34,331 bases of DNA from Bacteroidales bacterium. GTDB lineage: Bacteria > Bacteroidota > Bacteroidia > Bacteroidales > UBA932. Shown piece by piece: positions 1-34,331 of this stretch. A program made the position numbers and the translations under genes. The notes beneath the pieces are model-generated. The model made no database searches and was not told the origin of the DNA. It was given only the letters and a program-made list of their open reading frames with translations. The DNA lies in the NCBI GenBank assembly GCA_022648545.1, contig JALCMP010000021.1, forward strand, positions 1-34,331, given 5' to 3'. Position 1 is the first letter of the stretch. Each line of letters begins with the position of its first letter.

Positions 1-1
1 T

Positions 2-379
2 GCAAGGATTAAATCTATATTAAGGAAAGCCGAAGAGTCCAATTGCTACAGGAAGGTAGCATCGGCGGCAGAATTGTCGGATTTTGGAAAAGAAAACGGA
101 AAAGCGTTTCTTCTTCAGAAAGAGATAGAAATACTGAAAATAGTTAATTCCTATCCGGTTGCAGTCAAGGAAGCCGGAGATGCGTATTCTCCCGCAGTAA
201 TAGCGAATTATGCATATGGACTTGCCAAGGAGTTCAACCAATATTATCATGATGTCCCTGTCCTTAAGGAAAAAAACGCTTCGTTGAGAAGCAATAGGCT
301 TGCGCTCGTAAACGTGATAGCTGAGACTTTAACTTCGTCCATGTCCATTCTGGGTATCTCATTGCCGGAAAGAATGTAA
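2..379 (+). CDS. argS: Arginyl-tRNA synthetase, C-terminal part (cut by window start)
   Basis: ArgS charges tRNA-Arg in the cytoplasm. Only the last 125 residues are present; the reading frame is open to the first base of the window, so the true start lies outside. What is visible is the DALR-type anticodon-binding domain: an ARIKSILRKA helix at the very start, then YAYGLAKEFNQYYHDVPVL and the usual C-terminal ending LGISLPERM, which is typical of class I ArgS. The stop is followed by a T-rich stretch with a weak TGTAAA/TTTACA inverted repeat (375-390) that is too poor to call a terminator. Identification rests on the conserved C-terminal motif and is firm; catalytic motifs (HIGH, KMSKS) cannot be checked here. 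Confidence 0.93.
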   Translation, partial: ARIKSILRKAEESNCYRKVASAAELSDFGKENGKAFLLQKEIEILKIVNSYPVAVKEAGDAYSPAVIANYAYGLAKEFNQYYHDVPVLKEKNASLRSNRLALVNVIAETLTSSMSILGISLPERM

Positions 380-466
380 ATTTTTTTACAAAAAAAATCT
401 TTCAGCCAATGTTTTTTATGATAATTGTACTATTATTGCAACCGAAAAGAATCATTGTCTAACCAA

Positions 467-892
467 ATGGAAAATAAAACAAATAATAAGAAAGTTTCCA
501 ATAACTCTTCTAAACCCAAAGCTGGGACGATCGAACAGAAATTGCAGAAAAAAAGAAGGTTGGTCGTAAGCTACGCAAATATGTCTCCGGAACTGAGTGT
601 TGCGTTTAAGGAAAAATATCCGAAGGGCTATTCCGATTATCTCGGTGATATAATTAAAATAGAGAAGCCGGACCATTCTTTCTTTTATGCTGTTTCGATA
701 GAAATACCCGATGCTGTTTATTTAGTGAAGATAGATGTTACCATTGATGATTATGAGGATGCGGAAAACGGCCTTTTCGGTGATGGTGAATCCGAAGGAG
801 AAAACGGAGATTCGGCTGAAGACGGGGCCACGTTCCCTGATGCCGGAATGGATGATAAAAATAATTTTTCAGATGACGATGATTCAAATTAA
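467..892 (+). CDS. Conserved small acidic protein of unknown function
   Basis: A 141-residue protein if the ATG at 467 is used; the frame is open further upstream but the upstream residues look non-native and the next in-frame Met begins a Lys/Asn-rich, protein-like start. It has three parts: a basic N-terminus (about residues 1-40, rich in Lys, Asn and Ser, with KKRRLVVSY), a compact middle (about 41-95, SYANMSPELSVAFKEKYPKGY then DHSFFYAVSIEIPDAVYLVKIDV), and a very acidic, probably disordered tail ending DDDDSN. I remember similar proteins as conserved hypotheticals in Bacteroidota but know no function. No signal peptide or membrane segment. A weak -7-like element TATTATTGC lies at 431-439. 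It precedes the ClC gene by 21 bases and may be co-transcribed with it. Confidence 0.8.
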   Translation: MENKTNNKKVSNNSSKPKAGTIEQKLQKKRRLVVSYANMSPELSVAFKEKYPKGYSDYLGDIIKIEKPDHSFFYAVSIEIPDAVYLVKIDVTIDDYEDAENGLFGDGESEGENGDSAEDGATFPDAGMDDKNNFSDDDDSN

Positions 893-913
893 ATCGTTTG
901 CCGGGAGTGTGAA

Positions 914-2686
914 GTGCTGAGGAAGTTCATATTTAAATTAAGAAAATATGCGGCGGAAGCAAGGGAAGAACGTCTGCTGCTGGTGCTCTCTTTTGTCGTA
1001 GGCCTGGGTTGCGGCTTTGCCGCGGTTTTTCTGAAGTTCATGATCTCTTTTTTCAGAGGAATACTAACCGGATGGTTCAATACTCCGGCTTATAGCCTTT
1101 TGTATCTGCTTTATCCGGGGCTTGGCATGCTTATTTCTCTTCTTATAGTCAAATTCGTCGTAAAGGAGAATATAAGCCATGGTGTAACCAAAGTCCTTCT
1201 GGCCGTTTCAAAAAACGAATCCAGAATAAAACCTCATAATTTATGGAGTTCTATAGCAACAAGCAGCGTAACTATAGGATTCGGAGGCTCTGTGGGATCG
1301 GAAGCACCTATTGTCTACGCCGGGGCGGCAATAGGCTCTAATATAGCAAGGGTCTTGGAACTTTCATACAGAGATATGACCATTTTGTTGGGGTGCGGTG
1401 CTTCTGGAGCTATTGCAGGGATATTTAAGGCTCCAATGGCCGGCGTGCTTTTTACATTCGAAATTTTGCTGCTAAATTTGTCGATGTCGTCTCTTTTGCC
1501 TTTTGTTATATCGTCAATTACCGCTACGGCCATTTCTTATTCATTTATGGGAAACGATCCACTTTTTGCGACGTCGATTTCCCCATTCGTAATGGGAAAT
1601 ATTCCTTTATATGTTATATTAGGAATAATATGCGGCTTTGCATCATTGTATTTCATAAGAACCACTCTCGCCATAGAAGACAAGGCTAAAACCATATTGA
1701 ATCCCTATAAAAGATGGTTTTTAATGGCTGCCGGTTTAGGGGTGCTGTTGTTTCTATTCCCACCTCTTTACGGAGAAGGATATGATTCTATAAAGTATTT
1801 GCTTAATAACAATGTACCATCGGCGATAGGAAATACTGTTTTTGGAGGAATGCCCCAATTCAAATGGCTGGTACCGTTGTTTTTTGCAGGCGTTTTCATT
1901 TTTAAGGTTTTTTCCATGTCATTTACTAATGCCGGAGGAGGTGTCGGTGGAACTTTCGGACCAACTCTTTTCATGGGGGGCATGCTGGGCTTTATAATTG
2001 CCAGAACGGCAAATCTTTCCGGCATAGTGGATATTCCTGAGGCTAATTTTGTTCTTGTCGGAATGGCCGGGTTAATGGCTGGCGTCATGCAGGCTCCACT
2101 TACCGCAATATTTCTTATTGCAGAAATAACAGGAGGGTACTCCTTGTTCATGCCTTTGATAATTACATCCGCCGTAGCTTTTGCAACAATAAGATTTTTC
2201 GAACCTTATTCTATATATGCAAAACGTATTGCAAAGCAGGGAGAACTTCTTACTCATGATTCAGATCAGGCCGTACTTACGTTACTGAAAACGTCCGAAC
2301 TTATAGAAAAGAATTTTTCACCTGTAAGACTTAACAAGTCCCTTGGAGAACTTATTCCTGTCATAGCTCATTCAAAAAGAAACATTTTTCCGGTTGTAGA
2401 TAAAAGCGGTTTTTTTCAGGGAATTCTATATCTTGACGATATAAGGGAAGTAATGTTTGATAAGAATAAATATGATTCAGTACATGTCTTCAATTTTATG
2501 AAACAGCCGCCTGATTTCGTATATGCAAATGACAAGATGGAAAACGCGATGAAGAAATTCGAACGCACTAATGCGTGGAATCTTCCCGTACTTGATGTAA
2601 ACAAACATTATTTGGGGTTTGTATCCAAATCCAAGATATTTTCTGCTTACAGGTCCAGATTGCAACAGGTAGTTGCGCACGATTGA
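914..2686 (+). CDS. ClC-family chloride channel/transporter with C-terminal CBS domains
   Basis: A 590-residue inner-membrane protein of the ClC family, moving chloride (possibly in exchange for protons). Seen: about ten or more hydrophobic segments in residues 20-440; GFGGSVGSEAP (122-132) with the external gating glutamate at E130; GIFKAPMAGVLFTFEI (169-184); GGGVGGTFGP in the second half; and SIYAKRI, holding the pore tyrosine. After about residue 445 a soluble part carries two CBS-like repeats (PVRLNKSLGELIPV..., PDFVYANDKMENAM...). The position of the internal proton glutamate of E. coli ClC (E203) reads isoleucine (I184), so proton coupling may differ. The start is a GTG at 914; no better ATG lies upstream in frame. 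The tex gene follows 32 bases on. Confidence 0.92.
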   Translation: MLRKFIFKLRKYAAEAREERLLLVLSFVVGLGCGFAAVFLKFMISFFRGILTGWFNTPAYSLLYLLYPGLGMLISLLIVKFVVKENISHGVTKVLLAVSKNESRIKPHNLWSSIATSSVTIGFGGSVGSEAPIVYAGAAIGSNIARVLELSYRDMTILLGCGASGAIAGIFKAPMAGVLFTFEILLLNLSMSSLLPFVISSITATAISYSFMGNDPLFATSISPFVMGNIPLYVILGIICGFASLYFIRTTLAIEDKAKTILNPYKRWFLMAAGLGVLLFLFPPLYGEGYDSIKYLLNNNVPSAIGNTVFGGMPQFKWLVPLFFAGVFIFKVFSMSFTNAGGGVGGTFGPTLFMGGMLGFIIARTANLSGIVDIPEANFVLVGMAGLMAGVMQAPLTAIFLIAEITGGYSLFMPLIITSAVAFATIRFFEPYSIYAKRIAKQGELLTHDSDQAVLTLLKTSELIEKNFSPVRLNKSLGELIPVIAHSKRNIFPVVDKSGFFQGILYLDDIREVMFDKNKYDSVHVFNFMKQPPDFVYANDKMENAMKKFERTNAWNLPVLDVNKHYLGFVSKSKIFSAYRSRLQQVVAHD

Positions 2687-2718
2687 TTTTAATTCATTTA
2701 TCTCTTTTCGCCCATATT

Positions 2719-4863
2719 ATGTTAAAAGAAATTTATATAGATTTTATTGCAGATAAATTATCCGTAAAGGGATGGCAGATAGAACATTGTGTAAAATTGC
2801 TTGAAGACGGAGCTACTGTTCCCTTCATAAGTAGATACAGAAAGGAAATGACAGGTGCGCTTGACGATGCCGGGGTTGCGGAAGTGAAACATTATTTCGT
2901 AATGTTTTCCGGGATGGAAGAGCGAAAAGAGTATATTCTAAAAACGATATCTGATCAGAATATGCTTTCACACGAACTCGAGTATGAGATTAAAGAGTGT
3001 GTGGATGCGCAAGTACTTGAAGATTTGTTCCTTCCGTTCAAACCAAAAAGGAAAACCCGGGCTTCGGCCGCCAGAGAAAAAGGTCTTGAACCTCTGGCGG
3101 AAAAATTGTTGAGTATGATGTCTGCAGGACCCGAGGAAGAAGCAGCCGGATTTATTTCCGACCAGGTGGCCGACATAGAGGAAATTGTGCAGGGCGCGGC
3201 GGATATAATTGCGGAAAAAATTTCCGAAGATAGTTTCATAAGGGGAAAAATAAGGGGGTTCTTTCAGAGGAATGCTGTTTTGTGTTCTAAAATAGTAAAG
3301 GGGAAAAATGAGGACGGCGGCAAATATTCGGGCTATTTTAACTTTTCTGAAAAAATTGCAAATATCCCTTCTTTTAGACTCCTTGCTATGCTTCGGGGAG
3401 AATCCGAAGGCATTCTAACAGTAAAGTTATCAGTAGATAACGATCTTATTCACAGAATTATTGCTGCAAATTTGTATAAGGGGAAGAGATGCCGCAACCG
3501 TAATGCGTATATGTTCCTTGAAAAATGCATCGACGATGCATATAAAAGACTGCTTTATCCATCAATACAAAACGAAGTCATAAATAAAATGAAAGAAAAG
3601 GCCGATTATGATTCCGTAGGTGTTTTCGGTGAGAATCTGCGGCAATTGCTTCTTGCTCCTCCGGTTGGTCAGAAAAGGACTATGGCTATTGATCCCGGGT
3701 TCAGAACCGGATGCAAGGTAGTTTGTCTGGATGAACGCGGTAATTTATTGTATAATGATGTCATATATCCCCATCCTCCGGTGAATGAGAAATTTGCAGC
3801 AATGAAGAAAGTTTCCGACATGGTAGAAAAATACCATATAGAGATTATTGCAGTTGGAAACGGTACAGCCGGAAGGGAAACGGAAGCCTTCATAAAACGT
3901 TTGAGTCTTCCCGAGGGAATAAACGTATATTCGGTCAGCGAGGACGGTGCTTCTATTTATTCCGCATCCCCGGTTGCGAGGGAAGAGTTTCCCGATTATG
4001 ATGTAACCGTAAGAGGTGCGGTTTCAATAGGTAGGAGACTTATGGATCCGCTTGCGGAACTTGTGAAAATAGATCCTAAATCATTGGGAATAGGGCAGTA
4101 CCAGCATGATGTAAATCAGACTTTGTTAAAAGAAAAACTCGACGAAATCGTTGAAAGCTGTGTGAACAGCGTTGGTGTTAATCTTAATACGGCAAGCAAA
4201 TCCCTTCTTTCTTATGTATCGGGTATAGGCGCTTCTCTTGCGGTAAATATTGTGGATTACCGCCGTACGCATGGCGCGTTTAATTCCAGAAGAGATCTTC
4301 TTAATGTTAAGAGGTTAGGGACCAAGGCTTTCGAGCAGGCGGCCGGATTCCTCAGAATAAATGGCGGTGATAATCCTCTTGATAATTCTGCGGTTCATCC
4401 GGAAAGATATGATCTTGTCGCCAGGATGGCGGATGATATTGATCTGGATTTAAAGGATATTATAGGAGATAAAGCGAAAATCGCCGAAATAGATCTTAAG
4501 AACTATGTTAGCGAAGAAGTAGGCATGCCTACTCTTTTGGATATTGCTGCCGAATTGGCAAAGCCGGGAAGAGATCCGAGAGGGGAAGCCGGAGTTTTTG
4601 AATTTTCAGAGGAAATTCACGGCCTGGAGGATTTGAAAGAAGGAATGGTTTTACCAGGCATAATTACTAATATCACGAAATTCGGTGCATTCGTCGATAT
4701 TGGAATAAAACAAAACGGACTTATACATGTTTCCAATTTATCCGACAGATTTGTAAGAAATCCAAGCGACATAGTAAAGCTGCGCCAGCATGTATCTGTA
4801 AAGGTGCTGAGTATTGATAATGAAAGGGAAAGGATCCAGCTTAAATTGATCTCTTCCCTGTAG
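2719..4863 (+). CDS. tex: Tex-family S1 RNA-binding protein
   Basis: A 714-residue cytoplasmic protein of the Tex/YhgF family, nucleic-acid-binding and linked to transcription and stress tolerance in other bacteria. Domains in order: helical N-terminal region with FISRYRKEMTGALDD; YqgF/RNase-H-like domain beginning MAIDPGFRTGCKVV; the family signature VSEDGASIYSASPVAREEFPDYDV; RRLMDPLAELVKIDPKS and GQYQHDVNQ; helix-hairpin-helix region with SYVSGIGASLAVNIVDYR; and a C-terminal S1 domain (GMVLPGIITNITKFGAFVDI to the end). The start is set at the ATG at 2719: an upstream TTG in the same frame would add a non-conserved segment overlapping the ClC stop. The 3' end overlaps the convergent exporter gene by 23 bases. 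Confidence 0.95.
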   Translation: MLKEIYIDFIADKLSVKGWQIEHCVKLLEDGATVPFISRYRKEMTGALDDAGVAEVKHYFVMFSGMEERKEYILKTISDQNMLSHELEYEIKECVDAQVLEDLFLPFKPKRKTRASAAREKGLEPLAEKLLSMMSAGPEEEAAGFISDQVADIEEIVQGAADIIAEKISEDSFIRGKIRGFFQRNAVLCSKIVKGKNEDGGKYSGYFNFSEKIANIPSFRLLAMLRGESEGILTVKLSVDNDLIHRIIAANLYKGKRCRNRNAYMFLEKCIDDAYKRLLYPSIQNEVINKMKEKADYDSVGVFGENLRQLLLAPPVGQKRTMAIDPGFRTGCKVVCLDERGNLLYNDVIYPHPPVNEKFAAMKKVSDMVEKYHIEIIAVGNGTAGRETEAFIKRLSLPEGINVYSVSEDGASIYSASPVAREEFPDYDVTVRGAVSIGRRLMDPLAELVKIDPKSLGIGQYQHDVNQTLLKEKLDEIVESCVNSVGVNLNTASKSLLSYVSGIGASLAVNIVDYRRTHGAFNSRRDLLNVKRLGTKAFEQAAGFLRINGGDNPLDNSAVHPERYDLVARMADDIDLDLKDIIGDKAKIAEIDLKNYVSEEVGMPTLLDIAAELAKPGRDPRGEAGVFEFSEEIHGLEDLKEGMVLPGIITNITKFGAFVDIGIKQNGLIHVSNLSDRFVRNPSDIVKLRQHVSVKVLSIDNERERIQLKLISSL

Positions 4864-5833
4864 TTTTTTCTTCCGGAGGGGATACCGGATTTTTCAATAT
4901 GCCTACCAGTCCGTCTTTTACCTTTTCCAGCTTTTTCTTCGGACGTGGTCCGCGGCTTACCTGAGCCAGTATGACTCCGGTCGTAACTATTATTATTCCG
5001 AGGAATTTGTATATATCCATAGCTTCCTGACCTACTATCGCCGCGCTGATTGCGGATATTCCGGGAATCAGCGCCGTGAATATGTTTGCTCTGGCTATTC
5101 CCAGCCTGGAAATGACGGAAACCCACATGAAATAAGTCAAACTCGAGCAGAATACGGCCAGACCGAGTATCGGACCTATAATTTTGAACGTGAAAAATCC
5201 CGCATTTATTCCGTGTATTCCGTAAATTAGAAAAAACGGGATGAAGAAGATGGAACCTATGCAAAACTGATATGTAGTTATCGTTATATCGTTGTAGTTT
5301 TCTGAGAGTTTCTTTACGTTCATAGAGTACAGTACGGTTGAACATACGGCAACCAGAAGAATTAGCAGACCGTAAATGTGTTCTATTGAAAAACTTCCTT
5401 TTTCAAAGACCACGAGTAAGACGCCGGGGATAGTCAGGAACATTCCGAGCGTTTCCTTAAAAGTGAAATGAGTTTTGTATACTAACTTTTCTGCAAGCAT
5501 GCTGAATACCGGAATAGTTGCAACGACAACTGCCGTTATGGTAGGAGAACCAGTCGCCTTCATTCCGTAGCTCTCGCCTATGAAATACAAAAAAGGCTCA
5601 AACAAAGCCATGTATATGAAATATTTAAGGTCTTTTCTGTGTATCTTTTGAAGTTTCTTCAGCAGTTTGGCCGTTATCAGCAATAGCAAGCCTGCAATGG
5701 AAAGCCTCAGGAATAAAAAAGTAAAGATGGGAACTCCGTTGTTAATAAGTGAGTTTGTCCACAAGAACGAATATCCCCAAAACAAAATAGCTATTACTGC
5801 TGCAATATATACGTATGTGCGAGAATGATTCAT
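4841..5833 (-). CDS. EamA/DMT-superfamily transporter
   Basis: A 330-residue integral membrane protein with about ten hydrophobic helices arranged as two EamA repeats (first helix AAVIAILFWGYSFLWTNSL; second repeat begins near residue 155 with YGLLILLVAVCSTVLYSMN). Family members export small metabolites or amino acids; the substrate cannot be read from the sequence. The Pro/Glu/Lys-rich C-terminal tail is probably cytoplasmic. It is the last gene of a minus-strand operon behind dihydroorotase (17-base gap). Its final codons overlap the end of the convergent tex gene by 23 bases, so the two messages are complementary at their 3' ends unless terminated earlier. No hairpin terminator is visible for it. 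Confidence 0.9.
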   Translation of the reverse strand: MNHSRTYVYIAAVIAILFWGYSFLWTNSLINNGVPIFTFLFLRLSIAGLLLLITAKLLKKLQKIHRKDLKYFIYMALFEPFLYFIGESYGMKATGSPTITAVVVATIPVFSMLAEKLVYKTHFTFKETLGMFLTIPGVLLVVFEKGSFSIEHIYGLLILLVAVCSTVLYSMNVKKLSENYNDITITTYQFCIGSIFFIPFFLIYGIHGINAGFFTFKIIGPILGLAVFCSSLTYFMWVSVISRLGIARANIFTALIPGISAISAAIVGQEAMDIYKFLGIIIVTTGVILAQVSRGPRPKKKLEKVKDGLVGILKNPVSPPEEKTTGKRSI

Positions 5834-5850
5834 TTATTCTTATCTTTTCT

Positions 5851-7230
5851 TTATCTTTTAAACATCAATCTTTTTGAATTTTTTAATCCGGTGATGGCAC
5901 CGTCCTTTACGACTACCGTTCCGTTTACAAGGGTATGTATTACGGAGCTACCGAAAACTTTTCCTTCGAGAGGGCTCCAGCCGCATTTGTAAGGAGGCTT
6001 AATGGTGGACTCCGAATCTTTTTTCCTTAAATCCGCGACTACGAGATCTGCATAATATCCTTCCCTTACATAACCTCTGTCCTTGATTTTGAAAACATCG
6101 GCAGGTGCATGGCTCATACTGTCAGCTATTTCTCCGAGGGTGAAAATGCCTTTTTCCGCCAATTCCAGCATTATCTGAAAACTGTGCCTTATAAGAGGAA
6201 GTCCTCCCGGGGCTTGCTTGTATGTTCTGTCTTTTTCACTTTTCAGATGTGGTGCGTGGTCTGTTCCCAAAACCCTTATCGTTCTGTCTTTTAGGGCTTT
6301 TCTCAAGGCCATCATGTCTTCTTCGTCTTTTAGTGCGGGATTGCATTTTATTTTATTGCCGTAGGTTTTATAATCGTTCCTGTTGAATATTAGATAATGA
6401 ACGCATATTTCTCCGGTAATTTTATCATTTATTAATGCGGCGCGTCTTAACATTTCAATTTCTTCTTTGGTACTTATATGAAGTATATGCAGTTCGGACC
6501 CGTATTTCTCAGCCAGTCCTATGGCTTTTTCCGAAGATTTGATACATGCCTGACGGCTTCTTATTGAATCATGAGCTTCGGCAGGGATGTTTTCCCCGTA
6601 TTTTGCTATTGCCGCTTTCATATTCTTTCCGATTATTTTTTCATCTTCGCAATGGGCGGCAATTAAAGTGGGAGAATATTTGAATATGTCTTCCAGGGTT
6701 TGTGGATCGTCTACAAGCATGTTTCCGGTAGAAGATCCCATGAAGACTTTTATCCCGCAGATTTCTTCGGGATTGATTTTCCTTATTTCTTTAATATTAT
6801 CGTTTGCCGCACCAAGATAGAATGAATAATTGGCAAAAGATTTGGCTTCTCCTATACGATATTTATTTTCCAGCCTTTCTATTGTTGTGGACGGGGGAGT
6901 GTTGTTGGGCATGTCCATAAAAGAGGTGACTCCTCCAAGAACGGCAGCTCTGCTTTCGCTTTCAATATCGGCCTTCCATGTGTTTCCCGGTTCACGGAAA
7001 TGGACATGATCGTCTATTATCCCAGGGAAAATATGGAGATTACTGCAGTCTATGGTTTCTCCGGCTTCTTTTTCAATGCCGGAAATTATTCCCGAATAAA
7101 TTTCCGCAGAATCGTAGTCTTTTACCCTTATTATTTTCTCTATCCTTTCATCCCTAATCAAAAGGCTACCCTCAAAGGATAGCCCTTCATTTATTATTGT
7201 TCCTTTTTTTAATAAGGTCGATTTATTCAT
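5851..7230 (-). CDS. pyrC: Dihydroorotase
   Basis: Catalyses reversible ring closure of carbamoyl-aspartate to dihydroorotate, third step of pyrimidine synthesis. 459 residues, the size of the long class I/allantoinase-like dihydroorotases. Visible metal and active-site motifs: HVHFREPG (75-82); GIKVFMGSSTG with the lysine K161 that is normally carbamylated and bridges the metals; AHCED (H193); HILHIS (H248/H251); and GTDHAPH with the catalytic D324. All expected ligands are present, so it should be active. It lies 4 bases behind the mannosyltransferase gene and 17 before the exporter. The partner genes pyrD and carAB are elsewhere in the window on separate units. Confidence 0.95.
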   Translation of the reverse strand: MNKSTLLKKGTIINEGLSFEGSLLIRDERIEKIIRVKDYDSAEIYSGIISGIEKEAGETIDCSNLHIFPGIIDDHVHFREPGNTWKADIESESRAAVLGGVTSFMDMPNNTPPSTTIERLENKYRIGEAKSFANYSFYLGAANDNIKEIRKINPEEICGIKVFMGSSTGNMLVDDPQTLEDIFKYSPTLIAAHCEDEKIIGKNMKAAIAKYGENIPAEAHDSIRSRQACIKSSEKAIGLAEKYGSELHILHISTKEEIEMLRRAALINDKITGEICVHYLIFNRNDYKTYGNKIKCNPALKDEEDMMALRKALKDRTIRVLGTDHAPHLKSEKDRTYKQAPGGLPLIRHSFQIMLELAEKGIFTLGEIADSMSHAPADVFKIKDRGYVREGYYADLVVADLRKKDSESTIKPPYKCGWSPLEGKVFGSSVIHTLVNGTVVVKDGAITGLKNSKRLMFKR

Positions 7231-7234
7231 TCCA

Positions 7235-7957
7235 CTATTTTATTAAAGGCTTTATTTTTCTGAATTTTAGTTTTATAACTCCCCAGAAAGCTTCACCGAA
7301 AATTCCGGAACTCATTTTTGAAGTACCGCGCTTTCGATCTTCAAAAATAATAGGGACTTCTTTTATTTTAAATCCCAATTTATTAGTAGTGTATTTCATT
7401 TCAATCTGAAATCCATATCCTTTCATCTTTATCTTCTCCAGATTGATGGATTCCAGGACTTTTCTTTTGTAACATACGAACCCCGCCGTACAATCGTATA
7501 CTTTTATGCCAAGTATTTTTCTTACGAAAACGGAAGCGAAATACGACATTATAACACGGCCGATAGGCCAGTGGATTACACTTATGCCGTTTACATATCT
7601 GGAACCTACCGCAAGGTCGGCTCCGTCGGCGCATGCGGCGTATAATTTGCCGAGGTCGTTAGGATTATGAGAAAAATCCGCATCCATTTCGAACACGAAT
7701 TCGTATTTTTTCTCCAGAGCCCATTCAAATCCTTTTATATAAGCCGTACCCAAACCTGATTTGCATGTTCTTTCCAGAATAAAGAGATTTTGGGGGAATT
7801 CAGCTTCAAGCCTTTTTACAATATCACCGGTACCGTCCGGAGATCCGTCGTCTATTATAAGGATATCATATTCGCCAAGCGAAAATACTTTACGTATTAT
7901 GCTTTCGATATTTTCCTTTTCATTATAGGTTGGGATAATAATAATTTTATTTGACAT
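7235..7957 (-). CDS. Polyprenol-phosphate mannosyltransferase-like GT2 enzyme
   Basis: A 240-residue glycosyltransferase of family GT2, of the dolichol/polyprenol-phosphate mannose synthase type: it transfers a sugar (usually mannose from GDP-mannose) to a lipid phosphate on the cytoplasmic face of the membrane. Motifs: IIPTYNEKENI (7-17), IIDDGSPDGTG (34-44), the metal-binding MDADFSH (91-97), GSRYVNG, then CTAGFVCYKR and a C-terminal RGTSKMSSG loop typical of DPM1-like enzymes. There is no C-terminal membrane domain, so it is the short, peripheral type. First gene of the operon with dihydroorotase and the exporter. Donor and acceptor are inferred from family only. Confidence 0.88.
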   Translation of the reverse strand: MSNKIIIIPTYNEKENIESIIRKVFSLGEYDILIIDDGSPDGTGDIVKRLEAEFPQNLFILERTCKSGLGTAYIKGFEWALEKKYEFVFEMDADFSHNPNDLGKLYAACADGADLAVGSRYVNGISVIHWPIGRVIMSYFASVFVRKILGIKVYDCTAGFVCYKRKVLESINLEKIKMKGYGFQIEMKYTTNKLGFKIKEVPIIFEDRKRGTSKMSSGIFGEAFWGVIKLKFRKIKPLIK

Positions 7958-8018
7958 TTTCCCCTCGAGATTGCCGTATTAATACAAATTAATCAAAAAT
8001 CCACCGTATTAGCAAAAG

Positions 8019-9323
8019 CTACATTTGCTCTTCGCAAATGGTTTTTATTCTGTTTGCATAATATTCTTTTACATCTTTCCAGTGGTAATATGGCTTGATT
8101 TCGCTTTTCAATCCTTTTACGGCGACTTCCCGTTCGTTTAACATAAATTTGACAAGGATATCATCGCTGCCTTTCTTGCGGAAAAAGATCATTTGTATGT
8201 TGCCCGCCATGGGGGAAATCTGGAAATTGGCCCATTTCGTATAAATCTTGTATGGATCGCTTTCTTCCGCGTCGCAATTTTTAAGATTCAGCAATCCTGC
8301 AAGAGGCATAAGGTAAACATCATGTCCGAATTTAAGGGATGCGGCCAGATCCAACTTCCCGTTTATAACCATATCAGCCGAATCCAGTATATTTCTCAGC
8401 AGAGGAATCGAACTTGACAGAATTACACTGTTGCCCGAAGCCGGTCCATTGAAAAGATAATGACTTGTGTTCTGTATTTGCCATAACCTGAACAATTCTT
8501 CTTTCGTAAATATATCGTAGAGAGAAATATTTATGTCTACATCCTGCATTATGGATGCCACTCTCCACATCCTTCTCATAAGCGAAGGCATGTTAAGCGT
8601 GTCTGTGAAGCCATCCTTTTTAAAAAGCATATTGGTGAAACGGGAGGCATCGGAATATTTCTTTTTAAGAGAGTCGTATCCTTTTTTCTCTTCGGATTTT
8701 TTATTGCTCCTGTATTTGACTTCGGCCGGGGTGTCATATGTGTCAAGCATATAATCGTCTCTGCGCGTTGCAACGCGTGTTATTTCCAATTGAGGATTAA
8801 GCTCCTTGAGCCTTTCGGAAAAAGCGCACATGCTTAGTATGCATCTCGGAACCTGAGTGGAGCGGCAATCTATCCTTTTTCTGCCGGCGAATACTTCCGG
8901 GAAGGATTCGAACATCCTTTCAGAAATGCCTCTGTGCTGTTTTACACCAAGGGGAGAAAGATCTCCGGCTCTTCCTCGGGCATTTTCGGCTATTTTCTTT
9001 AGACGGTAATATACATCTTCGCCTTTTGATGTAAGAGCGTTGTTTTCGGATGCTTCCCTGAATATTCTGAGGGATTCCGTATAATCTTCCGCTGAACATA
9101 GCCAGCGTGATCCATGTCTTCCGTAATGGCTTATATAAAAAGGTACATACCCTGCCGGAGGAGTGGTGTAAACCGGATTTACAGGAACCGGATAGTTGCA
9201 GTAAACACCGGCCGTCTGTCTTATATTGTTGAAAATCTCTTTTTGCGACGTCTGTCCCGAAATCTGTAATACGGGAAATAGCAGTACGGCCGACAAAATT
9301 AATAGTTTGGAAAATCTTTTCAT
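8019..9323 (-). CDS. Secreted histidine acid phosphatase (phytase/MINPP-like)
   Basis: A 434-residue histidine-phosphatase clan 2 enzyme with a signal peptide. The start is placed at 9323 because the peptide beginning there is a clear signal sequence (MKRFSK followed by LLILSAVLLFPVLQ); the frame upstream encodes a Lys-rich unlikely extension. The catalytic motif HYGRHGSRW (66-74) carries the nucleophilic His in RHGSR; the proton-donor motif appears as FGHDVYLMPL (about 332-341). Both halves of the active site are therefore present. Related Bacteroidota enzymes release phosphate from inositol phosphates or other monoesters in the periplasm or vesicles; the substrate here is not determined. 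Monocistronic, divergent from htpG. Confidence 0.87.
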   Translation of the reverse strand: MKRFSKLLILSAVLLFPVLQISGQTSQKEIFNNIRQTAGVYCNYPVPVNPVYTTPPAGYVPFYISHYGRHGSRWLCSAEDYTESLRIFREASENNALTSKGEDVYYRLKKIAENARGRAGDLSPLGVKQHRGISERMFESFPEVFAGRKRIDCRSTQVPRCILSMCAFSERLKELNPQLEITRVATRRDDYMLDTYDTPAEVKYRSNKKSEEKKGYDSLKKKYSDASRFTNMLFKKDGFTDTLNMPSLMRRMWRVASIMQDVDINISLYDIFTKEELFRLWQIQNTSHYLFNGPASGNSVILSSSIPLLRNILDSADMVINGKLDLAASLKFGHDVYLMPLAGLLNLKNCDAEESDPYKIYTKWANFQISPMAGNIQMIFFRKKGSDDILVKFMLNEREVAVKGLKSEIKPYYHWKDVKEYYANRIKTICEEQM

Positions 9324-9511
9324 TTTTAATTTTCTATATTTCTTAATAAACAGATTCTTAAAATTTGTGTCTAAATTAGTAAAATTTTGTGTCTTTTCCT
9401 TTTTTCGTTTTGTTATACCTGATAATGCCAAATTGTCACAGGAGTGCGGGTGGTATGCGGTTTGTTAAATAATCACCCGTAATCTGGTAATAATTAAATA
9501 ATATAAATATT

Positions 9512-11560
9512 ATGACTAACGGAAAAATAGGAGTTACGACGGAAAACATATTTCCCGTCATAAAAAAATTCTTGTATTCGGATCGTGATATCTTTTTGAG
9601 GGAATTGATTGCAAATGCCGTAGATGCCGTCCAGAAACTGAAGGCTCTTGCCGGAGCAGGTTCTTTCAAGGATGATCTTGGCGACCTCACAATAAGGGTT
9701 GCGTCCGACGAAAAAGCAAATACCATTACCATAACCGACCGCGGAATAGGAATGACGGCTGAAGAAGTAGATAAATATATCAATCAGATAGCTTTTTCCA
9801 GTGCAGGCGATTTCCTTGAAAAGTATAAGGATAATATCGGAGGAATCATAGGCCACTTCGGCCTGGGCTTTTATTCTGCTTTTATGGTTTCCGGGAAAGT
9901 TGAAATAAGGTCATTATCCTTTAAGGAAGGCGCCAGGGGCGTAAAATGGACATGCGACGGTTCTCCGGAATATTCCATGGATGAAATCAGCAAGGAAGAC
10001 AGAGGAACCGAAATAATACTATATCTTGACGATGATGCAAAGGAATATGCTGCAAAATCCAAGATAAAAGGGCTGTTGGAAAAATATTGCAAGTTCATGC
10101 CTGTTCCTATTTCCTTTGGCAAGGTAGAGGAGTGGAAAGACGGAAAATACGTTGAAACGGACAAGGATGAAATAGTAAACGATACGGAACCGTTATGGAC
10201 TAAAGCCCCTAAAGATATTAAGGATGAGGATTATATGGCATTTTACCGGAAGCTGTATCCTATGCAGGAAGATCCTTTGTTTTATATACATCTTAATGTA
10301 GATTATCCTTTTCATCTGACGGGAATCCTTTACTTTCCCAAGATAAAGGACAGGATGGATGTGTCAAAGAATAAGATACAATTATATTGCAACCAGATGT
10401 TCGTTACTGATTCGGTTGAAAGCATAGTTCCCGAATTCCTTACTTTGCTGCACGGTGTGATAGATTCTCCGGATATACCTCTTAATGTATCCAGAAGCTA
10501 TCTGCAAAGCGATTCCAATGTAAAAAAGATATCATCTTATATAACCAGGAAAGTAGCTGACAGACTGGAAGAAATATCTAAAAAAGATAAGGACTCCTTC
10601 GAATCCAAATGGGATAATCTTAAGTTGTTTATAGAATACGGGATGTTGACCGACGAGAAGTTTTTCGACAGGGCCCGTAAGTTTGCATTGCTTAAGACGA
10701 CCGATGGCAAATTCTTTGGCTATGACGACTACAAGAAGCTGATAGAACCCGAGCAGACGGATAAGGATAAAAAAGTTGTATATTTATATACATCCGACCC
10801 TGTATCGCAATATTCCTATATAGAGGGAGCGAAGAACAAGGGCTATCAGGTCCTGGTCATGGACAGTCAGCTTGATGCACATTTCGTTAATCTTCTGGAG
10901 CAAAAACTAGAGAACTCTAAATTTGCAAGAGTAGATTCGGCACCGGTAGATCAGCTTATACAGAAAGGCGAAATTACCAGACCGAAACTGCAGGATCATG
11001 AAGAAAACGATATGAATTATGCTTTCAGGCATATTTTGCCGGAAGGTGCGGAATATAATGTTAAAATTGAGAATCTTGGTGCGGATGCTGCTCCGGTTCT
11101 TATTACCCAAAGCGAATTTATGAGAAGGTACCGCGACATGTCAGCACTGGGTGGCGGATTGAATTTCACCGGAGAAATGCCTGCGTCGTATAATGTGGAA
11201 CTGAATTATGAAAATGAAATAATAAAAAAGGTTCTTGCAGAAAAAGATAACGAAGCCGGCGCTGAATTATCCGGAATCAATAAGAAAACCTCTGAACTTG
11301 CCGCTCAGATAAAGGAAATAAACGAAAAGAACAAGGATAAGAAAGCCGAAGAAATTTCCAGGGAGGACAGGGATAAGAAAGACGAGATTAATAAGGAAAT
11401 AGACGAGTGCGATCTCAAGAGGAAGGATGCGATGAATAAATTTGCCGATAAGAGCGTGCTTCTGAAGCAGATTGCCGATATTGCCCTGCTTTCGAACGGA
11501 ATGTTGAAGGGTAAGGCCCTGAATGATTTCATATCCAGAAGTCTTGATCTGTTGAAATAA
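9512..11560 (+). CDS. htpG: Molecular chaperone HtpG (Hsp90)
   Basis: A 682-residue bacterial Hsp90, an ATP-driven chaperone of the cytoplasm. The N-terminal GHKL ATPase shows ELIANAVDAVQKL (near 31-43), ITDRGIGM (near 74-81) and GHFGLGFYSAFMV (lid and glycine-rich loop). The middle domain holds the conserved GVIDSPDIPLNVSRSYLQ segment with the ATP-contacting Arg. Before the C-terminal dimerisation region there is a long Lys/Glu-rich, coiled-coil-like insert (about 575-640), a feature I associate with Bacteroidota HtpG. The ATG at 9512 gives a normal start (MTNGKIGVTTENI). I see no CIRCE element in the 188-base upstream gap, so its heat regulation is unclear. A hairpin terminator follows. Confidence 0.97.
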   Translation: MTNGKIGVTTENIFPVIKKFLYSDRDIFLRELIANAVDAVQKLKALAGAGSFKDDLGDLTIRVASDEKANTITITDRGIGMTAEEVDKYINQIAFSSAGDFLEKYKDNIGGIIGHFGLGFYSAFMVSGKVEIRSLSFKEGARGVKWTCDGSPEYSMDEISKEDRGTEIILYLDDDAKEYAAKSKIKGLLEKYCKFMPVPISFGKVEEWKDGKYVETDKDEIVNDTEPLWTKAPKDIKDEDYMAFYRKLYPMQEDPLFYIHLNVDYPFHLTGILYFPKIKDRMDVSKNKIQLYCNQMFVTDSVESIVPEFLTLLHGVIDSPDIPLNVSRSYLQSDSNVKKISSYITRKVADRLEEISKKDKDSFESKWDNLKLFIEYGMLTDEKFFDRARKFALLKTTDGKFFGYDDYKKLIEPEQTDKDKKVVYLYTSDPVSQYSYIEGAKNKGYQVLVMDSQLDAHFVNLLEQKLENSKFARVDSAPVDQLIQKGEITRPKLQDHEENDMNYAFRHILPEGAEYNVKIENLGADAAPVLITQSEFMRRYRDMSALGGGLNFTGEMPASYNVELNYENEIIKKVLAEKDNEAGAELSGINKKTSELAAQIKEINEKNKDKKAEEISREDRDKKDEINKEIDECDLKRKDAMNKFADKSVLLKQIADIALLSNGMLKGKALNDFISRSLDLLK

Positions 11561-11581
11561 AAAAATAAATGATTAATAAAA

Positions 11582-11613
11582 GCGGAGTCCGTAAAAAGGA
11601 TTTCCGCTTTTTT
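11582..11613 (+). terminator. Rho-independent terminator of htpG, probably bidirectional
   Basis: Stem GCGGA...TCCGC, extended past a small internal loop by TCC/GGA, loop GTAAAAA, followed by CTTTTTTATTTTTT. On the minus strand the A-tract ahead of the stem (…AATAAAA) gives a U-run too, so it may also end the convergent VanZ-like gene, whose stop codon lies in the T-tract. Confidence 0.85.
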
Positions 11614-12070
11614 ATTTTTTCCCGTAAGGTTCTATTCCAAACAGAGCGTGTGCGATTTTAATTATTTGCTTTTCGAATTTGAAAAGCAAAAATCCGGAAA
11701 AAAGTATTCCGCATGTATCTGCCAAAAGATCGAAAGGATCAGCCGTTCTGTAGGTTGTAAGGCCCTGTAATGTTTCCGTTATAACGGCAAAAACAAATCC
11801 TCCTATTAGAATGGGGAGGAATCTTCTTATCCTTTTTCCTCCCGGGTTGCAGAAGGAATGGCCTCTTTTGGTGTAATTATATATCATCCAGCATAAGAAC
11901 GGATAGGGAAAGAACATAAGGAAGTGGACATATTTATCAAAGGGAAGACCCAGAAAGGTCTTGTTGATTTCCGGTATGTTTTTAAAGTGAAACAGACAAA
12001 GGAACAAAACGAGGCCTATATAAAGAATATATAGCGCGGTTGTTGTTATTCCCTGATTTCTGTTTTTCAT
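11612..12070 (-). CDS. VanZ-like family membrane protein
   Basis: A 152-residue small membrane protein with four hydrophobic segments. VanZ-family signatures are present: FDKYVHFLMF (about 44-53, the DKxxH motif), ETLQGL, and RTADPFDLLADTCG (the RxxDxxDxxxNxxG motif, with Cys in place of the usual Asn). VanZ confers low-level teicoplanin resistance in enterococci, but most family members have no established role, and none should be assumed here. Convergent with htpG across a shared terminator and divergent from the dipeptidase gene. Start at the ATG at 12070; monocistronic. Confidence 0.85.
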   Translation of the reverse strand: MKNRNQGITTTALYILYIGLVLFLCLFHFKNIPEINKTFLGLPFDKYVHFLMFFPYPFLCWMIYNYTKRGHSFCNPGGKRIRRFLPILIGGFVFAVITETLQGLTTYRTADPFDLLADTCGILFSGFLLFKFEKQIIKIAHALFGIEPYGKK

Positions 12071-12076
12071 GTGACG

Positions 12077-12108
12077 TTTGCCTTATTGGTAAAGGTAAGA
12101 TATTTTTA
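12077..12108 (+). promoter_or_regulatory. Putative Bacteroidota promoter for the M19 dipeptidase
   Basis: TTTG at 12077-12080, a 20-base spacer, then TATTTTTA at 12101-12108, one mismatch from TAnnTTTG. It sits 37 bases before the start codon. Confidence 0.42.
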
Positions 12109-12144
12109 GTAATTTTATCTTTCCGTAAATAAGAACTTATTATT

Positions 12145-13254
12145 ATGACTGCACAACAGCTGCACAATGAAGCCTTTGTATTGGATTCGCATTGCGATAC
12201 CCCGTCGAGGATACTGGAGGGAAGAAATATGTCTGTAAGAAACCGCGACGGACATGTGGATTTTCCCAGAATGAAAGAAGGAGGGGTAGATGCCTCTTTT
12301 TTTGCTATTTATACTTCCAATTTTTTGGAAAATGATGAATGTACCAGAAAGGCTTTTCAGATGATCGCCTCGGTTTATGACGCAATTGATGACAATTACG
12401 GTGAGGTTGCTCTGGCAAAAACCGTAAATGATGCAAGAAACCTAAAGGCTAAAGGAGTAAGTGCTGTCTTTTTGGGAATGGAAAACGGGGCACCTTTCCA
12501 GCGTGATTTGAGATTGCTGAGACTTTTTTACAGATTGGGAATAAGGTATGTTACTCTTACACATGCAGGGAATAATGAAATATGCGATTCCTGTGCTGCA
12601 GTTGAGAAAAAATGGGGAGGAGTAAGTCCGTTCGGCAGGGAAGTGATTTCTGAAATGAATCGGCTCGGAATGATCGTTGACGTGTCGCATATATCCGACG
12701 ATTCGTTTTATGATGTGCTGAAATATTCCAGGGCTCCTGTGGTTGCTACGCATTCCTGCTGCAGGGCTTTGGCAAATCATCCCAGGAATATGACTGACCG
12801 GATGATAAAGGATCTTGCTGCTGTAGGCGGTGTAATACAAATTAATTTTTATCCGGCTTTTCTTAACGATTCTTATGCCGAAAAGTTCTGGCCATTATGT
12901 GATGCTTTTGATGCAGCCGAAACGGATTTTAAGAAAAATCCAGGGGATTCGGCTGTCCGTTCTTCATATGAAAAGGCAAAAAAAGAGATGGAGGCCTTGA
13001 AAAGACCTTCATATAAAGTTATAATAGATCATGTTGAACATGCCGTAAATATAGCCGGTCCCGAACATGTAGGTCTCGGTTCTGATTTCGATGGAATAGA
13101 GACCTGTCCCGAAGGCCTGGAAGATATAAGCAGGATGGAAATGCTTACCGAAGAGATGTTTTCGCGGGGATTTTCCGAACACGATATAAAGCTTATACTC
13201 GGTGAAAATTTTCTAAGGGTCTTTTCCGAAGTCGAGAACCTTGCAATTAAATAG
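12145..13254 (+). CDS. M19 membrane-dipeptidase family zinc peptidase
   Basis: A 369-residue enzyme of the renal dipeptidase (M19) family, which hydrolyses dipeptides, often with a D-residue at the C-terminal side. Zinc ligands expected from the human enzyme are all seen: DSHCDTP (H16, D18), FLGMENG (bridging E113), VDVSHISD (H182) and ATHSCCRALANHPRN (H203, 21 residues later as in the human protein); GLGSDFDG gives the conserved Asp near residue 313. No signal peptide, so it probably works in the cytoplasm on imported or recycled peptides. Monocistronic; its 3' end is 4 bases from the convergent cinA stop. Confidence 0.92.
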   Translation: MTAQQLHNEAFVLDSHCDTPSRILEGRNMSVRNRDGHVDFPRMKEGGVDASFFAIYTSNFLENDECTRKAFQMIASVYDAIDDNYGEVALAKTVNDARNLKAKGVSAVFLGMENGAPFQRDLRLLRLFYRLGIRYVTLTHAGNNEICDSCAAVEKKWGGVSPFGREVISEMNRLGMIVDVSHISDDSFYDVLKYSRAPVVATHSCCRALANHPRNMTDRMIKDLAAVGGVIQINFYPAFLNDSYAEKFWPLCDAFDAAETDFKKNPGDSAVRSSYEKAKKEMEALKRPSYKVIIDHVEHAVNIAGPEHVGLGSDFDGIETCPEGLEDISRMEMLTEEMFSRGFSEHDIKLILGENFLRVFSEVENLAIK

Positions 13255-13258
13255 ATTT

Positions 13259-14509
13259 TTAAATATTCCTTCTTAGAAGGTCTATTGCGTGGGAAGTGAA
13301 TCTTTTTCTATTGATATTTCTGGTTCCTCTAAAAAATAATCTTTGGGATATTACGCCTTTTTTGCCGCAAACAGCTATCCATGCTGTTCCGACAGGATTT
13401 TCTTTTGTTCCGCCATCCGGACCGGCAAAGCCCGTGATGGAAATGGAATAATCCGTTCCCAGGAGATTTTTCACTTCCGTTGCCATGGCTTCTGCGCATT
13501 GCCTGCTTACTACTCCGTATTTTTCCACCACTTCTTTATTTACTTTAAGTATATCTGTCTTAACAGATATGTCATAGCAAATTATTCCTCCGTAAAAATA
13601 TTTTGAAGACCCCGGGTTCTCCGTAAAAACGGAACATATCATTCCCCCGGTACATGATTCGGCCACGCAAAGAGTTTTATTTTCGGACATCAGTATTTTC
13701 CCTACGGCTCCGGCCGGATTTTCATCTCCTTCCCCGTATATGGAAGGCCTTATAAGAGAATAAAGTTTTCGGCTTTGTTCTTCAAGTTCTTTTTCCCCGG
13801 TTATTTTATCTACTCCGTATATAGACATTCTCAGTCTTACTCCAAGCATCGCGTCCGGCAGGTATGCCAGATGTATGTTCTCGGGCAATCCGGTTTCCCA
13901 ATCTTCGATCGTTTTCGCCAGTTCGGACTCGGGAATTCCTATTGTACAAATTGTTTTATGGAAGATATTCTCAGTTTTGAAAAATGATTCGATAGCCTTT
14001 ATTACCTCCGGTAGTGCATGTTCCGTTTCAAAAGGAACCCCAGGCATTGAAAATACAATTTTTTGCCTGTCGTCTTTCTTTACGGAAAACTGCATTATGG
14101 GGGCGGTGCCTATCTTGTTGGCAATAACGGTACAGGTTTCTGGAACGTAAGCCTGTCTGATATTTATATCCAGCATTTTAATTCCTCTTTCCTTAAAATA
14201 TACCGTATTGAGTTCCATTTGTTGGACGTTCTTTACATATTTTTTGGAACCGCTCATTTCCGCAAGAACTTTCTTTGTAATATCGTCTTTTGTAGGTCCG
14301 AGTCCTCCGGTAATTATTACTATATCGCTATCTCCGACACACTTTGTCAACGTTTTTTTGATATCCGGCTCGTTATCACCGGTAGATATCATAAGGTTAA
14401 CTCTTATTCCTTTGTTATTTAGGGCTTTTGCAATAAGTGACGAATTAGTGTCTGTAATTTGTCCTATAAGGATTTCATCTCCTATGGTGCAGATGGATGC
14501 TGTAATCAT
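13259..14509 (-). CDS. cinA: CinA-like protein: MoaB/MoeA-like domain plus nicotinamide-nucleotide amidase
   Basis: A 416-residue two-domain protein. The N-terminal domain (about 1-170) has the molybdopterin-binding fold with CTIGDEILIGQITDTNS and GGLGPTKDDIT. The C-terminal domain (about 260-416) is PncC-like, with VAESCTGGMI, GGIICYD and ITGFAGPDGG. In the family this domain deamidates NMN for NAD recycling and the N-terminal domain acts as an ADP-ribose pyrophosphatase. The start is set at the ATG at 14509, which opens with MITASICTIGDE; an upstream ATG would run into pyrD. It lies 13 bases behind pyrD, so the two are probably co-transcribed, though no functional link is obvious. Confidence 0.93.
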   Translation of the reverse strand: MITASICTIGDEILIGQITDTNSSLIAKALNNKGIRVNLMISTGDNEPDIKKTLTKCVGDSDIVIITGGLGPTKDDITKKVLAEMSGSKKYVKNVQQMELNTVYFKERGIKMLDINIRQAYVPETCTVIANKIGTAPIMQFSVKKDDRQKIVFSMPGVPFETEHALPEVIKAIESFFKTENIFHKTICTIGIPESELAKTIEDWETGLPENIHLAYLPDAMLGVRLRMSIYGVDKITGEKELEEQSRKLYSLIRPSIYGEGDENPAGAVGKILMSENKTLCVAESCTGGMICSVFTENPGSSKYFYGGIICYDISVKTDILKVNKEVVEKYGVVSRQCAEAMATEVKNLLGTDYSISITGFAGPDGGTKENPVGTAWIAVCGKKGVISQRLFFRGTRNINRKRFTSHAIDLLRRNI

Positions 14510-14522
14510 GTTTATGTATTTA

Positions 14523-15554
14523 TTAAAGTACCTTGGCAAGGTATTTATTTATTCTCCTTACGGTTGCCGGTCCATCGTAGATAAATCCGGTATAAAGTTC
14601 TATAAGAGAGGCTCCGGCTTTTAGCATTTCTTCAGCTTGCTGAGGAGTTGAGATGCCGCCTACGGCAATTATTGGCAGATTTCCCTGAGCTCTTTCTGAA
14701 ATATGTTTTACAACAGCAAGACTTTTTTCAAACAGAGGCTGTCCGCTAAGACCTCCTTCTCCTATATTTGAGAGAATCCTTCCAGGTGTTTCCAGATTGT
14801 CTCTTTTTCTTGTGGTATTAGTTGCTACTATGCCGTCTAGCCCTGTACAAAGAACAAGATCTATAATGTTGTCAAGTTGTTCTTCGGACATGTCGGGGGA
14901 TATTTTTACAAGAATAGGACGGTAGTCGTCGCAAAAGTTTCTTACCGATGTGAGGCCGTCGATGATTTCTGAAAGAGAATCTATGGACTGTAGTTGATAT
15001 GCGCCTTTTACATTGGGGCATGATACGTTTATGACGAAATAATCCGCAAATTCATAAAGCAGGGCGAATGATTTTTCCAGGTCTTTTGCCGCAAGGTTGT
15101 TTGGGACATTCTCTCCCTTTGAGATGTTTCCTCCTATTACGCAGCGGGGAGGGTTTTTCTGGATGTGTTTTAATGTATATTTGACCCCCAGATTATTAAT
15201 TCCCATATGGTTGATTAGAGCCTTATCCTTAACAAGCCTGAAACATCTTGGTTTGGGGTTTCCTTCCTGTGCTTCGGGTGTGAGCGATCCTATCTCAATG
15301 AACCCGAAACCGAAATTCGACATCAAATTATACAAGTCGCCGTTTTTATCGAATCCGGCCGCCAATCCTACGGGATTCCTGAATTTTATACCAAGAACCT
15401 CTCTTTCTAGCTTGGGATTCCTATAATCGAAAAAGAATCTGAGAACAGCTCCTGAAAATGGTATGTAGTTGATAATCTTTAAAAGTGTAGCAATTATCTT
15501 ATGCGCAGTTTCAGCAGAAAAATAGAATAGGAAAAAGCGAAGTATTTTATACAT
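14523..15554 (-). CDS. pyrD: Dihydroorotate dehydrogenase, class 2-like (quinone-linked)
   Basis: A 343-residue FMN enzyme oxidising dihydroorotate to orotate, fourth step of pyrimidine synthesis. Class 2 traits: the extra N-terminal helical segment (LRFFLFYFSAETAHKI, residues 5-20) that docks on the membrane and reaches quinone, and GLAAGFDKNG (63-72). NHMGINNLG (115-123) and VATNTTRKRD are conserved substrate and FMN motifs. Unexpectedly the catalytic-base position reads Cys (INVSCPNVKG, C179), as in class 1 enzymes, where class 2 enzymes such as E. coli PyrD have Ser. It sits between the XRE regulator and cinA on the same strand. Confidence 0.94.
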   Translation of the reverse strand: MYKILRFFLFYFSAETAHKIIATLLKIINYIPFSGAVLRFFFDYRNPKLEREVLGIKFRNPVGLAAGFDKNGDLYNLMSNFGFGFIEIGSLTPEAQEGNPKPRCFRLVKDKALINHMGINNLGVKYTLKHIQKNPPRCVIGGNISKGENVPNNLAAKDLEKSFALLYEFADYFVINVSCPNVKGAYQLQSIDSLSEIIDGLTSVRNFCDDYRPILVKISPDMSEEQLDNIIDLVLCTGLDGIVATNTTRKRDNLETPGRILSNIGEGGLSGQPLFEKSLAVVKHISERAQGNLPIIAVGGISTPQQAEEMLKAGASLIELYTGFIYDGPATVRRINKYLAKVL

Positions 15555-15568
15555 AATCCGATTTTTCG

Positions 15569-15576
15569 CAAATATA
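15569..15576 (-). promoter_or_regulatory. Possible -7 element upstream of pyrD
   Basis: On the minus strand this reads TATATTTG followed by C, a full match to TAnnTTTGY, 15 bases before the pyrD start. No matching -33 TTTG is found at the right distance, and the leader would be very short. Confidence 0.33.
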
Positions 15577-15595
15577 ATATAATTAGCCTAAAGGG

Positions 15596-16132
15596 CTACC
15601 TCGACGGAAAGAATTCTTCGAAAGTACCGTCGTTAAAATAAATTATAACCCTTTTTACACTCTTTGATTTGTGTGCGTATGCCCGCATGTTTTCATTTAT
15701 TAGATTCTCGTTAAGTTGTTTGTCTGAATTTTGCGGGCTAATATGCTCTTTATCTGTATTATATGGCGAATTATCCCGGCCGGGGAATTCCATACTTTCA
15801 TTAGATTTAGTGAAATTATCTGACGGAGCGGGGAAAAAGCTGCCGTTTTCTTCAGCCGGAGGGTTTTCATTTAAGTCGGCTAATGGTTCTTCTCCGATTT
15901 TTTTCACCGGGGTAGTGTAGATGTCCTTATAAGGTTTGCCTTTTCCGGTTATCAGCCATTCCGGATTTATAGAAGGAAATTTTGTAAGAAGTTTAAGGAT
16001 GAAATCGTAGCTCGGCTTATTCCGTCCTGAGAGTATGTGGGAAATTCCGGAACGCTGTATTCCCAATAAATCCGCCAGTCGGGCGGGAGAGATGTTTTCA
16101 AGCTCCAAAAATTGCTGTAAACGATTATTCAT
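15596..16132 (-). CDS. XRE-family helix-turn-helix regulator
   Basis: A 178-residue DNA-binding protein. The N-terminal HTH is clear: ARLADLLGIQRSGISHIL (17-34), followed by SGRNKPSYDF and NPEWLITGKGKPY (57-68), a pattern common in Bacteroidota XRE proteins. The middle (about 70-145) is low-complexity and Asn/Ser-rich, probably a flexible linker. The last 25 residues (VKRVIIYFNDGTFEEFFPSR) form a short conserved C-terminal module. There is no Ser/Lys peptidase domain, so it is not LexA/CI-like. Its start is flanked by TTAC-N4-GTAA dyads, one covering a -7-like element, which suggests autorepression. It is 41 bases upstream of pyrD. Target identity is inference. Confidence 0.88.
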   Translation of the reverse strand: MNNRLQQFLELENISPARLADLLGIQRSGISHILSGRNKPSYDFILKLLTKFPSINPEWLITGKGKPYKDIYTTPVKKIGEEPLADLNENPPAEENGSFFPAPSDNFTKSNESMEFPGRDNSPYNTDKEHISPQNSDKQLNENLINENMRAYAHKSKSVKRVIIYFNDGTFEEFFPSR

Positions 16133-16217
16133 ATATGTAAATTATTGCATTACAAATGTAAATATTTTTTCGTTTACTTTTGTAGAAAGAAGCAAAACTG
16201 TGAGATTACACTTGTTA
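16129..16217. promoter_or_regulatory. Dyad cluster (left group) at the XRE gene start
   Basis: Sites fitting TTAC-N4-GTAA: 16150-16161 (perfect), 16174-16185 (TTACTTTTGTAG, 7 of 8), 16206-16217 (TTACACTTGTTA, 7 of 8), and a half-site at 16129-16140 over the start codon. Spacings are 21, 24 and 32 bases. The perfect site covers the minus-strand -7-like TACATTTG at 16153-16160. Confidence 0.5.
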
Positions 16218-16486
16218 ACGCGTAATCCACTGATAACTAATACGGGTAACCTGCGGACGATTAGAAAACAATGTTTAAATCTCAACTTCATATAAAATTT
16301 ATATAATATTGGTTGTTAGCTGTTTATTTAAATATTATAGTTTTTTGCAGCATTTTAGTGCCGGCAACGGTGTATTATACAGCACATGATGTAAATCTTT
16401 ACTTTATATACAATTTATATATTTTTTGTAATCAATATATTATACAAATGAATAGTCTGGAATAACAATGGGTTATGGAGGTTGTG

Positions 16487-16621
16487 TTACTTGCGTATAC
16501 AATACGCTTACCATTTGCCCCGCGCGCTTACATATGTACCATGCTCGGTTTACGTATGTGTATTACAAATGTAAACAAAATGGCTATTTTAAACGATTTC
16601 CTCTTTATGGTACAATTGTAT
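16487..16621. promoter_or_regulatory. Dyad cluster (right group) upstream of queA
   Basis: TTAC-N4-GTAA-like sites at 16487-16498 (TTACTTGCGTAT), 16528-16539 (TTACATATGTAC), 16550-16561 (weak), 16563-16574 (perfect) and 16610-16621 (GTACAATTGTAT, inner palindrome TACAATTGTA). The last lies wholly between the -33 and -7 elements of the queA promoter, apart from one base. Confidence 0.5.
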
Positions 16622-16628
16622 ACCTTTG
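16597..16628 (+). promoter_or_regulatory. Putative Bacteroidota promoter of queA
   Basis: TTTC (16597-16600, one mismatch from TTTG), a 20-base spacer, then TACCTTTG (16621-16628), a full match to TAnnTTTG. It lies 28 bases before the queA ATG and contains a palindromic operator candidate in its spacer. Confidence 0.6.
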
Positions 16629-16656
16629 GGGAAAATAATTGATTGTAGAGCCTTAA

Positions 16657-17877
16657 ATGGAACCGAAAATAAAAATGGGCGATTATTCATACGATTTGCC
16701 CGAAGACAGAATTGCCAAATATCCTCTCGAAAAAAGAGATGATTCAAAACTTTTAATTTACCACGACGGTAATATCTCGGATGACAGATTTTATAATCTG
16801 TCGGGTTTTGTGCCGTCTAATTCTTTTATGGTGTTTAATAACACCAAGGTGGTCCCTGCGCGACTGTTCTTTAAAAAGCCCACCGGGGCCGTTATAGAAG
16901 TCTTTTGCCTCGAACCGGTGTCTCCGTCGGATTATGCTCGGGCTTTTGCCTCAACCGTTGAGTGCAGCTGGAACGTAGTAATAGGTAATGCCAAGAGATG
17001 GAACGGAGGCGAGTTGGATTTTTTATGTGATTCCTCGCATAAGTCGGCCTGTAATTTAAATTTGCGTGCCGTTTTGATTAAAAAACAACCAAATAACGGT
17101 TCCGTTGTTAAGTTCAAGTGGGATACCGGCGTCTCTTTTTCGGAGGTTCTCGACATATGCGGAAGAATCCCTATCCCTCCATATTTGAACAGGGATACGG
17201 AGCCTATAGATTATATAAGGTATCAGACGGTATATTCAAAGATAAAAGGGTCGGTTGCGGCTCCTACTGCAGGGCTGCATTTTACGGATAAGGTATTGGA
17301 TGATCTTAAGGATAAGGGTGTGAAATGCGATAATATATGTCTTCATGTTGGAGCAGGAACTTTCGTTCCGGTAAAAAGCGAGTATATTTCCGATCATAAA
17401 ATGCATACCGAACCTTTTTCCGTAACCCGGCAATTTCTTTGCGATCTTTCTTCCCTTAAGGATGGTGAAAAGGTAATAGCTGTAGGGACAACCTCCATGA
17501 GATGTCTGGAGTCCCTTTATTTCCTTGGTGTAAGATGCCTTGAAGGGGCGGATCCTTCCGCTGTTCTTCAATGGGAACCGTACGGACGTGATTATGATTA
17601 CAGTATGAAGGAATCTATTTCTGCCATTGTGGATTATATGGATAAAAATAAAATTGATAACTTTACTGCACGGACGGGTATAATAATAGTTCCCGCATAC
17701 AGGTTCCATGTTGTGGATATACTTATTACTAATTTCCATCAACCGCAAAGTACGCTGCTTTTGCTTATTGCTGCTTTTACCGGTGGAAAAAGCTGGAAGA
17801 AGATATATCGTTATGCCCTTGACAACGATTTCCGTTTTCTGAGCTACGGTGATAGTTCGATATTGTTCAGAAGCTGA
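16657..17877 (+). CDS. queA: S-adenosylmethionine:tRNA ribosyltransferase-isomerase (QueA), long form
   Basis: QueA transfers and isomerises the ribosyl group of S-adenosylmethionine onto preQ1 in tRNA, forming epoxyqueuosine in GUN anticodons. Conserved motifs: YDLPEDRIAKYPLEKRDDSKLL near the N-terminus, FNNTKVVPARL, SVAAPTAGLHFT, HVGAGTFVPV, GTTSMRCLESL and LITNFHQPQSTLLLLIAAF. At 406 residues it is longer than the roughly 350 of E. coli QueA; the extra length lies mainly between the N-terminal motif and PTAGLHF. The ATG at 16657 is used; a second Met six residues later (MGDYSY) is also possible. Its promoter carries a palindromic operator candidate; no preQ1 riboswitch is seen. Confidence 0.92.
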   Translation: MEPKIKMGDYSYDLPEDRIAKYPLEKRDDSKLLIYHDGNISDDRFYNLSGFVPSNSFMVFNNTKVVPARLFFKKPTGAVIEVFCLEPVSPSDYARAFASTVECSWNVVIGNAKRWNGGELDFLCDSSHKSACNLNLRAVLIKKQPNNGSVVKFKWDTGVSFSEVLDICGRIPIPPYLNRDTEPIDYIRYQTVYSKIKGSVAAPTAGLHFTDKVLDDLKDKGVKCDNICLHVGAGTFVPVKSEYISDHKMHTEPFSVTRQFLCDLSSLKDGEKVIAVGTTSMRCLESLYFLGVRCLEGADPSAVLQWEPYGRDYDYSMKESISAIVDYMDKNKIDNFTARTGIIIVPAYRFHVVDILITNFHQPQSTLLLLIAAFTGGKSWKKIYRYALDNDFRFLSYGDSSILFRS

Positions 17878-17905
17878 AATTCCTCTTCTGCGGCTATTCC
17901 CGGTA

Positions 17906-17914
17906 TATGTTTGC
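17906..17914 (+). promoter_or_regulatory. Possible -7 element upstream of the M28-like gene
   Basis: TATGTTTGC is a full match to TAnnTTTGY and lies 32 bases before the ATG at 17946. The -33 region is poor. Confidence 0.42.
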
Positions 17915-17945
17915 GGTTTATGTCCGATGATTAAACCTTTTGTTT

Positions 17946-19562
17946 ATGAAATCGAGGGTAAATTGGCCAAAAACACTGGCTTATTACGCAGTTGTAATAT
18001 TTTCCGCTTTGTTTGTATACGGGGCGGTTTTTCCCGTCAGGGTGCCTGACAGGTTTTCTGCTTCTTTTTCTGCGGAAAGAGTTGCGGAGGACGTGAAGGT
18101 GGTGGATCGGATAGGTCGTTCGGGGGCTGGTGATTCAAGGAATATTCTGCGCGAATATCTTTATTACAGGTTGAAGCAGATGGGCGGAACAACGTCCAGA
18201 TTGCGTTATGATTCCCTGCTGTCATTTGACGGAAAAACAAAAAAAATAAATATTTCCGATGTATATTCGGTTTTTACTCCGGGCATGGTGGGAGATTCTG
18301 CAAAAACCGGATATGTGGTTTTAGTCGCACGGATAGATTCCGGATATGGTGCTTCGGTAATTCTTGAACTTGTAAAACAGGCTCTGAGGTACAGGGAGTA
18401 TTGGCATGGAGGTATAAAAGTTCTTTTTATCGGTGGCCTTGGCGGCAATTATCTTCATGGAATGCGCAGTGCAATGTATGACGGCGACCTTATTTTTAAA
18501 AATGCGAATCTGGTTTTTGATATAGCCTCTGCCGGTCGTACGGGGCCGGTAATGTTGTTGGGCACATCCGAAGGGAATTCTTCTGTTATCCGCTTGTTTC
18601 AGGAGAATGTGCGCAGAGCTTGTGCGTATTCTGCGGCCGGCAGATTGTATGAGCGGATATTCCCTGAAAGTGAATTTTCCTTATTAAGGGACAGTCTTCC
18701 CGCTCTTTTGTTTTCTCCGATAGGAAATTTAAGACAATATTATAATTACGGAAGCGATATAACGGATCCTCCGTTAAAAACTTTACAATCTTATGGTATT
18801 CAAATTGACCCGGTTATACATGCATATCTTACCTCCGGCGGGTATTCGGCCGTGAATAGTTTTAAATCCGATTCCGATTCAATCTATTTTTCATTTCCCG
18901 GTTTGGGAATGTATGTAACCGGGAAGAGGGGATATTTTATTATTTCAATATTGACTTATATAGTTTTTATTATCTCGTTGCTTTATTATATTCAGGCAGG
19001 TAAGGTGAAAATAAACAATGTACTTAGATATTGTATGTATTCGGCTTTCTTTTGCTTTGGGGCGTTTGTGTCGGGGACGGCGGTTTCGTTTTTCTCGTCA
19101 TTATTGTGCGGCGAAAGGTATTCGTTTTTGAAATTAAGCGATTTGGGTTGCTATTCCGTAATTATGGTTATTTTACTTGCTATATTGTTTTTCTGGATAT
19201 TGATTTTTTACAGATTCCGCGAAAAAAAATCCGAGAAGCTGGTGTGTTATAACTTTTTGTTTGGTACGCTGTTGTTTATAATACCGGCAGGTATAGTTGT
19301 CAGAATTATTATGGGAGAAGATATCTTTTTGCTGATCCCTTTGCTTGCCTCCGCTGCGACCCTGTTCCTGGGAATTTTTAAGAATCTGCGTTTCTTCTAT
19401 CTTGTTGCGGCTGGGATCGTATCTGTAGTGGGTTTTTCTGTCGTAACATGCATATATATAATTCTTTCTTTTGGAGCGTCCGGAATAGTGCTTATGATTT
19501 CATCGATGTATATGCTGCTGCTGATAGCTCAGTATTATTGTTTCAAAAGAGATTTTTTATAA
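17946..19562 (+). CDS. Membrane protein with inactive M28-peptidase-like domain
   Basis: A 538-residue protein: one N-terminal membrane helix (about 10-30), an extracytoplasmic M28-like domain (about 40-300) and seven or so C-terminal helices (330-535), a layout like Fxna/ER-metallopeptidase proteins. Fold landmarks can be aligned: VVLVARIDS (124-132) with the HxD strand, IKVLFIGGLGGNYLHG (157-172) with the strand ending in the EE pair, and RQYYNYGSDIT (263-273) with the YHTPxDT loop. At each place the zinc or catalytic residue is lost: His to Arg129, Glu-Glu to Leu165-Gly166, His to Asn267, and the bridging Asp is missing. I infer a pseudo-peptidase, perhaps binding peptides or a lipoprotein partner. 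The start is the ATG at 17946; a TTG two codons earlier is less likely. Confidence 0.75.
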   Translation: MKSRVNWPKTLAYYAVVIFSALFVYGAVFPVRVPDRFSASFSAERVAEDVKVVDRIGRSGAGDSRNILREYLYYRLKQMGGTTSRLRYDSLLSFDGKTKKINISDVYSVFTPGMVGDSAKTGYVVLVARIDSGYGASVILELVKQALRYREYWHGGIKVLFIGGLGGNYLHGMRSAMYDGDLIFKNANLVFDIASAGRTGPVMLLGTSEGNSSVIRLFQENVRRACAYSAAGRLYERIFPESEFSLLRDSLPALLFSPIGNLRQYYNYGSDITDPPLKTLQSYGIQIDPVIHAYLTSGGYSAVNSFKSDSDSIYFSFPGLGMYVTGKRGYFIISILTYIVFIISLLYYIQAGKVKINNVLRYCMYSAFFCFGAFVSGTAVSFFSSLLCGERYSFLKLSDLGCYSVIMVILLAILFFWILIFYRFREKKSEKLVCYNFLFGTLLFIIPAGIVVRIIMGEDIFLLIPLLASAATLFLGIFKNLRFFYLVAAGIVSVVGFSVVTCIYIILSFGASGIVLMISSMYMLLLIAQYYCFKRDFL

Positions 19563-19579
19563 AGTTTCAGTTTTTTGTT

Positions 19580-19588
19580 TAACTTTGC
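19580..19588 (+). promoter_or_regulatory. Possible -7 element upstream of the acyltransferase
   Basis: TAACTTTGC matches TAnnTTTGY in full and lies 39 bases before the TTG start. A T-rich stretch stands at the -33 distance without an exact TTTG. Confidence 0.5.
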
Positions 19589-19627
19589 AGACTTTAAATC
19601 CGTTGTGAAGAAATAAAAACGATTGTT

Positions 19628-20764
19628 TTGGATAAATTTGAAAATATAAGACCATACGGAGATGACGAGGTTAGCCAAGCGGTAGAGAGGATCGTGAAGA
19701 AGCCGTGTTTTGCCGAAATATCTTCATATTTATTCCCTAACGAACCTGTTTCTTATTTCAGGAACATAATGCTTGAATGCAGGACGGTAGATGATTTCCA
19801 AGGCAAGGTAATGAAGGTTATTGTGGACAAGATACTTGCTAATACTGCCAAGAAGCTGTCATTTAAGGGGATAGAGAATGTGGCCGACGGAAGGAAACAT
19901 CTTTTTCTTTCAAACCATCGTGATATAGTGCTTGATTCGGCGATATTGCAGGTGATATTGTTTGAGAATGATATACAGACAAGCGAGATAGCGGTAGGCG
20001 ATAATCTTGTTTCTTCTTCTTTTATAGAAGATATCATAAGACTTAACAAAATGATAAAGGTGCACAGGAGTTCTTCTCCTCGTGAACTTTACGAATCGTC
20101 ACAGTTACTTTCGGAATTCATAAGGGATAGCATAAAATCCGGAAAGAGTTCCATATGGATAGCACAGAGAAACGGCAGGACCAAGGATGGTAATGATATT
20201 ACCGAACAGGGGCTTCTTAAAATGCTTGATATGAGCGGAAGCGGTGATTTTTACAGAGATTTTGAAGAACTTTCCCTTGTTCCCATGTCTATTTCATATG
20301 AATTTGAATCGTGCGACATATTAAAAACTATGGAAAATTATATTTCCAGAAGGAGAAAATATGTAAAGGACAAGAATGAGGACCTTAATAGTATCATATA
20401 CGGAATGATGCAGTATAAGGGCAATATACATGTTGAACTTGATGAACCTGTTCCTCTGGAATATCTAAGGGAAGCTTCGAATTTGGAGAAAAATGAAAGA
20501 TTCAAGGATCTGGCTTCTTTTTTGGATAAAAGAATAATAAATTCCTTTAAGTTGTGGCCGAATAACTATATTGCTTACGATTTGCTTGAAGGTATGTCTT
20601 CGCATGCGGACAAGTATACTGTTGGAGAAAAAGCTTCCTTTACTGAGTACGTGAACGTTAAATTATCGGCTCTCGAAGGTGATTCTGAGGAATTAAGGGA
20701 TATCTTCCTTGGAATTTATGCAAATCCGGTAAAAAGAAAGGAGTCTGAAAAAATCGGGATGTAG
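19628..20764 (+). CDS. Glycerolipid acyltransferase-like protein (PlsC/PlsB-like)
   Basis: A 378-residue protein resembling the Bacteroidota acyltransferase group annotated as 1-acyl-glycerol-3-phosphate acyltransferase. The catalytic motif reads LSNHRDIVLDS (94-104), so His97 and Asp103 are separated by five residues rather than the usual four (HX4D); Asp99 is the other candidate partner. The substrate-binding block appears as IWIAQRNGRTKDG (176-188) in place of FPEGTRS. No strong membrane helix is seen. The start is a TTG at 19628, chosen because MDKFENIRPYGDDEV matches the N-terminus I remember for the family and no ATG is near. The stop codon TAG is bases 8-10 of the tRNA-Pro that follows, an overlap of 10 bases. 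Acyl donor and acceptor are unknown. Confidence 0.82.
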   Translation: MDKFENIRPYGDDEVSQAVERIVKKPCFAEISSYLFPNEPVSYFRNIMLECRTVDDFQGKVMKVIVDKILANTAKKLSFKGIENVADGRKHLFLSNHRDIVLDSAILQVILFENDIQTSEIAVGDNLVSSSFIEDIIRLNKMIKVHRSSSPRELYESSQLLSEFIRDSIKSGKSSIWIAQRNGRTKDGNDITEQGLLKMLDMSGSGDFYRDFEELSLVPMSISYEFESCDILKTMENYISRRRKYVKDKNEDLNSIIYGMMQYKGNIHVELDEPVPLEYLREASNLEKNERFKDLASFLDKRIINSFKLWPNNYIAYDLLEGMSSHADKYTVGEKASFTEYVNVKLSALEGDSEELRDIFLGIYANPVKRKESEKIGM

Positions 20765-20828
20765 CGCAGTTGGCTAGCGCGCTGCGTTCGGGACGCAGAG
20801 GTCGGGCGTTCGAGTCGCCTCATCCCGA
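20755..20828 (+). tRNA. tRNA-Pro (anticodon CGG)
   Basis: A 74-base cloverleaf: acceptor CGGGATG/CATCCCG (20755-20761 with 20821-20827), D-arm GCGC/GCGC, anticodon stem CTGCG/CGCAG with loop TTCGGGA giving CGG at 20789-20791, T-arm GGGCG/CGCCT around TTCGAGT, and discriminator A at 20828. The next bases are CA, so CCA is not encoded and must be added. Bases 1-10 are also the end of the acyltransferase gene; the U8-A9-G10 bases make its stop codon. Confidence 0.96.
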
Positions 20829-20830
20829 CA

Positions 20831-20848
20831 TTTTGACATATGTCAAAA
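20831..20848. repeat. Perfect 18-base palindrome between tRNA-Pro and terminator
   Basis: TTTTGACATATGTCAAAA reads the same on both strands. It may form a small hairpin in the tRNA precursor or be a protein site. It starts two bases after the tRNA end. Confidence 0.8.
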
Positions 20849-20850
20849 GA

Positions 20851-20890
20851 AAGCCTGCGAACCGTATGGTTCGCAGGCTTTTTAATTTTT
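20851..20890 (+). terminator. Strong rho-independent terminator after tRNA-Pro
   Basis: A perfect 13-bp stem AAGCCTGCGAACC / GGTTCGCAGGCTT with loop GTAT, followed by TTTAATTTTTT. The A-run on its left side means it can also end the convergent mscS message. Confidence 0.95.
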
Positions 20891-20913
20891 TAATATTGCT
20901 TCTTCTACTTTGT

Positions 20914-21834
20914 TTAATTTCCGTTTTCCTTTTTTCCGTCCAAATGAACATCCATTTGAGGAAACGGAAAATTTATACCGTGTCCGGGCAATTCCTTATA
21001 AAATCTTGCGTTCATTTCAAAAAACAGCGCCCAGTAGTTTCCGCTTTCGACCCAGGCTCTTACTACCAGCACTACGGCACTATCCCCTAATTGAGAAAGC
21101 CCTACGAACGGAGGTTCGGGGTCATTGAGAACCATGGGGTTTTTCCCCAGCATTTCTTTTATTACTTTTTCGGCATTATCGTAATTATCTCCATATGAAA
21201 TGCCGATGTTCCATTCGCATCTTCTTTTGTCTGATGACGAATAATTGTTTATTGTTCCGGAAGATAATTGTCCGTTGGGTACTATTATTACCTTGCGATC
21301 GGGAGTAATCAGTTCTGTTGCTGTGATTTTAATGGATTTTACCGTTCCTGCATTACCGCCGGCGTCTATGAAGTCGCCGACTTTAAACGGCCTGAAGAGT
21401 AAAATCATTATGCCTCCGGCAAAATTTTGTAATGTTCCGCTCAGAGCCATGCCTACAGCTAATCCAGAGCCTGCCAGCAAAGCTACAAAGGAAGACGTAT
21501 CTACTCCCAGAGTTGATACGGTAATGATTATCAGGAATATTATAAGTGATATGCTTACGAAACTTTGTAAAAATGAACTTAACGATGCGTCCATATTCCT
21601 AAAAGCGAAAAGTTTCTTGAGGATTTTTTTTATACGTTTTATTATCCAGAATCCTATTATGTAAATCAGTACTGCAGCAAGTATCTTCAATCCTATATTC
21701 AGGGCGTGTTGCAGAAGGTAATCTGTTATTTCTCCACCGCTCATGGATGAAAGTTTGTCAATAGTATTTCTGACGCCGTTTGCCAGCGTATCTTTTGAAA
21801 TTTCAGAGGTTGTCTGAAGTAATAATAGTAACAT
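20914..21834 (-). CDS. mscS: MscS-family small-conductance mechanosensitive channel
   Basis: A 306-residue inner-membrane channel that opens under membrane tension to release solutes on hypo-osmotic shock. An N-terminal polar stretch is followed by three hydrophobic segments (about 50-70, 90-110, 120-145). The pore helix has the family pattern GSGLAVGMALSGTLQNFAGG, and the beta domain follows with FKVGDFIDAGGNAGTVKSI and ITPDRKVIIVPNGQL. The C-terminal alpha/beta cage domain runs to about residue 300, giving the length of E. coli MscS plus a short extension. Monocistronic, convergent with tRNA-Pro across the shared terminator. Confidence 0.94.
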   Translation of the reverse strand: MLLLLLQTTSEISKDTLANGVRNTIDKLSSMSGGEITDYLLQHALNIGLKILAAVLIYIIGFWIIKRIKKILKKLFAFRNMDASLSSFLQSFVSISLIIFLIIITVSTLGVDTSSFVALLAGSGLAVGMALSGTLQNFAGGIMILLFRPFKVGDFIDAGGNAGTVKSIKITATELITPDRKVIIVPNGQLSSGTINNYSSSDKRRCEWNIGISYGDNYDNAEKVIKEMLGKNPMVLNDPEPPFVGLSQLGDSAVVLVVRAWVESGNYWALFFEMNARFYKELPGHGINFPFPQMDVHLDGKKENGN

Positions 21835-21934
21835 GGTCTTATATTATTATTAGGTTTCTTTTTGTAAAAATATGAAAATGGTTTTTATAAAAAAAAATTA
21901 TTACCAAAACTAAATATCGTATATTAAAATTTTC

Positions 21935-21943
21935 TATTTTTGC
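21935..21943 (+). promoter_or_regulatory. -7 element of the Ala-rich lipoprotein gene
   Basis: TATTTTTGC is a full match to TAnnTTTGY, 39 bases before the ATG. No clear -33 TTTG is seen 19-21 bases upstream. Confidence 0.55.
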
Positions 21944-21981
21944 CCCCGAAAACAATTAATTCTATTTTTAACTTATTTATT

Positions 21982-22383
21982 ATGAAAAAATTAATGATTG
22001 TCGCTTTGGCCTTTATAAGTGTAATGGCCATAAGCTGCGGAAATTCCGCAAAGAAAGCTGCCCAGGAAAAGGCTATTGTTGCTCAGAAAGTTGCTGTTGC
22101 TGCTAAAGATTCCGTTGCACAGATAGTTGCTGCTGCAGAACAAAATGTTACTGCTGCACAAGCTGCTTTGGAAAATGCTACAAAAACAACAAAAGATTCT
22201 TTGCAGGTTGCTTTTGATAATGCAAATGAAGCATTATCTGCAGCAAAAGAATCCCTTGCCAATGCAGAAGAAAATGTAAAGGCTGCTGATGAGGCTCTTG
22301 TTGCTGCAGGTGTTAAGGTTCCGGAAATTAATTCCGTACCTGCTGCAGATAGCGTTAAGGCACCTGCCGACTCTACTAAATAA
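21982..22383 (+). CDS. Small alanine-rich coiled-coil lipoprotein
   Basis: A 133-residue protein. The start is the ATG at 21982, which opens a lipoprotein signal peptide (MKKLMIVALAFI...) ending in AISC with lipidated Cys19; the upstream in-frame extension has no signal character. From residue 22 to about 110 it is almost pure Ala/Lys/Glu/Gln/Asn in a heptad-like pattern (KKAAQEKAIVAQKVAVAAK, QAALENATKTTKDSLQVAF, EALSAAKESLANAEENVK), predicting one long amphipathic helix, with a Pro-rich tail ending PADSTK. It resembles Lpp-like or apolipoprotein-like helices only in style; I know no named family. It has its own -7 element and a strong terminator, so it is a single-gene unit, probably well expressed and envelope-bound. 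Confidence 0.8.
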   Translation: MKKLMIVALAFISVMAISCGNSAKKAAQEKAIVAQKVAVAAKDSVAQIVAAAEQNVTAAQAALENATKTTKDSLQVAFDNANEALSAAKESLANAEENVKAADEALVAAGVKVPEINSVPAADSVKAPADSTK

Positions 22384-22404
22384 TTATCGTTTAGCGTAAA
22401 TATT

Positions 22405-22441
22405 AACGGGAGGACCGGTTTTTCGGTTCTCCCGTTTTTTG
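22405..22441 (+). terminator. Rho-independent terminator of the lipoprotein gene
   Basis: Stem AACGGGAGGACCG / CGGTTCTCCCGTT (13 bp, one G-T) with a GTTTTT loop, followed by TTTTTG. The U-run suits the plus strand; on the minus strand the following bases are less T-rich, so it may end the cysteate synthase operon only weakly. Confidence 0.92.
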
Positions 22442-22472
22442 TTTCATCAGGTTATTCTTAATGGTGGAATTT

Positions 22473-23759
22473 TTAGAATAATGCAGTTACAGCTGATATT
22501 ATATTTTCAGATTCCGCCGACTGAGGGAAAATCAGATCGGATTTTTTCATGTATACTCTGTTTTCTTCTTTTATTTTATCTTCTCCGCCCCCGGTTATGT
22601 TCAGCATAATTTTCTGGTCTTTTTTTACGGAGCCTTTTCTTATTGCTTTTTCCAGACTTGCTACGGCGCATGCAGCAGCATGATATATATCAATGCCTTC
22701 TGTTTTTTCAAAGAGTTTTCTGGCTTTTTCTATTTCGCGATTGGTTGCTGATTCCATTTCTCCTCCGGCTTCCTTAAGACTGTCGTATAATCCCCCGGCA
22801 AGCGAATATGGAGGTTTTCTGTTTGAAAGGACTTTTGCTACTATTTCAAGAGCTCTGGCCCTTTCTACATCCTGGTTGAAATGTTTTAATTCTCTTTTTC
22901 CAGCCTTGTATGCATCGTACATTGGAGTGAAAGGAGCATTTTGCGAGGCTATCAATTTAGTTACCGTATTGCCGAAACGTCCGTCTTCTATAAGACGCAT
23001 GTTAGTTTCATGTGCAGCAATGGTGCCGGTGCCACTTCCAACGGCCTGGAAATATACGTCTGGAATGCTTCCTATGAATTCGGCGGCTGATATGAATGTG
23101 GTTCCCATACCGTCTCTGCGCGCTACGTTTTTTGCTCCGCCCTCGTCGAGGAACAATGGGGATTCGCATAATTTTCCCGCAAGTTGTATTGCATCGAAAT
23201 AATCGCTGTTATCAGGAGTGCAGATGACTTTTACACATTTATCGAGCGGTTCTATAAACCATAATGCATCAAGGTTTTCATGCGGTATTGATATAACAAG
23301 CGGTATGTGGTTGTGCGAACATACTTTTGCGAAAGCCCTTGCGGTATTGCCGGCAGAAGCAACCACAAGTATGCTTTTATTCTCTTTTGGCAACCTTGCA
23401 CATACGGAATATGCTTCTGTTTCCTTAAAGGAACAGGATTCCATGCAGGCTCCTATGCCAGGATTATATCCGGAAAATGTTATGTACAGATTATCGAGCC
23501 CAAGTTCGGATGCCAGTCCTTTGCTTTTGTAGGTTACCGGTGCGTGCGATCTTTCCAGCATCCTGCTTATAGGCAGCCAGTCCGCATATTTATAAAAGCC
23601 AAAAGAGTTGTCCTTTATATTTATCTGTTTGTTTTTGTAAACTGCGCGAACCAGCGAAGGAACCGGGGATTCAGGATCGGCAAGAGTCCAGCCTTCGTCT
23701 TTGAATTCTCGTTTGGTCGCGCAGTTTATAAGAGTATAATCGGTAGGTTCTATTTCCAT
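22473..23759 (-). CDS. Cysteate synthase (PLP-dependent, threonine-synthase-like)
   Basis: A 428-residue fold-type II PLP enzyme. Members of the cysteate synthase group, first described in Methanosarcina, replace the phosphate of O-phosphoserine with sulfite to give L-cysteate. Seen: an N-terminal segment resembling a threonine synthase zinc-finger-like start (YTLINCATKREFKDEGW, with most Cys absent) then VPSLVRAVY and YADWLPI; the PLP lysine in CSFKETEAY (K112); SAGNTARAFA (135-144), which holds the cofactor ring; GSGTGTIAAHE (241-251), the phosphate-cradle loop; and ITGGGEDKI near the end. In Bacteroidota cysteate is the polar precursor of capnine and sulfonolipids. It is the last gene of the Hdr-like operon, one base after the previous stop. 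Ordinary threonine synthase is the main alternative, but the K112 and N-terminal motifs do not fit it well. Confidence 0.78.
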   Translation of the reverse strand: MEIEPTDYTLINCATKREFKDEGWTLADPESPVPSLVRAVYKNKQINIKDNSFGFYKYADWLPISRMLERSHAPVTYKSKGLASELGLDNLYITFSGYNPGIGACMESCSFKETEAYSVCARLPKENKSILVVASAGNTARAFAKVCSHNHIPLVISIPHENLDALWFIEPLDKCVKVICTPDNSDYFDAIQLAGKLCESPLFLDEGGAKNVARRDGMGTTFISAAEFIGSIPDVYFQAVGSGTGTIAAHETNMRLIEDGRFGNTVTKLIASQNAPFTPMYDAYKAGKRELKHFNQDVERARALEIVAKVLSNRKPPYSLAGGLYDSLKEAGGEMESATNREIEKARKLFEKTEGIDIYHAAACAVASLEKAIRKGSVKKDQKIMLNITGGGEDKIKEENRVYMKKSDLIFPQSAESENIISAVTALF

Positions 23760-23760
23760 T

Positions 23761-25605
23761 TTATATTTGTTTGTTTTTAATGATATTCTTGTTTACGGCC
23801 TGAGCCAGATCCATTACAGGTATTTCGGCCATATTGCCGAATGTTTTATAGCATAACGGGCATGCGGTTACTATGTTCTCGGGGTTGTTGATAATAAGCG
23901 AATCCAGGGAATCTTCCGTTATTTTGTTTCTGTCGTGGTAATTGAGAGTTATACTTCCAAGGCTGCCTCCGCAGCATATGCTTTCCTTTCTTTCTTTTCC
24001 GGCCTTTTTTAATTCTCCGAGCATTTTTATTATGTTTCGTGGCGGTTCGTATATTCCGCAGCCTCGTCCCAGTTCGCATGGATCGTGATAAACGTAGCTC
24101 ATATTATTCTTTTTTACATTTATCCGCTTTTTTTGAATAAGTTCTTCTATGTATTCCGAGTGATGAAGAATACGTATTCCTTTTAGTGAATATTCTTCGC
24201 GGAAAATTTTAAGACAGATAGGGCAGTTTAGTATCATAGTGTTGCAGCCACTGTCCATTATCATTTTGGTATTTGCTTCAATGACTTCGCGTGCCGCCCG
24301 GGTTTTTCCTGCAAGCATAAGCGGTCTTCCGCAGCAAAGTCCTCCGTTTTCGTCGGCAAAATAATAATCGGTTCCGGCCGCATCGAAAATTCCCGTCATT
24401 GCTTTTATTATGGCGGGGGTAAGGTGTGTCATGCAACCGGCGAAATAGAGCACTTTTTCTTTTCCGGGATCGGTGCTGCAGTCAGGTTGGGGGACGGGGT
24501 AGAGCCCCGGTTTTTTAAGGAATCCATAATCATATGGAAGTATGTTTGTTATGGTTTCTCTTTGCGCCTGGCGTATGCCGCACGAGTCGATACTTACCGG
24601 GCATATTGACGAGCATTTACCGCACATGAGACATTTCTGGGCTATCTCGTTTATTTTTCGGGTGTTGTGTCTTCTTAAAAATCTTATAAAATATACGGAT
24701 GAATATTTTACGTTTTTCTTAAGTACGTTCATTGGGCAGGCATCTATGCATAATCCGCATCCGGGACAAGAATAAATCTCGGCTTCCGCAAATCCCTTGC
24801 GCGGCTTGGTTACTTTAAGGCCAGCGTTGCGGAACAGTATGAGAACAGTTTCAGTTACAATATGCATATAGCGGCTGAAAGGCATGGCAAAAAAGAAAAG
24901 TCCCAGGGCTATGGAGTATGCCCACCATGTAGGCAGAATGTTCAGATCGTTGCCGAAGAAGCTGGCGAATACATAGTGTATTGAATTGGTAAGAAAGCCT
25001 CCTCCGCTTATTCCGGCAGTAAAGCCTTCTGCCAGAAGTCTCAACGGAAATATGGACCACAATGCGTATAATCCTATTCTGTCTGCAAGCGATGGTTTTG
25101 TGGTTCTTTTCATCCCGAATATTATGGAACGGAATCTTTTTATTATGGCAAGGGTTATGCCGCTTAGCACCATAAGAAGAAAGAAATCCATGAGGAAGAA
25201 GAAAAAGCCGCCCCTTATGGTATGGTGCTGTTCGGCGACGAAGTATCTGTAAAAAACGGGATAATATAGTATTCCGTTGCGTTCGGGGACGAACAGGGCA
25301 ACTTCTATATGTCCAAGCAATATTAGCATGAACCACCCGAAAGCTATGCTCGCGTGCATATATCCCAGCAGAGCCTTTCTTTTGAATATTTTTACATGGA
25401 TCAGACAGTCGCATATAATGTCCCTGATATTCTTAAGGATTGTCTTAGGAGTGATAAGTGAAATCAGCAGTTTCTTGCGGTCACCTGAAGGAATATTGTA
25501 TAATATTCTTACGAACCCTATCAGCAGGTATGCTCCCAGAAATATGACGCCGGCCATGAACGGCAGAACAAAATTGTCATATCCGCCTATTATTCTGTCT
25601 TTCAT
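23761..25605 (-). CDS. HdrB2/HdrD-like iron-sulfur protein fused to an HdrE-like membrane domain
   Basis: A 614-residue fusion. Residues 1-260 are a cytochrome-b-like membrane domain with about five helices and His residues that could bind heme (H84 in GYMHASIAFGW, H99, H211, H248 in SRYMHIVTE), similar to NarI/HdrE. Residues 280-335 carry two [4Fe-4S] motifs, CPGCGLCIDACP (280-291) and CLMCGKCSSICP (325-336). Residues 390-600 hold two complete CCG modules: C391, C424-C425, C461-C464 and C510, C544-C545, C582-C585, as in the thiol/disulfide site of HdrB and HdrD. I infer that it passes electrons between a thiol-reactive cluster and the menaquinone pool. Its ATG overlaps the preceding stop by 4 bases. 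Alternatives: a GlpC- or DsrK-like subunit, or a QmoC relative. Confidence 0.82.
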   Translation of the reverse strand: MKDRIIGGYDNFVLPFMAGVIFLGAYLLIGFVRILYNIPSGDRKKLLISLITPKTILKNIRDIICDCLIHVKIFKRKALLGYMHASIAFGWFMLILLGHIEVALFVPERNGILYYPVFYRYFVAEQHHTIRGGFFFFLMDFFLLMVLSGITLAIIKRFRSIIFGMKRTTKPSLADRIGLYALWSIFPLRLLAEGFTAGISGGGFLTNSIHYVFASFFGNDLNILPTWWAYSIALGLFFFAMPFSRYMHIVTETVLILFRNAGLKVTKPRKGFAEAEIYSCPGCGLCIDACPMNVLKKNVKYSSVYFIRFLRRHNTRKINEIAQKCLMCGKCSSICPVSIDSCGIRQAQRETITNILPYDYGFLKKPGLYPVPQPDCSTDPGKEKVLYFAGCMTHLTPAIIKAMTGIFDAAGTDYYFADENGGLCCGRPLMLAGKTRAAREVIEANTKMIMDSGCNTMILNCPICLKIFREEYSLKGIRILHHSEYIEELIQKKRINVKKNNMSYVYHDPCELGRGCGIYEPPRNIIKMLGELKKAGKERKESICCGGSLGSITLNYHDRNKITEDSLDSLIINNPENIVTACPLCYKTFGNMAEIPVMDLAQAVNKNIIKNKQI

Positions 25606-25934
25606 TGCTTTTTGCCGTAAATTTTAGTAATGGAAAGCAGTAAGTTTCTGGTATTTATAGAGCGCGGACAAACCAAAGTGCATTTCCCGCATAACAGACA
25701 TGATGCGGCAAAATCTACGGCTGCCTTTTCATTGCAATCCAATATGGATAATATTGCTTTTCTTAAGCTTGTATCTGTGTATTTTCCGGCCGTGCAGCTT
25801 GCAGTGCATGATCCGCATCCTATGCATAGCAAAACGTCAGGTTCGGATTTCGACAACTTTTCGAATTTGTTCCTGTCGAAATTGTCCAGATTTATTCTGG
25901 AACTGGGATTTAGAGTATATCCGAAATCAATCAT
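25602..25934 (-). CDS. HdrC2-like small iron-sulfur protein
   Basis: A 110-residue ferredoxin-like protein with two [4Fe-4S] motifs, CIGCGSCTASC near residue 37 and CLLCGKCTLVCP near residue 80, the spacing of HdrC-type subunits. It would pass electrons between the flavoprotein HdrA and HdrB2. The start is the ATG at 25934, which overlaps the hdrA stop (ATGATTGA); the track frame also has an upstream TTG. The stop overlaps the next ATG by 4 bases. It is about half the size of the HdrC1 in this operon, lacking its C-terminal extension. Confidence 0.85.
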   Translation of the reverse strand: MIDFGYTLNPSSRINLDNFDRNKFEKLSKSEPDVLLCIGCGSCTASCTAGKYTDTSLRKAILSILDCNEKAAVDFAASCLLCGKCTLVCPRSINTRNLLLSITKIYGKKQ

Positions 25935-26958
25935 TTGCAAAACTTTCTACGTATTCTTTTATGGAGAGGACTGCCGATCTGGCTTCATTTATTGTTTCAG
26001 GTATTGTTTTCGGGCCAAGACATGTTCCGGCAAAAAAGATTCCCCTGTATGCGGATTTCTCGAGATTATAAAAACTATCTTCGGAATTGAAAAATCCGTC
26101 GTCATCTCTGAGGACGGCCAGTTGTCCGGCCGTTTTTATTCCGGCTTCACTGTTTTTCATTCCCGCCATAAGGACAACGAGATCCATAGTTATTTTTATT
26201 GGTTTACCCATCAAGGTGTCTTCGGCCTTTACAATAAGTTTTCCTTCCTTATTTTCTGAAATTTCAGAAACCCTTCCTCTTATGAATCTTACACCGCATT
26301 CATGTTGTGCCTTGTAATATAGGTCTTCGTAGTGACGGCCGAACATCCTTAGATCCATGTAGAAACTGTATACGTTTGCATCGGGAAAGCGTTCTTTTAT
26401 TTCGCAAGCCTGTTTTACGGCGGTTGCACAACAAACTTTCGAACATTGCCTGTTGCCTATTTTTTCGTCCCTCGATCCCACGCAATGGATGAATCCTATA
26501 TTTTTCGGATTGGCAGGTATTCTTTCATCCTTACCAGTCTTGAAGTATTGCTCCAGATCCTTGTTGGTAATTACTTTATTATAAATGCCGTATCCATATT
26601 CTTCTTTCTTTTCGGCAGGGAAAATATCAAATCCGGTAGCAAATAATACGGCACGCGCCAGAACCGTAATTCCGTTTGAGAGTTCGATATCATAGGCGTC
26701 GTTGCGAAGGTTCATCTTTATGATTTCCGTATTGAGGAAACAATTTACGTCGCTTATGTTGTTTTTTAATATATCCAGCAGATCGTCAGCTTTTATGCTT
26801 TCGGGAAATAATCTGTCCCAGCAGGCGAGGTGTCCGCCAAGGCTTGGCCCTTTTTCAACAAGAATGACATTCATCCCTTCGTTTTTTAATCTGTATGCCG
26901 CTTCCATACCGCAGGGACCTCCGCCTATTATAACAATGTTTTTATTTGCATGTTTCAT
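25927..26958 (-). CDS. HdrA-like flavoprotein (core-only, no ferredoxin domains)
   Basis: A 343-residue FAD protein of the HdrA type. It begins directly with the dinucleotide fold (IVIIGGGPCGMEAAYRL, then EKGPSLGGHL) and contains the diagnostic HdrA iron-sulfur segment HCVGSRDEKIGNRQCSKVCCA, with Cys at 159, 172, 176 and 177 from this start, plus a terminal GIFFAGTCLGPKTIPETINEAR FAD motif. It lacks the N-terminal domain and the inserted and C-terminal ferredoxin domains of methanogen HdrA, so it is the compact form seen in sHdr and QmoA-type complexes. The ATG at 26958 overlaps the hdrB1 stop (TGATG); an ATG two codons earlier is possible. It would be the flavin hub of the complex. Confidence 0.87.
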   Translation of the reverse strand: MKHANKNIVIIGGGPCGMEAAYRLKNEGMNVILVEKGPSLGGHLACWDRLFPESIKADDLLDILKNNISDVNCFLNTEIIKMNLRNDAYDIELSNGITVLARAVLFATGFDIFPAEKKEEYGYGIYNKVITNKDLEQYFKTGKDERIPANPKNIGFIHCVGSRDEKIGNRQCSKVCCATAVKQACEIKERFPDANVYSFYMDLRMFGRHYEDLYYKAQHECGVRFIRGRVSEISENKEGKLIVKAEDTLMGKPIKITMDLVVLMAGMKNSEAGIKTAGQLAVLRDDDGFFNSEDSFYNLEKSAYRGIFFAGTCLGPKTIPETINEARSAVLSIKEYVESFAND

Positions 26959-28016
26959 CAGCATGGAGATTTTTCAGGTTCGCCTATGAATTTTCCGTTT
27001 ACTCCCAGATATTTCTTTGCTGGATCGTATTTTATCCCCATTTTATCAAGTAAAGGCTCGGAACCAACCTGATGGGTTTGCAAACCCAGATCCCACGGGT
27101 CATATCCCAGAACAAGTCCGGCAACTTCTTCGTAAGTGAGTACGGGTATCCCGTGTCCCTTGCCTCCGTATGTCTTGCCCTGTGTTTCTGCTATAACATA
27201 TTGCCATCTGTCCATGAAATATGTGCATCCGGGACAGTTGGTGATTATCATATCGGGCTCGTAGGGTTCCATGGATTCGAACTTTTTGTACGTGTTGGCC
27301 AGAGAGTATCCTCTGTCGCTTTGTATAAAATATTGTCTGAAACCAAAGCCGCAGCAATGTCTTCTTTCCGGGTAATCTATGATTTCGCCTCCCCATGATT
27401 CTACCATTCCCACAAGTACATATGGATATTCCGCTCCTCCGAATCCTTTAGACGGAAACATCTTGGAATAATGGCACCCAATATGTTCCACAACTCTGAG
27501 CGGACGTCCTGTTTTTACATTAACCAGCCTGTATTTTGCCATAGATGCTATGCGTTCGCGGTATTTATAAATAAGATCGCAGGTATGTGCGAGAAATTTT
27601 GGTTTTGCAAATTCCAAATGGCAGGATTCCCAAAGATCTTCTTTAACTTTGGCTTCAACTTCCGGAAATCTTCTCCATGTTTCGAGCGTTTCGTTGTACA
27701 ATCCGAAAGATGTTATGCAGGAACATACGAAATTTTCATATCCGTATTTTTTCATAAGGGCGAATTGCCGTGCAATTATGGTCATGGAAGTTTCTTGGGG
27801 AATTGCATCACAGTGATATGCTATTCCGCCGCATGTCGTATGGTGTTCGGTCTCAAATATGTCCTTTCCCATCAATTTTCTGGTTATTTCCAGAAAAGCC
27901 TGTTCGGAAGCAGTAAAGAACATTTGTCTTATGCAGCTTCTTGCATAAAAATAATGATCGTCCGGAATATCTTTTTGATATTCCGACCAGATCTTTTTTT
28001 TGCCTTCGTATATCAT
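26958..28016 (-). CDS. HdrB1-like CCG-domain iron-sulfur protein, first CCG module degenerate
   Basis: A 352-residue HdrB-type protein. The second CCG module is intact: C181 (HIGCHYSKM), C221-C222 (RRHCCGFGF) and C261-C264 (NCPGCTYF). The first is altered: C28 is present, the CC pair reads Thr61-Cys62 (TTCGGIA) and the CxxC pair reads C98-Ser-C100, so a noncubane [4Fe-4S] cluster may form only in the second half. HdrB subunits hold the thiol/disulfide catalytic clusters. The gene starts one base after the hdrC1 stop. The C-terminal 70 residues, with GYDPWDLGLQTHQVG, have no role I can name. Confidence 0.83.
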   Translation of the reverse strand: MIYEGKKKIWSEYQKDIPDDHYFYARSCIRQMFFTASEQAFLEITRKLMGKDIFETEHHTTCGGIAYHCDAIPQETSMTIIARQFALMKKYGYENFVCSCITSFGLYNETLETWRRFPEVEAKVKEDLWESCHLEFAKPKFLAHTCDLIYKYRERIASMAKYRLVNVKTGRPLRVVEHIGCHYSKMFPSKGFGGAEYPYVLVGMVESWGGEIIDYPERRHCCGFGFRQYFIQSDRGYSLANTYKKFESMEPYEPDMIITNCPGCTYFMDRWQYVIAETQGKTYGGKGHGIPVLTYEEVAGLVLGYDPWDLGLQTHQVGSEPLLDKMGIKYDPAKKYLGVNGKFIGEPEKSPC

Positions 28017-28017
28017 T

Positions 28018-28716
28018 TTATTTTTTATTCAGATGGTTCTTTTTCGTTTCCGTAAATACTTTATGGAAATATTCGTCTTCTGTAAGTCCTTCTTTGTCTG
28101 CTATTTCCTTTGAGACTTTATTTATTTTATCCATAATTGCCGTAGCTCCGGTTCGGTCGAATATCTTTTTCAGATCGTCCAGATCTTCCTTGGGAATTTT
28201 TCTGAGAGGGCCGGGGCCTTCGCCGTCGAGATTCGCTCCCAGTCGTGCATAAACGTCTTCGAGATGTTTTTCCTGCCATTTCCAGACTTTTCCCGCTTCG
28301 GGAAACATGTCATAGTGAAAGGTTCTCGGATATACGCAATATCCGTATTTCAATATATTTGTCCCCAGCATTTTGTTCAGCGCGAACTGCTGCCGTCCTT
28401 TTTCGGATTCGGCAAAATATCCAAGTCTCTGCGACAAGCTCCTTAATGCCATAACTACAAGTCCGGGACTGTTGTTCCTGGGGCATCTAGTAGTGCAGGA
28501 AAGACATTCGCCGCAATACCATATAGTCTCGCTCTTAAGAAGTTTTTCTATTTCAGTTTCGTCCTTGGATTGTACGATATTTATGATTTTTCTTGGATCG
28601 TAATCGTAAAATTCGGCTGCCGGACATATTGCCGTACACGTACCGCAATTTATGCAGGAAGTGAGACTTCCGGTAAAACGGCAATCCTGCAGTAACATAT
28701 CATATAATTTTTCCAT
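28018..28716 (-). CDS. HdrC1-like iron-sulfur subunit
   Basis: A 232-residue protein with two [4Fe-4S] motifs in its first third: CINCGTCTAICP (21-32) and CGECLSCTTRCP (68-79). The rest is helical and hydrophilic, with a Pro-rich patch (GPGPLRKIP) and no membrane segment. It corresponds to HdrC of soluble Hdr complexes and would hand electrons between HdrA and HdrB1. It is the second gene of the operon, 5 bases behind marR and one base ahead of hdrB1. Confidence 0.87.
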   Translation of the reverse strand: MEKLYDMLLQDCRFTGSLTSCINCGTCTAICPAAEFYDYDPRKIINIVQSKDETEIEKLLKSETIWYCGECLSCTTRCPRNNSPGLVVMALRSLSQRLGYFAESEKGRQQFALNKMLGTNILKYGYCVYPRTFHYDMFPEAGKVWKWQEKHLEDVYARLGANLDGEGPGPLRKIPKEDLDDLKKIFDRTGATAIMDKINKVSKEIADKEGLTEDEYFHKVFTETKKNHLNKK

Positions 28717-28721
28717 TCGGA

Positions 28722-29204
28722 TTATTTTTCCACAGTGTTTTGTTTCTGTTTATGCTGGATTTGCAAAGGACTGATGTCCTGCCGCATGTTCGTTGCCATT
28801 GCGGCGAGAACCTTTATGAAGATGCCGAGATCTTTTTTGGAGATTCCTTCTATAACCATGTCAACCGACTTTATGGCGACTTCGGTTACATGATCTTTTA
28901 TCTCCTCGGCCATTCGGGTAAGTTGTATTATGTTCTGTCTGCGGTCTTTTTTATCGATTACGCGTTTTACGAATTTCTTTTTTTCGAGACCGTCGAGAAG
29001 TTTTACAACCGAATTTTTATCCTTTATTATTAGATTTGCGATTTCCTGCTGGGACATATCGCCTTCGTCCCAAAGAGCATCCAGGACAAGGAATTGTTCA
29101 GGTGTTATATTACAGCCCTGTTCCTTGAATATTTCGCTGATATATTGCTTGAATTTGCAATGAACCAGATTTAAATATACGCCGACCTGCTTGTTAAGTA
29201 TCAT
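28722..29204 (-). CDS. MarR-family transcriptional regulator
   Basis: A 160-residue winged-helix protein of the MarR type: N-terminal helix, then TPEQFLVLDALWDEGDMSQQEIANLI (recognition helix-turn-helix, about 34-60), KDKNSVVKLLDGLEKKKFVKR and the wing DKKDRRQNIIQLT. The C-terminal helices form the dimer interface. It is the first gene of the Hdr-cysteate synthase operon. A perfect 8-base inverted repeat lies 7-32 bases upstream of its start, over the promoter, so autoregulation of the whole operon is likely; MarR proteins often sense thiols, oxidants or phenolics, but the signal here cannot be read. C16 is the only Cys near the N-terminus that might be redox-sensitive. Confidence 0.92.
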   Translation of the reverse strand: MILNKQVGVYLNLVHCKFKQYISEIFKEQGCNITPEQFLVLDALWDEGDMSQQEIANLIIKDKNSVVKLLDGLEKKKFVKRVIDKKDRRQNIIQLTRMAEEIKDHVTEVAIKSVDMVIEGISKKDLGIFIKVLAAMATNMRQDISPLQIQHKQKQNTVEK

Positions 29205-29210
29205 TTTTTA

Positions 29211-29236
29211 TTGTATAACCTTTTACTATTATACAA
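29211..29236. promoter_or_regulatory. Candidate MarR operator
   Basis: TTGTATAA, ten bases, then TTATACAA: a perfect inverted repeat with 18-base arm spacing. It overlaps the end of the -7 element and the expected transcript start. A further TATACAAAA copy at 29257-29265 lies over the -33 element. Confidence 0.55.
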
Positions 29237-29264
29237 AAATATAAAAAAAAACATACTATACAAA
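29234..29264 (-). promoter_or_regulatory. Bacteroidota promoter of the marR-hdr-cysteate synthase operon
   Basis: On the minus strand: TTTG (29264-29261), a 19-base spacer, TATTTTTG (29241-29234). Both elements match the TTTG / TAnnTTTG consensus in full. The start of marR is 30 bases downstream of the -7 element. Confidence 0.78.
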
Positions 29265-29270
29265 ACATGT

Positions 29271-30260
29271 TCAGAAGGGGAGCACCCCTACGGCGTTCAG
29301 CATGTAGGCGATATAAATAGATAAAAAGATGGCTCCTTCGTATCTGTCGATGTATTTTTTTTTGAATGTGAAAGCGGAAATAAATAAGAGAACGGAGGAT
29401 AACAGCATTACACCCAGATCGGTTTCTGTTATATTTCCCAGAGCCATAGGATGTATTACCGCACTGCCTCCGAGTACTAAAAAAATGTTGGAAATATTGG
29501 ATCCCAAAATGTTGCCTATTGCTATTCCCGTTTCTTTCTTTATGGCTGCCGTTATACCGGTTATTAGTTCCGGCAGGGAAGTACCAACCGAAACCATGCT
29601 GAGGGCTATCAAGGAATCAGGGACACCCAGACCGGAGGCTATCTTTAATGCCGAATTTATCAATATTTCGCTGCCTCCGAGAAGTGCGGCCAGGCCTCCC
29701 GCAGTTATAAGCCATAAAAAGGAAACGCTTTTTTTTTCCACATATTCGCCTGTGGCTCTTTTTGTTCCAGATCCGCTGTAGGGTACATTATGTGAGATTT
29801 TACCTACTGAAAAATAGGTATAAGCCAGAAAAATAATGAAAAATATAATGAGGGCTATTCCGTCGGTTCTTGATATTATATTGGGTGATGAGTCAAAAAA
29901 TGAATCGTTTGCAAAAACAAACAGCATAAGCGATGCCATAAATGCATATGGTATATCTTTTCTTATGCTGTTTTTTGTTAATCCTACAGGAATTATAAGA
30001 GCTGTTATTCCGGTTATTACAAGAGTGTTGAATATATTTGACCCTACTACATTGCCTATTGCCATTCCGGCATTTCCTCTTGCTGCGGAAAAGAAACTTA
30101 TTACCATTTCGGGAACGGATGTTCCTATTCCGACTATGGTCATGCCTATTACCGTTTCGGGGACATGGAAATGTACTGCAATGCCGCGTGCGCCTTCAAT
30201 AAGGTAATTTGCACCGGCCAGTATCAAAACCAGTCCCGCAATAAACAGTAATAAAGTCAT
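29271..30260 (-). CDS. Calcium/sodium antiporter (CaCA family, YrbG-like)
   Basis: A 329-residue inner-membrane cation exchanger with about ten helices in two inverted repeats. Each repeat carries the alpha motif: VGIGTSVPEMVISFFSAARGN and GNVVGSNIFNTL in the first, and VSVGTSLPELITGITAAIKK and GNILGSNISNIF in the second. The acidic residues that bind Ca2+ (in SVPE and SLPE) are both present. It is one base after carB, so it is probably translated from the carAB message; I know of no functional reason for this pairing. The promoter of the next operon starts 6 bases past its stop. Confidence 0.93.
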   Translation of the reverse strand: MTLLLFIAGLVLILAGANYLIEGARGIAVHFHVPETVIGMTIVGIGTSVPEMVISFFSAARGNAGMAIGNVVGSNIFNTLVITGITALIIPVGLTKNSIRKDIPYAFMASLMLFVFANDSFFDSSPNIISRTDGIALIIFFIIFLAYTYFSVGKISHNVPYSGSGTKRATGEYVEKKSVSFLWLITAGGLAALLGGSEILINSALKIASGLGVPDSLIALSMVSVGTSLPELITGITAAIKKETGIAIGNILGSNISNIFLVLGGSAVIHPMALGNITETDLGVMLLSSVLLFISAFTFKKKYIDRYEGAIFLSIYIAYMLNAVGVLPF

Positions 30261-30261
30261 A

Positions 30262-33200
30262 TTAATATTCGTCCCAGCTTTTTATTTCCATATCTTCCAC
30301 GGGCATCGTGCAAAAGGCTATTATAAAGGCGCTTGCCAGACGTGCATTGGTAATTAGCGGTACGTTGAAATCTATGGCCGCCCTTCTTAGCTTGTATCCG
30401 TTCAGAAGTTCCTCCTGTGTAAGGTTCTTAGGGATGTTTACTACCATGTCCACTTTCTTTTCCTTTATCATGTTAAGGGCCTGCGGCTCCATGGTGTTTT
30501 CACTTGGCCAGTAAACTCTTGTTACGGGAATATTATTTTCTACCATGTAATTGAAAGTGCCTCCGGTTGCGTATAGGTTGTATCCTTTTTCGGAAAGCAT
30601 CTTGGATGCTTCAAGCATTGCGTTTTTCTGCTTGGCGTCTCCGGTGGATAGAAGTATGTTTTTTGCAGGGATGGAATATCCTACGGACAGCATGGCCTTG
30701 AGTACCGCTTCGTTGCTGTCGTCGCCGATGCATCCGACTTCTCCTGTGGACGACATGTCTACGCCGAGCACGGGATCCGCCTTAAGTAATCTTGCGAAAG
30801 AGAATTGCGAAGCCTTTACGCCTACATAATCAAGATCGAACGCGCTTTTATGCGGCTGCGTGAAAGGCGCGTTTATCATTATGCGGGCTGCAAGATCGAT
30901 GAGGTTTATTTTCAGAACCTTTGATACGAAAGGGAAACTTCTTGAAGCCCTGAGGTTGCATTCTATTACTTTAATATCGTTTTCCTTTGCAAGATATTGT
31001 ATGTTGAACGGACCGGAAATGCAGAGCGCTTCCGCTATTTTCCTGGAGATCCTTTTTATTCTTCTTACGGTTTCTACATATAGCTTCTGCGACGGGAATT
31101 GTATGGTTGCATCCCCGGAATGCACTCCTGCATATTCGATATGTTCCGAAATTGCGTACGCTACTATTTCTCCCTTTTGGGCTACGGCATCGAATTCTAT
31201 CTCCTTTGCATTCTGTATGAATTCGGAAACGACTACAGGATGCCTTTTGGAAACGTTGGCGGCCAGCTTCAGGAACTCTTCAAGTTCATTGTTGTTTGAA
31301 CAAACGTTCATTGCCGCTCCGGAAAGTACGTAGGAAGGTCGTACGAGTACCGGATATCCAACGTTGTTTACGAACTCGTATATTTCCTTCATGTTTTTTA
31401 ATTCGCTCCATCTCGGCTGGTCTATTTTGAGCGTATCCAGCATTGCTGAGAATTTATGACGATCTTCGGCATTGTCTATGGATTTTGCCGATGTTCCAAG
31501 TATTGGGACTTTTTCCATGTCGAGACGGGGCGCAAGGTTGTTGGGGATCTGACCTCCCACTGAAACGACTACTCCGTGCGGATTTTCCATTTCGTATATG
31601 TCCATGACCCTCTCGAAGGTCAGTTCGTCGAAATAAAGCCTGTCGCACATATCGTAGTCGGTTGATACCGTTTCGGGATTGTAATTTATCATTACGCCTC
31701 TCCATCCGCATTCCCGTATTGTCTTAAGGGCGTTTACGCTGCACCAGTCGAATTCTACCGAACTTCCTATTCTGTATGCTCCGGAACCTATTACTATTAT
31801 GGATTTTTTATCGTTCTCGAATTTAATATCGTTTTCGGTACCGTTGTAGGTAAGATACAGGTAGTTCGTTTTTGCCGGAAATTCCGCGGCCAGCGTGTCG
31901 ATTTGTTTTACGACCGGCAATATGCCAAGCGATTTTCTGTATTTCCTTACTTTTTTCAGAGCGTCTTCGGGGTCGTATTTATCTTTGAAGACGAGCCTTC
32001 CTATTTGAAAATCAGAAAATCCTTCGCATTTGGCTTGTTTTAAGAGCCGGTTCCCTATTTCTTCAAGGGTGGATTTTTTCTGAAGGGCCTTGGATGTTTC
32101 TATTATGTTGTATAATTTGCAAAGGAACCACTTGTCTATTTTTGTGAGTTCGTGAATTTGATCTATCGTGTATCCGGCGTCGAATGCCTTGGAAATTACG
32201 AAGATCCTGTTGTCTGTAGGTTCCCTGAGCGCCTTGTCTATATCGTCCACCGGGATTTCCTTGTTGGCAACAAATCCGTGGGCTCCCTGACCTATCATTC
32301 GCAATCCTTTCTGTATTGCTTCTTCGAAGCTTCTGCCTATGGCCATAACTTCGCCCACGCTTTTCATGCTGCTTCCTATTTCCCTGCTTACTCCGTGGAA
32401 TTTTGAAAGGTCCCAGCGCGGAATCTTGCAGACTATATAGTCCAGTGCCGGTTCGAAAAAGGCCGGGGTAGTTTTAGTTACCGAATTTTTCAGTTCGAAA
32501 AGTCCGTATCCCAAACCTAGTTTGGCAGCCACGAAGGCAAGGGGATAGCCCGTAGCTTTTGATGCAAGTGCCGAAGAACGGCTTAATCTTGCATTTACTT
32601 CTATAACCCTGTAGTCTTCGGATTCGGGATCGAACGCATATTGTACGTTGCATTCGCCTATGATTCCGATATGTCTTACTATTTTTATAGCTATTTCCCT
32701 AAGCCAGTGATAATCCTTGTTGGTGAGGGTCTGTGAGGGAGCTACGACTATGCTTTCTCCGGTATGGATTCCGAGCGGATCGAAATTCTCCATGTTGCAT
32801 ACGGTAATGCAATTGTCGTATCTGTCCCTTACGACCTCATATTCTATTTCCTTCCAGCCCTTGAGCGATTTTTCCACGAGAATTTGCGGCGAGAACGTGA
32901 AAGATTTGTCCGCAAGTGCGGTAAGTTCTTCATCATTGTTGCAGAATCCGCTTCCAAGGCCTCCAAGAGCATAGGCTACTCTTATTATTACGGGGTATCC
33001 CAGTTCGTTTGCCGCTTTTATTGCATCCGGGGTGGTACTTACGGCATGGCTCTTTATTGTTTTGACTTTTATCTGGTCCAGCGATTCTACGAAAAGTTCC
33101 CTGTCTTCGGTATCCATTATTGCCTGTATAGGTGTTCCGAGGACCTTTACACCATATTTTTCCAGTATTCCCTTTTTGAATAGATCTACTCCGCAATTAA

Positions 33201-33480
33201 GTGCGGTCTGTCCTCCGAAGGAGAGAAGAATTCCGTCGGGGTGCTCTTTTTTTATTACCTGTTCTACGAAATAAGCCGTAACGGGCAGGAAATATATTTT
33301 ATTGGCAATGCCTTCCGATGTTTGTACAGTGGCGATGTTGGGGTTTATAAGGATAGTGTAGATCCCTTCTTCCCGCATTGCTTTCAGTGCCTGCGAGCCG
33401 GAGTAGTCGAATTCGCCGGCTTCTCCAATTTTTAGTGCGCCGGAACCTAGTATGAGGACTTTTGATATTTTTTCTTTCAT
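30262..33480 (-). CDS. carB: Carbamoyl-phosphate synthase, large subunit
   Basis: A 1072-residue protein that makes carbamoyl phosphate from bicarbonate, ammonia delivered by CarA, and two ATP, for pyrimidine and arginine synthesis. It has two homologous ATP-grasp halves: the first begins LGSGALKIGEAGEFDYSG and includes SFGGQTALN and LSRSSALASKATGYPLA; the second begins near residue 570 with GSGAYRIGSSVEFDWCSV and includes SVGGQIPNN and NLRASRSFPFVSK. A C-terminal MGS-like regulatory domain follows (YNLYATGGTFNYM...). Length matches the E. coli enzyme (1073). It starts 2 bases after carA. Confidence 0.98.
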   Translation of the reverse strand: MKEKISKVLILGSGALKIGEAGEFDYSGSQALKAMREEGIYTILINPNIATVQTSEGIANKIYFLPVTAYFVEQVIKKEHPDGILLSFGGQTALNCGVDLFKKGILEKYGVKVLGTPIQAIMDTEDRELFVESLDQIKVKTIKSHAVSTTPDAIKAANELGYPVIIRVAYALGGLGSGFCNNDEELTALADKSFTFSPQILVEKSLKGWKEIEYEVVRDRYDNCITVCNMENFDPLGIHTGESIVVAPSQTLTNKDYHWLREIAIKIVRHIGIIGECNVQYAFDPESEDYRVIEVNARLSRSSALASKATGYPLAFVAAKLGLGYGLFELKNSVTKTTPAFFEPALDYIVCKIPRWDLSKFHGVSREIGSSMKSVGEVMAIGRSFEEAIQKGLRMIGQGAHGFVANKEIPVDDIDKALREPTDNRIFVISKAFDAGYTIDQIHELTKIDKWFLCKLYNIIETSKALQKKSTLEEIGNRLLKQAKCEGFSDFQIGRLVFKDKYDPEDALKKVRKYRKSLGILPVVKQIDTLAAEFPAKTNYLYLTYNGTENDIKFENDKKSIIVIGSGAYRIGSSVEFDWCSVNALKTIRECGWRGVMINYNPETVSTDYDMCDRLYFDELTFERVMDIYEMENPHGVVVSVGGQIPNNLAPRLDMEKVPILGTSAKSIDNAEDRHKFSAMLDTLKIDQPRWSELKNMKEIYEFVNNVGYPVLVRPSYVLSGAAMNVCSNNNELEEFLKLAANVSKRHPVVVSEFIQNAKEIEFDAVAQKGEIVAYAISEHIEYAGVHSGDATIQFPSQKLYVETVRRIKRISRKIAEALCISGPFNIQYLAKENDIKVIECNLRASRSFPFVSKVLKINLIDLAARIMINAPFTQPHKSAFDLDYVGVKASQFSFARLLKADPVLGVDMSSTGEVGCIGDDSNEAVLKAMLSVGYSIPAKNILLSTGDAKQKNAMLEASKMLSEKGYNLYATGGTFNYMVENNIPVTRVYWPSENTMEPQALNMIKEKKVDMVVNIPKNLTQEELLNGYKLRRAAIDFNVPLITNARLASAFIIAFCTMPVEDMEIKSWDEY

Positions 33481-33482
33481 CG

Positions 33483-34331
33483 TTAAAGCAGTTTTATGAA
33501 TTCATCGAAAAGAAATTCCGTGTCCGTAGGACCGCTGGAAGCTTCTGGATGGAATTGGGCGGAAAAGAACGGTTTGGTTTTATGTCTTATGCCTTCGTTC
33601 GTATTATCGTTCATGTTTACGAAAAGGGCTTCCCAGTCATTCCCTAAAGTATTTCCGTCTACGGCATATCCGTGATTTTGGGAAGTAATATAGCATTTGT
33701 CAGAACCTACGAGCCTTACCGGCTGATTGTGTCCCCGGTGTCCGTATTTCAGCTTGAAAATGTCGGCACCGCCCGCTTTGGAGAGTAATTGATTGCCCAT
33801 GCATATTCCGAATATGGGCTTGTTGCCGCAAAGTGCCTTGCGTATATTCTCTACTGTTTCCGTACAAAGGGTAGGATCTCCCGGACCGTTGGAGATGAAG
33901 AGGCCGTCGTACTGGAGGTCGTTAAAATCGTAATTCCATGGAACTCTTATTACAGTTACGTCCCTTTTAAGGAAACATCTTATTATATTATATTTTACTC
34001 CGCAGTCTACAAGAATTATACGTTTTTTACCTCTGCCGTATTCCATAACTTCCCTGCAGCTTACTATGTCTACTTGATTCTCGAGATTTGGATCGGTGAT
34101 TGCTCGCGTTTTGTCTCCGTTCTCCATTACAATTTTGCCGAGCATGGTTCCTTTTTCCCTGATAATTTTTGTGAGTGCCCTGGTGTCTATTCCGAAAACG
34201 GCTGGAATTTTTTCTCTTTTTAGCCATTCTCCAAGGCTTTCTATTGCATTCCAGTGGCTATAATCGGCAGAATAATCGGAGATTATAAGTCCGCGGACAT
34301 AAATTTTATCGGATTCGAAATTTTGGGGAAG
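33483..34331 (-). CDS. carA: Carbamoyl-phosphate synthase, small subunit (N-terminus beyond window)
   Basis: CarA is the glutaminase that feeds ammonia to CarB. 282 residues are present; the frame is open to the window edge, so roughly 80-95 N-terminal residues are missing. Visible: PQNFESDKIYVRGLIISDYS, GIDTRALTKIIREKGTM at the end of the N-terminal domain, VDCGVKYNIIR, then the class I glutamine amidotransferase domain with SNGPGDP, GICMGNQLL (nucleophilic Cys, with Asn where His is usual in GICLGHQ) and QFHPEAS with the triad His and Glu. It should be active. carB follows 2 bases after its stop. Confidence 0.96.
   Translation of the reverse strand, partial: LPQNFESDKIYVRGLIISDYSADYSHWNAIESLGEWLKREKIPAVFGIDTRALTKIIREKGTMLGKIVMENGDKTRAITDPNLENQVDIVSCREVMEYGRGKKRIILVDCGVKYNIIRCFLKRDVTVIRVPWNYDFNDLQYDGLFISNGPGDPTLCTETVENIRKALCGNKPIFGICMGNQLLSKAGGADIFKLKYGHRGHNQPVRLVGSDKCYITSQNHGYAVDGNTLGNDWEALFVNMNDNTNEGIRHKTKPFFSAQFHPEASSGPTDTEFLFDEFIKLL

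Follow-up and report, generated by a model that had tools for sequence, protein, structure and literature searches.

The first step of sulfonolipid synthesis requires sulfite, and a Bacteroidales locus in which heterodisulfide reductase-like (Hdr) genes run into a cysteate synthase gene raises the question of where this sulfite comes from. A literature search did not find the sulfite source of anaerobes lacking sulfate assimilation discussed. Sulfonolipids of gut Bacteroidales are reported as immune-active in the accessible text of PMC11211663, in which the word "sulfite" does not occur. We examined the operon within the window, the whole stretch of 34,331 nucleotides that was analyzed, and compared it with related loci.

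Gene content and subunit families of the operon

ORF calls bore out the seven-gene minus-strand operon read in the preliminary description, with seven consecutive ORFs all in the expected places:

28722..29204, minus strand: marR, MarR-family regulator, first gene of the operon (Pfam MarR, 49.7 bits)
28018..28716, minus strand: HdrC1, two 4Fe-4S clusters (NCBIfam HdrC, 93-96 bits, below the cut-offs)
26958..28016, minus strand: HdrB1, one complete CCG site and a degenerate N-terminal half (NCBIfam HdrB, 125 bits, below the cut-off)
25927..26964, minus strand: HdrA, compact sHdrA-type flavoprotein (6tjr_A, E 1.2e-60; tree)
25602..25940, minus strand: HdrC2, small two-cluster ferredoxin-like subunit (Pfam Fer4 models; conserved place between A and B2E)
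23761..25605, minus strand: HdrB2-E (B2E), N-terminal membrane domain, two 4Fe-4S sites and two complete CCG sites
22473..23759, minus strand: cysteate synthase, PALP fold, last gene of the operon (TIGR03844, 457.6 bits)

Gaps of 5 nucleotides separate marR from C1 and of 1 nucleotide C1 from B1 and B2E from the cysteate synthase gene, while B1 overlaps A by 7 and C2 overlaps B2E by 4. HdrC2 starts with TTG, which gives an overlap of 14 with A; an alternative ATG two codons downstream, at 25934, gives an overlap of 8. The regulator likewise heads the operon in G002, G034, RUG13464 (L138) and the same-family genome G553, and the core C1-B1-A-C2-B2E was found repeatedly across Bacteroidales. The assignment of the last gene is clear from its score against TIGR03844, for which the cut-off is 324.9 bits, whereas the best threonine synthase model reached only 67.7 bits.

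HdrC1 matched solved HdrC chains with an E value of 4e-13. HdrA (345 amino acids) aligned end to end with the solved chain 6tjr_A (residues 8-335 on 2-336), named a flavoprotein domain protein by its depositors, which we take to be sHdrA of Hyphomicrobium denitrificans. In the HdrA tree, compact sequences separated from long HdrA/Qmo-like ones with support of 98/95, and together with the 6tjr_A match this supports the compact sHdr-like HdrA proposed earlier. The comparison with sHdr rests on one reference, 6tjr HdrA at 33% identity, which forms a long branch outside the Bacteroidales and cyanobacterial sequences (92/97); a plasmid search for proteobacterial sHdr references found none. An identity as QmoABC or HdrABC was ruled out by the same tree, and the 345-residue HdrA lacks the extra Fe-S domains of long HdrA.

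The CCG residues of HdrB1 (C181, C221, C222, C261 and C264) are invariant in 22 sequences, and its AlphaFold2 model (pLDDT 83.7) had HdrB, 5odc_B, as the top Foldseek match (TM 0.72/0.86). In B2E an HdrD-like protein and a membrane domain form one chain, and H70, H84, H248 and all cluster cysteines are invariant in 44 sequences (58 in another set). Its predicted structure (pLDDT 90.9) matched EtfD best (9ojn, TMq 0.72), the ETF:menaquinone reductase. This architecture agrees with the preliminary proposal that electrons reach menaquinone through B2E, in which the quinone itself would be the presumed acceptor. B2E was not placed with the glycolate or lactate oxidases because the LdhH, TfrB, GlcF and GlpC models matched its CCG/Fer4 part only, far below their cut-offs.

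Linkage to sulfonolipid genes

Among the 37 genomes of the window's genus, HdrB1 is present in 34 and a TIGR03844 match above cut-off in 36; in 30 genomes the two are separated by a few kb on the same contig. In two more (G004 and G025) B2E adjoins the synthase gene at the point where the contig breaks off, raising the linked total to 32/37. The two genes are on separate contigs, with B1 near a contig edge, in G001, G013 and G023, and in G035 they lie apart and a different gene follows the hdr operon. G007 has neither HdrB1 nor the synthase, yet carries the gene for cysteate fatty acyltransferase (CFAT). Because of its recurrence in the genus, the Hdr-synthase operon is more than a chance arrangement. 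CFAT is found in 35/37 genomes of the genus, including the window's own (G000:C9:2747-3967; 66% to the CFAT of locus L044). Beside it lies a ketoreductase-like SDR, 35% to the L044 SDR; SDRs resemble one another too closely for the 3-ketocapnine reductase to be named by sequence. A PF01507 match of CysH/CysD strength was absent from 35/37 genomes of this genus.

Five further arrangements, at 11 distinct loci, place CFAT next to the five Hdr genes, in most cases along with genes for a ketoreductase and for an enzyme resembling cysteate synthase:

VOC-CFAT-KCR-C1-B1-A-C2-B2E-CysS: L044, in the window's genus
CFAT-ZnPALP-KCR-VOC-C1-C2-B2E-B1-A: L082, L086, L100, L123 and L149 (in L149, VOC was not called as an ORF)
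CFAT-ZnPALP-C1-B1-A-C2-B2E-KCR-VOC: L134 and L152 (in L152, VOC was not called as an ORF)
CFAT-ZnPALP-C1-B1-A-C2-B2E: L078 and L150
C1-B1-A-C2-B2E-CFAT: L151

The CFAT assignment is based on 529 bits to PDB 28eh, a cysteate-C-fatty acyltransferase, versus 236 to serine palmitoyltransferase. HdrB1 and CFAT lay no more than 15 kb apart in 5 of the 73 genomes for which both positions were shown (0.66 expected); the same held for HdrB1 and a PALP gene in 7/48 (0.44 expected), and for HdrB1 and CysD in 0/37. Related clusters point to what the Hdr genes may provide. In G392 and G496, and identically up to the contig end in G589, CFAT is accompanied by VOC-CysH-CysD-CysN-transporter-CysQ-ZnPALP, and G475 carries ZnPALP-CysH-CFAT with KCR-VOC. 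CysH, CysD and CysN, all present in the clusters of G392, G496 and G589, are the sulfate-to-sulfite genes. In these four genomes a known sulfite source takes the place that Hdr has in other CFAT clusters; G496 carries both Hdr and the CysH-type cluster. We are highly confident that the Hdr operon is linked to sulfonolipid synthesis, and sulfite supply is the probable reason for this link.

Across 295 Bacteroidales genomes, CFAT occurs in 86/92 genomes with Hdr versus 123/203 without (odds ratio 9.3, kinship ignored); the six Hdr genomes lacking it include G057 (99% complete) and G556 (94%). The preliminary description had tied the operon to cysteate synthase itself. Strict coupling is not supported outside the genus because in 59/92 Hdr genomes of the order, most of these relatives, no TIGR03844 match reaches the cut-off. 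The sulfonolipid link holds instead at the level of the pathway, as seen from CFAT and the neighborhoods, partly through a second, zinc-ribbon PALP enzyme. Nor is Hdr a Bacteroidota-wide trait, as a phylum sample (n=296) contained only the window's genome at high identity and four others at 26-31%. Genomes with CFAT tend not to carry Hdr and CysD together (odds ratio 0.43, or 0.20 when a PALP match is also required), and the tendency is weaker at one genome per family (median p 0.087; 0.0275 with PALP). Of ten families mixed for both, six show the switch and four do not, and 26/209 CFAT-containing genomes have neither. Strict mutual exclusion is contradicted by genomes with both genes, as CysD is present in 53 of the 86 genomes with CFAT and Hdr. 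CFAT is common in Bacteroidales irrespective of Hdr.

These counts also bear on the alternative that the complex is a general thiol- or persulfide-menaquinone oxidoreductase, serving anaerobic redox balance or sulfide detoxification, with proximity to sulfonolipid genes a convenience and sulfite a by-product. Such a role could explain why Hdr co-occurs with CysD in 58/92 genomes, why any PALP synthase-like match (E<=1e-22) is missing in 44/92 and why some genomes have two HdrB1 copies. At 49/62 Bacteroidota loci, moreover, tblastn detected no sulfonolipid gene in the examined flank (neighbors were counted by tblastn; ORF-based counts had missed genes under antisense ORFs). However, the five CFAT arrangements, the genus-wide operon with cysteate synthase and the near-constant presence of CFAT in Hdr genomes argue against it, as does the lack of HdrB1 near CysD, although CysD is equally a sulfur gene. 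We regard this alternative as unlikely.

A possible oxidative route to sulfite

We propose that C1-B1-A-C2-B2E would form a membrane-bound relative of the sulfur-oxidizing sHdr complex that oxidizes reduced sulfur, as sulfide or a small-thiol persulfide, to sulfite, with electrons passing from Fe-S and flavin sites through the membrane domain of B2E to menaquinone. The sulfite would be consumed at once by the operon's cysteate synthase, with O-phosphoserine, and the sulfonolipid backbone, capnine, would then be made by CFAT and a ketoreductase, whose genes lie at another place in this genome. That a thiol-bound sulfur is oxidized and its sulfite passed on, as in the preliminary description, is likewise our inference. 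The potentials are -116 mV for HSO3-/HS- and -74 mV for menaquinone; from these values, sulfide oxidation to sulfite with menaquinone comes to about -24 kJ/mol, and more when sulfite is scarce. We lean narrowly towards this oxidative, quinone-linked route.

The reaction might run in the reverse redox sense, with electrons from menaquinol used to split thiosulfate or an S-sulfonate (R-S-SO3- to RSH and sulfite), much as S-S bonds are broken by heterodisulfide reductases. The CCG sites of the family reduce disulfides in methanogen Hdr, B1 has the HdrB fold, and cleavage would account equally for the neighborhoods and make a lipoate carrier unnecessary. Thiosulfate reduction (-402 mV), however, lies far below menaquinone, and the related cyanobacterial operons sit beside oxidation-type genes, and cleavage has in our judgment a low probability.

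A second alternative is that the operon is a canonical sHdr system, releasing sulfite from lipoate-bound sulfur on an LbpA or moonlighting GcvH whose gene lies outside the locus. The closest chain to HdrA is the sHdrA 6tjr, a GcvH of 136-151 bits is present in 36/37 genomes of the genus, and the gene order is that of sHdr minus hyp, as given in the accessible text of PMC6067878. The partners expected from the earlier reading were nevertheless missing: hyp from the operon, and LbpA from both the flanks and a GCV_H search elsewhere in 61 genomes. The flanks of the 62 Bacteroidota loci contained no LbpA/GcvH- or TusA-like gene, a Bacteroidales GcvH query matched in the flanks of 0/16 cyanobacterial loci, and the Hdr genomes G040 (98% complete) and G053 (99%) lack any GCV_H match. 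The only GCV_H match in the window's genome has one cysteine and an unrelated neighborhood; LbpAs mostly have two, according to the same part of PMC6067878. Weak second GCV_H matches (about 22-26 bits, positions 20-80 only) occur in part of the genus. TusA, present in just 5/37 genomes of the genus, was rejected as a general carrier there. A canonical, lipoate-dependent system seems quite improbable to us.

Within the oxidative reading, we tentatively suggest, at somewhat below even confidence, a lipoate-free menaquinone-linked sulfite synthase of strictly anaerobic gut and rumen bacteria, which would carry out a six-electron oxidation of sulfide or persulfide for biosynthesis and represent an anabolic sHdr branch sharing its origin with a cyanobacterial sulfide-oxidation branch. 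With such an enzyme, sulfonolipids could be made independently of both oxygen and sulfate assimilation. If the oxidative route is correct, the operon would be the sulfite source for sulfonolipids in such anaerobes, sulfide could feed an immune-active lipid, and an energy enzyme family would have been recruited for biosynthesis.

Comparison with known systems

The sHdr systems of Hyphomicrobium, Acidithiobacillus and Aquifex are described, in the part of PMC6067878 available, as hdrC1B1A-hyp-hdrC2B2 with LbpA. The operon shares with them the compact HdrA, the C1, B1, A, C2, B2 order, the CCG subunits and sulfite as the proposed product. It differs in that hyp is missing, C2 overlapping A, in that LbpA was not found nearby, in the fusion of B2 to a membrane domain and in the presence of cysteate synthase.

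Among the matches listed, the nearest relatives outside Bacteroidota are cyanobacterial C1-B1-A-C-B operons (a Picosynechococcus plasmid and 16 loci; B1 35-48% and A 38-45% identical), in which B2 is instead a separate 290-residue HdrB without a membrane domain. A contig scan confirmed 580 of 594 stretches, and the best 80 were used, making the spread outside Bacteroidota a lower bound. The accessible part of PMC8002359 reports no function for these operons; sulfide-oxidation-type neighbors (SQR-like, TauE, rhodanese, SulP or metallo-beta-lactamase-fold) occur at 11/16 loci.

B2E resembles EtfD of M. smegmatis (9ojn) in combining a membrane domain, two 4Fe-4S sites and two CCG domains in one chain, whereas the two are 17% identical and EtfD has no Hdr partners. 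Methanogen HdrABC/HdrDE share the HdrB fold of B1 and the CCG sites, but the HdrA of HdrABC is long (chains of 640-670 amino acids) and falls outside the compact clade. Finally, the sulfate-assimilation genes CysD-CysN-CysH stand next to CFAT in the four genomes described above, at the place taken by Hdr in other clusters, although they encode unrelated enzymes that make sulfite from sulfate.

Operon, subunits and distribution

All seven genes of the minus-strand operon (marR, hdrC1, hdrB1, hdrA, hdrC2, hdrB2-E and cysteate synthase) were recovered among the window's ORFs in the order, strand and spacing of the preliminary description. Pfam and NCBIfam profiles identified the MarR, Fer4, CCG, FAD/NAD and PALP families, and the final gene exceeded the cut-off of the cysteate synthase model TIGR03844 with 457.6 bits. 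HdrB1 has the HdrB fold and one complete CCG site. The B2E protein carries two complete CCG and two 4Fe-4S sites, and its membrane domain contains invariant H70, H84 and H248, which we take to be haem ligands. The top match of the B2E model (pLDDT 90.9) was EtfD, which presumably feeds menaquinone. The genome (2.37 Mb, 85% complete) encodes its other strong CCG protein as the third gene of an operon at G000:C32 (L147:5791-9927) that, by eye, looks like the anaerobic glycerol-3-phosphate dehydrogenase type.

Of the 37 genomes of the window's genus, 34 carry HdrB1. A true homologue occurred in 7 of the 24 genomes outside the genus in an order sample (n=61), one of them a fragment, and HdrB1 in 92 of 295 genomes of a larger order sample; in the phylum sample (n=296), a high-identity HdrB1 was found in the window's own genome only. 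The best 80 loci of the named-genome scan comprised 62 titled Bacteroidota or subgroups, 16 cyanobacterial, one Deltaproteobacteria and one Syntrophaceae. All five subunits exceeded thresholds in 49 of these 62 Bacteroidota loci, and some others end at contig edges. Several Bacteroidales genomes have two HdrB1 genes (e.g. G404, G357, G410, G546, G610).

Association with sulfonolipid genes

Cysteate synthase takes sulfite as co-substrate. The established sulfonolipid pathway, as outlined in an excerpt of PMC11211663, comprises cysteate synthase, cysteate fatty acyltransferase (CFAT) and ketocapnine reductase. The CFAT assignment is based on scores of 529 bits against PDB 28eh, which is annotated as cysteate-C-fatty acyltransferase, and 545 bits against 7u7h; serine palmitoyltransferase reached 236. 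Clustering of neighboring ORFs identified CFAT, an SDR, a VOC-fold protein and a zinc-ribbon PALP near Hdr at L044, L078, L082, L086 (also numbered L148), L100, L123 and L134. Four further loci (L149, L150, L151, L152) were added to these. CFAT-Hdr neighborhoods showed five arrangements across 11 loci, the plainest being L044 from the window's own genus, with VOC-CFAT-ketoreductase-C1-B1-A-C2-B2E-cysteate synthase on a single strand. The following genes were recorded at these and other loci:

L044:12970-14037 (-), two-domain VOC/glyoxalase-fold protein, 356 aa; also in L082, L123, L134, L148, L153-L155 and L162
L082:2781-3998 and L153:14399-15721, among others, zinc-ribbon PALP adjoining CFAT
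L159:12894-14648 (genome G553), SulP anion transporter directly after the synthase
L040:7712-8836 (genome G040), PHO4/PiT-family permease directly before C1

The VOC protein, common to Hdr-type and CysH-type sulfonolipid clusters, gave no NCBIfam family match and weak PDB matches, and may perform a step of the lipid pathway that has no assigned enzyme. The zinc-ribbon PALP, which scored under the cut-offs of both threonine synthase and TIGR03844, is probably a second kind of cysteate synthase.

CFAT was found in 35 of 37 genomes of the genus, including G007, in which Hdr and synthase are both absent. Across the 295 genomes it was present in 86 of 92 with Hdr (absent from six) versus 123 of 203 without (Fisher p 9e-10, kinship ignored). 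HdrB1 lay within 15 kb of CFAT in 5/73 genomes, of PALP in 7/48 (three from the window's family) and of CysD in 0/37. The proposed tie of the operon to cysteate synthase held within the genus, where the two adjoin in 32 of 37 genomes, but weakened beyond it: in 59 of 92 Hdr genomes nothing passed the TIGR03844 cut-off, and 44 had no PALP match at E<=1e-22. The Hdr-cysteate synthase order is shared with L113 and L119, loci titled Candidatus Cryptobacteroides.

Proposed role in sulfite supply

Genomes G392 and G496 carry a cluster of CFAT followed by VOC-CysH-CysD-CysN-transporter-CysQ-zinc-ribbon PALP; G589 has the same run until the contig end, and in G475 the zinc-ribbon PALP and CFAT flank CysH (CysH, CysN and CysQ were named by NCBIfam over cut-off, CysD by separate search). 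Sulfate-to-sulfite enzymes thus hold the place that Hdr occupies elsewhere, and Hdr is not required by the lipid chemistry itself. G496 carries both Hdr and the CysH-type cluster. Hdr and CysD were negatively associated among CFAT-containing genomes, with weaker significance when one genome per family was taken.

Hdr and CysD in CFAT-containing genomes (family values are medians)
Set: both; Hdr only; CysD only; neither; odds ratio; p
All: 53; 33; 97; 26; 0.43; 0.008
With PALP match: 21; 24; 65; 15; 0.20; 1e-4
One per family (95 families): odds ratio 0.41; p 0.087
One per family, with PALP (59 families): odds ratio 0.25; p 0.0275

Ten families were mixed for Hdr and CysD, six having an Hdr-only and a CysD-only genome and four not. 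Within the genus, PF01507 matched at CysH or CysD strength in G009 and G014 only, with six others weaker or in long frames; the window's genome gave no match.

From phosphoserine and sulfite to the lipid, there is no other step calling for a multi-cluster redox complex, and making sulfite from sulfide with menaquinone as acceptor is exergonic (about -24 kJ/mol from the potentials of the two couples). On these grounds we favor oxidative sulfite formation, in which the complex would oxidize sulfide and pass the electrons to menaquinone. A reductive mode, releasing sulfite from S-sulfonate or thiosulfate with electrons from menaquinol, is less likely. A limited literature search found no paper joining sulfonolipid with heterodisulfide reductase, or capnine with cysteate and sulfite.

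Comparison with known Hdr systems

An excerpt of PMC6067878 describes hdr-like sulfur-oxidation genes as inevitably associated with the lipoate-binding protein LbpA, and sHdr is assigned to Proteobacteria MAGs within the data excerpted from PMC12345210. No GcvH/LbpA- or TusA-like match was found near the 62 Bacteroidota loci of the best 80 (flanks of at most 9 kb, often shorter), and a GCV_H search of the Hdr genomes G040 and G053 gave no match. Five of the genus's 37 genomes have TusA, inside frames of 720-840 aa; that of the window's genome lies at G000:C9:53053-53259 in an 835 aa frame. At L038 (G059:C11), outside the genus, the Hdr operon is immediately preceded by a run of TusA, FlpD-like, HdrA-like and Qmo-like genes and followed by a gene resembling methionine gamma-lyase; all of these names except TusA were given by eye.

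HdrA (345 aa) aligned 6tjr_A end to end. In a 37-row tree, five long HdrA or Qmo-like proteins stood apart from the compact HdrAs (22 Bacteroidales, eight cyanobacteria, one locus titled Deltaproteobacteria and 6tjr), a split supported at 98/95; Bacteroidales and cyanobacteria formed one group (92/97), with 6tjr outside on a long branch. Among the 16 cyanobacterial loci of the best 80, 11 have SQR-like (scoring under the NCBIfam cut-off), TauE, SulP, rhodanese or metallo-beta-lactamase-fold neighbors. Hdr-like operons lie next to SQR-like, TauE, rhodanese and SulP genes in L059, L062, L064, L067, L070 and L057, with psbA-like genes also nearby in L062 and L064. A sulfide-tolerant cyanobacterium has hdr genes, which the excerpted text of PMC8002359 does not link to sulfide. 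The cyanobacterial Hdr-like operons could possibly serve sulfane-sulfur oxidation in sulfide-tolerant cyanobacteria.
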